Of a stretch of DNA of 64,000 nt, positions 1-64,000 are shown in pieces; within the stretch, counting starts at the first letter, position 1, and each line of letters starts with the position of its first letter. The DNA comes from Anniella stebbinsi. Lineage: Eukaryota; Chordata; Lepidosauria; Squamata; Anniellidae. The translations under genes were made by a program, and so were the position numbers. The notes beneath the pieces were generated by a model that saw nothing but the letters and a program-made list of their open reading frames with translations, searched no databases and was not told the DNA's origin. Where the stretch lies: assembly GCA_029215795.1 (NCBI GenBank), contig JARDYH010000004.1, positions 202,596,017 through 202,660,016 of the forward strand, in the 5' to 3' direction.

Positions 1-612
1 TCTATCATGGTTTCCCTTACTCACCATTTTTCTAGCTAGAAAACCCCAAACTTCCCTCATACGGCAGTTGATCCAGCTTTGATCATTTTGGTTGCCCTTT
101 TCTGCACCTTTTTCAGTTCCACAATACCCTTTTAAAAGTGCAGTAAGCAGAACTGTGTCCAGTATTCCACCAGAGATTTATATAAAAGCATATAGATTTT
201 GGCAGTTTTATTTTCAGTTCCTTTCCTTATCCCAACATGCAATTTGCCTTTTTTTTGTTTACAGCAGTTGCACACTGAGTTGACATTGTCATCAAGCTAT
301 CCACCACAACCCCAAAATCCTTTCCTGGTTAGTCAGTCCCAGATTAGACTCTATCAGCATTATTGTGTAATTAGGATATTTTGGCCCAATGTATATCACT
401 TTACACATACTTTCACTAATGCATATTTGCTATTTTAACTCCCAGGCCCACCATTTGAAGGTATCTTTTTGAAGATCTTTGCTGTCTCTTTTTGTTTGAA
501 CTACCCTAAAGAATTTGGCGCCATCAGCAAACTTGGCCATCTCATTGCTCCACCCACTAATTGCAGTTCACTCATGAACAAGTTAAAAAGCACCAGTCCC
601 AATAAAATTCCG
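1..612 (-). pseudogene. CR1-type LINE reverse-transcriptase remnant
   Basis: Read on the minus strand, this stretch recalls the CR1 ORF2 reverse transcriptase common in birds and reptiles. Around 520-545 the metal-binding FADD motif appears as F-A-D-G followed by A-K-F, so a catalytic aspartate is lost. Further along come the conserved stretches leading to a VQKRA-like end near 100. Frames are broken and no long ORF survives, so this is a decayed copy. It ends at the poly-G run at 613-626. The family call rests on recognising the text, not on a search. Confidence 0.75.
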
Positions 613-1944
613 GGGGGGGGGGGGGGACACCTCCACCATTTACATCCCGCCATTGCGAGAAATTGTGAGAAAAAAAGAAATTAGATGATTTTGCTTGAGC
701 CGTCTGGATGGATGATGAACTAAACTTACCCTTGATCTGATCCTTCAGGGCTCTCTTTTGCACCTTTCTTAACACTCGGTTCTAACCTGTGTATGTAAGT
801 TCGGAAACTGTATCATCTTCATATACTTATTGGCCAGGTTTGCATGATCAGCGGGGGAACCTGGTGTATGGCAGGGATGGCTCCTAACCAATCTCACAAC
901 TCCTAAAATGAGTGGGTTAGAAGCCAACCCTGTCACATTGTACGCCAGGTTCAGATGACGCAGGTAATTAGATAAATGCTGGTCTTGCGCGTGGCATGCA
1001 CAGGTGCAGGGGAAACTGCGTTGTTTCTCCCACTGATCATCCGAACCAGGTCATATAGTCACACACTAGTTTTGTGACGACATTTAACTCTTACATAATT
1101 TTGCATATTAATTCTTACCTTAAATTCATAATGCAGATAAAGCTTCTTCCAAATGTATCCATCATGCACTGCTTATGTATTGTTTAACACAAGCCCCCCC
1201 CCCAAAAAAAAACAAGTCATGAATTTTGGGTAACTGGATTGAATCTAAACTAAGTTAGTCATGCTTTATTTCCCTTGAAATCAATGGGACTAATTAAATC
1301 CATTGATTTCAATGAGATTCAAGTGTGACTCTTCATCTGGATCCAATCCATTAACTTTGCTTTGGTTAATTGCATATCACAACTTGGCATCGTAAAATGT
1401 TTAACAATGTTCCACAGTTTGAACTGCATTTTTATCATCTTGGACACAACTCAAAAACAGAATTAAACTATAGATCCAGCATTTCAATGGCACGCAGTAA
1501 ATTGTAGGCCTTGTGTCTTTCAAAACGTTCAAGCACAGTGGATTGATATTTTTATTTTAACTGAGCAAAAATAGATTTTTAAGATCTATTCTCCTAAATT
1601 TAGGATATATAAAAACAAGAAACAGGAATAGCGATGAATATATAGTAGCAGGTGCAGGTTTTACTCATCTTTTGTTTAAACAAAAAATATCAAATGCATT
1701 AAAAAAAGAATATGAATCAGGCAAAATTACTTCAAAAATAATACCAGTCACGAAATGTTACTTTCTGAAGAGGCGTCTTTTCCCCTCCATATGTCCCACC
1801 ACTGAAGACTTTGATTTCTATTCAATGATACTGTGTTTGATGCCTATGTTTTATAACCAGCACTGGTCAAATATAAGACACCAGAACGCAGTCATTTTCC
1901 TCTGACAATCAGGGATCTTCAGAGGGTCCACTGAACACCCAGAG
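613..1944. other. Intergenic DNA downstream of LRIT3
   Basis: I see no gene here. There is a 14-base G run at 613-626, a short C/A-rich run near 1194-1211, and AT-rich sequence. The part next to 1945 is probably the LRIT3 3' UTR. Confidence 0.5.
1551..1556 (-). promoter_or_regulatory. Candidate poly(A) signal for LRIT3
   Basis: The minus strand reads AATAAA about 390 nt downstream of the LRIT3 stop codon. It is a plausible end for the transcript, but the region is AT-rich and chance matches are expected. Confidence 0.3.
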
Positions 1945-3023
1945 TCAGCAGAAGTACTCCGACCTTGAACCTTCACTTTTGAAGGTCATCTGAGAATCCA
2001 TACTTGACCTAGAACAAAGAAGTAGTCGTTCGGACTCTTCAGTGTTCCGACGGGCCCAAAGCTCTCCACCAGTCCCCACTGAACGTGGTTTCAGGGAAAG
2101 AGTTTCAAATTTGACATAGGTTTCTTTCGCAAGATCTGCTTCCCTGGTGGATTTGGGTTTTCTATGAAGCATTAAGACTTTATATAGTAAAAAAAAAATC
2201 AACGGTAGAACAATTGCACAAGCAACCCCACCAGCCACCAGCAAAATGTTAATCTGAGAGTCATCTTCCATTCTAATTCCATCCGTAGAGAAAATGATGC
2301 ATTGGTCTTTGGGGGGAGGAATCCCTTTGGGACAGACACAAGCCATATACTGTGTACTGGGTTCCAAACCATCTATTGTGACTTTGTTTTTTGTGGGGTC
2401 TGTGCTCAGCGGCAGCATGTCTTTCTCCCCATACTTTGAGTACAACACAGTCAGAGCAGAGTTGCTGGAAGCATTGACAGTTTTCCACGTTAAGGTAACC
2501 CTTTCGGCGGTTTCAGGAATGACTCTTAAGTTTTTCACTGCAACAGTTTGTACTGCTGCTGTTGCTGGACTGAGCGATGCAGCACCGTCTTTCTTACTAA
2601 GGTCACCTGGCTGTTTTTTGCTTCCATTGGTAATTGCCTTAGAAACCTTTTTTCCATCAGGCCTGGACTTGGGTTGTTTTTTGTCGGTGGCTCTTTCGGT
2701 TGTAGACCTTTCAGTGGCTGCCAGTGTGGTGGGAGAAGAGGTGGCCGTAGGCAATACTGTAGAAAAAGCAGTCGTCGCATTTAAGGGTTCTTGGGTGATC
2801 TCTTCTTGGGTGGTGTTTTGCTGGTCTGCTCCAGTTTTTTTCCCATACTTTTGTGGTGACACTGTCGTGGTGACAACACCAACCACAGTGACAGTAACAG
2901 ACGCTTCTGACATTCCAGCCAAATTTTTGGCTTTACACCTGTAGTCACCTGCATCCTTGTAAGAAATACCTGTCAAACTAATGATGGACCATCTTACACC
3001 CTCTCCTGGACTTTCTTGAATAA
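1945..3023 (-). CDS. LRIT3: LRIT3 coding exon 4 (Ig end, linker, FN3, TM, tail)
   Basis: The acceptor AG is at 3025-3024 after a pyrimidine tract. The exon completes the Val codon split after exon 3. It encodes the last strand of the Ig domain, the Thr-rich mucin-like linker, the FN3 domain, the membrane helix and the tail, ending SEYFC before the stop. Confidence 0.96.
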
Positions 3024-6000
3024 CTGGAAAAGAAGTCAATGCAAGTAAGAAGAATGCCAATCTGACAGCAGAGAACCAGCTAACATACATTCGTCATGCT
3101 TTTCGCAGCCCTTGAACAAACATTTCAAAGCAGCAGCATTTTTTTCAATATGGCCATAATTAATAGATCAATTAATTAAAAAGCATTTAAATCTTATTAA
3201 ACCCTTATAAATCAGACACCATCTTAGAAGAGGCATTTCCACTTCTCCCTCATAGGAGAAAATGCCTCTTCTAACTTGGGTCTTCCTCTGATACATCTTC
3301 TTCCACATTGTAAAGCACCATACACAATGATAGCCAAGGAATACACCCAAACTGCAAGCATAAGCCTTCAGGCAAAGTGTAACTCCATCCAGAATAGGTG
3401 GAGTCCCTATTCTCTAACCTGTCTTTTAACTAACCAGGAGCACCCCTGTCATGTCTGGATTAAACTTCAATTTGTTTTCCCTGTTCTGGTGTTATGGTAA
3501 TTGGCGAAGCTCACCACATAAGCTCCTCCCATAGGAGTCTACACATACAGTGAGCAGCAGGGGGACCTTCACAGGTACAGCTGTGTGTGCACTTCCACAC
3601 AACTCGGAACCCTGCATGATCAGGATTCCAAATCACGTGGAAGTCTATGGGAGGAGCTACATGATGTGACATCGGTGGAGGGGGCAGCTAACTCAGCTCA
3701 GCATCATTCCTGCTCACATGGTAAGTTTCATCATTTACTACAGTGCCTGAATAGGGCTCCTAGCTTTCACCTGACCAGCTTCTTAAAGCATGAGAACACA
3801 ATTGTTTAGAATTGATTTAAGGAAACAGCAATATATGATAAATTATAGGAATTAGTGCTGTGCCAAAAAATGTGACCATTCCATTTTCAGCAATTTGAGG
3901 TGGGGTGGAAATGAAAACTCGGGCGAAAGGGCTGGGAAAGGTGAGAATTTCTGATAATTTTCTCCTTGGACAGGTTTTCCACATAAGCTTTTAAATGTAG
4001 CCAATTATTGAGGGGACTTCTTTCTTTCTTTTTATTTTTTTAAAAACACCCCCAGCATTTTCAGAAGCTCAGGAGTTCTTCCTGAATGCTTATTGAAGAG
4101 GGTGAGGTCACGTGATCTCCAATAGGCATTCACTAAGAACGGCTGGGTTCCTCCAAATCCCAAGGGAAGGGGAGTTTGAAAAACTAAAAAATAGGAGGAA
4201 GGCCCCTCAGTCATTGGCGACACTTAAAAAAAAAGGTATGTAGAAGCCCCGTCCCCACCCCCAGAAGAAAATTCTCTGAATTTCCCTTCCTCCACTGCAA
4301 AAAAGGCAGAAAAAACAATGTCTCTCTCGCAGGGAGAGAACGTTCCTGAAAATAAGGTGCAGGATTTGGCTCAGTACTAATAGTAATATTAACTTTTATA
4401 GCTTGCCTTACATTTAAGTACACATTTTGTTATAGTTATATTGCTTTTCCTAATGAATTTACTATATCTTTGTTTTATTATACAAACCTCTGGTCTCTTT
4501 TGTCCTATGTTTATAGCAAGCTACTATAAGAATAAAGGGTAACAATAAATAAAGAATTTACCTTTAATGGAGGCAGTGGTTCTGTAAAAGGAGCAATTCA
4601 GGGGCGGGCAACTTGTAGCTTTCCAGATATTCCGGTCTACAACTTCCATTATCCCTCACCACAGGCCATGATGACTAGGGCTGATAGGAATTGTAGGCCA
4701 AACATCTGGAAGGTCACATGTTGCCCACTCCTGCAATAATTAAAGGTGTATTTTTAATTTTACATTTAACAGTTAATTTAAATTTAATATTTTTAAGGAA
4801 GTGGGGGAGAAGCCACTCCTGACAAGGTGGTGACAGTGATGGGATGATAGGGCCAAGGCGACCCAGTGAGCTTCATGGCTCAGTGGTGATTTGAACCTGG
4901 GTCTTGAACCTAGTCCAAGTCGACCACTGTAACCACTACACCACAATGGCTCTCAATTATCTGACAGGTCGTGTCTGACTCAAAGTGAGGAAGCCAGATT
5001 CCAGCTGGACATCAGGAAAAACTTCCTGTTAGAGCAGTATGACAATGGAACTAATTACCTAGGGAAGCTCCCACACTAGAGACCTTCAGGATGCAGCTGG
5101 ACATTCATCTTTCAGGTATGCTTTAAGGTGGATTCCTGAATTCAACAGAAGGTTGGACTCGATGGCCTCATAGGCCCCTTCCAATTCTACTATTCTATAA
5201 CTCTATGAGGTAAACTCTTGAAAATAGATACCTGTATAGTTCACTGGTATGTTGTCTGACCTAACCCAGGTGAGTTGTGGGGTGGGACTGCCGGTTGCAT
5301 CACAGCGTAGTAGAACATTGCTTCCCAGAGGTGAGGTGATTTTTGTGGCTGAAGTCATTACTGATGGTTTCAAACAGTGTTCCAACTCTGCCCTTTGGAA
5401 CAGGATCCCAGCCAGGCCCTCAGGTCCACTGCAAGCCACAAAAGGGTCCAGAAGCACAACAACAGTATCCACAATCTTGGACAATTCAATTAGCTTGGAT
5501 ATCCGACAATCACAATACCATGGGTTGTCCTGCAAACCTTAAAACAGAAAAATAGTTGAGCTGTAGCCATGCAAGCATTTTGTACTCTTGGCACCTGCTT
5601 TGTACTCTTTTCGTCGCCAGGTGAAGACATTTTTATTCTCCCAGTATTTTAACAGTTAAATTAACTCAATTTTAATCCTTGCTGTTTTAAATTTGTATTT
5701 TAATCTGTATTAATTCCTGTTAATTCCTGCTGCTGGTTTTATTCTGGTTTTATTCTGGTTGTGTTTTTAGATTGTATGTTATTTGTTGTTTTTGGATTGT
5801 GGCTTGTTTTATATTTTTAAAATGATTTTATGGTTTTAATTTTTGTGAACCGCCCAGAGAGCTTCGGCTATAGGGCAGTATAAAAATGCAATAAATAAAT
5901 AAATAAATAAATAGTTAGACCGGGGCCAGCCCAAGACATTTTGCTGTCTGAGACAAAGAACAAGATGGTGCCCTCTCCCATTCCATGTACCAAAGCCAAC

Positions 6001-9000
6001 TGTTCTTCAACACTGACAATGGTGCATCCTTTTCCACTGCACCTGAAGGAGCAGGCTACTTAGAGGACACAGGGTATCCCAGTTGGCACTCAGCTCTCTC
6101 CTCCAACACTTTGCTGCCACCTCCTAGTATCTGCCACCTGAGACAACCACCTCATTCTGCCTAATGGTAGAGCTGGCCCTGAGTTGGACTAGGATCTAAC
6201 AGTTCATTTTTCTTTCCCCTTTCAGTGTCTACATTCATCTCAAAGCTGTGGCAGGTTATGATGCAAACCTGATGATACTATCTTTCCAATGCATTTTCCC
6301 AAGCCCCAATATTCTCCCCATGGAATATTTTCCCAACAAGTGTGCTATTTACGTTTGTTAGCAGCCAGCTGCTAAGTAAGCTCTTCTACGCTTATATTAT
6401 GACTGTCACAACAGTCAGAGGAGTTTAGATAGAAAATCCTAATAACAGTTTTATTTTGCAATGCAATGTACATCTTCAGTATACCCTGCTGGCTGACTGA
6501 GACAAAGGAAATAATGCATTCCACATACACCTTTGCAATTTGGTAGATAAACAATGATGTTGTGGTGCCATAAGTCCTTCTTAGAGTAGACCCATTGAAA
6601 TGAGTGGGACTTAAATTAGTAATGACATAAGTCCTCCTTAGAGTAAACCTATTGAAATGAATGGGACTTAAGTATTACTAACTTAAGTCCCATTCATTTC
6701 AATGGGTCTACTCTAAGGAGGACTTAAGTTGGATTTTTACCCAGGGTTTGCAGCACTAGCACTTTTTAATTAGCAGAAATGCTAACATCACCTGCTACCC
6801 CCTCAGAATTCCCTGTTCCCTCTGAGCAGGACAGTTGCAGACTAGCTTTCTGGTGTAGAAGCATTATGAGGAATGTAAACTTCTACTGCCAGAATTTCCA
6901 GTACTGCATTTTATTTAAGTACCAGACATGCGTCTAGGGTGACCATATCGCCTGGGGTTTCCTGGTCCTAACCAGGAAAACTGGGGTGATCCAGGCCAAC
7001 CGGGGGGCAGTGGGGGCAAACTGGAGAAACAAGCCTCGAGGAACCCGGATGGCAGATGCTTACGTGGAAGAGGCGGGAGAGGGCCAATTCTGGAAGTGAT
7101 GTAATCGACCTCTTCCGCATGGACATCTGTGCTTGTTGCCATCGTAACAAACCCCGAGGAGCCCGGATGCCCGTGCAGAAGAGGCCGATTACATCACTTC
7201 CTGAATCGGCCCTCTCCCGCCTCTTCTGTGCAGCCTCCGGCCTCTTCGGGGTTTGCCAGAAGCCAGCGCGGAAGAGGCAGGATAGGGCTGATTCCAGAAG
7301 TGATGTAATCAGCCTCCTCCGCCTCTTCCGCACAGGCATCCGGGCTCCTCAGGGCTCGTCACCATCACGACAAACCCCAAGGAGGCCAGAGGCCACACAG
7401 AAGAGGCGGGAGAGGGCCGATTTCATCACTTACGGATTCGGCCCTCTCCCACCTCTTTAGTGCGGCCTCTGGTCTCCTCAGGGCTTGTCGCGATCGGGCC
7501 TCTGCTGGCACAAGCCCAGCCGCAGCGGCACGAGGACCCGGTAGGTCCGGGCTGGGTTTTTTTTGGGGGGGTGGTGGCTTGGTGGTAGGGTTTCTTTTGG
7601 GTGGGGGGGTTGCGGGGGGTGTCTGCTTGTTGGCTGCATGGCGGGCAGCCTTTTTAATTTTTTTATTTTATGTTGGGGAGGGTCTGCTTTGGTGAGCACG
7701 CCCCCTTTGGGCAGCCATTTTGGACCTGGATTTTCGTTTCCAAAATCTGGTCACCCTAGCATGACCTCTTTTGGCATTTGGCATTACCAAACCTAAATGT
7801 GGGCCCAGATAATTAGCAAGAAGGCACCTAATGTTGAATCAGGATTAGCAGCAGTGAATTATGTGAAGATGGTGTGAGAGATGAACCAAGCCCCAGGAGA
7901 AACGGGAAGTATAAGAATCCTAGAGGACCCTTCTCCCAAGTGGAGCATCCTGGAAGCTAGCGGTCGGTTCTGACTCTACAAGGAACAGTGCCCTCTACTG
8001 AGCATTTATTTGTACTACCTGTGCTGCCCCCAAGGATACGTTTGAGGTTTGGATATCTTAAATCTATATTAATCAGTGGAGGCTGTTGGATCTGATGTCA
8101 GTGGGATGGTGATTCCACTCCGGGTTTCAGTCAGAACTCTGAAGGAGCTATCCAAGATTCTCTTGCACTTTGGATAGCTCCTTTAAAATCCTCACTAAAA
8201 CCCAGAGCGGATTCGTCACCCCACTGACATCAGAGCCAACAGACTCCACTGATATTAATAGAGAAGTCATTCTCCAAGTGTGAATTCTTACGCAGACAAA
8301 AGTGCACCATAGAGCCACAAAGGCCTGGAGAAAGCAGACCTGGAGAAAGACCAGGGCTCGTAGAACCAAGTATTTGCTGATTTTAATTCCTAGTTGAGTA
8401 GCTGTTCAGTTTTATAGCAGTTTTGTATTTTATTCTGATTGTTGTTTTAAAGAATTCTGCCTGCAATTTGGTAATGAAGGATGAGATATAAATATTTTAA
8501 ATAAATAAAATAGATAGGTACACAAAAACATTTAGAAGGGCGGAAACCTAAACGGCGGGGGGACCTCAAAATAACTTATTGAGGGCTGAGCATTCTCAAG
8601 GCAAATGGGACACTCACTGATTTTGTGGGCACTGCGGGGGGGGGGTAAGAATGGAAAATGGGGAGGGAGAAAGGAATGGAGTATCTTGAAAAAAAGCTTG
8701 GCTGACTGGCTGGCACCCTGAACAGGCATACTCCATACTGTGACATTTAGATGTCAGTCATACTTATATATTTAAATGTCAGAGTCTGTAGCTTTGTGTG
8801 TTCTCTTCACATTACACATACCCATGCACGTCTAAAGGATGTCTCAGCCCATTTCCAGTAAGATACTTAAAAGCAGCCTTCCCCAGTGGCTGGGGATGAT
8901 TGGAGTTGTAGACCTATCACCCAGAGGACATCGGGTTGAGGAAGCCTGCTCAAAGGGAACATGTCCTCGCAATGCATTTCCACAGAGGGGTTCTGGTCAT

Positions 9001-12000
9001 GGCTTGGATGTACCAATTGGATGCGCTTCTCCACCCCAGTCCAAACATGGGATGAGCCTGGATGCTGCAACTGACACAGAGGAGCACCAGTCAAAACATC
9101 CTAACCAAAATGTAGATATTGCCGCTCACACGCTTCCTATTTAGCCTTAAAATGCCAAACCAGAATTAAGGGAAACTCCATTGCAACAAGCATATGGCCA
9201 GTCCAGCTACAGAACAATGTTTGGGTGTAGCAAAGAATCCGGCAATGGCATCCTCCACTGGCCCAGGGACTTATCCAGAGACAGTTCAAAGAAATAAAAT
9301 CAAAAGTGTTCACCAGCTTACCTAATATGATTCTCTGTGCTATGGAGTCTGTGTTTCTGGGTGTTGCTGTTTCAGAAAATGGAAGCCAGATATCCATGAG
9401 GTCAGATGACAAGGAGGTCAGTTTGTTGCTAGAAATGTCCAGGTAAGTGAGGTTTCTCAGATATTTGCCAGCCTCAGCAGGAATACTGGTCACTTTATTG
9501 TTGTGTAAGTCAAGGGTTCGGAGGTTGGGCATCTCAGCCAAAGATTCCCACGGGAAATTTGACAGCAAATTCCCATCCAGGCGCAACTCATGCAACTGCT
9601 TTAAATTATAAAAGCTGCTGGTGTCGATGTTTGCCACAGAGTTGTAGGTGAGCCACAGGTACTTGAGATCCACCAAGTAGTAGAAGGCTTCTGTTGGGAT
9701 CTTTCGGATGACGGTCTTTTCTATTCGGAGTTTTACAGTGTCCACTGGAACGTTTACAGGGATCTCAAACATATCAGGATCATTACACAGCACAGACCTA
9801 AAATCAAACAATGATAAATAGTTAGGATAATTGTTTCTTTTTTACACAGGGTGAGCTAACAACTGACTGTCCAGCTCCACTAATGTCAGAATTGTTGAGC
9901 ATCAAAACAGGAAATCTACTCTTTCGAATGTGCCTTTCCTCTCCCGTGTTCAGAAAGAGGTACTGTCAAGGCTTGCATTTTACATATTTCTGCATATCTA
10001 TTGGCCATAGCAGCTTTCCTCAACCTGGTGCTCTCCAGAGGAGTAGGACTACTACTGCCATCATCCCTAGCCATGCTGGCTGGGGACGATGCAGTTGTAC
10101 CTCTGGAGAATATCAGGTTGGGGAAAGGTAGCCTGTATAGACTTTTATTTGTTTTCTAAATTGATGCTATCCTATTGGTTTTTGTCAAGACTATGGCATA
10201 GTTCACACAAACAGAAGATTAGGTGGTGAAATTAAATATATGCCTGGATTGTACCACACCAGACTGCAGGTTGGGAGGGGAGATGAATCAAGCACTGAAT
10301 GCTCCTCCATACAAAGCGCAAAGAACCTTCACTAGTGTGTATGCTGTATGTTTTTGCTATTTTAATTTTTGTATATTGTTTTTAATTGTTTTAATCTTAT
10401 GTAAACCGCCCAGAGAGCTTCGGCTATGGGGCGGTATACAAATGCAATAAATAAATAAATAAAAATAAATAATAGTTTTCTACATGTAAGTCTCTCTCTC
10501 CCTCTCTCTCTGTAGTACTACTTAACCAAATGATTTCCCCACCTGTGATCTGAAGTGGTACAGTCCAGGCATACTGTTTGTGTGAAACAGGCCTACCATG
10601 TGCCCCCGACAGATGCTATGCAGTGCAGGAAGGAGCACACACAGCAAACAACTCCAGCTGACTCACACAATACACTTAACAGCTCTAATCCTGACACAGT
10701 AGCAAAAGCATGGGGTTCCCAGCAGCTGGGCCCACCCTCTGCCTGGGCAGACAGCAACCAATCAGGGGTTGCCATCTGCCCGGCTATGCCTTCGCCACAA
10801 CTCTGGAGCGAGGATAGATGGTGAATGTGCCATAGTCATCTCACTCTGGAGAAAAAAGTTGAGGTAAGTCCCTGACTTCTTTGCTTTGCTGCTTCGCCGA
10901 AAAGCCCCGCAATAGCTGCAAGATTGCTGCTGTGTCATATAATCAATGCAGCTCCACCACGCAGCCACCCCTGCGGTGCATATAGACAGCCCCCTGGTCA
11001 CAATCTTCCCCACTATGGTGAGATGTATTGTAGCTAAAGTATTTTAATTATTTCTAATTTGCAACTACGCAAGCATATGAAAATTTTATGCAAGCTTGTG
11101 TCCTGTTTATTGGCAATTCACAAGTGGCTGCTCTGGACATATTATCATCCGTGAGATAAATCGTACTTTTGAGCAACAGCCTTTTGTTAAACTTCCAAAA
11201 TCTCCTTAACATGTTGGAATCTAACCTGTCAACCCAAACGTAAGACCATAATATTAAAGGGACGGCATTACAAATATGCCAGACACCATGTATACGAAGA
11301 CAAATTTCATGAATCTCAAACCAGGGAAATTGTAGTGAGGTCAGAATAGGATTAATTCAGAGCAAGCTGTTAAAAGCACAAGCCTTGGAAATAGTTCTGT
11401 GTGAGAACTGGAGTCACGCAAAACACTACTGTCAAACAAGCACACCTTCTTAACGTATTATTTTGAATTAAAAGCACTGAAAATTCTTCTAAATTTATTT
11501 CCCAAAGGAAAAATTTCCAAAGCTTGTGCATCAAGATTGAGTGGATTTGACATTTTATTCCCTTCCCCCACCCAATTCATGTGAAAAGGTGGGACAAATG
11601 CTAAGAGTGCAATCCTGTACAAGTCTCCTCAGAAGTATGTCCCCTAGATTCCAGTGGAGTTTACCCCCAGGTAGGTGGCTATAGGATTGCAGCCTATGTG
11701 TGCATGAGTGAGAAACTGCACAAGCTATAAAGAAAGAAAAAACTTTACATAAATGATGACTGTTAGATCTGGCTTCAGAAAACTAAATGCAACAAGCAAA
11801 TGACAATTTCCATAAGCAAAATAAGTTTATAAGATCATTATTAGGTAGGGTGACCAACTGTCAGGATTTCCCCGGATTTGTCCTGTTTTTTGTTCTATCC
11901 TGGGTGTCAGGGGGGATTTTCTGTAATTTTCTATAATGTCCTGGAAAGACAAGCTTTCCCCTTTAAGGCCACATTAGCGTGGTTGGAGGGAATGACGAGC

Positions 12001-14791
12001 TTTCTGGAGGTGGGTTATTCTATCCCACTGCTCCAATCAGGACCTTACAGGGGAAAGTATGTCATTCCTGGACATTATAGAAAAGGACCCGATTGGAGCA
12101 GTGGAGGGCGGGAATGACACACTTTCCCCTTCTCCGCTCCAATTGGGGTCTTTAAAGCAGTGGGGTGAATGACATGCTTTCCAGAGGCCCTGGAAAGCCA
12201 CTTTCCCACCCCCCACCCCACTGAGGGTCCTCTTTTTTGGTTTCCCAAATGTGGTCACCCTATTATTAGGTCTCCCCTTGGGTACTCCTACAAGCTATAT
12301 AAGGGCAGAATTGGGGTACTTCCTATAGAATTTGCTATCTGGAAGACCATGTTTTTCTTTTACCTTAAAACAAAAGTTACAATAAATAAATAAGTTAGTT
12401 TATGTATTAGGGAGCAGAGAAATTCACTTCCTGATAATAATTGGCTTCACAGGTGCGAATGTAAACTAAGATTTTTCGGAATGGACCCTAAAATAATACT
12501 GGGCAGGATATTCAACAAAACAGGGAGGTGATACGATACACACTGCAGAGGTTCTACTGCAAAAGGGATATGGATGCAATTTAAATCTCTAGATTTTCTA
12601 ACAGTTTCCCCCATATAAAACGCCTGCATGAAGAAGAAAAATATTTAACAGAAATCACTACGCCTGGGCTTCGAAAAGCCCTTACAAGCCTGAGACTACA
12701 TTCAATGACGTCCAACTTTGGAGAAGGAAGGAAAAATAATACTCCAAGGGAACAAAGACTTTGTATATGTGGAGAACAAGCTGTAGAGGATACAATGCAT
12801 TATGTTATACACTGTAAATTGTATAATATCCCTAGGAATAGACATTTAGATAGATACTTAGCCCAGGTGTCCCAATGTACAGATTTGGATAAAATTAAGT
12901 ATCTGTTTACATCAATGGATAAAATGGTCATGTTGAATTTAGCCATATATGCAATGAAGGCGATGAAAATTAGGGAAAAACAGGGAAGTCCAGGTGTAAA
13001 TGAATTAATATGAAAGCTGGATAAATGTATAGAGATTAATTGTAGTTGTACCAATGTGGGTAATATTATAGGTTGTATACAGTATATTGTATTGTATTGT
13101 ATTTTAACTGTATATATTGCAGCTGGCAAAACCCTAATTGGGTTGCCATAATAATAAAGTAAAATTAAACAATGTTCACAGGCTAAATAACTAGCCCCTT
13201 CCACCAGATTCCCATGAAGCTGGGACACGTTCCAAAAAGTCAAGGCAGTTTTAATTCAAGTGCCTATCTTAGATTTAAAAACATTTAATACTGTTTCTAG
13301 ACAGACAAATTTGCCTCTTTTGGTTGTGTTTTACCTTGTTGTGCCACCCATTCATTCAATTGCTTTCCATTTCCTAATCGAAGTTGATGTAATATAAAGT
13401 TTTGCTTAGGGTGACCATATGGAAAGGAGGACAGGGCTCCTGTATTTTTGACAGTTGTAAAGAAAAGGGAATTTCAGCAGGTGCCATTTGTCTGCATGCA
13501 GCACCTGGTGAAATTCCCACTTCATCAAAACAGTTAAAGCTGCAGGACCCCTGCCCTCTTTTGTATCTGGTCATGCTAGGCAGGGCTCCTGCAGCTTTAA
13601 CTGGTATGATGAAGAGGGAATTTCACCAGGTGTTGCATGCCTACAAAGGACACCTGCTGAAATTCCCTTTTCTTTACAACTGTCAAAAATACAGGAGCCC
13701 TGTCCTCCTTTCCATATGGTCACCCTAGTTTTTCTTCTTATGCTGTTTGTAGATTGTGTCCCAATGAGGTGGGGGGCAATGATTCAACTAAGCAAACATT
13801 CTATTTGCAAAAGTGAACAAAGAAATAAAGGTATGTTATCAAGATGTTAATGCTAGCAACAACAATATTTCCTGCTCATGATCTCTCTCCGTGATGGAAG
13901 GGGACAGGAGACACCCATGTACAGAAACTAGCTTCTGGGCTGCTCTGAAAGAACACGGGAGATGTCAGCAGGCTTGAGGGAACTCAAAAGAAAAAGTATC
14001 ATGGGGAGAAACAGAGGACACACACACACGAAAACAGCCCTATGTGGACTGTTCATGGGCATGGATTGTTTATTGATTGTTGTGGGAGGGGGAGAGAAAA
14101 CTGTAGAAGGCGGAAGAGAAATGGAATGGAGATCCTGGATGAAGGCATGGGTAGCTGAAACTCTGAACAGAAGCACTCCACACTATAACATTTTGTTGCA
14201 GGTCCCATTTGTCTTTTCTTGTTGTCAAATGAGACTTCCCTACTGAATTGTTAGCCATAACCATAAAGAAGTGCAATGGACTAACAACATGGTTTTTAAA
14301 ACTATTTTCAAAATACCAGCATTGCAGTAAGATGTAGATTCTAAGGACATTCTGTCAAGCCAGTAAATCTCTTAGTGGTTTTTTTCCTCCTACAGTTTCA
14401 GTCCTCTAAATGCTGTATACAATCCAATTAAATCAGATTTTGTGGCCATCTACCCTTCCCGTGCATGTAGCTTAGTATAATAGAACAGCAAAAAATGCAA
14501 ACATCTTCTCTGGTATATTAATGCATTACAAAAGTCACTTGCAAACCAAATGAAATGCTGTAATTAATGTTAAATCACCATCATTAGAATTTAAGTTTTA
14601 TCAGCAGTTTTCCCATTATCCTACTGTGAAACTTTTGGTTCAACAAGTCTATATATAAAGAAGATGTAAGCCTACCTTGTTCCGGTGACATCACTCCTGC
14701 CATGGTAAATACAAGTGCACTGAGAAGGGCAGAAACTATCCACTTCCTCAAAAAAGCTCATCACAATGCAGACAGCAGTAATCAGATACAT
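1945..14791 (-). CDS. LRIT3: LRIT3, leucine-rich repeat, Ig and transmembrane protein 3
   Basis: Coding exons are 14791-14676, 9797-9322, 5537-5232 and 3023-1945. They sum to 1977 bp (658 aa), all with AG/GT boundaries and matching phases. Visible order: signal peptide (1-20), cysteine-rich LRR N-cap (about 21-40), leucine-rich repeats (about 60-185), LRR C-cap beginning NPWYCDC (about 200-250), Ig domain with the DAGDYRC motif (about 255-345), Thr/Ser/Pro-rich linker, FN3 domain (about 462-546), one membrane helix (about 557-585) and a 73-residue cytoplasmic tail. In mammals LRIT3 acts at the photoreceptor to ON-bipolar synapse, is needed to place TRPM1, and its loss causes stationary night blindness. 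The start was chosen at the Met that opens a hydrophobic signal peptide; upstream in-frame Mets would add a non-signal extension. No disabling change was seen. LRIT1 and LRIT2 are paralogues, but RRH and GAR1 next door favour LRIT3. Confidence 0.96.
3490..3680. repeat. Imperfect inverted repeat
   Basis: AGCTCCTCCCATAG near 3520 and its complement near 3645 (CTATGGGAGGAGCT) bound about 140 bp. The layout looks like a small inverted-repeat element inside LRIT3 intron 3. The family is not recognised. Confidence 0.4.
4600..4736. mobile_element. Palindromic hAT-like MITE, CAGGGG..GGCAAC family
   Basis: The ends begin CAGGGGCGGGCAAC and close GTTGCCCACTCCTG, and the inner arms are also complementary around a central turn. 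The same arm-and-turn pattern recurs many times in this window. Family placement is inference; flanking duplications are weak here. Confidence 0.6.
4840..4965 (-). mobile_element. tRNA/MIR-like SINE fragment
   Basis: Read on the minus strand it begins with a 'gtggtgtagtggt' box-A-like head and a 'ggttcaa' box-B-like motif, followed by the 'cactgggt' core. It matches the more complete copy at 27673-27912. Confidence 0.55.
4990..5213 (+). mobile_element. CR1 LINE 3' end
   Basis: The text runs through the typical CR1 3' UTR ('ggttggactcgatggcc') and ends in degenerate ATTCTATGA tail units. CR1 copies of this kind are characteristic of sauropsids. The tail stops about 13 bp from the splice donor of LRIT3 exon 3. 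Confidence 0.85.
5232..5537 (-). CDS. LRIT3: LRIT3 coding exon 3 (LRR C-cap and Ig start)
   Basis: The acceptor is AAG at 5540-5538 and the donor GTATCT begins at 5231. The exon encodes the C-cap (NPWYCDC) and the first part of the Ig domain with its first cysteine (LLRCDATG). Confidence 0.95.
5590..5915 (+). mobile_element. L2/CR1-type LINE 3' end with (AAATA)n tail
   Basis: It carries the recurrent 3' motif 'gaaccgcccagagagcttcggc' (in parts) and ends in AATAAATAAATAAATA repeats. Similar tails occur at 10330-10470, 20450-20582 and elsewhere. Confidence 0.65.
6626..6728. repeat. Inverted repeat with arms of about 47 bp
   Basis: Arm 1 (about 6627-6672) and arm 2 (about 6681-6728) are nearly perfect complements, separated by only a few bases. 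The arms carry the 'cccattgaaatgaatggga' type motif seen in many dispersed copies in this window. A third, direct copy lies at 6580-6612. Confidence 0.7.
6935..7758. mobile_element. hAT-type element with GC-rich inverted core
   Basis: The ends are TAGGGTGACCA and its complement TGGTCACCCTA. The core (about 7050-7490) is made of alternating forward and reversed copies of a module containing GAGGCGGGAGAGGGC and AAGTGATGTAATC. It lies in LRIT3 intron 2. The 8-bp flanks resemble each other only loosely, as expected of an old insertion. ORFs here are not real genes. Confidence 0.7.
8074..8251. mobile_element. 178-bp palindromic hAT MITE with perfect TSD
   Basis: The ends are CAGTGGAGGCTGTTGG and its near-complement. 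It is flanked by identical 8-bp duplications ATATTAAT at 8066-8073 and 8252-8259. An 8-bp duplication is the hAT hallmark. Confidence 0.85.
8868..8955. mobile_element. Fragment of palindromic MITE family
   Basis: It shares the 'tgattggagttgtagacc' arm and a 'gaggaagcctgctc' end with the CAGGGG..GGCAAC family. One half only. Confidence 0.4.
9322..9797 (-). CDS. LRIT3: LRIT3 coding exon 2 (leucine-rich repeats)
   Basis: The acceptor TTTTAG ends at 9798 and the donor GTAAGC begins at 9321. The exon encodes the LRR block, including LHELRLDGN, LRTLDLHNN and LTYLDISSN motifs. It starts by completing an Arg codon split with exon 1. Confidence 0.96.
10012..10125. mobile_element. Palindromic MITE family copy
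   Basis: The arms 'cctcaacctggtgctctcc' and 'ctggagaatatcaggttgg' are complementary around 'catcatccctagccatgctggc'-type centre sequence (shortened here). It lies in LRIT3 intron 1. Confidence 0.5.
10330..10470 (+). mobile_element. L2/CR1-type LINE 3' end
   Basis: It carries the 'taaaccgcccagagagcttc' motif followed by 'gcaataaataaataaat'. Same family as 5590-5915. Confidence 0.6.
10700..11025. repeat. Unnamed dispersed repeat, copy 1
   Basis: It shares ordered blocks with 18580-18835: an 'accaatc..ggt' block, a 'ctggagcga' block, 'aagtccc..actt', 'gccgaaaagcccc', and 'gcagccacc'. No ORF, no obvious TIR. Family not recognised. Confidence 0.5.
11846..12262. mobile_element. hAT-type element, TAGGGTGACCA ends, perfect 8-bp TSD
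   Basis: It runs from TAGGGTGACCAAC to GTGGTCACCCTA and is flanked by TTATTAGG at 11838-11845 and 12263-12270. The core is unlike the cores of the other elements with these ends. It lies in LRIT3 intron 1. Confidence 0.88.
12560..13165 (+). pseudogene. LINE ORF2 C-terminal fragment
   Basis: An open stretch (the frame is open from about 12645 to the stop at 13011) encodes a cysteine/histidine cluster of the C-x-C-G ... D-T-M-H-Y-x-x-x-x-C type, typical of the end of non-LTR retrotransposon ORF2 proteins. It is followed by AT-rich sequence and TATTGTATTG units and ends in AATAATAAAG. It is a 5'-truncated copy; the clade is not clear. Confidence 0.6.
13407..13727. mobile_element. 321-bp palindromic hAT MITE, TAGGGTGACCATATGG ends
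   Basis: The ends are exact complements over at least 20 bp, and the inner halves mirror each other ('gaaattcc..ttcatc' blocks). The flanks GTTTTGCT (13399-13406) and GTTTTTCT (13728-13735) are an 8-bp duplication with one change. Pieces of the same element occur inside the 516-bp array at 55-58 kb. Confidence 0.85.
14676..14791 (-). CDS. LRIT3: LRIT3 coding exon 1 (signal peptide, LRR N-cap)
   Basis: It begins with Met and a hydrophobic stretch (ITAVCIVMSFF), then CPSQCTC. The donor GTAGGC begins at 14675 and the exon ends with two bases of a split Arg codon. Confidence 0.93.
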
Positions 14792-16125
14792 GACTTCCTT
14801 CCAACACGATGGATGCATCCAAAATCTAAAATCTTTTATTCCCAGACGCTCACACTGCGCGCTACGGTTGTGAATGTAGGCATCCATTTAGTAAGAGCAG
14901 ATTACCCTGGATTAGCCGCGATCTGCAGTTACTTAACCTTCAAATGTATTCTGCACAGGATCAGTAGAAAGAGGTTGTTCTTTATTGTGTCAAAAGAGGA
15001 ATGCATTGCCTTGAAATTACATCCACCTTGAAGCAGTTCTGCTTTAACAGCAAATTAAATACTGAAATTAAACACACACACAAAATTCTCCACAAGTGTC
15101 TTTTGCAATTTGGACAGGCGATGTGAATAAAACACTTCCCTTAAAAAACACAATCTATTCTACCATTTAAACAACTGCAGAGTGCAAAGTACACATATTA
15201 TACAAGAAAGAGTCACAATTCATGATTAGCAGCAGCACTTTGGATCCAAAACATGCCTTTTGCATTATTTGCCTACTCACTATTTTTATAAACCAGTTAT
15301 TTTAAAATAGCTGAATAAAATTAGCTATCTGGATACACAGATGAAAACACATGAAACTTTAAAAGGACTGGTAAGCATTTAATGAAATGCACTGATAATT
15401 ATCAGCAGATGGCACCAATGATCTTGAAAAGTGGCCCTCTATAGATTGGAACCTTCAAACTGTCAATCCGCTCTTTCTTTAAAAACAATCTGGTATTTGC
15501 TTTTTAGCACAGATTAGCCATCCAAGCTAATTACTTTATTTCACAGACTTCTTTTCAGTGAGGGTTAAACATGTTTATTAACAATCACTTTGAAACAAAC
15601 ATGACTATATTGAAAAACACTATTTTTCTGGTGACATTTTATTGCTTTTCGGGAAAGAGACATAAATATTAATTAGGAACATTTTTTTGAAAAAAAATAC
15701 TGCAGCACAGAATCTTACTTAATTTTCCTTTCCTTGTCCCTTAACCTTAATTCCTTCACTCAACCGGTACAACACTTGTTAATAACTGCTGAAAAGGACA
15801 CAAGTACAAACTGTTCAATAGTACCCATCATCGAAGTCCCAAATTTGTTTTGTACTGGCACAATCCAATGAACCATTTTTGGCTACTAGGGTTCCTTGGC
15901 TGATATGGTGCCGGACATGATGGCATGGCACCAGGGCCACCAAGGGACTGGATATGATGATGCTTTTATCAACACAGATCCAGCTGTGAGGTCAATGGGC
16001 TTGACAGGTTGCAAAGTTATTGTAAGACAATGTGTGGAACAGATCTGATTTCCTTTCAAGGGATTCCATGCGCAAAAGATCTGATGAGCAAGTCAACCTA
16101 GCAGTGGGGCTTTCGGACATTATCC
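14792..16125. other. Spacer between LRIT3 and RRH
   Basis: About 1.3 kb separates the LRIT3 start from the RRH stop. It should hold the LRIT3 promoter and the RRH 3' UTR. Minus-strand AATAAA hexamers occur at 15638-15643 and 15574-15579. No other gene is visible. Confidence 0.5.
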
Positions 16126-16228
16126 TCATGCAATAGTGCTTTGAGATATGCTCATGGGCAAAACGTTGTTGATGGTTATCTCCTGCCGCGTTTGGCATCG
16201 CACCATTGCAAAGATGGCCCTTCGAAAC
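16126..16228 (-). CDS. RRH: RRH coding exon 7 (C-terminal tail)
   Basis: The acceptor CTGCAG ends at 16229. One base completes the Lys codon from exon 6, followed by FRRAIFAMVRCQT and a short tail ending STIA. It is too short and off-frame to show as an ORF; it was found by following the splice phase. Confidence 0.93.
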
Positions 16229-19200
16229 CTGCAGGAGGGAGAAGTCTTTTTAATGTCAGACACTGGAAGTCAGAGGCAGTTCCAGATTTCATGATGCTCT
16301 CATGCAAGATACTCTCAAGATGCCCCCTTCCCTCTCTGTGTTCACCTCTTTTTCCTCCTCCTCACTGTTGCTGTTACCCATTTGCTTGCCTCTCCCTCTT
16401 GATCCAAACCACACCACCTCCCAGAGGGAGATACATGTGTACAAATCACTGCCCCTTACTCAGAGAGTAAGGCCACTGAGGTCATCTGAGGGCATGCTCC
16501 TGGTGGTTCCACATGGACTGGCCCAATTGGAGTCCACCAGGAAAAGTGCCTTCAGTGTGGTGGCCCCCTTCTTATGAAACTCCCTGTGATTGAAGGTCAG
16601 GCAGGCACCAACATTGTATTGTTTTTGGCACCTCCTGAAAACTTTATTTGTTCCAAAAAGCTGTCCCAGAATGACCAGCGGTGGATCAAACTGTATCTGT
16701 TCTTTTAAAATGTAATTGCAATTATGTTTTTATTCCGTTTTTATTCTTTTACCTCATTTGTTCACCGTTCCAAAATCCGCAGATAGGGAGTGGTATAGAA
16801 ATATCGTAAATAAATAAATACTGTAAGTAGCAAGAGCGAGGAGGAGAAGCAGCAGCAGGGCCAAGAAGCTTCAAGGATTGGCAGTGGACACCCAACAGGG
16901 CATGGGCCCTGGCAAGCGATGCCAACCCTTGCTGGAAGTTCCCTAAAATTCAAGGCACATTTTTTACCCGTCCCAAAGATATCCCTAAGCAACTGTTTCA
17001 TGGACAGAAGTGTCCAAGTACGACCTTTCTCTTTTTCCCTTTTTTATGTTTATATACAAAGAGCAGCTAAAGAAATCTACAGATCCTCCAAGGAAACAAG
17101 AGGTTCTTTAAAAGAAAAAGAGAAAATCAAACTATAGTTGCCAGAGAATAGGTGCCAGTCCTTACTCTTAAAGGTTCTCAAATTAAACCAATAAACAGAA
17201 GGACAAACTACAAGAGACATGACTCATGCTTTTTAAACCAAGCATGCTTCTCTTGGCTGCTTCTATTTGGGTGAAAAGGCAGCTTGGGTCTGATCGCCCA
17301 TTTTCTGGTGAAAGTCGCTCCCCCACAAATGCTGCTTCGGGGTGGTTTTCGGCAGAAAATTGGTGCAGGAGCCCAATCTGGATCAGCAGCACATTGGAAG
17401 CCTGTCACGGGGAGAACCCCAATGTCCTTTGTAAAAGCATGTCAAAAGTCAAAGAGTTTACAGAAAACATTTTTATCAATTTATATATCCCGCAGCTACT
17501 CTAAATTGCTCAATCAAGATGGCTGGCTGTTTTGATCTGTCATTAGTCTTCCTCACAATTTACCCCAGCAAGTGGAGGCTGGTGGCTCCAATGTCAGTGG
17601 GGTGGTGAATCCACTCCGGGTTTCAGTCAAAACCAGTCAGACCTTGGATAGCTCCTTTAGAGTTCTGACTAGTTCTGACTGAAACCCAGAGCAGATTAAC
17701 TATCCCACTGACATCAGAGTCACCAGACTCCCAGCCTTCCTCCAAGGAGCTCAGGGTTGGGCTCCTGTAACCCTTTACCTTCACCACAACTCTTTGAAGT
17801 GGATTAGGCTGAGAGAAAATTAACAGATCAAGGTCATCAATGAGCTTTGCATTCAAGCAGAGATTCAAATCAGGTCTCCCCTCCCCTCCTCTCCCGTTCA
17901 ACTACAACATTCTAACCACTACAGCACACTGAGAGAGCAAAACTTATGGCCACTAGACCAGGGGGAGGCAACCTTTCCAGGCCCATGGGCACATCTGGCA
18001 ATTTGAGAAACTGGGCACCACCACAAAATGGCTGCCTTGGGAGGTGTGGCAAAGGACAAGTCACCTGCCCAAAAGACTGAATACAAGAAAGAGTGGGGGC
18101 CGGTGACCCAGTACACGAAACAACTTCTTCAAACCCACAGTTTTCAACAACTACCAAAATCTATTTCACAGGCATCTCAGCTACTGGTAAGAAAATGTGT
18201 TCATTTTTTTAAAAGTGGGAGGGTTAGGGCACATGGGGGGTGGGGTCAAGAAAGGTGTTCAGTGGTGCATTGGTACACAGACACCACATTGCTTATCCCT
18301 GACCTATACAGTACATAGGATACAGTAGATCTCTCTTTCCGAGTGGAGGCCAAGACCCAACTAAGGAGGAAGAGGAGGAGATCTGACTATATCTTTCCCA
18401 TCCCAAGCTGCTTCGAGCTCCATAGTGAGTCCCTCTCCTTAGATCAGCGCCCCGTCTTCTCAGCGCTGAGTTGGTGCTGCCTCCCTCCAAAACCCTGTGG
18501 TTTTACTCACCCGCAGAGGCATCAGATAATTCCAATGCTGAGAAGGGAGCGCAGGGTTTCCAGAGCTGCCCCACTTCCCTCTTCCTGATGGAAAGGAACC
18601 AATCGCTGGTCGCCTTCCACCAGGACCACTCCCCAGATTGGCCCTGGAGCGACATCAGACAATGGAAGAGTAGTACTGACCTCACTCCCAATGAAAAAGT
18701 AAAGTTAAGTCCCCAACTTTTTCAATGCACAGCTTCGTGGGAAAGCCCCACGGTGGTTTTGAAGCTGCGGCATATAACTGCTGCAGCGCAGCTTCGCAGC
18801 CACCACAGGGGATTGAGCGCGGATAGACTCTAACCCTGGAAAGGGAGACAATGGCTGTGGGCTAGTCAGCAGGAAAGGGAGAGGTCATCGATCCGTTGGA
18901 TCCAACTGTTTCTCAGACCCCTCCCTGGACAGGTTTAGAGGCCCATCTAATTAAAAAATGCTCTAACAAAGGACAGGGAGGATGGATAGAAATCTCCAAG
19001 AACGAAGCCCTCCATCCATAGGATTGTTCTCCAACTTTCTTATTTTTAAAATTACTGCACGTTTTGGAACCATATACAACCTATTTCACTGTCCCACCCC
19101 AGAATAGTAAAGCACACAAGTTGTGTTAGAGGTAAAGAGTGTTCCATCAACACCAACACCAGCCCTCCATCAATAGAACCACTTACTTTTTGTTTGCAAT

Positions 19201-22200
19201 GACATAAATACAAGGATTGTAGAATGTAGATGACTTTGCAAATAGTGGTGCTATGATTGCCACGGCAGGGGAAATTTTCTTAGGGTCTCCGAAGGAAGAC
19301 CACAAACACACAATACAGTACGGAGACCAAGCCAGCAGAAACATTAATATCATGACAACAGACATCTGTAACAGAAAACGAACATGTTTTGTCACAAAAT
19401 ATTTATAGTTCTATATTAGCTTCTTTTTTATTAGTCCCTCAGACCTTCATAATATCTAGCCTCTCTTTTTGCTGCAAATCCTTCTAGGCTAGGGATGGTC
19501 AACCTGTTGCCCTCAACCTAAATTCACAAGTCTTCTGCGTGGAATCATTTCAGACCTCTGGCAAGAGGAATCCATCTCTTCCCTGGCAGCCTGCTCCATG
19601 GGAAGGAAGACTTCAAATGGCCTGCTGTTGTACTTTACAGAGGACAGTCCTCTATTTGAAGAGGCGTCCAGTCCAAATCTGATTTAACACAGACGAACCA
19701 TAAGGAAGAAGAGCAGCAGCGGCCCGGACAGTCACCTAGTCTGTCTTCTTCACTATGTATGGTGAGATGTATTTTATTTCTATAAATTTATAGCAATTAT
19801 TTCTAAATATGCACCCATAGATATACATTTTCATATGCAATGTTACGCAAAAATGTTATCATGCATTTTTAAATTATTCATTTCCTCTTTTGGGGCCTCG
19901 CATAAGCAGTCACCCTAAGGAATAGGAAGAGAAAAAGAAAGGGGAGACAGAAAGAGAGAGGAAAGTGAGTGGAACAAGAAAAAAAAGGGGTGACTCACCC
20001 ACTTTTGGCCCTGCCCATGTTCCCCGCTAGCTTTGGCCCAGCCTACTGTCAACATGAGGCCCTCAATAGATTACCCACAAGGAAATGTGGCCTCGACAGA
20101 AAAAGGGTCTGCCCTTAAATCAGCTAAAATTTTCTTCCACACAGAGTATACTATTTAGGACTGGGATAGCAAAACATTTACACTTGAAGATTGTGTGTAT
20201 TGCTTGTAAAGTTGAACGGAGCCATTCACTTCATTAAATTCTAGCATGTGATTAAATGCTCCACCAGCTCTAGTTAGTGAATACAAACAAAAGAAGCAGA
20301 ATTTATAATCTGTGCTAAAAACAGACCATATTCAACTCAAATGTTTGAGTAACAACATTTTGGAAGGTGTACATACTGTTTGAATGCTTACAACTTTTAA
20401 CAGACATCAAATAATGCTCAGTGTCTAATTTGCTAGCTAGTAATTGCAATCAGGTTTTATTCTGCTTGTACGTTTATGTTGTTGTTTAAGCTTTTATATT
20501 TTATATTGCTTTGTGTTGTAATTTTTGTGAACCATCCAGAGAGCTTCAGCTATTGGGTGGTATAGAAAGGCAATAAATACATATTTGATGCATCAAGCTA
20601 CAGTTCTGATGTTTAAAAATCAGCCTGTTTAGAGTTCATTTATTGTATACATTGTTGGGGCATTTTGAGGGGCTCTCAGATTAGCAGCAATATCAGGGTC
20701 TCTAGGCCACAAATACCTACTTCCTGATGAGTGTTACCCAGAGGACCTTTTCTTCTGCCGCTCCAGACTGTGGAATGGCCTGCAGGAGGAGATTCGACAA
20801 ATTAGCAGTCTTCTGGAATTTACAAGCCGTGAAGACTGCTCTCTTCCGGCAGGCCTACCCAGTTGAATTTTAAGATGTTTTTAATAATGTATTTGTTTTT
20901 ATCTGTTTTAATGGTTTATCTATTTTGTTGATTTTATATTTGTATTTATTGTTGTTCCCTGCCTCAATCTGGATGGAGAGGCGGATTAGAAATGAAATAA
21001 ATAGAAATAGAAAAATAGAATAGTCTAACATCCATATCATGTGTGTTCACTGTGAATATAATGGTACCAAACACAGAAGTGGCCCCATCCCCTTACACAG
21101 GGGCAGTAAACTATATCACAAGCAACAGAGAGAAGTGGGTAATGTGATAAATTTATGTGGCAAAGCAGGTGCGAGCTAGAAAAGCATCAACTGCCCACTG
21201 GGATGCAGATGAAACCACTGAGGCTACAGGCATCTCCCAACAGGTACGGCCTACTTTTGTTCCTCAGATCAGCCAGTTTGGTTGGCTTTCTCCCCTAGGT
21301 CAGCCAGTTATCGTCTGAGCTCCCCCACAATATACTGAAAGTAGGAGCACAAAAACTATCCATATGCTCTGGCTGTTCCGCTCAGTACCTCAGTATGTAA
21401 AACTATGTCTGAAAAAGAAAAAGGGACTCTGTCAAAATGACCATACCTTTGTTACGTCTACTTGATCAGACCAATCTATATTGATGTTCTCTAGACAACC
21501 GTTTCTGGTATACTGCTTCATAGTTCGTGAAACGTTGTAGTAACAGTAAAACATGACGGATAGGGGGATGACAAAATTAACAGCTATTACAGACATTGTG
21601 TAAGAAACAAAGGATCTGAAAAGTGAAAAATACAAATATGACTAGAAAACACTCCCCATTCTGTTGGTATTGTCAGCTTAGACTCAAACATTTTTAGATG
21701 TTCTAAAAGCATTTTGAACTTATTTTGCAATATTGCACAACAGCAGCCGTGCTTTGACCCAGTTTAGACAACCTGGTTCCCTCCAGATGTTTTGTACTAG
21801 AACTCCCAGCATTCCTTTTTTTTTTTAAAATAATTTTATTAATTTCAACATAATAATAACATAAAATACATACATAATCCTCGACAATCCCCCCCGTGCA
21901 CCCCCACCCCATGAGACCTTCTCTTAATCTTTTATTCTATCCAGAAATTTATCGACTCTTTTGAAGGTGTTTGTCCCTTCCCCGATCTTAATACATATTC
22001 CAATAGGGGGCTCCATATTTCCCCAAAATCATTTTTACCGGACATTCCCCTCTTTAATTTCATTTTACAAGTCAGCATATCATTCAAAGCCATATCCCAT
22101 ATTTCTTTGTACCATTCTTCTATTGTATAGCTTCCTTGTCCTTTCCAATTTTTTGCAATCATTAGTCTAACAGGTGTCAGGAGGTTGTTTATCAATTCTC

Positions 22201-25200
22201 TCTTATTTTTGTCCTCTTCCCCTCTATCCCATATTGCTAGTAGAGCGAGCTTCGGGTTTAATTCCACTTTACTTCCAATTATTTCACTTATTTCTTTAAA
22301 TACCCTTTTCCAAAATTTTTGTACATATTCACAGCTCCACCACATATGGTAATAAGTTCCAACCTCCTGGCATCCCCTCCAACAATTTTTAGATATTTTT
22401 TTGTCTATCTGGTGAAATCTAACCGGTGTTAGATACCATCTCCACAATACCTTATAAAAATTCTCCTTAATTCTGATCGATAACAATTTTAACATTCTTG
22501 CATTCCACAACCTCTCCCAGTTATATTCCTTAATTTCTCCATTTACATCCTCTTCCCAAACCTTTTTTATTGCTTTAAGTGAATTTTGAAATTCCTCCTC
22601 TATCAATAATTTATATATCTCACTAGTCAGCCCTTTCTTAATTTTCTTTTCTTCTTTCCTACCTTTTGACTCTATTAATTCTTCAAATCTTGTATTATTT
22701 CTACACTTTTTATTTTTCAGTTTCCATTCCTGAGTCCATTTCCCTAATTGTATACATTTAAACCATGCTAATTTTTGACCTATCAATAGCTCTTTAATTT
22801 GCTCATTATCCTTCAAATTTTCCATCCACTTCCTTAACTTGATTATTTCCTTATCTTTCAATCTCGCTTCAATCTCCACTTTTAACACTCTTGGAAAATT
22901 CTCCACTACTACCACTGGGGCAAGTGGTGAATCTCCTGGTATCAACTTCCCCTTAAATTTCTCCCAGATCTCCACTATATTTACCAACAAAGGGTTGTCC
23001 AGTCCCTTTAATTCTCTCTTTTGAATTTTTTTTAAAAAAATATTTTTCAATTTATAATCTATTTCCCCAGTTTGCGTCTCCAACCACTCCAAATCTTCCT
23101 CCCCTAGAATACAGCTGATAACATATCTTAACTGATTAGCTATATAATAATACTTAATATTTGGAAGTCCTAAACCTCCCTTCTTTTGAGCCTTATACCA
23201 TAACCCTTTATTAATCCTAGCTTTCTTATCCCCATTACAATATGCGTTAATTATATTTTGCCAACTTTTCAACTCTACTTCTGATATTTTAATTGGTAAC
23301 ATTCTAAACAAAAAATTAATCTTAGGTAAAATCTTCATTTTAATAATTGCTATTCTACCAAACCAAGAATGTTTTAATTTCTTATATACTTCTAATTTCT
23401 CCCCTACTTGTTTTTTTAAAGCTACCAAATTAAGTTCCTCTAGCCTATCTAAATCTCTATCAATATTAATACCTAAATAACGTACTATATTTTTAAGTCT
23501 AAGACCCAACTTAACCTTACCTTCTTCCAGCTCTTCCTTATTATAATTAAATAACATCATTTCTGACTTCCCCCAATTTACTTTTAATCCCGTAATTTCT
23601 CCAAATTCTCTTAAATGTTTCTTAATCACCTCTGCACTCCCTAGGGGATCTTCTACTGTCAATAAAGTATCGTCCGCAAACATATTCATTTTAATCTTCT
23701 CCTTTCTTCCTATCCCCTTCACTCTTTCATCTTCCCTTATTACATTTGCCAAAATTTCTATTACTATTGCAAATAAGATCGGTGAAAGAGGACATCCCTG
23801 CCTAGTTCCTCGGGCTAGTGTAATCTGTTGTGTTAACCCATCATTAACCATTATTTCCGCTTTATTATTTTTATACAACTTATCCATCACTCCCATAAAT
23901 TTATCTCCAAACCCAAATGTTTTTAATATTGTTTTGAGTGCTGGCCATTCCACACAATCAAAGGCTTTGAATATATCCAATGCTAGCAAGCCTGCTTTTA
24001 AATTCCTTTTTTTTATAATACTAATTATATTTAGTACTCTTCCCATTAAATTAGACATTTGCCTACCCGGTATAAATCCACACTGATCTTTTTTAATATA
24101 TTTACAAATAAATGTGGCCATTCTTTTTGCCATTATTGCTGTAAAAATCTTTGAATCTTGATTTATTAAGGAAATTGGTCTGTATGATGCGGGATCCGTT
24201 AAGTCCTTACCTGGTTTCGGAATTAATATAATCAGGGAATGATCCCATGATGGCGGAGTCTTCCCCCCTTCTATTATAGTATTAAATAATTTCTTTAATC
24301 TTGGTACTAAAATTTCTTTAAAAAGCTTATAATACTCCGACCCCAAACCATCCATCCCCAGTGATTTTCCGCCTTTCAGTTTATCAATAACTCCCTCTAT
24401 CTATTTTTCAGTAACTAAACCTTCCATATAATCCCTATCCTGCTTCTGCAATTTTATTTTCCAATTCCTGTCTACATATTCCAATACCTTATCTTGCGGT
24501 CCCGATCCTGATGTATATAATTCACTATAAAAATCCTTAAATATATTTAATTTATCTTTCATTAAATTACAACTATTCCCTGACTTATCCTTTATTGTCC
24601 CTATCATATTCTTAGCCTTTTCCAACTGTGTGGATCTGGCCAGCATCTTTGAATTCCTATTGCTATATTCAAAAAAATCTCTTTTTAAATACAACAAATT
24701 TTTTTGAACTTGTTCTAATTCTTCTTTCTCTAATTCCTTTTTCTTAGCTTGAATTTGGGCAATTAGGCGTTTATCTTTTGTCTCCTTTAACTTATCTTCC
24801 AAACTCCTTACCTCCTCTTCAATCTTTTTATTTTGAGCTTCCTGTTGTTTTTTTAATGTACATCTTTCCCTAATACAAATCCCTCTTACTACAGCTTTCA
24901 TTGTATCCCATAATATGTCCTGCCGGTTATTCTCTTTTTCATTAATCTCCCACATTTCCTGCAGTTCTTTCTTTATTTTCTCCATTATATATTTTTTATT
25001 CAACAACCTTACATCCAGTCTCCATCTCTTCGCTTGTCTATAGTCTTTCTTGGTTTCCATGTCCATTGTCATTAACGCGTGGTCAGTAACCTTGATAACT
25101 CCAATATCACAATCTATGATTTTGGGTAACATATTTTTTGATACGAAAATGTAGTCTATCCTTGAATAACTCTTAAATCTCTGTGAGTAGAAGGTATATT

Positions 25201-28200
25201 TCCTTTCTTCCCCTCTTAAAACTCTCCACACATCCATTAATTCTTTCCCTTCCATTAATTTGCTTAACTCTGTCTTCCCCACCCTCTTAGTATCTTTTAA
25301 TATGCTATCCCTATCTTTCCCTATATCTAGTACCATATTAAAGTCGCCTGCCATCATAATGTGCTTTTTACCCACTTCTCCCAACACGTTAAATACTTCA
25401 TCAATAAAATCCATTTGTTTCCCATTTGGAGCATAAACATTCACTAATACATATTCCTCTTCTCCCAACTTGCAGAACATAATAAGAAACCTTCCATTTT
25501 TATCTTTCTTTACACTTTGAATAGTTATACCACATGTCTTTGAAATTATTATTGCCACCCCTCTCGATTTCGAAGTTCCATATGCCTTCTCGTAAACGCC
25601 CACCTCCCTCATTCGAAGCTCATTAACTCCATCTTTGGCCTGATGAGTTTCCTGCAAAAAAATTACATCTATTTTTTTGTTCTTTAATAACATTTCAATC
25701 CTCTTTCTTTTAATTACCGTTCCTAGCCCTTTAACATTCAATGTTGCCAATCTAAGTTTATTTTCCATCTCTCTCTTTCACACAAGTCTTTAAGTCGGTC
25801 TCCCTCTGTGTAACACATTCCCCCCCTCCCTAACCCTCCCCCCCACATTCACCCCCAATTTCACCCCCCTCCTCACCAGCTTCCTGGGCATTGGTCCCAA
25901 TCTTCTTAGAACTCTTAGGGGGGGGGAACTTGGCCCAACATTCCGGAATAACGTCTACCCTCCCCTCCATATCTCTTCTTCTCCCTATCCCTCTTACAAT
26001 ATATATTAAAGTCTAGTCATTGCTCCCTCCTGCCGCGCCTTCGTCTTGCTTCTCTTCTCCAACCGGTGTGGCATCCATTATGCCCAGCTTCTCCAATAGC
26101 TCGATTCCTTGCTCACAAGATGTTATTCTTTGCTGCTTCCCGTTCCACTTAAATCTCAAGAAAACTGGGTATCCCCAATTATAGGAGATCGATTTCATCT
26201 TCAATGCCCCTGTACAGATTCTAACGCTCTTCCTCCACTGGACCGTCTGGGGGCATAAATCCTGGAAAACCTCAATTGGTGTTGCTTGAAGCGTTGGTTG
26301 ACCTTGACTTCTAACTGCTTGCATTAATTTTTCTTTTTTATAGTAATTAGCAAATTTCACAATAATATCTCTTGGGAACTCTCTTGTCTTTCCAAATCCC
26401 ACCCTATGGGCCCGCTCGATATCTTCCATTCTCCAATCTTCCTGTGGCACTAACTGTTTGACCCATGCCAAGATTAATTCTCTTATACTATTAAGGGTCT
26501 CCCCTTGCCGCTCCCCAAAAGACCTTATGCGTATATTTGCTCTCCGGTCCCTGTCTTCCATCGCTATAAGCCGTAAATCCTGTTGCGTTAGCTGTTCCTC
26601 TTGCTTCTTATATAAAACCTTTAGTTCTCCAGTTTCTTCCTGCAAAGCTCCAACCTCTTTCTCCACCTTTTGAAGGCCTGCCAAGAGTTGCTGTTGTGAA
26701 TCGGTGATCCTTTTCGCGAGTCTTTCTTCTTGCTTTAATAAAGCCTGCTCAATATTTCCATCTTGCTTTAATATAGCTAGATCCAGCATCTTTTGGATAT
26801 TCTGAATCAGCTCATCTGTTGGGTCAGCTTGCCTCCCTGTGGTTGTTTTAGGAATTGCACCTGGCTTAGTTCCAGTCTTAGCACTGGCATTTCCGGCATG
26901 ACTAGGGGATTGCTTCTTTGTCTTTTCAGAATCCTTATCCGACATTTTGTCAGTACGGACTAGCCTGTAGCTCCTATCGGACGGACGATCTCCCTTAGGT
27001 CGACTCCAAGAAGTTGTTTTCTTCTTGCTCATAAGTCGTCCACCATTCAAGCCTATCCGATAAGCACACAGCCACTTCTAGCCAGGGATCAAAGTCTCTT
27101 TCTCTTCCCCTCAATCACTCCCTCTGGCTTCTCCGTCTCCCGAACAGCCTTTTAATCACTTATAATCTTTTAATTGTTCTTTTAATTGCCAAGGCTGCCG
27201 AGTTTTAGTTTCGTTTCTCCTCGGGCAGACTTAGCCCCTCCTCCCAGCCAAACAGTTATACAGCCAACAATCTTTCAAAGCTTGAAAGCTTAAAAGCCTT
27301 CCAAAGCTTAAAAATCTCTTTTCTGAGTGTTAGCAGTCGTTCTGTTCTCTCTACAGTCTATTCAATCAGCCAGCAATCGTATATACGTCCTTTATTTACC
27401 TTCACCGTACTTCAAAGCTGTCGGTCCGTCACCTCCCTTCTGTCTTGCCGGTTATAAAGCCATAAATCTCCTTCCAGCTGCAGTCTCATTAGCAAGCTTT
27501 CCCCTCTCCATAGCAGACTTATATGTAACAGACCGCTCTTTTAGGATAGGGAATTTACAGTTAATTCACTGCTTCTTTCGGAGGATGAAGGATTTGCGAC
27601 CTACCCCATGTCCTGCTAGGCCACGCCCCAACTCCCAGCATTCCTGACCATTGGCTATGCTAACTGGGGATGATGAGAGCCAGTGTGGTGTAGTGACTAG
27701 AATGTTGGACTAGGAGTTGGGAGATCTGGGTTCTAGTCCTCACTTAACCATGGAAGCTCACTGGGTGACTTTGGGCCAGTCACAGACTCTCAGCCCAATC
27801 TACCTCATAAGGTTGTTGTTGTGAGGATAAAATGGAAAGGAGGATTATATATACTGCCTTGGGTTCCTTGGAGAAAAAAGGGTGAGATATAAATGTAATA
27901 AATAAATAAAGTCCCAAACATCTGGAGGGCAGATAGTCTCAAGGCTCAATTCGGCGACATGATAGTCAATGGTGGGGTAATAATCAACTTTACAGTTGCT
28001 CATCTAGGGGGTACTCCCCACACAACATGGTAATAAATAATCAACTGTAGTGTGGATTAGGATCAGCACTGAGTTGACTATGGCAGCATTTGGATAACAC
28101 GATTGTCAAAACAACTGACGATTGTTCCCCCCACACCAGTTGTTTATTGTGTCGTCTGAATTGAGCCAATGTTTTGACAATCTCTTTCCCCCATCCACCT

Positions 28201-31200
28201 TTCCAACATTTGCACTATTCATCGCAAACCTTCAGTGATACAAGCATAATGCAAGACTATGAACACACATATGCTACCCTGCTATTAAAAACGTACGTGT
28301 CATTTTTCCTCCAGTTTACAGTGCAGATAGCTCCGGTTGGATCTGGGGCATAGCTTGCCCAGCCCACAACAGGCATGGAGGACCAAAAAACTGCATTGAT
28401 CCAGGCAGCAAGAATCAGTACTGTATAGTTGAGAGTAGTCAGTCTACTTCCTATGGAAAAGGACAAGATGTGACCTCCATTTATTCTCTCTGATCGCTTT
28501 TAACATTCTGTTTTGAGGCATGCACAAAATACATTTTAATGATAATAAAATGTATATGCCTATAAACCAGAGGTGTTGACCTTCAGGCCCACGGGCCAAA
28601 TTTGGCCCACCAGGGGTCCCAATTGGTCCCTCTGGGATTCCACAGATGGCCAGGCCCACTCCCTTGGCCCCATTTCAAAAGTTTGAAATACTCTAAGGCT
28701 CAGTTACTGGCAGTAACAGCTTTAAACTATAATATGCTGATATTTTGGAATTTTAGCCACACCCCTTTTGTCCCTGGCTCCACCCCTTTTGTCTTTGGCT
28801 CCACCCACCACTGGAATGTGACCTCTGAGAACTTCTCCACAATAGAATTCAGTCATTGGGGCGACAAAAGGATTTGCATCCATGTTTTAACAGAATAAAT
28901 TAATGTCCTAAGGCTTAGTTACAGGCAGACAGAGCTTTAAGCTAGAACATGCTGGTATTTTGGCCCTGCCCATTTTTCCTTCATCCCCGCCCACCCATGG
29001 AATGTTGTCCCCAAGAGCTTCTCTGAAATGGAATCCAGTCCTTAGGCTGAACAAGGTTCAACACCTCTGATATAAATTCAAAATTATCGATCTAACATTA
29101 CACAACATGGAAAAGCCATTGTACACATTAAACTCCAAATTATAGCTCACCTTAATAAAAATTAATCAAATAAGACCATTTATCCCCCTGCCGCACAAAA
29201 TTTTAAATTAAAATCTAAAACTAGTTCACACACACAAAAGGAGAAATGTGGTGAAGAACATGGTTCCTAGAAACTTTATCCTAAGGCAGCCTTCTCCAAC
29301 CTGGTGTCCTCCAGATGTGTTTTAGTACAACTCCCAGCATCCCCGGCCAGCCTGCTGGTTAGTCATAATGACAGTTTGCATCCAATACATCTGGAGGACA
29401 CCAAATTGGAGAAGGCTTCTCAAAGTCACAATGTTACCAATACACTCTTATTTATTTTCATTTATACCCTGACTTTCTTGCATGATGGAACTCAAGGCAA
29501 CATACGTAGGACTTTTAGATAGTCTTCCAGACACAGACCAGACCTGGATGTGCTAAGCTTCAGCACCAGGTGCCTTGGTGAAGTATTAAAATGGTGCTTG
29601 CCCACAAAACCATTATTTGGTTTTGCCCTTCCCAAATTATTCTATCTTGCTATGTTACATTTGGATCTCTTACACACACACACACACACTATCACCACCA
29701 CCACCACCACCATGCAACCCAGCCACTGAGATCTTTGGCCTGCATTCTTTATATTATGGGTTCCCCAATTTTTTTAGACCTATGGGCACATTCGGGAATT
29801 GAAGAAACTGCTGTGGGCAGCACTGCAAAATGGCTTCCCTGGAGGATGTGGCTAGTCACACAATGGTTGCGGTGGTGGCCTGGCTAGGCAAGAGATGGGT
29901 GGTGGGTAGAGAAGGAGCGAGGCTACAGGCTGAGAGGGAGGAGGAAATGGAAACAGTTGTTTCCTGGTCCAACCAATCTTCTTCTGTCCACACAGACCTT
30001 TCCTCTTTGCTCGCTCACTCTCCACTACCAGCTTCTAGCCTCACTATTTTTCTCCAGCAACACCTGTCCTTGCTATTTCTCTCCATTCCCCATCCCTAGC
30101 CTTCTTCTTTCTTTCCTTTCCTAGCCCATAGCCTTCTTTCCTAGCATGCTTCTTTATCTCCCACACACCCGTTAGCTTGCTGTTTTTCTCCATTCCCAGC
30201 TTCTAGACTGTTATTTCTCTCCTGCCCATCTCTTTATGCTCTTTTCTCCCTTCTCCCCTGTTGCTTGGCTTTCTCTTCCGGTCCGCTGAAGAGCTGAGCA
30301 GCGTCAGGTTCAGGAACGGGAAGGAGAACCTGGTGCCCCAGCGCTTTTCAATTTTTTGTTAATTGAAAGAGAGTGAAGAGTTATGTGGATGCTATTGGAG
30401 GTGCCTGTATCTATAGGCTGACCATATGAAAAGGAGGACAGGGCTCCTGTAACTTTAACAGTTTCATAGAAAATGGAACTTCAGCAGGTGTCATTTGTAT
30501 ATATGCAGAACCTGGTGAAATTTCCTCATCATCACAAAGTTAAAGCTGCAGAACCCCTGCCCTCGTTTGTACATGGTCAAGAGGATATAGCTCCTGCAGC
30601 TTTAACTGTTGTGATGAAGAGGGAATTTCACCAGGTTCTGTACGCATATGAACGACACCTGCTGAAATTCCCTGTCCTTTGCAACTGTTAAAGATACAGG
30701 AGCCCTGTCCTCCTTTTCATATGGTCACCCTATGTATGTATCATGGCGCTCATGGGAACCGCATTAGTAACCTCTGTTTTACGTCCTTCTACCTCACTCC
30801 TCCGATCTGGTACACCATCTGCAGAGTCTTTATCCTCTCCTCTGACATCTGCCCAGCTTAAAAAATGACTTCATTAGCTTCCCTAAGAAATAAATTCCGC
30901 TAAGTAGCCCTCCTAAGTACGAAAACAAAATGAACTCATGATAGTTTAATTCTGCGCCTTTTGTTTGCCTTACTAGTCCCACTGAGCACAAGGAATAAGC
31001 AACACAAGCTATAACCTGTTTGCTAAAATAAAATAAACTCATGATAGTCTATGGGCAAAAAATCAGTTATATGGAATACTCAGTCATGAGTTTACTCAAG
31101 AAAAAATAACGAGAACTTAGGTGGGAGAGGAAGAGGCGGGTAAAAATAAATATTATTGTTATTATTATTATTATCATCATCATCATTATTATTATAACTT

Positions 31201-34200
31201 GGATTGTATAGATGTAAAACAATAGATTTCTATGCCAGAAAATTGAATACCATACCTATATGGGGCTTGCAGATTGTCAGGTAACGATCAATTGCAACAA
31301 CAGTAAGCAAACCAATACTTGCCATTCCAAAGAAGATATTTAAAGCAGCATAGATCTGAAAGGCGATAAATTATATCATTTTAAAGTAATAATATTTGTT
31401 TTCAAAGGTTTGGAATCCTGCTCTTTTTTACTGTTAGCAAACATTATTGTGTATTGTACCCAGCTGTATATCGCAAAAGCTATTTGTTTAATGCATTATG
31501 AACAATTCCTAGCTAGTCAAGAACACAACCATCAATGAGCTGATGAGATCTCAAGGAGGGGACAGTTGCCAAGGAGCCATTTATAAACATATTGATGAAA
31601 GGGGGCTTCTTAGGGTGGAATGGATTCAGGGTCCAGAGAAGGGGATTTGGAGTTGGGGGCCAGGGATCCAAGCCTAGCAATGCCCCCCCTGCTCACCCCT
31701 ACAGCTATGATCCCTCAGCCATCTTCTCCTCACTGGGATGTTGCTCCTCCTCCTGGATGGACAGCAGCAGCAACAGCAGCTCACTCAGAAATCCATGTCT
31801 AGCCACATGCCCACTAAACTGACTCAGCATCTCCTACTGAAACTGTAGCCCCAGCCTCCTGCCCAGCCACGCTTTCTGCCTTATACAGAGTCAGGCCATT
31901 GGTCCATCTAGCCCAGTATGTTCTGCTCTGTCTGGCAGCAGCTTTCCAGCAGTGGCCTGTCCTATTATCACCTGGTCCTTTTAACTAGAGATACTGGAGT
32001 TTGAACTTGAAAAATATGTACTCTCCCCCTGGACTGTGTCCCTTTCCCCATCAGATCCTCTGGCTACTTATTGCGCTTAATATTCCTCACACAGCTGAAG
32101 GCCATATACCATACCTGGTATAGCAAGGCAGTGCTAGGAGCAGAAGTCCTTTCTCCAGTGCTATCTACTCAAGGCCACCACCTAGTGGCAAGCCTGATTC
32201 GGTTTGTATCTTAACATGAAAGGCACTCTGTTCAAGTTTCCATAGGGGTAGCCGTGTTAGTCCAAGAGCCTCCTGCCGTCTGAAAGACTTAAGAGATCTA
32301 CTGTGGTGTAAGCTTTTGTGGACCAGAGTCCACTTCATCAGTGATTAACTTTTCAACTACACACTGCTTTCTGCAGTCCTGGTTCAAGTTCTTTAGTACT
32401 GAAGTGGAGATACAGCAAATAATACATAGTTTGGGTCAGCACGTGACTTGTAGGGATAAAGTGTACTGATACAGCACAGTCAAACTCTAATACCATGTCA
32501 GGCTATTGGTCCATCTAACACAGTCCTCCCCAACCTGGCGTCCTCCAGAACTTTTGGACCAACTCCTGTCAGCACCAGTCATCATGTCTGGTAGTTAAGA
32601 ATCATGGAAGTTGTAGTCCAAAACATCTGGAGGGCATGAGGTTGGGGAAGGCAGATGTAGCCCAATACCATTTACTCTGAGTGGAACAGCTTTCCCATCA
32701 CTTGGTCCCTGGTCCTCTGGACTGGAGATAACAGGACTTGAACTTGGCCAGATCTACACCAAGTAGGATATGACACTTTGAAAATGGTTTGAAAACTGTA
32801 TATGGAGCGTTTTAAAGCAGTGGTGTAGATCCTGCCATACTATATGCAAAGCACAATGATCCCTTCTTTCCAAACACTGAAAGACCATTTTCTCCCATAT
32901 GTACCTTCCCAAACCTTAAAAATCTTCTTCAGAAGCCCTGCTCTGAGTGCCCCTATCAAATGAAGTGAGGTAACTATCAGGTAGAGGGACTTTTTGGTAG
33001 TAACACTCTAGTTAAGGAATAACCTTTCTAGAGAGGTTAACACGCACCATCTTTTTGGTTCCAGGTGAAGAGCTTTTTATTCACCCAGTCATTTTAGACT
33101 ACGCTTCTCAGCTTAGTAATTTAATTGTGTTTAAGTTTTAATCGTTTTCACTGTTTTATATTGTATTTGAATGTTGTATTTGTTTTGTTAGCCACCCAGA
33201 GAACTGGTGTTATGGGGAACTACATAAATATAGTAATTAATATATAAATAAATAATAAAAAACGCATCAGAAAATGCCCATGTGTCAAAGAAGCAACCCA
33301 TTCATTACTGATTATTATGAGTTGCCCATGTTTGATTTCAGTTATGAAGCAGAGGAAGGAGTTAATTACAGGTCAATGTCATTTTTAATCAAGTCAGAAT
33401 TACTCATCATAGTCCTACTGCTCATTAGTGCATTAGACAGTTATATAGTCTCCAGCATTCTGTACTTTCTCCTATACACACACACACACACACACACACA
33501 CTTACTGAATTCCATTTAGTTATATATGAATATTAAATTTCTTCTAAATTTTATTTTAATGGAAACAGTTTTATCCAATAAGATTTTAAGTTACAGGAAG
33601 TCATAGATAGCTTTTTATGCCCATGCAACAGTGGGGGTTCTTCATGTGGTCTGCTCTGCGAAGTGAAATGTGTCAATTTCTCTTTGGAATTCGTTAACAT
33701 GGACCTAATGCTGAAGCCCTGATCATTAGAGCTCCCACTTTACCTGTGAAGCCAGTGGAACTCTAATGAGAGGAGACACAAAACTTATTGGGTTGGATAC
33801 AAATTACATGAGATTTATATCTGAATAAAAATGAACAATCCAAATCCCACCCAATGTTAAGTTTTGCTCCGTGGTCTCATCATTATATACATCTAGAAGT
33901 ATTGAACATCAAATTCTGTATTGAACATCAAATTCTGCTGCAGGCTATATTAAGTGTCAGATAAGAAACGGAAGGAAAGAAGGCATGGGGCTTCCTGTTT
34001 ACTTCTTCAAGTATTCAGGCCCTTCTTCAGATTGGCTACTGTCTTGGTTGTGGTGGATAGACTTTCCTCTATCACTAAGTTATGCACTGGAGTCCTCATG
34101 TACATTTTATAGTGGCATGTGGAAGTCTTCTAGGGTGTCACCCAGGCCATTGATGTAACATATGAAGTGGCTCTCAGGACTGCATCAACGGGAGAGAATT

Positions 34201-37200
34201 CCTGCTATTGTCTATGTGCCAAAGGGAATGGGAGTAACTATTGGAAAAGTCTGAGTACAACTCACTTGCTATGTTCATTCACCTTCTGTACCCTCTAGTT
34301 TCAACAGGGCTAAACACAATATGCTTTGGCCTTTCAGTTCTACAGTCCAAGTACCTGGCATCCTGTGTAGCCAAATTTCCAGCTTCCGTGCAGATCAGAA
34401 GCCGCGGACATGGGGTAACCAATCCCGCTCACTCCGATGTCGGTAAAAGCCAGGTTAATAATAATTGCATTGGTCGCTGTTCGAAGCTCCTTATATTTAA
34501 CAAAGATGCCTAGTACAACTATGTTACTGAGAAGACTTACAACTCCTGTCAAAAGACCAAAAAGAAAAACTACACAATAAAAAGTATTGATAGTGGCATA
34601 TATTGGCTCAGAAAAATCACATTATTGATCTCAACTCTCCAATGGCCAATTTGAAGTCCCATACCATTTGCAAAGTGGTTTCTAATACACTGAACTCATC
34701 ATAATAAGTTTTTTCTTAACATTTCTACTAAACTTTAAGTGTTAAATTCAATAAAGAATGCATTTATATAAGCATTTTGATGTGAATCATGTTATCATAT
34801 ATGATATATTTGTCACAAATGTTTATACAAAGCTCTTTTTTTTGTTTTGAAAATGGATGTAATTGATAACCAGGTTTTCCTTCTCCCTGACAATGCCTTT
34901 AAAAATCCAGGGGAAAATTGCACAAATTATGCGCATTTTACAAAAATTGCACAAGTTATCCATATTTTAAAATACTGGGCCCCTTGGATTACTGCCATGC
35001 ATTCTATGTGAGGCTGCCTTTAAAAGTGTTTAGAACCCGCAGTTTGTCTTAAACACAATCAAAAGCAATCATGGCCCCTGTATCGTAGGATGAGCAGGAG
35101 CCATCTACCTTTGAACCCATAACAGAATCAAATAGTTGAACAACTGCATCACAGCAGCCCCATTTACAATGGTAAAAAAATATAAAAAATCAACAAAGCA
35201 TCACTAACGTAACACCTGTAATTTTGTCAGAGGAAAAGTTAAGATCTCAAAGAGAGAATTCTCTGCACTTCATCAGACTACAATGCCCTTGAGGAGGGGG
35301 GAGGGCATAAAACCAATTTAAGTTTGTAGTGTAGAATGTAGATAGAGCCTGTGTCTTTCTCCTTCCCCCTTCTCATAAGCCTCCTGCAAACTGTAAAGGT
35401 GTGTGTGTGAGTTTATACACTCCCAACTCCATACATTTATAAAATGTCTGTACACATGGCTCTCTCCATGCTATGAATATCTCTCTTAAAAAAGAAAAAA
35501 AGAAAATCCCATTATAGGTGAGAAAGGATTTAACAGCTGAAGCCCAACTTTGGGCAATATCCCTGAAGTTTGTGCATAAGTGAACTGGATCAGCAGTCCA
35601 CAAAAGTTTATGTTGTGATTTTTTTGGAAAAGTGGTATACAAATAAATAGGAGGGGGAAAATACTTCATAGGTAAATTGATGACCTTGAAAATTGACTTC
35701 ACAGGCAAGTATCAACATGTCAGAGAAAATATTAGGATTGTGGGTTGTAAGGTGGGTTTGGAGTCACCCTTGCTGCACTGTGCACTGCATTCAGATGACA
35801 TGCCAACCCTCACTGCAGCAGAGATACTTATGTAAATAATAGGGGTGTGCACGGACCCCCCGGATCGGATCGGGACCCGGATCGGGACCTCCAATTTTGT
35901 CCCGGACCGGTTCGGACAAAATCGGAGGCCCCCCGGACCGGATCGAGTCCGATCCCGACCCAAAAATCGTACATTTTTGGATCGGCCGCCATTTTTTTCC
36001 CCATAGACTTGCATTGCAATGCAAGTCTATGAGGAAAAAATGGCGGCGGGTGGGTAAGGGGGGGCCTAACTCCCTCCCCCCCCGGGGCCGTCCGCTGTGG
36101 ACGGCCCCGGCAGGTAAACCCCCTCCCCCGCGCTCCCTACCCCCCCTGGGGCCGCCTGCTTCCATCCGCTGGCGCCCGCGGGCGCCAGCGGATAGAAGCG
36201 GACGGCTCCGGGGGGGGGGGTAAGCCCCCTTCCCCGCCACTTACCTTCTCGGCACGTCCGGCGCCGGCGGCTACTACCAGCGGGCTCCGCGGCCTACTCT
36301 CAAGTAGCGCGCCGGGTGATGACATCACCCGGCGCGCCACCCTGGAGCAGGCCGCGGAGCCTGCTGGTAGTAGTAGGCGCCGGCGCCGGACGGGAGCCGC
36401 CGGGCCGGGCAGGTAAGGGCCCCCCTCCCCCCTCCGCGCGCCCCCTCCTCCCCTCCACGCACCCCCTCCTTACCTTTCCGGCCCGGCGGCTCCCGTCCGG
36501 CGCCGGCGCCTACTACTTCCAGCAGGCTCCGCGGCCTGCTCTAGAGTAGCGCGCCGGGTGATGACATCACCCGGCGCGCCATCCTAGAGCAGGCCGCGGA
36601 GCCTGCTGGGAGTAGTAGGCGCCGGCGCCGGACGGGAGCCGCCGGGCCGGAAAGGTAAGGGCCCCCCTCCCCCCTCCGCACGCCCCCTCCTCCCCTCCAC
36701 GCACCCCCTCCTTACCTTTCCGGCCCGGCGGCTCCCGTCCGGCGCCGGCGCCTACTACTTCCAGCAGGCTCCGCGGCCTGCTCTAGAGTAGCGCGCCGGG
36801 TGATGACATCACCCGGCGCGCCATCCTAGAGCAGGCCGCGGAGCCTGCTGGGAATAGTAGGCGCCGGCGCCGGACGGGAGCCGCCGGGCCGGAAAGGTAA
36901 GGGCCCCCCTCCCCCCTCCGCGCGCCCCCTCCTCCCCTCCACGCACCCCCTCCTTACCTTTCCGGCCCGGCGGCTCCCGTCCGGCGCCGGCGCCTACTAC
37001 TTCCAGCAGGCTCCGCGGCCTGCTCTAGAGTAGCGCGCCGGGTGATGACATCACCCGGCGCGCCATCCTAGAGCAGGCCGCGGAGCCTGCTGGGAATAGT
37101 AGGCGCCGGCGCCGGACGGGAGCCGCCGGGCCGGAAAGGTAAGGGCCCCCCTCCCCCCTCCGCGCGCCCCCTCCTCCCCTCCACGCACCCCCTCCTTACC

Positions 37201-40084
37201 TTCCCGGCCCGGTGGCTCCCGTCCGGCGCCGGCGCCTACTACTACCAGCAGGCTCCGCGGCCTGCTCTAGAGTAGCGCGCCGGGTGATGACATCACCCGG
37301 CGCGCCACCCTAGAGCAGGCCGCGGAGCCTGCTAGTAGTAGTAGGCTCCGGCGCCGGACGGGAGCCACCGGGCCGAGAAGGTAAGTGCCCCCCTCCTCCC
37401 CCCCCCCCGCTGTCCACTTTCATCGGCGGGCGCCCGCTGGCGCCCGCCAATGGAAGCGGCGGTGGGCGCCAGTGGGCGCCCGCCGATCCGCCGATCCGCC
37501 GAACCGGTTCGGAGCTTTTTCGGACCGGTTCGGATTGGATCGGCCGATCCAGCTGCGGGATCGGAAATCGGATAATTTATCCGATTTCCCACTGGACCGG
37601 ACTCGGATCGTGGATCGGGTCCGATCCAGTGCACATCCCTAGTAAATAACAGGCATGCATGAGAAAAGCCACAATAGCTCCCCCCGCCCCCCAAGATCAT
37701 TCGAACCTGGACACAGTATTAAAGTGAATCAACAAGGGGTTACAGTCCCATCATTTTCTGAAAATAGCTACTTAACTTTATCAGGGTTTTGTATCTAAGA
37801 CAATAAATTCTGGAGTAAATATAGCATTGATTTCCCCCCTATATATATCCTACTCCTCTTTATTGTAAACTGTTCAGACTATCGGCAGATACAGATCTAT
37901 GTATTCTCATCCTACATTAAGTATTTTAAACAAAACACCAGAAGGTATTTTGTCTTGCAAATTGAGACTAAAACGGTGGTGCAATTAAACAGGAAATTCT
38001 CAAACGTTGCTGGCCCTGTTCAGTTTGAAAGATGAAAGCAATAATGGTTTGAAATGGAGCAGAACACTCTCCACCAGCAGGCGGCAAAGGAACATTAACT
38101 CCTAGATGGTTTGAAATCTATTATAAGTTGTCACATTGCCAATACTTGTCAGTGAGCCTTCACTTAAAAGGAAATTATCTACAAGGAAGTCACCTGCCTT
38201 TAAGAAAACCCTTACTTAATGTATTCTGTAAGACTGATGGAGCAAGACATCTCTCTGATGTTCCCATGATGAAAAGCATCAATACAATCTAGCACCATTC
38301 GGACAGAGTCAAATGATGTTTTCTTGGGGGAAATAAAACTTTAAAAAACTTGAAATGAATCCAATATACCTAACATATAGTTTCAACAAAGACCAACGTA
38401 CATCTTCTCCCAGAATGCTGAATGTTAGTTTGATAATAGAAGGGAAGTTGTGGAAATGAGGGGGGCAGCTCTTGTTACTCCGACCTCTTCTGTTAATTTG
38501 TAGAGATATTTCATGAAACAAAGCTGCCCAAAAGACAGATATGGTCTAGCACAGCCTCCCCGCAACCTGGTGCTCTCCAGATAAGCTGTCCCATTTGGAT
38601 GTGTTGGCCATGCTGATTGGGAATGATGGGAGTTTCAGTCTAATGCATCTGGAGAGCACTAGGTTGGGGAAAGCTGCTCTAGAGGTTTATTTAGAGACCA
38701 ACTGTACAATCCTATGGATGTCTCCTCAGAAGTAACTCCTAATGACCTTCAAAATCTGGCTTATTCCCGGGTAAGAAGGCATAGAATTTCAGCTTAATGG
38801 AGCTTTCATGGGCAACAGCCTACATCGGAAGCAAAACCTCATGCCAACTTCACAATAAATTGGTCAGTCTTTAAGGTAGCAAAGTATTCTGTCTTCTTGC
38901 TTTCACAGGCCACCACCATTATCTGGATTGTCTGGATCAGCACAGCTGATCATTTTCAAAATGTCCTACATATATGCCCTTGAACTCTTGAACTTGATCC
39001 CCAAATCCTTTACGAGTGAAGCATATAACTGAAACAAGAACCTATAGTCTGGGCATTTTCTCCTCTAGCAATTCCAATATCTCCCATAAGATGTACATAG
39101 TACTATATTAGATGGAAGCCAACTATGACAAATCCATGTACACACGCATACAAAGTTATTTTTTTTAAAGAAAAAAAGTTCTGGACATTAACAAGGAAAG
39201 AATGGAGAGTGGGAAATCATAACTATTGAAATAGACAGTAACAACTTGTATTCTTATTCCTTAAGAAAATAGTTCTGATGTTCTCCTGTTTAATGTTTTT
39301 TTGGAAGCCAAATCTACAGAATACAACTCTGCGGCTGGAGCAGAGGCCCCCTATGCCAAGGCAGAGAGCAATGCAAAATGGGAGAGCTATTTCCAAGCTA
39401 TCACACTGTCACAGTCTTTGTTCAGTGAGTTAGGAGAAGACACTTGCTAGGAAGAACAGAACAGATGTCAGGTTGTGAGCCAAAGATATTGCTGTTTATT
39501 CCAGGAAGTTATATCTAAAGGATAAAAGGCTCCCAGAACAATAAAGATCAACACATTCCTTTCTTAATCGCCATCTTTCATGTACGATATCTTTCTTTTG
39601 CATGTTGACTGAAGTTAACATCTCCAAAAGTACAACCCTATGCATTTTAACTTGTTAGTAAGTCCTACTGTGTTCAATAGGGCTTACTTCTAGGTAAGCA
39701 TACATAGGATTGAAACCTAAGAATGTAAGCCTAGTAAACCCCACTGAACTCAATGGGACTTACTTCAGATAAGTGTGCATAGAATTGCAGCAGCCTTACG
39801 GTGCATATTCAGCATTTGAGACTACATCTTTAGATTATAATTTTACAATTTCACATTTGATTTTTCTAAATTTATCTACATTTAAATCAAGCTGAATAAA
39901 TTTTGCTCAATTTTTTGTGCATTGTGTTACGCACAATGCCTCTATTCAACTCCTAAATCCTGTTTTTATTTTTCATACCTGCTGTTATCAAATAAGCTGC
40001 AACTATGTTGTGTTCAGTCTGTGAAAAGGCTGAAGGATGTGCATTGTCACTTTCCGAAGAGTTAGCAGAATCATTCAAAAACAT
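16126..40084 (-). CDS. RRH: RRH, retinal pigment epithelium-derived rhodopsin homolog (peropsin)
   Basis: Coding exons are 40084-39979, 34545-34355, 31355-31256, 28450-28297, 21615-21447, 19365-19187 and 16228-16126. The total is 1002 bp, 333 aa, close to the 337 aa of the human protein. All junctions are AG/GT and every split codon closes. It is a seven-helix opsin. Visible landmarks: conserved Cys in the GYTGCQ segment (about 98), D-R-Y at 122-124, the second disulfide Cys in GAICTVNWR, the retinal Schiff-base lysine in FAKSSTFYNP at residue 284, and NPxxY as NPCIY. Peropsin is expressed in the microvilli of the retinal pigment epithelium and binds all-trans retinal. The start Met was chosen because the residues after it match the short family N-terminus with an Asn-rich glycosylation stretch; the longer in-frame upstream extension does not fit. 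The introns carry many transposons but no exon is broken. Confidence 0.97.
16440..16822 (+). mobile_element. L2/CR1-type LINE 3' end
   Basis: Text of the LINE 3' region ('cttatgaaactccc') leads into 'tagggagtggtatagaaat' and a TAAATAAATAAATA tail. It lies in RRH intron 6. Confidence 0.6.
17571..17735. mobile_element. Degenerate second copy of the CAGTGGAGGCTG MITE
   Basis: It matches 8074-8251 along most of its length ('ggtggtgaatccactccggg', 'gatagctccttt'). The outer ends are worn and no clear TSD is seen. Confidence 0.65.
17870..17960 (-). mobile_element. tRNA/MIR-like SINE fragment
   Basis: The minus strand shows a 'tgctgtagtggttag' head and a box-B-like 'gatttgaatc' motif. A short copy in RRH intron 6. 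Confidence 0.5.
18580..18835. repeat. Unnamed dispersed repeat, copy 2
   Basis: It is colinear with 10700-11025, including 'gggaaagccccacgg' and 'cgcagccaccac' blocks. No TIR or ORF is evident. Confidence 0.5.
19187..19365 (-). CDS. RRH: RRH coding exon 6 (helices 6-7, retinal lysine)
   Basis: The exon opens with ATG TCT in frame after exon 5 and runs to a split Lys codon before GTAAGT. It contains AWSPY of helix 6 and the FAKSSTFYNPCIY segment with the Schiff-base lysine. Confidence 0.97.
20450..20582 (+). mobile_element. L2/CR1-type LINE 3' end
   Basis: It has 'gaaccatccagagagcttc' and a 'ggcaataaatacat' tail. Confidence 0.55.
20640..21015 (+). mobile_element. L2/CR1-type LINE 3' end
   Basis: It has 'ccagactgtggaatggcctg' and 'ctctcttccggcaggc' text typical of a LINE 3' ORF2/UTR region and ends in 'gaaataaatagaaatag'. 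Confidence 0.6.
21447..21615 (-). CDS. RRH: RRH coding exon 5 (helix 5, third cytoplasmic loop)
   Basis: The acceptor TTTTCAG ends at 21616. The exon encodes SFVSYTMSVIAVNFVIPL and the loop ending DWSDQVDVTK before GTATGG. Confidence 0.96.
21801..21816. repeat. L1 target-site duplication, 3' side of element
   Basis: The 16-bp sequence AACTCCCAGCATTCCT is identical to 27630-27645. The two flanks together rebuild a palindromic MITE that the L1 split. Confidence 0.9.
21932..25768 (-). pseudogene. L1 ORF2 (endonuclease and reverse transcriptase), one in-frame stop
   Basis: The N-terminal part (25768-24401) is an apurinic-type endonuclease, with TLNVKGL, FLQETH, GDFNM and SRIDYIF motifs and a coiled region after it. 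A TAG stop at 24403-24401 ends it, and the same frame resumes at once; an internal Met at 24355 opens the next 807 codons. That part holds the reverse-transcriptase motifs TRQGCPLSP and MFADDTLL, then YLGINI, and near the C-terminus the Cys/His cluster C-x3-C-x7-H-x4-C. One nonsense codon is the only disabling change I found. Confidence 0.93.
26013..27050 (-). CDS. L1 ORF1 protein (RNA-binding chaperone)
   Basis: 345 aa. A basic, low-complexity N-terminus is followed by a heptad-rich coiled coil (about 85-165), then an RRM-like domain starting near DRDRRANIRIR and a C-terminal domain with the ERAHRVG motif. This is the usual order of an L1 ORF1 protein, which trimerises and coats L1 RNA. The frame is intact. 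244 bp separate it from ORF2. Confidence 0.92.
   Translation of the reverse strand: MNGGRLMSKKKTTSWSRPKGDRPSDRSYRLVRTDKMSDKDSEKTKKQSPSHAGNASAKTGTKPGAIPKTTTGRQADPTDELIQNIQKMLDLAILKQDGNIEQALLKQEERLAKRITDSQQQLLAGLQKVEKEVGALQEETGELKVLYKKQEEQLTQQDLRLIAMEDRDRRANIRIRSFGERQGETLNSIRELILAWVKQLVPQEDWRMEDIERAHRVGFGKTREFPRDIIVKFANYYKKEKLMQAVRSQGQPTLQATPIEVFQDLCPQTVQWRKSVRICTGALKMKSISYNWGYPVFLRFKWNGKQQRITSCEQGIELLEKLGIMDATPVGEEKQDEGAAGGSND
27630..27675. repeat. L1 target-site duplication (5' side) and rest of split MITE
   Basis: 27630-27645 repeats the 16-bp TSD. The following bases 'gaccattggctatgctaact' continue the palindromic MITE interrupted at 21816. Confidence 0.88.
27673..27912 (+). mobile_element. 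tRNA/MIR-like SINE, nearly complete
   Basis: The head 'gtggtgtagtgactagaatg' resembles a tRNA box A and 'gggttctagtcc' a box B. A conserved core follows ('ctgggtgactttgggccag', 'gttgttgtgaggataaaatg') and it ends in AATAAATAAATAAA. The best copy of this SINE in the window. Confidence 0.75.
28297..28450 (-). CDS. RRH: RRH coding exon 4 (helix 4, second extracellular loop)
   Basis: It starts by completing a Gly codon and encodes LILAAWINAVFWSSMP, then GWASYAPDPTGAICTVNWRK. The donor GTACGT begins at 28296. Confidence 0.96.
28568..29069. mobile_element. hAT-type element with CAGAGGTGTTGA ends
   Basis: The ends CAGAGGTGTTGAC and GTTCAACACCTCTG are complementary. The flanks CTATAAAC and ATATAAAT agree at six of eight positions. 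Inside, a block of about 170 bp (from 28690) recurs in diverged form from 28910. Confidence 0.65.
29286..29424. mobile_element. Palindromic MITE family copy
   Basis: The arms 'cagccttctccaacctggtg' and 'caccaaattggagaaggct' are complementary, with the centre 'ggccagcctgctggtt'. Confidence 0.6.
30414..30732. mobile_element. 319-bp palindromic hAT MITE, same family as 13407
   Basis: It begins TAGGCTGACCATATG and ends CATATGGTCACCCTA. The flanks TGTATCTA and TGTATGTA are an 8-bp duplication with one change. The core matches 13407-13727. Confidence 0.85.
31143..31196 (+). repeat. (ATT)n/(ATC)n microsatellite
   Basis: A run of ATT and ATC triplets in RRH intron 3. Confidence 0.9.
31256..31355 (-). 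CDS. RRH: RRH coding exon 3 (helix 3, DRY motif)
   Basis: 100 bp between TTTCAG and GTATGG. It encodes FFGMASIGLLTVV and the DRY motif, ending with the first base of a Gly codon. Too short for a long ORF; identified by sequence and phase. Confidence 0.95.
31875..32060 (-). mobile_element. tRNA-derived squamate-type SINE fragment
   Basis: The text 'gccattggtccatctagccc' followed by 'ggcagcagctttccag' and a worn 'gagtttgaacttg' box matches a SINE family very common in squamate genomes. Family recognition is from memory. Confidence 0.6.
32230..32350 (+). mobile_element. Short interspersed repeat ('gtagccgtgttagtcc' type)
   Basis: It has 'gtagccgtgttagtccaaga' and 'ccacttcatcagtg', a repeat widespread in reptiles and birds. 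A relative lies at 41190-41290. Confidence 0.6.
32495..32760 (-). mobile_element. SINE copy interrupted by a palindromic MITE
   Basis: The SINE text 'aggctattggtccatctaac' stops at about 32518 and resumes near 32655 ('agcccaatacca', 'gagataacaggacttgaac'). The MITE at about 32519-32654 lies between, so the MITE inserted into the SINE. Confidence 0.55.
32519..32654. mobile_element. Palindromic MITE family copy, nested in SINE
   Basis: The arms 'ctccccaacctggcgtcctcc' and 'ggagggcatgaggttggggaa' are complementary in parts. The surrounding SINE continues on both sides. Confidence 0.55.
32870..33262 (+). mobile_element. L2/CR1-type LINE 3' end
   Basis: It contains 'ggttccaggtgaagagcttt' and 'tagccacccagagaactgg', and ends in 'taaataaataataaa'. 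In RRH intron 2. Confidence 0.6.
33476..33501 (+). repeat. (CA)n microsatellite
   Basis: About twelve CA dinucleotides. Confidence 0.95.
34355..34545 (-). CDS. RRH: RRH coding exon 2 (helices 1-2, first loop)
   Basis: The acceptor GACAG ends at 34546 and the donor GTACTT begins at 34354. The exon encodes SNIVVLGIFVKYKELRTATN, NAIIINLAFTDIG and the WKFGYTGCQ segment with the disulfide cysteine. Confidence 0.97.
34960..35120 (+). pseudogene. L2-like LINE reverse-transcriptase fragment
   Basis: The plus strand reads L-D-Y-C-H followed by a short L-P-L-K stretch, matching the L2-type 'LDYCN..Y.GLP' motif. A second fragment is at 42790-42990. Confidence 0.5.
35840..37641. mobile_element. 1.8-kb GC-rich hAT-type element with hairpin array
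   Basis: It runs from TAGGGGTGTGCAC to GTGCACATCCCTA, with perfect 8-bp duplications GTAAATAA at 35832-35839 and 37642-37649. There is no transposase ORF, so it is non-autonomous. The outer parts are rich in CGGAT/CCGAT motifs. The middle holds five copies of a 242-bp unit (centres at 36322, 36564, 36806, 37048, 37290), each an inverted repeat. It lies in RRH intron 1 and is the most CpG-dense DNA in the window. ORFs in it are by-products of base composition. Confidence 0.9.
36246..37385. repeat. Tandem array of 242-bp GC-rich hairpin units
   Basis: The spacing of the centre GATGACATC is 242 bp in every case. Each centre is flanked by 15-bp arms GCGCGCCGGGTGATG and complement, then by longer arms including CTCCGCGGCCTGCT and GGCGCCGGCGCC. 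The units are nearly identical, with single-base differences. Confidence 0.9.
38549..38682. mobile_element. Palindromic MITE family copy
   Basis: The arms 'cgcaacctggtgctctccag' and 'ctggagagcactaggttggg' are complementary. In RRH intron 1. Confidence 0.6.
39630..39795. repeat. Two head-to-tail copies of a short dispersed repeat
   Basis: Two copies of the 'agtaagtcc..caatgggacttac..ataggattg' motif. Related copies are at 11600-11700, 42985-43065, 48230-48300, 51120-51190 and 51880-51960. Common in reptile DNA; no name assigned. Confidence 0.6.
39979..40084 (-). CDS. RRH: RRH coding exon 1 (N-terminus)
   Basis: It starts at the Met of MFLNDSANSSES, an Asn/Ser-rich extracellular N-terminus, then FSQTEHNIVAAYLITAG. 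The donor GTATGA begins at 39978. Confidence 0.92.
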
Positions 40085-42789
40085 TTCAGGGAAAAGAAAA
40101 TGGAAAAAATACCCTTCAGAGCTGTCCTGCAAAAGGCCATTCACCAATAAAATAAAAATAAAATCAGCAAGCCTTTTCAGACAATTTTTTTGCCTTGCAA
40201 AATTCCGTGCTGAAAGGATCCCAACAGAATTTCGACTAAAGAGCAAAGGAGGTTACATTCCTAGCCTTTGAAAGAGGACGGCTTGTTAGCTCAACAAAGA
40301 ACAGCACAGAGCTGTGTGTGTATTTTCAACAAGATGCCTAAGCTTCATGGCCTTCTTACTAGAGATTAGCAGTCACATAGGCTCTACACTTTGCACTTCA
40401 AACTTCGGTTCTTTTCTTTTAATATGGCCCCAAAAAAAAAAAAAGGCAAGAATTGATTGTTTTTCAGCTTTGTTCAGGATTCTCAAGTGCCAAGATGCAC
40501 ACAATAAGTAATCAAGGAAATGTATATTATGATGATTATTTTTCTTAAGACACCAGGCAAAATAAGTCTCAGTTTCTATCAAAATGCAGGGGTACACAGA
40601 AGGCAGTTTGGGATTACTGGAAGATCCCTGGGTGATTTGCAGTAGGTTAGAAATCCTTGCCAAATTCCAATTCTTTAACTACAGCAACAAAATGGCACAA
40701 ACAGAAAACAGGTTGTTGAAATGAAGTCTGAAGGAACCACGAATGGATTTCTGTGCAGGAGTGAGCTCAGTTCCAGTACTCAAAAACAAATTCCTATGTT
40801 AAGCAGCTCCTTCAAGGCACCACGTTTTTTCATTCTATGTGCCTGTCTTTTGCACCTAGCTCGCTGGTGGACATCGGGGCTTTAGTAAAACACATACATC
40901 GGAAGTTTGAGTTCCCATGTTCTAGTGCAAGTGTTCTTCACTGCAAGGCCTGTGGGACACTGGTGAAGGAAGAACCCAATTAGCTTTGGTGGAGGAAGAG
41001 CCCAAGAGCAAACAGCAACGTAATTGGCCAGCTGTAGCAGTGCACTGCACAGGGCCCCCAAGTGGTCTCAGCAGCAGGCCCTGGAGCCCAAGTGGCTCCT
41101 GCTTGAAAAATAGTGAAGATCACTGCTCCAGTATAACTATGCCTACGTATGCATGCATAGCTAAAATAAATGCCAAAAATAAAAAAAAAATATAAAAAAT
41201 CTTGTGGTACCTCAAAGGCTAACAGATTTATTCTGGCATGAGTTTTCACCACTTCATCAGATGCATGGAGTATTTTAGACTTTCAGGTTTATATACAGCA
41301 GTTCTTTCTGCTTTCCCTTGCCTCAAATTCCCTTCCCATCCTCCATCAGTTCTCCTGTACTAAATTTTAGTCTGAGCTTCTTGGAGCAGGAACCTGTCCT
41401 CTTACCCTTCATAAATAAATGGGGCCTATGAGCCCAAATTACCCATTATTTTTGTCTGTCAAATCTGCTCCCTCACCCGCTGTTCCATTTCTGGCAGCTT
41501 CATTTCTGCTGTTTTCTTCCCTTTTTGCTCCTGCAACGTGTCTTGCTATTTGGCGCCTCCCCCCCCCCCCCATCTCCTTTTCTCTTCCCCGCTGTGTAGT
41601 TTCTTGCTCTGCTTGGCTTTTCCATCCTCCCTACCTCTTCCTCCACCCAATCAGAGCCATATGGCAATGGAACAGCTTCTGAAAGCCTATTTTGCAGTCC
41701 CTGATTGGGATAGGAGATAATACATTGTTACAGAACTCGAGTCTCACACATGTTCCATTCATCTGCAGTAGCCTTTTTAGAGGTAAGAGGGAGAAGAGAG
41801 CCTTGTCTCTTTCTGGGATTTTGTTTTTAAAAGAACTCTACACATCTCAAGAATTCCTTGAAGGCATACTGGCACATCCATTTTGTGGGTGGGTGGCCCT
41901 ATTTGGTCCCCAATCATGTGGGCAAGGCAAGTCCAACATTACCATGAGACAGGGTGATAAAAAGTGTGTTCATGCAACGACATGGAGAGACTTGAACTAG
42001 AAACCAGCAACACAAGGACACATTCACTAAGTAATTTCTGAAACTACCATGCTCCCGGAATTCCCCAAGGAACCTCTAGTTGATATATCAATTCTGCCCA
42101 TACATTTACATATGCCTGGATAAGAGGGGAATATATACGTGAACCAGTATTTGTTAGGACAAGGGTTTCATATTACATTGCTCATATGCAAGCCATTCAC
42201 ACAAGCATGTGCTATGTTATCTGCCCTCTCCAGAAACATTTATGGCAAATTTAGTGGGACAAGTGAACAGCAGTATGAAACATCATACATCAATTTGCTA
42301 CTTCAAGAAAGATTACATTATCTATATCAGCATTTGGGGAGGTAGAGCACCTATTTTACATGCAGAAGGTCATAGAGGGGAGTCAACTCAGCATGGACTA
42401 ATAGTCAACTCACCACTGTTATGGTGTGTGTGGAGTACCCCTAGACAACTGTCGAGTTGATTATTACCCCACATTTGACTATTGTGTTGTCCAAACGCAG
42501 CCTCTTTCTTGTTCACCACTCGGAAATCTTTGAATGGGGAACATTATATAAATATTGTAAATAAATTAATACTACCAAAGTTCCTCTCAATCCTCAACTG
42601 AAATGTAAAGGTACCAGCCTGAGCACAACGAATAGCTCTTTCAAAATCTTCCTCCCATTTATAGACTAATGACTGAATCCAGATTAAGTTAGTTGCACTT
42701 GGATCCCATTTAAATCCATATGAGAAGTTAGCCATGGTTAAACAGGACCTAGCTGTGACTAATCTGATGATATTTATATACTTCAGAAC

Positions 42790-42990
42790 CAATTAATCTT
42801 TGAAGCTTGCTGGACAGGGGTAGCTTGGCCACAGTGGTACAGACATTAGTAACTTCAAGAGTAGATAACTGCAATGTGTTCTATGAGGGGCTGCCCTTAA
42901 GGCTGGTCTGGAAGCTGCAGCTACAGCAGAACACAGCAGCTGTTGTCAACAGCAGTATATAAATATGGTAAATAAATAAATAATAAAAGG
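42790..42990 (+). pseudogene. L2-like LINE ORF2 fragment with (TAAA)n tail
   Basis: The plus strand reads D-N-C-N-V-F-Y-E-G-L-P-L, the L2 'DYCNxLYxGLPL' motif, then K-L-Q-L-Q-Q-N. It ends in TAAATAAATAAATAATAAA. Confidence 0.6.
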
Positions 42991-43856
42991 CTGCAATCCT
43001 AAACACACTTACTAGGGAGTAAGCCCCATTTAACACAGTGGGACCTAGTTCTGAGTAAAAATATATTGGATGGCACAGCACATGATTTTTCATTTATAAG
43101 GCAGAGCTTCCATCATGCAGATTCACTTAATTCATACAGCGAATGGGATAGTACTCATACTCAGAGGGTTTTATTTTTAAGAAAAATGTCATTAAAAACT
43201 GGGATTTAGCAGGTACAGCATGCACATGGGATTCTTTATGTGCACATGGGGATCCATTCCATTTTCATATATACAGGCAACAAGCTGCACATGTAGAGCA
43301 TACCCTAACATTGGTTAGCCTCACAAATTAGAGGCAATCAATATGAGAGTTCCTTGCTGTACTTCATTTCCTTAATACAGGCTGCTAAATAAATGTACAT
43401 TCTGTATTGACATTATTTATACGCTTATCCCCCACCATACAGGTAAGAGCTTTCAATCTGAGACAAACACTCATATAGCTCACTAACCAGGATTGAGCAT
43501 ACTTTAGCACTAAGGCACTACAAATGTAGTTTTTGATAAATTCTCTGCTATTGCTATAACAAGCAAGGCATTTGTCGTTTGGTAATATTATTCACTGAGG
43601 GGTTAAATTAAATGTTGTTTTGAAATCATATTCAAGTTATTTTGACACGCTTTTCCATGGATCCACAAAACACTATTGTTAAGTCTGACAAAACAAAAAT
43701 GCAAAGACTTTTTTAAAAAGTCCCAAAGATTTGTGCAAGGCATTTTGAGCCAACAAACTTTTACGTTGTTTAGAGGTTCATAGTTTCCAAACTTCAAAAT
43801 GAGGTTTTGATTTTAAAAATAGCTCATTTAAAAAGTGTTTAAAAAGTAACATTTCC

Positions 43857-43862
43857 TTTAAT
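43857..43862 (-). promoter_or_regulatory. Candidate poly(A) signal for GAR1
   Basis: The minus strand reads ATTAAA about 210 nt past the GAR1 stop. Plausible, not proven. Confidence 0.3.
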
Positions 43863-44070
43863 GTCTACTAAAGACCAAGAAAGATCCAAGTATCTGTAGC
43901 TCTTCTTAAATTCTCCATCTTAGTAGAAATCCATGAACTACAGAGGCAATAGCCAAGTCTTGACAACCGTACGATTAAAATCGTCCATTTTGTAGCATTC
44001 AAGTTAGTAAGAAATCTTCCCATTACATTTCGTAACAAAGCCATAAACGTGATTCTTCCCAGAGTTTTAC

Positions 44071-44084
44071 TTAACGTCCTCTGC
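44071..44084 (-). CDS. GAR1: GAR1 terminal coding exon (14 nt)
   Basis: After the acceptor ATTAG at 44089-44085, only the end of a Gly codon, Arg-Gly-Arg and TAA remain. It was found by following the phase from 45260. Confidence 0.8.
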
Positions 44085-47000
44085 CTAATTGGAAAAAAAA
44101 ACACAGATTAAATGATGCGTATCAAGATGAGGATTCAATGGTGACATTCTTCAAACACAAATAGCACTAGAGAACCTCCACTGAACCTTTCTGTGAACAT
44201 TACACTTGCACAAGCGGTTGCGCAGGGCTTGCACAACAACTTGCACAAGCGTTAACTTTAGTTGGATTCTCCTCTTGTGCATAGTTCGGAATCTAGTTTC
44301 TTCTAGCATAATGTCATTTGCTCTAACAGAATGTCACGGTTGGATTCTGCCCCTAGTATGGAAAATGCATGGTTACAATTAACAGTTGGTTTCAGCGGTG
44401 CCTGTAGTCTCATAGTAGTTTGCAATTATGATTTTAACATTCCTTTCGAAACAACATACAAAACAATGGTAAAACTGGGCTGGGTCCTCCACTCAAGGCT
44501 GGCTCCAGGTGTGAAGCCCCTGTGCAAGATTACTGGTGGTTCTTGCTTACATAGGACTGCTACAATGACCAGCAGCACCAGTGAGCCTCTTGCCCATTTG
44601 ACGCTACAGTGCTCCAATGTAGCATCTCTCCAGGGCATTGAGAGAATGTCTAAATAGGTGGCTTCCTAAAAACCTACCACTACTGCCCAATAAAGTAACA
44701 CAGGCAGACTGGAGGGCCCCACCCAAGCACCACTGAGCCATCCTGCGGCACTGGTCCCCTGGTGGCTGCCCAAGGATGCTATGGCCAGCCCCAAGTCTAG
44801 TTTTCACACTTTCTATCATCAAGAAACCCTTTCCACATTGACTTGTCTGCAGAAGACTCCTTCTGCTTTTACCACAGAATCACGGTACAGGATTTTTCAG
44901 TATTTCACATTCATCCCTAGAATCTTATTTAGCCAGGCCTATTGAGCATTACCATTGCTCTGCATCCATTGAAGGTGCATTAGAGAACACACACAATATT
45001 CTCCTGCGGTTGCATGATGCATGGAAAAAACAGTACTCCTGGACAACCTGCCTATTAAGGAAGTTATCTTCCAGAACTGATACAGAACACCTGATAAGTT
45101 TCCAAGGAAACCTACACTTTCCCGGAATGTTTTGAAAACTAATACTAAACCACATCAAAAGAGCAAAGAACAAAATATTGTAGATATATCACTAAATATG
45201 CACCATAGGTAATTCATTCTAAATATCAATAACTTAGACAGATAAATGAATATACTTACCCCTAAATCCTCGACCACCACCTCCGCCACGTCCTCCTCTG
45301 AACCCTCCACCGCCTCTGCCACCCCTGAAACCACCTACAAATAGGTAAAGTAGGGAGGTAGATTAGATTTTTATAGCAGAAGATAAGTAAGAATAATAGG
45401 TATAAAATGTGATCTTAGAAACCTATACATAACATATGCATTAAGTTCTCAGGAACATGGTCATAGAATTGGCTTTTTGCTCGTCCCCAGAAGTTACAAA
45501 AACTTCTCAGAAACAAAAACTCAACGGCCTTATTACATGCACTGAGACTGGAAGAAACTACCTACCTCCACCTCGGCCACCTCCACCTCGGCCACCTCCT
45601 CTTCCTCCACGCCCTCCTCTACCACCTCTCGGAGGGCCTTTCTCACCTGGAGGCCTTGGCAAAAATCTTTGTAGAGGAAGCAATTTTGCTGGATCAATGT
45701 AAAACTGTAGAAGAAAGCTGATGTTAGAAGATACCTTAAATTGGAGATTAATAGACTAAGGGCACAATCTTATCCAGGTAGTCAATGCAGGGTGGGAGGT
45801 GAGCAGTGACTGTCCTGCATTTCTGCAAAACGGGCAATTTCACCTCGATAATTTGACAATGCAACACTTCCCTGTTAACATTTTTCTTGATTCAGTTAAA
45901 GTCATTCATGACTAAATCACATGAAACGAGTGTCCAACGTGTGGCGGGAGGTGAGCAGATCTTCATCTCTGCCCTGCATTTCTGCTATATGGGCAATTTC
46001 ACCTGCTTAGCAGTGGTGTGTGCAGGAAGCAGAGGAAAAGTGGCCATTGGATGTTGTATGGCCACTGCCCCAGTCTCCTCCCCACCCTGCCCCCAGGAAT
46101 GCCCCCTTTTCCCCATCTCTGTGTTCCATTTTCTGAGCACAGAGAGGCAGCCAGCAGTTTTCACGGTACCAGCATTGGGGCGCAGAATGCAGTTTCCTGG
46201 CACCGTTGGAGCCCTTGCTACAACCTTGGCGCCAGGAAACCTGGCTATCCTTTGGCCCCTCCAGACGCTGTCTGGGGGGCATAGGATCCGTCTCTTACTT
46301 CACATTTAATAGCTCATAATTTGACAATGCAACACTTCCCTAAATGTTAAGAGCCTTCTTGATTCAGTTAAAGTCAGGCACATGACTAAGTCACATGAAA
46401 CAAGTTAGCCATACCTAACTCAACTCCACCGCTTTCAATGGGCCTGTTCAGACGACATGCTAAGCCATGGTTAAGGCGCTAACCCTTTTGCAACAAATAG
46501 CAAAGAGTGTTTAAACTGTGGTTATGTAGCCACCATGGTTAGGAATGGTTCACATGACATACTAAGCCATAATGCTTAGCTCAAAATGCTTAACCACTAT
46601 GACTTAGTGTGTCATCTGAACAGGATCAATGGGACATCCTAAACATGTTAACTCAGAAGTTAGTCTCAATGAACTCAAATGGATTGCTCCTCTAGTAATG
46701 ACTATCGTTCAGTCAGTGAGGGCATGCAAACAAGAAATACCAGTGAACATAATATCGGTAAACCCTGTTGCTTAGTGGTTAGAATACCCTATTAAGTTAA
46801 CAACCCTAACACTGGGGCAATGCAGTAATTTTTGCAAATGACACAGGGTTTTTTTAACAAGCAACATTTAAATACCATATTTACTGCTTGTGCATTTAAG
46901 AAGCCATTATCAGACGTGCTTAAGTTACATCCAATGATATAAGAGTTTCATGCACCTTATAAAATTTAGAATTATGAAAAGCTTGTTGGTAAATGCTTCA

Positions 47001-49235
47001 CAGATTGAGCTACATGTTACATTCATTGAATGTTATCAGAACCTTACCTTCTGTAGTTTTTTGAAGGAAGAAGCTTTCATGTTGTCTGACAGTTTGACTG
47101 AAAAATACTGTTACGGTTGATTGAGGAAGATAACACTGGGTACATTCTAATTCTTCTCAACACACATACTAATGTTGCCGCTTAGACAATGCTTGAGTCA
47201 TATTACTGCCTTTTTAGTATTTTCATTAGAAAATAATCCCTAGAATTTCTGAAGAAAGCACCAGCCTCCTTTTCTACATGTATTTCAGGCATTTTTAGCA
47301 CCAGTCCCATTCCTTAAAATTTATCACAGAAAAGATGTAGCTACTGAAGCCTAAAATGTAGGAGAGACAAAATAACCACCTTGAGAATACTTCCCTTTCG
47401 GAAATAGAAGTGCTACAAGATAGAACCACAACTAAGAAACCTGCCTCTTAGATTGTACTAAGCTTTACAGCCCACTTGGCCCAGCTTTTTAGTTTAGTAA
47501 TTGCATCCCAAGCGGTGGACATATTCCTTACCTAGTCACTAGGGACTTTTAAAGTCCAATCAGAGTTCTTCAATTTCCTTGGCTAGACCATCAAAACAGA
47601 TCAGCTCTAACAGGAAAGTGGTGAGGCCACAGTTGAGATGATAACTAAGAGCTCTCTTTTCAATCCCCATAATGAAGCTCCCCAGAAAGTCTAGAAAAGC
47701 TTTAATTCTGTTAATCAAAATGCCCAATGCCTCTAAGCTTAAGGACCCCCTGCATCAAGCAAAACAAAACAGGCTGGAAACTGAATCAGAAAACTTAGAT
47801 GTAACTGAGCGATCAGGACATCAGTATCAGTTTCCAAAATAACTTATCAAACACTATCTAAGGAAAAAAAACATGTTGAAAAGTCAACGCTACTTCTTTG
47901 TGTCTAAGCATGCATAGGATTACATCCTCCTGAAGAAGATATGGTTAGTGACAATTTGGGGGGAGAGGATTAAAACTGAGGAGGTGGTAAAAGCTCACAC
48001 AGCCAGAAAATGGACCAGTAGGGCCAGGTGCAAAAATTCCATTTACCGACCCAAATCAAAAGATCTTGATACGAACCCTGAAGATAAACCACAAAACCTC
48101 CTCTGCTATACAACCTGCTTCCCAAAAATAGAGAACAATGCAATTCTTTCCACAGCACCCCTGTGTGGTGTGGAATAGGTGTGGGAGAAATAAACCATAA
48201 AACTTATAAACAGCCAGCAAAATAGCACAACCCTACGAATGTCTACTCTAAAATCCCATAGAGCTCAATAAGTCTTACTCCCAGGTAGGATGGCAGCCTA
48301 ATTAGCTACATTTGAAGCACTACAGCTAGGTTCATGAAAAATGGGCAGTTTAGCTTTTTCATGCCAACTGAAAAACTAGGAGTAACTATATAAAATGGAT
48401 GGCAACAGATACAACCATATAGTTTTCCAGTGCATGCATTAATATAAATGTCCAATCCATCAACTTGCTCAACCGAAATGCTAAACAGCAGTCAGCCAAA
48501 CCCTAAACTCAGGGTTGGGCAACTTGTGGCCCACCAGATGTTTTGTCGTACAGTTTCCCTCAGCTCTACCCCACATAGCCAACAGTGAGGGATCTAGGAG
48601 CTGTAGGCCAAGCATCTGGAAGGTCACAAGTTGGCCACTCCTGCTCTAGCTGGTAAATGGAGGGAAAAACAAAAGCAGCTAAAGCCAACCATACTTTTAT
48701 GATCTGATCTTCAAACACACACACATACACAAACATGTGTTTTCTTGAAAATAAAAAGTAAAACAAATATTTAGTCATTTTATCTTCAGGAAGCATTCAA
48801 AGGATACAAAGTCTCTGAGCTGCCCAAATATTTCGTCCACTTTCCCAATCTGCTCTTTATTTTCCAAATAGACCGGTGCATTGAAATAAGGTACTTTGTT
48901 TTCCTGAGTGACACATTTGCAAACAATATCATCTTCACAAGGGTGCATAAACTCTCCAACGACTACAAAGGAGAGAAATGTATTGAAATCAGGAAATCAG
49001 TATATAAACATTAACAAAAATTCATTAGGAATGAATATAACTTACTGACTACACTTTCGGGGGGTCCTTGGTCATATCCTCCTCTGTTGAAGCCTCCTCG
49101 TCCTCCTCCACGGCCAAATCCACCTCTTCCACCACCACGCCCTCCTCGATTGAATCCGCCACTGCCCCGATTGAATCCACCTCCGCCCCGATTGAATCCA
49201 CCACGATTACCGCCACCTCTTCCTCGAAATGACAT
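44071..49235 (-). CDS. GAR1: GAR1, H/ACA ribonucleoprotein subunit 1
   Basis: Coding exons are 49235-49046, 48962-48808, 47107-47048, 45704-45566, 45334-45260 and 44084-44071. They total 633 bp, 210 aa (human 217), with AG/GT junctions and consistent phases. Architecture: N-terminal Arg/Gly-rich domain (1-57, many FNRGG and RGG repeats), the conserved GAR1 core (about 58-150) with [32 protein letters not shown] and [15 protein letters not shown], then a second RGG-rich domain to a GRGR end. GAR1 joins dyskerin, NOP10 and NHP2 in box H/ACA RNPs, which guide rRNA pseudouridylation and form part of telomerase, in the nucleolus and Cajal bodies. The start Met gives MSFRG, the family N-terminus. 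A CpG-rich stretch 2.2 kb upstream is the likely promoter, implying a noncoding first exon. Confidence 0.96.
45260..45334 (-). CDS. GAR1: GAR1 coding exon 5 (C-terminal RGG domain)
   Basis: 75 bp between TTGTAG and GTAAGT, encoding [19 protein letters not shown] and GRGFR. Confidence 0.93.
45566..45704 (-). CDS. GAR1: GAR1 coding exon 4 (core end, RGG start)
   Basis: The exon begins [20 protein letters not shown] and passes into RGG repeats before GTAGGT. Confidence 0.94.
45785..46405. repeat. Duplicated block in GAR1 intron
   Basis: The blocks 'aatttgacaatgcaacactt' and 'ttgattcagttaaagtca' occur near 45850-45905 and again near 46315-46370. 'gcgggaggtgagcag' and 'ctgcatttctgc' also occur twice (45793 and 45945 areas). 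A local duplication, now diverged. Confidence 0.6.
47048..47107 (-). CDS. GAR1: GAR1 coding exon 3
   Basis: 60 bp encoding exactly 20 residues, [20 protein letters not shown], between AACAG and GTAAGG. Confidence 0.95.
48511..48650. mobile_element. Palindromic hAT-like MITE, CAGGG..GGCAAC family
   Basis: The ends are CAGGGTTGGGCAACTTG and CAAGTTGGCCACTCCTG. In a GAR1 intron. Confidence 0.65.
48808..48962 (-). CDS. GAR1: GAR1 coding exon 2 (conserved core)
   Basis: 155 bp between TTTGTAG and GTATCC. It carries [18 protein letters not shown] and the [13 protein letters not shown] segment. Confidence 0.96.
49046..49235 (-). CDS. GAR1: GAR1 coding exon 1 (start Met, N-terminal RGG domain)
   Basis: MSFRGRGGG and FNRGG repeats, then DQGPPESVV before GTAAGT. 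A likely acceptor lies 10-12 bp upstream of the ATG, so the 5' UTR is probably spliced. Confidence 0.95.
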
Positions 49236-50664
49236 GCCTCCCTTCTGTTCAACAAAGCATCCACAAAAAACAACAGCAATTCCAGAAAACTGTGTGGAGC
49301 TTGGGTCTCTCCAAACAGTACTGTGTTATTCATACCATTGGATGCATTAACTAGTGCTACGACTAACACATAATACTCTATGAAGTTACCAGCAGACAGC
49401 AACTTTTACGTCTTTTCAAAAGATCAATTACCTTGATGAAATATTTTAGGGTTTTATTGAGGTTTTAGAAATTACATTTACTGAATCCCTATCAATTTCA
49501 GTAAGATCACTCTTTGCTCACATAAAAACCGCTATTTCAAATCTCATCATCTTGCAGTGACCATCCAAGAACAACATATAGATCTAGTATTTTGGATTAA
49601 TTACCTTTTCCAGCACCTCAGAGTTAATTAAGGATACAATCCTAAGCATATGTAGACAGAAGAAGTCTTAAAACTCCCAGTATCCCTCAACCAGCATGAC
49701 TGGCTGGGGCATGCTGGGAGTTGTAGGACTTTTTTCTGTCTAAACATGCACAGGATTGTGCCCTAACATCCTTATATTATGCAAAAGCTGTAATACAAAA
49801 ATCAAACAGATACTATAGTCTGAGGCAACAAACCCTACACCATTTAGGAGCTGAAGAAGGGAGTGCAGAAGGGTTCAAGTTTACTTACTGTCCACTCCAA
49901 GAGTCTAAGAAAACTGGTAAAGAAATAATTTCTCCCTATATCCCACTGCAGTTATACAGCAAAGCCAGTGTTACTCCAATAGCAAAAGGTGAAATTGAGA
50001 AGAAACAGGGTGTTATTCAATACAGCATTGAAGCAAAACCTTACTCTGTCATAGTTCTTCAAAATACTATAAAGTTAGTGCTTGGCAAAGGTTTAGACAG
50101 AAGCATACATATAGCAAGGGCTTTTTAGAAAATGGAGGAAAGAACAGCTATTGCTCCTTCCACACTATCTCCCTCACACTACTTCCTATTCTTTGAATAT
50201 CATACTGACAGGTATTAAGTTATTTGCTGAACGTATAACCCAAAGCCTGAAATTGGGCTTGTATGGATAATTTCAGCGTGCATGTAAGAAAGTCCCCAAT
50301 GTATGGAACAGTGGTATTAGCACTTTATCCTTTGACAAGAATCTTAATAAAGTACTCTGAATTTTACAATATTTTATCCTACCCTTTTGATAATATGCAT
50401 CCAAGACAGTAGACAATAAGCAAAGATTAATACATAATCATTTCATTTTATTGTTATGCAATGGGAACAAATGATGAAGAGGTGGGGAGATGACGACCGT
50501 GATTTAAAGTATCTACTTCCCACACCACAGACCTCCTGTTACTCCAACCAATGCTGTTAAAAGATTTCATGATAAATATAGAGAACTGCCCACCCAAACT
50601 GCTGGCTCTTCCCAGTGGTAAAAATGACAGATGATAACTGAGGGGGATGGGGAAGTGATGGAAA

Positions 50665-50805
50665 ACAGCCTTCCCCCACCTAGTGCCCTCAAGAGCAATG
50701 GGACTACAATGCCCATAATCTGACCATTGGCCATGCTGACTGGAAATGATGGGAGTTGTAGACAAAAACATCTGAAAGGCACCGAGTGGGAGAAGGCTTT
50801 TGTGA
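50665..50805. mobile_element. Palindromic MITE family copy
   Basis: The arms 'agccttcccccacctagtgc' and 'gcaccgagtgggagaaggct' are complementary, with the centre 'gaccattggccatgctgact'. Confidence 0.65.
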
Positions 50806-51261
50806 AATGTCTACTTCCCAAGTCTTTAATGCTACTGCCTTACCTACAGCATTTCCTCTAGCCTTGCTTTCCTTCTCCCATCCCATTTCTCAAAATGCAC
50901 AACTGTGGCATCCGGCCACAGCAATTGACCCAGACCCTGTGCTCCAGTCATTTTGAGTAAAGAAAAATGAACGCTTTTTAATCACAGCATTGCAGGAGTA
51001 AGACAAAGCCACATCTGGCGGAAACTCTCAGAGTAACTCAAAAATGGTGATAAGACCACCTATGCCAAAAACCGCCATCAGGAAAAGGATTTTTAAGAGC
51101 AGGGATCAGTCACATGTCTCCTCAGAAATCACTCCCACTGAGTTCAATGGTACTTACTCCTAAGTAAGTGTGCTTAGGACTGCAGCCAAGAACAACCAAT
51201 TATATATCTGTAAATAAAGCAGATATACACACACCTCGACGTGACCCATGAACAATTTCAC

Positions 51262-51385
51262 GGGTGGCCAACTTGTGCCCCTCCAGATATAGTTGGATTG
51301 TAATTCCCATCATGGCCAATGGTGGGGGATGATGGGAGTTGCAGTCCAACGTCATCTTAAGGGCTACATGTTGCTCACCGCTGGC
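51262..51385. mobile_element. Palindromic hAT-like MITE copy
   Basis: It runs from 'gggtggccaacttgtg' to 'gctacatgttgctcaccgc' with complementary inner arms. Confidence 0.55.
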
Positions 51386-51399
51386 CTCTAGAAGGTTCA

Positions 51400-51840
51400 G
51401 TGAATGATTCAAGGCCGGGAAGGAGAACTGCAGAGGACGCAAAAAGCTGCCGCTGCCGCTGCCGCCCCCCTCCCGAGGCTCGTGCTAAAGAAACACAGCA
51501 AGGCTACGACCCACCACCACCATCCCTTCCGGCTTGCAATGCCCCTCAAACGCAGCACCCCTTAAATTGGCTCTCCCACCTAGCTAAAGACGCTCCGCTC
51601 TTCCTTCCCACGTGGCCGCCCCTCTTTCTCAAAAGAGCGGCGCACCGGCCACTTCTGATGACCTCAACAAACAGCGCCTGCCGTCTAACCAATCCCAGTC
51701 CTGCCGTAAAACATCACGATTGCGCTTTACGGTTGTTGGAAACGGAGGCCTTAACCATAGAGACATGTTGCAACTCTGTACTTTTAACTATCAAAGAGAT
51801 AAGAAAATAGAGTGACACGGAGAAGGAACTTCCGGCATTG
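51400..51840 (-). promoter_or_regulatory. Candidate GAR1 promoter / CpG-rich region
   Basis: The GC- and CpG-content rises here. An E-box CACGTG lies at 51609-51614 and a CCAAT at 51689-51693. It lies upstream of the GAR1 start on the minus strand with no other gene between. The transcription start cannot be fixed from sequence alone; the promoter might serve both directions. Confidence 0.4.
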
Positions 51841-52597
51841 AAGCCACCACTGGCTATAAGATTCTCTTACAATGTAATCTTATACAAGTCTACTCAGAAG
51901 TAAGTCTCGTTACGCTCAATGGGACTTACTCCCGGGTAGGTGTATATAGGATTGGAGCCTTACTTAACTAAACGCTAAACGGTTTTTAATGTATTTATTT
52001 ACATATTTATATCCCTCTTTTTAAGACAAGTGGTTTAACATAATTTAATGAATACAAATATGATGTAAACTTTAAATAGTATCTATATTTACTAAGTTCT
52101 TGTAAACTACTTGTCTTAACAAGCAGGTTATGAATACATTTAAAAGCAATAACAATTATTAAACAACATTTTCATAAAAGCAGTCTTACTATAATTGCAA
52201 AAACTAAGTAGCAATGTTTGTGAAAATAAACCCAAACCTTGTGTTTTTATGTGCATATGTGTGTGTTAATATTTGTTCCATTAGAGGATCATTCTTCTTG
52301 CATCTGATCAAAGTAAATTGTGTACAAAAAATCATGCTATGATACATTTCTTGTTAATATTTAAGGAGCTCTGTGGAACTCGAAACTTTGCCCACCTCTT
52401 TGTACCATTTTGGTTGGTTGGAATAAAGTTATTACCATCCTGTTGTGTTGGAATATTGTTTCTTAAAATAGTTTCTCTAAACCTTCATTACAATTGTCAG
52501 TTTTACATGCGGTCTGGGAATGTTTCTATCTAAATCTTCACAGGATCAAGCCCTGAGAGGATGAGGTGGCTGTGTCTTCCATAATTAACCCTCAATG

Positions 52598-52730
52598 ATA
52601 GGGGTGGAGAATTTGTGGCCTTCCAGTTGTTGGGAGTCAAATTCCCATCAGCCATGGCCAGTATGGCAGTGGTCAAGGATGATAGTCCAACAACATCTGG
52701 AGGGCCACAGGTAGCCTACCCTGCCCTACA
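52598..52730. mobile_element. Palindromic hAT-like MITE copy
   Basis: The ends are 'taggggtggagaatttgtgg' and 'ccacaggtagcctaccctgc', with complementary arms around 'catggccagtatggc'. Confidence 0.6.
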
Positions 52731-52994
52731 CTTTACCGCCCAGAAAGCGGGCAGAAGCAACTACTAAGCTTGCAATTCCTCTTGCGTTTTCAGCTCAGGC
52801 TCAGATAGGTTGAGCACAGGACCCAGAGGTAGGAACAACCCCTCAGAAAACAGGTGCTGGGAAGTGGAGGGAAGTCTTTAGTTGAAGAAAACCAGTCATC
52901 CCTCAGCCTGCTCCTTTTCTGCCTCTGCAGCAGGAAAGGGTGGAAAGGTTGCTGTTTACTGTTTACTGCTTGATTGCCTCTCCTTCCTAACAAT

Positions 52995-53170
52995 GGCCTC
53001 CTCCACACGGGGCGTTTAATGAGCCTTGAAGGCTCATTATAAATTTTACCTACACACGAGCGGAGCGCAAAACGGGCGTAGAGGCGCGTTATCTCCCGGA
53101 TTATGCGCATTATCGAATGCGCGTTAAATAGCGACTTTTATTTTGCGGCGGGATGTAAAGCGCGTTATGA
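52995..53170 (+). repeat. Terminal and subterminal region of the Harbinger-like element
   Basis: It is about 95% identical by eye to 59242-59395 up to 'gacttttattttgc', where the two diverge. It carries several GCGC[A/G]TTA-type motifs, for example GCGCGTTATC, TGCGCATTATC and GCGCGTTAAA, likely binding sites for element proteins. Confidence 0.75.
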
Positions 53171-53370
53171 CCATGTGTACAGTTTTTCAGTGAAGCGCAT
53201 TTTCGGAGAGGTGTGAGCAGGTAGAGGGCGGGTTTTGACGAGATGGGCGGGGAGAGGGAAGGGATTTCCGGCGGGAGATTTGAAAAAAAGCCCTCAGGTT
53301 ATGCGCAGCCGCGTGGGTGTGCTCACCCAACGGTTTGGCTGGAGGCGCAGGTGTGGTCGCGCGCCTATGC

Positions 53371-53376
53371 ATATAA
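53371..53376 (+). promoter_or_regulatory. TATA-like box of the Myb/SANT gene
   Basis: ATATAA in a CpG-rich context, 105 bp before the start codon. Confidence 0.4.
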
Positions 53377-53475
53377 GCGCGTGCGCGCGATCCGACCGTT
53401 GACCTCATTTAACTTCGCGACGCCAGAGAGACTGCATCCTGATTTATTTCCTCTACACCTTTTCCACCTACCGAA

Positions 53476-56400
53476 ATGGCTGCTCCAGGAAGGGGAGTTT
53501 CTTGGAAAAAGGCAGAGATTCTCGACCTTCTGGACATTTTTGGGGAGCAGAAAGTTCAAGCTCAACTGAATGCCAGCCATAGGAACCTCGATGCCTATGA
53601 ATCCATTGCTCAGGAAATGCAAAGAAGGGGCCATATCCGTACAGCGAAGGAGTGCAGGACGAAGGCAAAGGCAATGAGGCAGGAATATCGCAGGGTCGTG
53701 AATCATAATTCACGATCAGGAAATGATGCTGCCACCTGCCCCTTTTTTGAGGAGCTTCATAGCATTTTTCGGGGGGATGCTACTATTCAACCAAATCGCG
53801 TGGGCAGGAGTCTGAACATCCATCGTGTCCAAGCACCTGCTGCTGCTCCCCCAGTAAGTTCCCCCCTGGCTTTCCCGCTCTCAGAAGGCTCAGAAGAACT
53901 GTTCAGCAGTGAACTTCAAACAATAGATGTGGAGGACTACCTTGGAACGCCCTACTCTCCCGGAGGTACATTGATTGTAATTGCCATTTTTTAAAAAATC
54001 TCGTTCTTCCTTCTATTTCATGCCTATAGCTCACATCTGATGTTTTCCCCTTTTAGAATTGGAGACACCAGAAGATATTGGAAACGAAGAACCTGAAGGT
54101 ATAGACTGTTTCTTTTGTTGGGTTGGGAAGACTCTTAACTTTACAACTTAATATTGTGTTCCATGGAATAAAAAATTGTATTCTAAAATGGGGCAGGCAG
54201 ATGCGGGTGAGCGGGTGGGGCAGGAGAGGGCAGGAGAGATCTCCTCTAGCTACCCAGCGTTTCTCTGGTCTCTCCAGGGCGGGGGGGAAAAAGGATAAGG
54301 GGCAGGCAGCCATTTTGAACAACCACCCCCATTTCAAAAGGAGGGAGGTTTGTGATTGTGCCTATTGATGAAACCTCCTAAAAGCTCTTCTTTTTCTGCC
54401 ACGGCAGGAGCCTACAGAAGCAGCAGTACCACCAGTGCATCGGAATCCATTGAGCAAGCAGATTTGAGGGCCAGAAATCTCCAGCAGCATCCTGCAGCAG
54501 CAGCACCGAGTAAGTACAGGCCTAGCTAATTTCTGAGGTCAGACATCATGGAAGGAAGGGAGTTCCCAATGATCTAGGCTGGGTTTATGGGGGGGGGAGG
54601 GGGAAAGGGGGGCATTGGACACAACATTGTGGTGCATGGGACCAGAAATTGTGGTCTATGGGAGGGATTCCCGCCTTTTTCTCTACAGCAGTTAAAGTTA
54701 CATGAGCCCTGACCTCCTTTTCATGTGGTCAGCCTAGGCAGGCAGCCATTTTGAACACACAAACAACCCCCCCCCTATTTAAAATGGAGGTTTGTGATTG
54801 TGCCTATTGGAATGAAACCTCCTAATAGCTCTTCTTTTTCTTCCACGGCAGCCTACAGAAGCAGCAGTACCACCAGTGTGTCAGAAACCAGTGAGCACGC
54901 AGATTTGAGGGCCAGAAATCTCCAGCAGCATCCTGCAGCAGCACCGAGTAAGTATAGGGCTATGTCAATGAAACCTCCTAAAAGCTCATCTTTTTCTGCC
55001 ATGGCAGGAGCCTCCAGAAGCAGCGGTACCACCAGTGCGTCAGAAACCAGTGAGCATGCAGATTTGAGGGCCAGAAATCTCCAGCAGCATCCTGCACCAG
55101 CACCACCGTGTAAGTACTGGGCTAATTTCTGGGGTGCATGGGACCAGAAATTGTGGTCTATGGGAGGGATTTCAGCCTTTTTCTCTACAGCACTTAAAGT
55201 TACATGAGCCCTGACCTCCTTTTCATGTGGTCACTGTAGTATACTGCCTGCAACTTTAACTGTGGTGATGAAGAGGGAATTTCACCAGGTGCTGCATGCA
55301 TACAAACGGCACCGGCTGAAATTCCTTTTTCTCTACAGCACTTAAAGTTACATGAGCCCTGACCTCCTTTTCATGTGGTCAGCCCTGACCTCCTTTTCAT
55401 GTGGTCAGCCTAGGCAGGCAGCCATTTTGAACACACAAACAACCCCCCCCTATTTAAAATGGAGGTTTGTGATTGTGCCTATTGGAATGAAACCTCCTAA
55501 TAGCTCTTCTTTTTCTTCCACGGCAGCCTACAGAAGCAGCGGTTCCACCAGTGCGTCGGAAACCAGTGACCACGCAGATTTGAGGGCCAGAAATCTCCAG
55601 CAGCATCCTGCACCAGCACCACCGTGTAAGTACTGGGCTAATTTCTGGGGTGCATGGGACCAGAAATTGTGGTCTATGGGAGGGATTTCAGCCTTTTTCT
55701 CTACAGCACTTAAAGTTACATGAGCCCTGACCTCCTTTTCATGTGGTCACTGTAGTATACTGCCTGCAACTTTAACTGTGGTGATGAAGAGGGAATTTCA
55801 CCAGGTGCTGCATGCATACAAACGGCACCGGCTGAAATTCCTTTTTCTCTACAGCACTTAAAGTTACATGAGCCCTGACCTCCTTTTCATGTGGTCAGCC
55901 CTGACCTCCTTTTCATGTGGTCAGCCTAGGCAGGCAGCCATTTTGAACACACAAACAACCCCCCCCTATTTAAAATGGAGGTTTGTGATTGTGCCTATTG
56001 GAATGAAACCTCCTAATAGCTCTTCTTTTTCTTCCACGGCAGCCTACAGAAGCAGCGGTTCCACCAGTGCGTCGGAAACCAGTGACCACGCAGATTTGAG
56101 GGCCAGAAATCTCCAGCAGCATCCTGCACCAGCACCACCGTGTAAGTACTGGGCTAATTTCTGGGGTGCATGGGACCAGAAATTGTGGTCTATGGGAGGG
56201 ATTTCAGCCTTTTTCTCTACAGCACTTAAAGTTACATGAGCCCTGACCTCCTTTTCATGTGGTCACTGTAGTATACTGCCTGCAACTTTAACTGTGGTGA
56301 TGAAGAGGGAATTTCACCAGGTGCTGCATGCATACAAACGGCACCGGCTGAAATTCCTTTTTCTCTACAGCACTTAAAGTTACATGAGCCCTGACCTCCT

Positions 56401-59276
56401 TTTCATGTGGTCAGCCCTGACCTCCTTTTCATGTGGTCAGCCTAGGCAGGCAGCCATTTTGAACACACAAACAACCCCCCCCTATTTAAAATGGAGGTTT
56501 GTGATTGTGCCTATTGGAATGAAACCTCCTAATAGCTCTTCTTTTTCTTCCACGGCAGCCTACAGAAGCAGCGGTTCCACCAGTGCGTCGGAAACCAGTG
56601 ACCACGCAGATTTGAGGGCCAGAAATCTCCAGCAGCATCCTGCACCAGCACCACCGTGTAAGTACTGGGCTAATTTCTGGGGTGCATGGGACCAGAAATT
56701 GTGGTCTATGGGAGGGATTTCAGCCTTTTTCTCTACAGCACTTAAAGTTACATGAGCCCTGACCTCCTTTTCATGTGGTCACTGTAGTATACTGCCTGCA
56801 ACTTTAACTGTGGTGATGAAGAGGGAATTTCACCAGGTGCTGCATGCATACAAACGGCACCGGCTGAAATTCCTTTTTCTCTACAGCACTTAAAGTTACA
56901 TGAGCCCTGACCTCCTTTTCATGTGGTCAGCCCTGACCTCCTTTTCATGTGGTCAGCCTAGGCAGGCAGCCATTTTGAACACACAAACAACCCCCCCCTA
57001 TTTAAAATGGAGGTTTGTGATTGTGCCTATTGGAATGAAACCTCCTAATAGCTCTTCTTTTTCTTCCACGGCAGCCTACAGAAGCAGCGGTTCCACCAGT
57101 GCGTCGGAAACCAGTGACCACGCAGATTTGAGGGCCAGAAATCTCCAGCAGCATCCTGCACCAGCACCACCGTGTAAGTACTGGGCTAATTTCTGGGGTG
57201 CATGGGACCAGAAATTGTGGTCTATGGGAGGGATTTCAGCCTTTTTCTCTACAGCACTTAAAGTTACATGAGCCCTGACCTCCTTTTCATGTGGTCACTG
57301 TAGTATACTGCCTGCAACTTTAACTGTGGTGATGAAGAGGGAATTTCACCAGGTGCTGCATGCATACAAACGGCACCGGCTGAAATTCCTTTTTCTCTAC
57401 AGCACTTAAAGTTACATGAGCCCTGACCTCCTTTTCATGTGGTCAGCCCTGACCTCCTTTTCATGTGGTCAGCCTAGGCAGGCAGCCATTTTGAACACAC
57501 AAACAACCCCCCCTATTTAAAATGGAGGTTTGTGATTGTGCCTATTGGAATGAAACCTCCTAATAGCTCTTCTTTTTCTTCCACGGCAGCCTACAGAAGC
57601 AGCGGTTCCACCAGTGCGTCGGAAACCAGTGACCACGCAGATTTGAGGGCCAGAAATCTCCAGCAGCATCCTGCACCAGCACCACCGTGTAAGTACTGGG
57701 CTAATTTCTGGGGTGCATGGGACCAGAAATTGTGGTCTATGGGAGGGATTTCAGCCTTTTTCTCTACAGCACTTAAAGTTACATGAGCCCTGACCTCCTT
57801 TTCATGTGGTCACTGTAGTATACTGCCTGCAACTTTAACTGTGGTGATGAAGAGGGAATTTCACCAGGTGCTGCATGCATACAAACGGCACCGGCTGAAA
57901 TTCCTTTTTCTCTACAGCACTTAAAGTTACATGAGCCCTGACCTCCTTTTCATGTGGTCAGCCCTGACCTCCTTTTCATGTGGTCAGCCTAGGCAGGCAG
58001 CCATTTTGAACACACAAACAACCCCCCCCTATTTAAAATGGAGGTTTGTGATTGTGCCTATTGGAATGAAACCTCCTAATAGCTCTTCTTTTTCTTCCAC
58101 GGCAGCCTACAGAAGCAGCGGTTCCACCAGTGCGTCGGAAACCAGTGACCACGCAGATTTGAGGGCCAGAAATCTCCAGCAGCATCCTGCACCAGCACCA
58201 CCGTGTAAGTACTGGGCTAATTTCTGGGGTGCATGGGACCAGAAATTGTGGTCTATGGGAGGGATTTCAGCCTTTTTCTCTACAGCACTTAAAGTTACAT
58301 GAGCCCTGACCTCCTTTTCATGTGGTCACTGTAGTATACTGCCTGCAACTTTAACTGTGGTGATGAAGAGGGAATTTCACCAGGTGCTGCATGCATACAA
58401 ACGGCACCGGCTGAAATTCCTTTTTCTCTACAGCACTTAAAGTTACATGAGCCCTGACCTCCTTTTCATGTGGTCAGCCCTGACCTCCTTTTCATGTGGT
58501 CAGCCTAGGCAGGCAGCCATTTTGAACACACAAACAACCCCCCCCTATTTAAAATGGAGGTTTGTGATTGTGCCTATTGGAATGAAACCTCCTAATAGCT
58601 CTTCTTTTTCTTCCACGGCAGCCTACAGAAGCAGCGGTTACACCAGTGCGTCGGAAACCAGTGACCACGCAGATTTGAGGGCCAGAAATCTCCAGCAGCA
58701 TCCTGCAGCAGGAGCGAGTAAGTACAGCCGATGTTATTTGCTTGATAAAGTTTCAGTCCTGCAATTCTTATAAATGTGTGAAAGGACATTCTCATCTTCA
58801 GGATGAGGGTGCGAGAGAACCCATGGTACAGGCTGGACATGTAATAAATGATTTTTAAACACACTAAACTTTGCCCTTTCCCTTCAGGTACAGATGAAGG
58901 AAGGAGACATCCCATCCAAAAGTCAGCACTCTCGCCTGCAACGCGCCTGGAAATGGCCAGAAACAGAAGACCCCCACGCAGCAGGGACACAGACCGCATT
59001 CTGGAGCATGCCTCTGCACACAACGCAAACCTCTTGCAGATGCATGAGCAGATGTTGCAGAAAAATGACCAGATGTTGGACTATTTGAAAACAGAAGATG
59101 CAAGGGACCAAAGAAATCAAGATGCCCTTCTCAGAATTCTAGAAAGACAATGTGTCACGATGGAGAAGCTGGTGACGGTGGTGCAACAGGAAGAACCGGG
59201 AAGATCAACCCATACAGCCAACCCATCATCTACTAGCCATGGGCCTCCTCCACACGGGGCGTTTAATGAGCCTTGA
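53476..59276 (+). CDS. Myb/SANT-like protein of Harbinger-like element, with ten repeated exons
   Basis: Predicted coding exons: 53476-53965, 54057-54098, ten repeats (54408-54509, 54852-54947, 55008-55109, 55527-55625, 56043-56141, 56559-56657, 57075-57173, 57590-57688, 58106-58204, 58622-58717) and 58888-59276. The sum is 1911 bp, 636 aa, with every junction AG/GT and every intron in phase 1. Residues about 8-105 form a Myb/SANT-like DNA-binding domain (VSWKKAEILDLLDIFGE, ECRTKAKAMRQEYRRV, CPFFEELHSIFRG). Next come about 330 residues of Ser/Thr- and Ala/Pro-rich repeats, then a coiled coil (NLLQMHEQMLQKNDQML to about the end). Such proteins are thought to help a Harbinger transposase bind ends and enter the nucleus. 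The last codons (from Gly of S-H-G on) come from an inserted MITE. Not proven expressed; usage of all ten exons is inference. Confidence 0.7.
54408..58717 (+). repeat. Tandem exon array (10 copies; seven in 516-bp units)
   Basis: Copies 4-10 start at 55527, 56043, 56559, 57075, 57590, 58106 and 58622, a period of 516 bp (515 once, by loss of one C in a C run). Copies 1-3 are spaced unevenly and more diverged. Exon lengths are 102, 96, 102, six of 99, and 96, all multiples of three. Each copy is preceded by a long pyrimidine tract ending GGCAG and followed by GTAAGT. The unit also holds a piece of the hAT MITE family of 13407 ('gaagagggaatttcaccagg'). Copies 4-7 are identical over their whole conceptual ORFs. 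Confidence 0.95.
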
Positions 59277-59596
59277 AGGCTCATTATAAATTTTACCTAC
59301 ACACGAGCGGAGCGCAAAACGGGCGTACAGGCGCGTTATCTCCCCGATAATGCGCATTTTCGAACGCGCGTTAAATAGCGACTTTTATTTTGCTCCGGCC
59401 GTTAAAGCGCATTTTCGCTGTGTGAACAAGCGATTATGCGCATTAACTACCTGTAAAGTGCTTTTTGGGCATCTTTTAATGCGCTTCGCCGCTTCTCGCC
59501 GCCTCCCGTGCAGAGGGATTAGGCGTAAATGCGCCTCCGCGAAAATGCGCATAATCCCCGAACCGGGCGCAAAAGCGCATCCTTGTGGAGGGGGCC
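59242..59596. mobile_element. 355-bp Harbinger-type MITE inserted in the Myb/SANT gene
   Basis: The ends are GGCCTCCTCCACAC and its near-complement (TTGTGGAGGGGGCC), flanked by ATG at 59239-59241 and 59597-59599. A 3-bp duplication fits PIF/Harbinger. The left 150 bp match the terminus at 52995. It has no gene of its own and is full of GCGCATTA-type motifs. Confidence 0.85.
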
Positions 59597-59598
59597 AT

Positions 59599-59925
59599 GG
59601 AAAACGCCAGCCAATAAAAAGACGGTTGGCTATTGACAGTATGGAGGGGACCAGCTCTAAGCCAAATGACTTAGGTGGGAACTCAGGAGAGGGTGAGGGG
59701 AGAAAATGCCTGGCTAAGAAGAAACGTAAAGTCAGGGTGCAACACCCCCAGTCTGCCCAGTTGCAAAATCCCCAGAATGACATTTTAACCAAAGACTTGG
59801 ACGAATCACTGCTCCCGTGCTCCCATACAGTACCCCCACAGCGCTCATCATCACCACTTCAAGGTGAGCCAAGCATAAAGCGCACGGCACGGGAGGTAAA
59901 AAAACCCTTAAAGTTCTCCCCTTAG
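59599..59925 (+). pseudogene. Displaced C-terminal tail of the Myb/SANT gene
   Basis: Reading across the MITE in the same frame, an open stretch of 108 codons continues and ends in TAA/TAG-type stop at 59923-59925. It is rich in Lys and Ser, and includes the basic cluster AKKKRKVRV, an SV40-type nuclear-localisation motif. It is cut off from the upstream frame by the stop inside the MITE. It could also be a separate exon with a donor near 59862 (AAGGTGAGC). Confidence 0.65.
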
Positions 59926-59949
59926 AATACATGATTTATGTTATTGTTA

Positions 59950-60200
59950 ATAATTTGCTGTTAATTATGGTTTTTTTTGCTGTTATTTATGTAATTGTTA
60001 TGTTATTTGCTGTTAATTATGGTTTTTTTTGCTGTTATTTATGTAATTGTTATGTTATTTGCTGTTAATTATGGTATTTTTTGCTGTTATTTATGTAATT
60101 GTTATGTTATTTGCTGTTAATTATGGTATTTTTTGCTGTTATTTATGTAATTGTTATGTTATTTGCTGTTAATTATGGTATTTTTTGCTGTTATTTATGT
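59950..60200 (+). repeat. 52-bp AT-rich tandem repeat, about five units
   Basis: TTAATTATGG recurs at 59961, 60013, 60065, 60117 and 60169, exactly 52 bp apart. The unit also contains TGCTGTTATTTATG. Confidence 0.95.
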
Positions 60201-60415
60201 TGTATTTAACCATTACAATATAGTTTTCATATCTCACTGTGTGGTTGGGACTGTGCTTCCTATCTATTATTAAAACAGTTAGGCATCCCTCCTTAATACT
60301 GCACCAACCTGAAAATGCTAAGGAAAACCAAAACAATGTTTTAGTAACAAAAATAAAGATTTAGTTTTTTAAACAAATATTATTTTCAACTATTTACAAT
60401 ATTATTTTCAACTAT

Positions 60416-62038
60416 TTACAATTTATTGAGGATACGGTCTAGCTTGTCCTCAATGGAGGACATGCGATTCTGCATGCCTCCAACGGCTTCCTCAAGCCTC
60501 TCCAGCCGCTCCTGAGTGGGAACTGCATGGGATGGTAAGAAAAAAAAAGTGTTTAAAATCATATAATATAACCAACAGAAAAACAGTTCAAGATGTACCA
60601 CTCAATGACATTGGCTATTCAATGCGATTCAATTTACAGGAATGTAAATATAGTTTTTCATTTTTTAATTAAAAATTTAAACCATTAGTCCTGTACTGTA
60701 CAATAGGGTGACCACATAAAATCCAGGTCGGTTAAACTGTTGTGATGAAGAGGGGATTTCACCAGGAACTAATTGCATACAAATGACACTGGCTGAAATT
60801 CCCTTTTCTCTACAACTGTTACAGATACAGGAGCCCTGACCTGGATTTTATATGCTCAATGTACTCTACATTATACAAAGCAATGGAACTTCTATTACCT
60901 GCTGGAGACACAGCAGCAGGTGAGACAGGTGGGGGTGCATTCTCCTCTTCCTCCTCTTCCTGCACCTCCTCCTCCACCTCCTCCGCAGACGGTGATGGCG
61001 ATGGACTGAGTATCCCTTCAAAATTGGAAAAAAAATGTTATTTTAAGTTTCTATCATGGTGTTCCCCGCCTCGATCCGTTGGGAGAGTCTATTAATTAAT
61101 AAATAAATACATATATCATTACAATTATTAATATTAATAATATTATTAAAGTACGCTGGGCAAAAATAGTATTCCTAATTAATCTGGCTTGCATTTAACT
61201 TACGTGCCCTTCTGCGGAGGGTCATCCGAGGAGGAGAAGGAGGAGAAGGAGGAGGAGGAGAAGTCCCCCCAACCTCCTCCACTTCGGGAGACGGAGCCGC
61301 CTCTTCCGCCCTCCTGTTTTGGGCTAAGAAAAAGAGGGAAGGGAAAAAGGGAAATAACATTAAAATGTGGAAGGGTCCCTGAAGGGCATCTAGTCCCACC
61401 CCAAGATGAATGCTGGAATCCACCTTAAAGCCTCATTGTGTCAGGGGTCATAGTTTTTGGGGCTTCCCCCCCCCCCAACCTGCACATCCACCAGAGAATA
61501 CACAATGAGCAGTGGGCAGAATCACCAGCACACAGGGCTCCTGAAGGGCATCTAGTCCCACCCCACCCAAGATGTATGCTGGAATCCACCTTAAAGCCTC
61601 ATTGTGTCAGGGGTCATAGTTTTTGGGGCTTCCCCCCCCCAACCTGCACATCCACCAGAGAATACACAATGAGCAGTGGGCAGAATGGTAATGCACTCAC
61701 TCACCTGCGGTCAGCCTCTCCTCAGGGGTTGGTCTCCCCGCCTTCCGCCACAGCTCGCGGAATTCCACGAAGTAGGGTGGACGCTGTCGGAAGGGGGGAT
61801 GCTCCCCATGGGCACTAATGGCCCGGAAAAAAGCCGCTTTCACATACTTGAACTTCGTCCTGCACTGCAGGGCAGTGCGGACGAAGTTTTGCTGGCGCAG
61901 AGCAGCAGCCGCCCTCCTAAACAGCCTCATAGTCGGGAGGCTGCTGCTCCTGACAATCCTTCCAACGAGGGAGGATTGGAGGAGGAAGGCCAATAATATG
62001 CGGACCTCCGCATCCCCCCAATACCTCCCTCTAGGCAT
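60416..62038 (-). CDS. Second Myb-like, coiled-coil protein of Harbinger-like element
   Basis: Predicted exons are 62038-61705, 61323-61204, 61015-60899 and 60522-60416. They total 678 bp, 225 aa, all AG/GT and phase 1. Residues about 5-105 form a Myb/SANT-like domain (YWGDAEVRILLAFL, QCRTKFKYVKAAF), then a Pro/Ser and Glu-rich acidic linker, and a C-terminal coiled coil (RLERLEEAVGGMQNRM, SSIEDKLDRILNKL). The layout parallels the plus-strand Myb gene: DNA-binding domain, disordered linker, coiled coil. Function is inferred from family and context. Confidence 0.72.
60704..60863. mobile_element. Shortened hAT MITE of the TAGGGTGACCA family
   Basis: It starts TAGGGTGACCACATAAAATCC and ends with a worn complement. 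The inner block 'gaagaggggatttcaccagg' matches 13407-13727. The flanks CTGTACAA and CTCTACAT agree at six of eight positions. It lies in an intron of the second Myb gene. Confidence 0.65.
61376..61680. repeat. Direct duplication of about 165 bp in intron 1 of second Myb gene
   Basis: The block 'cctgaagggcatctagtccc' to 'agaatacacaatgagcagtg' occurs at about 61378-61515 and again at about 61541-61680. Confidence 0.85.
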
Positions 62039-62111
62039 CTTGAAGGATTGTGAGGAAGTCTAGGCCTCACTTCCGGTTTGCGATGTTTCCGCGGACCGGT
62101 TTAGCGGTTGC

Positions 62112-62121
62112 GCGCATGCGC
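62112..62121. promoter_or_regulatory. NRF1-type palindrome upstream of second Myb gene
   Basis: GCGCATGCGC, a perfect match to the NRF1 core, lies 74 bp upstream of the start codon in a CpG-rich stretch. It sits in a longer imperfect palindrome (GCGGTTGCGCGCATGCGCGC). Confidence 0.45.
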
Positions 62122-62213
62122 GCGGAACCGTCAAACCACCATTCCCGAACAGCGCGTAAGTGATTAAACACTGTCGCGTTTATTCGGAGCAGTGGGAAAG
62201 TTACCAGATGTGT

Positions 62214-62790
62214 TTTGGGTGTCCTGAACTGAAAACTTGAGAATGTTAGTGACTAATTGTACTATGTTATTCTCAAAAAAACAACCCTGTGAGGTAGGCA
62301 TGGATGGGCTGTGGTCCTGTTACTTGCCCTTCTGCAATGTTCACTGTACTGCATATGTGTGTTGGGTTACCTGAAGTCTTATTGTCTAGGAATACTACTA
62401 TCAACATTGTTTGAAAGTTGTAGGAACATATTTTATTTAGGATAAGCATTTTTAAAATAAGCACTTTTTAATATGGCAACAACAATTTTGGGTGTCCTGA
62501 ATGTACCTTTGGGTGTCCTGAACTGAAAACCTGAGAATGTTAGTGACTATATTGTACTATGTTATTCTCAAAAAAACAACCCTGTGAGGTAGGCATGGAT
62601 GGGCTGTGGTCCTGTTACTTGCCCTTCTGCAATGTTCACTGTACTGCATATGTGTGTTGGGTTACCTGAAGTCTTATTGTCTAGGAATACTACTATCAAC
62701 ATTGTTTGAAAGTTGTAGGAACATATTTTATTTAGGATAAGCATTTTTAAAATAAGCACTTTTTAATATGGCAACAACAATATGGCAATA
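62214..62790. repeat. 295-bp direct tandem duplication
   Basis: 'gaatgttagtgactaattgt' and 200+ following bases recur 295 bp later, almost unchanged (62273 and 62568 start equivalent frames). The conceptual 63-residue ORFs are identical, so the duplication is young. Confidence 0.93.
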
Positions 62791-62799
62791 TGGCAACAA

Positions 62800-63085
62800 C
62801 AATTTCAGCATAGAAAATAAAATTAACAGCATTTACAACAGCATTTAATTTGACATTGAAAGAAACATAGTTGAAAGTCACATTATTATGAACATACATC
62901 TCATAACAATATCTAATTACTAACAGCAATGTAAAAGAAAAATCAGCAAAGAAAATAAAATTAACAGCATTTGCAACAGCATTGCATTACACATTGAAAG
63001 AAACATACGTTACTTTGAAGTCACTGAACATCTCAAAACAGCAATGTAAAAGCGAAATCAACATAGAAAATAAAATTCACATATT
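62800..63085. repeat. Degenerate tandem repeat of about 125-135 bp
   Basis: 'gaaaataaaattaacagcat' and 'cattgaaagaaacata' recur near 62815, 62950 and, in part, 63065. Confidence 0.75.
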
Positions 63086-63588
63086 CTAAAGGGATTGTCT
63101 ATAAGTAGTCTCATTTCCTAATGCAGCTTCTTCTTGATGAAAAAAGAATAAACACAGTCAGTGCTGCCTGGAGCGGGACTTGGCTTTTGCTTGAAGAATG
63201 GAATGAATGATCCAGAAAAAGGAAGCGGTTGCCTTCTGGTCTGGTCACATCACAGAGGTTCCACACGACACCGTCTTTGATCCCCTGCAGTTCTCTCTAT
63301 GCTATGTTCTAAGGGAAATTTAGAGATGGATTGTTTTAGCATAGGATGTAATAACAATATCCCACCCTCTACACATTCATTCATTCATTCATTCTCAGGC
63401 CATGAAGCCTTTATGCGGAAACTTTCCTTATTTGTTTATGCACTTTCCTTATTGGTTTATGCTTCTAGCAGGTCTTGACACATGCTTCCTTCCTGTGACT
63501 TGCTGAAATAGAGTAAATAGAGTAAAGTTAGGGAAAACATGGCTTACACAAGTTTGGCACAGGGGTTTGGCACTGAACACTCACCTCC
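63085..63588. other. Noncoding 3' flank of the transposase
   Basis: No ORF supported. It contains an ATTC microsatellite near 63376-63393 and is probably the 3' UTR of the transposase gene. Confidence 0.4.
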
Positions 63589-64000
63589 CTAGGGGTTCTG
63601 CCCACGCAGAGACCAAAGCATGCCTCTTAAGGCATCTCTGACCTTTTCCCCAGCAGCCTTTTCTTGAATTTCCTCATGCCCCATTGGCAGCGGGGCACCC
63701 AGGGTTGCCAGTTCAATTTGCCTTGCTTCGTGGAGATCCAATGCAACATCATGTCCTTGACTTTCACAAATGTTGTGTAGAATGACACAGGCAGATATCA
63801 CAGAAATGACGTTTTCTTCAGCGAGTTCTATCCTGGACGACAGGCATCTCCACCGTGCTTTTAACCTTCCAAAGGCACATTCAACAACATTCCTCGCCCG
63901 TGACAGACAGTGGTTGAAATGTTGCTTTTGCTGGTCCAGGGCTCCGCCGTAAGGTTTCATCAGCCACTTCCGAATGGGGTAAGCGGAATCAGCCACCACC
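63589..64000 (-). CDS. HARBI1-like DDE transposase, C-terminal part
   Basis: The frame is open to the window edge; no ATG is seen at its start (the codon there is GTG), so the gene continues beyond 64000. It shows ADSAYP, the segment of the second catalytic Asp in HARBI1-type (DDE_Tnp_4) nucleases, and NVVECAFGRLKARWR, which carries the catalytic Glu. VISACVILHNICE is the usual helix after it. The protein ends in a 50-residue variable tail. It would cut and join element ends with the help of a Myb-like partner. No disabling change is visible. Confidence 0.9.
   Translation of the reverse strand, partial: VVADSAYPIRKWLMKPYGGALDQQKQHFNHCLSRARNVVECAFGRLKARWRCLSSRIELAEENVISVISACVILHNICESQGHDVALDLHEARQIELATLGAPLPMGHEEIQEKAAGEKVRDALRGMLWSLRGQNP

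Follow-up and report, generated by a model that had tools for sequence, protein, structure and literature searches.

In a 64,000-nt stretch of DNA (the whole of which is called the window here), a Myb/SANT gene carries ten tandem copies of what looks like one coding exon, which raises the question of how such an array arose in a transposon and whether the number of its exons matters. The ten repeat exons are flanked by a Myb/SANT exon on one side and, on the other, by a C-terminal exon with a predicted helix, and they belong to a PIF/Harbinger-type transposon. The transposon copy that holds this ten-exon array is referred to as the window element.

Repeat exons of the Myb/SANT gene

The array gene was resolved into the following features, listed by window coordinates with the grounds for each in brackets:

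53476-53965, + strand: exon 1, Myb/SANT DNA-binding domain, phase 1 donor (Pfam Myb_DNA-bind_4, E 4.4e-19; open in 19/19 copies)
54057-54098, + strand: exon 2, 42 nt, phase 1-1, acidic linker (splice sites, frame)
54408-54509, + strand: repeat exon type A (splice sites, frame; BLAST recount across copies)
54852-54947, + strand: repeat exon type B, with a 60-nt intron after it (splice sites, frame; BLAST recount)
55008-55109, + strand: repeat exon type C (splice sites, frame; BLAST recount)
55527-55625, 56043-56141, 56559-56657, 57075-57173, 57590-57688 and 58106-58204, + strand: six repeat exons of type D (0 substitutions between 516-bp units)
58622-58717, + strand: repeat exon type E (splice sites, frame; BLAST recount)
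58888-59276, + strand: last exon, with a SPATRL motif and a predicted long helix, its frame ending inside a nested insert (frame, structure prediction)

The repeat exons measure, in order, 102, 96, 102, 99 (six times) and 96 nt. All ten begin and end in phase 1 and are bounded by an AG acceptor, in the context CACGGCAG for nine and CATGGCAG for one, and by a GTAAGT donor. Every intron of the gene is phase 1, and exon 1, exon 2, the ten repeat exons and the last exon join into a single uninterrupted reading frame of 637 codons, stop included. The original prediction of ten phase 1-1 exons with lengths divisible by three and clean splice sites was thus borne out at the positions listed above.

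The array is a genuine tandem repeat with a spacing of 516 bp (515 in one instance), and it contains five distinct exon types. The 516-bp unit of D exon and intron shows 0 substitutions wherever it recurs, in any of the six D exons or of the seven introns between exons 3 and 10 of the array; the sole difference is one intron that is a single base shorter. It had also been claimed that every copy keeps its splice sites and phase. All ten do so, but the independence that this implies was overstated, because the six D exons and their introns are identical and only five types exist; a reading of ten independently conserved exons was rejected on the grounds that six are identical clones, introns included.

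Pfam found no domain above the curated cut-off in the last exon, for which a single-sequence model predicted a 69-residue helix (residues 32-100; mean pLDDT 83). The modeled helix fits, rather than proves, the C-terminal coiled coil that had been proposed. A spliced retrocopy was sought with a spliced 300-nt query, and every match listed was exon-bounded (40 of 676 candidates scored), so the predicted junctions gained no retrocopy support from it.

Two features of the introns were seen along the way. The intron between B and C (window 54948-55007) is only 60 nt long and open in frame, and its retention would therefore add 20 residues and no stop. A hairpin with 44-nt arms that are 75% complementary lies in an intron at window 55249-55352, with copies in every D unit. 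By eye it resembles a segment at ~60740-60860, and it may be a small nonautonomous element captured before the expansion.

The transposon that carries the array

The array is only one part of the window element, whose right end lies 2,661 bp past the window, in the right flank (L039:2661). The element as a whole comprises, in addition to the array gene:

52995-66661: PIF/Harbinger-type transposon, 13,667 bp, with ends GGCCTCCTCCACACGG and GGCCCCCTCCACAAGG and the target duplication AAT at 52992-52994 and 66662-66664
59242-59596, + strand: nested nonautonomous element of 355 bp that shares the ends of the transposon and has the target duplication ATG; missing from 30/30 other copies examined
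59600-59925, + strand: basic tail containing KKKRKV that once formed the 3' part of the last exon; severed from the gene in the window copy and continuous with it in L060 and L061
62038-61705, 61323-61204, 61015-60899 and 60522-60416, - strand: second, converging Myb/SANT gene with four exons once each (Pfam Myb_DNA-bind_4, E 6.9e-9; splice sites, frame)
63592-64000, with the remainder at L039:939-1995, - strand: 3' part of a DDE transposase (Pfam DDE_Tnp_4)
64026-64938: nested element of 913 bp with similar ends that interrupts the transposase, target duplication TAA

Assignment of the gene to a Harbinger-type transposon, as originally predicted, was upheld by the Myb_DNA-bind_4 match in exon 1, the DDE_Tnp_4 transposase, the inverted ends and the 3-bp duplication. 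Two pieces of the transposase match DDE_Tnp_4 (PF13359) with 51.8 and 65.9 bits against a cut-off of 24.8. Its relatives number 344 at E<=1e-30; the best 120 of these include proteins of Elgaria, Rhineura and other reptiles, reach identities of up to 57%, and include several named HARBI1. Only about 16 bp of the terminal inverted ends align well by eye, with 14/16 identical, where 25-50 bp is usual for PIF/Harbinger. A 3-bp target duplication was present in 4/4 elements examined: AAT in the window element, GAG in the copy represented by L047 and L060, and ATG and TAA in the two nested elements. Across these four sites, TAA fits the TWA target motif of PIF/Harbinger sensu stricto, whereas AAT, GAG and ATG do not, and the four together match no single motif given in the excerpts of PMC9179366 and PMC4482050.

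The window copy is damaged: one nested insert truncates the array gene, whose end is lost, and the other interrupts the transposase. The severed tail includes KKKRKV, which may be a nuclear-localization signal. Right halves were fetched for two other copies, L060 and L061. The transposase is interrupted in L061, while L047 and L060 together make up a sister copy of ~9.9 kb (by coordinates) with both ends, a GAG target duplication and a transposase without interruption, so intact-looking copies do exist.

Two other interpretations of the locus were tried and rejected. An element end at 59596 proved to be the end of the nested insert that is missing from the 30 other copies. A domesticated host gene was dismissed since inverted ends and target duplications are present and the last exon recurs at 100% identity in at least 40 places in the window's own genome of 1.89 Gb (40 of 228 candidates scored).

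Array length across the family

In order to compare array length between copies, exons were counted by BLAST in 29 arrays covered in full between exon 2 and the last exon, namely that of the window and 28 others. Of the 40 last-exon matches listed, 20 were chosen, and their stretches supplied eighteen of the others; the remaining two stretches, L042 (order D-A-B-C-E) and L059, were left uncounted because exon 2 lay outside what they covered or was missing there. Five more (L062-L066) were chosen for unusually long or short spans, and five (L067-L071) from matches to the spliced 300-nt query. Four exons were found in 7 arrays, five in 16, six in 4, eight in 1 and ten in 1 (the window), in a census of fetched rather than random copies that is biased to young ones and misses exons decayed beyond a BLAST E of 1e-3. 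The order A-B-C-D-E occurred in 15/29. The five-type array A-B-C-D-E is the commonest state of the family and probably the starting state of young copies; ten exons are not the family state.

From copy to copy the array changes in steps of whole exons and stays in frame, as had been proposed for a length-variable linker module and as expected of a coding VNTR, with 4 to 10 exons in the 29 dispersed copies. In a set of 191 exons, drawn from the 29 complete arrays and nine partial elements (L003 was omitted because it overlaps L004), 191/191 were free of stops, measured a multiple of three and had both an AG acceptor and a GTAAGT donor, although this carries little weight because the copies are young and were mostly picked for near-identity. 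The spacing between A and B takes all residues modulo 3 (12, 9 and 5 of 26 copies).

The ten-exon state is recent. L046 and L047 are identical to the window over 1,406/1,406 bp at the left (5') end, yet they have five exons and a single D, which indicates that the window expansion is recent and element-specific and that the array is unstable. The exon duplication is so recent that the 1.4 kb of 5' sequence held in common with these five-exon copies has 0 substitutions. A 601-bp query spanning the D-D junction gave serial matches only in the window among the matches listed (40 of 851 candidates scored), with one full-length match each at C5:59.4 Mb, C4:32.9 Mb, C1:297.5 Mb and C5:3.3 Mb. As far as was seen, the ten-exon expansion is specific to the window element. 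Other expansions do occur in the family: D is doubled with a unit of 490 bp in L041, 815 bp in L048 and 519 bp in L068, and a B-C-D block of ~1.8 kb is duplicated in L063.

In an alignment of 19 copies, exon 1 had 2/490 variable sites, both synonymous, as opposed to 13/400 in introns 1 and 2 (Fisher p 0.0011); without the more divergent L048, L050, L053 and L058, the figures were 1/490 and 5/400 (p 0.10). Exon A was variable at 6/102 sites in the same alignment. A dN/dS-type check across copies failed to bear out purifying selection on the repeats: variants within repeat types comprised 17 nonsynonymous and 5 synonymous changes, which is neutral (expectation 74.5%; p 1.0). Some of these variants are probably the result of conversion between types. 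These counts suggest constraint on the Myb exon and not on the repeats. Within the repeat, a 39-nt core in the 3' half of the exon, GCAGATTTGAGGGCCAGAAATCTCCAGCAGCATCCTGCA, is identical in the reference sequences of types A-E, synonymous positions included, whereas 11 columns differ among the five types in the 47 nt that precede it (p 0.0008). The identical core speaks against a purely neutral view and may reflect a degree of constraint on the repeat, or else conversion; it could be read as a splicing enhancer or a conversion tract.

Readings of the array and known systems

We consider it probable that the array belongs to a young, multi-copy PIF/Harbinger-type transposon of ~10 kb whose accessory Myb/SANT gene carries an unstable array of coding exons, with changes in array length being close to neutral. 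The D exon-plus-intron unit would have been multiplied to six in the window copy by recent tandem duplication, presumably when near-identical units underwent unequal exchange or replication slipped between them. With phase 1 at every intron and homologous positions joined by such exchanges, an array of any length would stay in frame without selection. If spliced as predicted and translated, the product would consist of the DNA-binding domain, a linker of n x 31-34 residues and the C-terminal helix, and the array would constitute a coding VNTR made of whole exons.

A functional role for exon number, in which linker length tunes a Myb dimer or multimer that spans the transposon ends or escapes host repression and is selected accordingly, appears unlikely to us. 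It would suit a predicted protein in which a linker separates the DNA-binding domain from a putative long helix, the in-frame classes of 4 to 10 exons among young copies and the 39-nt core shared between types, and excerpts of PMC3600994 provide a precedent, mouse L1 ORF1, for fast structural change in a multimerization region. However, the repeats vary like neutral sequence, five exons is the commonest number, the copy with the longest array is a damaged one, and changes in array length keep the frame automatically. It is more doubtful still that the array works at the DNA or RNA level, as a spacer, an array of binding sites or a splicing element, with its exons not all translated. Identity of the core at synonymous as well as other sites, the failure of any scored protein to match the repeat region and the absence of the module from 13/13 squamate relatives are in keeping with such a role, but frame and both splice sites are preserved in all 191 exons, whereas the A-B spacing falls on every residue modulo 3, and the joined frame is open over its entire length. 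There is only a slight chance that the six D units arose from a shorter array through misassembly. Misassembly could give units identical bar one intron base; that base nevertheless sets one unit apart, and the expansions in L041, L048, L063 and L068 have different unit sizes.

In excerpts of PMC9179366 and PMC9710019, the Harbinger Myb-like protein is described as binding DNA in or beside the transposon ends and as taking part, together with the transposase, in nuclear entry. A longer linker could thus change the reach of a multimer. The accessory protein is described as required, yet it has been less studied than the transposase. Copies of one transposon could encode DNA-binding proteins with linkers of different length. 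Whole-exon duplication might even serve this DNA transposon family as a length generator, with the same DNA-binding and multimerizing ends and 4 to 10 linker modules between them in one genome, although we hold this to be a tentative idea that is probably wrong. Were it true, linker length would evolve stepwise and faster than by point mutation, and it could track a changing host repressor or the spacing of transposon ends. Near-identical copies that differ in the number of one module form a natural series, so that the rate of growth and shrinkage of the exon array, and the effect of linker length on Harbinger transposition, are testable in one genome.

Thirteen proteins were related to the Myb domain at 36-53% identity, and the twelve with a given organism name are all squamate. 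These proteins, from Rhineura, Podarcis, Eublepharis and other geckos among others, resemble the window gene in the Myb domain, in the SPATRL motif of the last exon (9/13) and, by eye, in charged helix-like tails, but they differ from it in being without the repeat module; the LRARN/LQQHP repeat was present in 0/13. When only the repeat region was searched against proteins, nothing was returned at E<=1 (7,994 candidates scored), and the claim that no described Harbinger protein has such a layout therefore held among the proteins scored. No report of a Harbinger element with repeated exons was found among the literature titles and abstract openings listed, which took in few subscription journals. 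The Harbinger superfamily is known; a whole-exon array in a DNA transposon looks like a new form of it, and the nearest precedent found for repeats of variable length in a transposon-encoded protein is mouse L1 ORF1.

The repeat units of LPA kringle IV type 2 each contain whole exons. The LPA VNTR (PMC11462820) resembles the window array in its varying repeat number, although LPA is a host gene with allelic variation and the window family varies between dispersed transposon copies. In mouse LINE-1 ORF1, according to excerpts of PMC3600994, the number of in-frame tandem repeats likewise varies between families, in the region that sets the multimerization domain, and the authors found an adaptive reading of the structural change tempting. 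Those repeats are 42-66 bp long, lie within ORF1 of a retrotransposon and number one to four units, in contrast to the whole exons and introns of a DNA transposon repeated here. With the PIF/Harbinger elements (PHIS) of the excerpted accounts, teleost Harbinger (PMC9179366) and NuwaI/NuwaII (PMC4482050), the window family has in common DDE_Tnp_4, a Myb/SANT gene, inverted ends and the 3-bp duplication. It differs in having two Myb/SANT genes, a transposase and repeated coding exons where those elements are described with two ORFs, and in its size of ~9.9 kb without nested inserts as opposed to ~4.1 kb for a candidate autonomous PIF/Harbinger (PMC4482050). Harbinger-Snek of sea kraits (PMC8437027), compared by its description in excerpts, is similar as a squamate Harbinger expansion with short nonautonomous variants, and that description includes no exon array.

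Several observations concern other parts of the window. Two different Myb/SANT genes and a transposase occur in one element, where the excerpted Harbinger descriptions give one Myb/SANT gene. The window transposon contains further tandem arrays at 59934-60200 (52-bp x 5.2) and 62214-62781 (295-bp x 1.9), and BLAST pieces in other copies suggest that these also vary in unit number. A G+C-rich tandem array with a 242-bp unit and 4.7 copies lies at window 36255-37401. The ORF that adjoins it (37332-37700, - strand) recurs on the opposite strand in an insert within the L061 Harbinger transposase (~5270-5599), and thus seems to be part of another mobile repeat.
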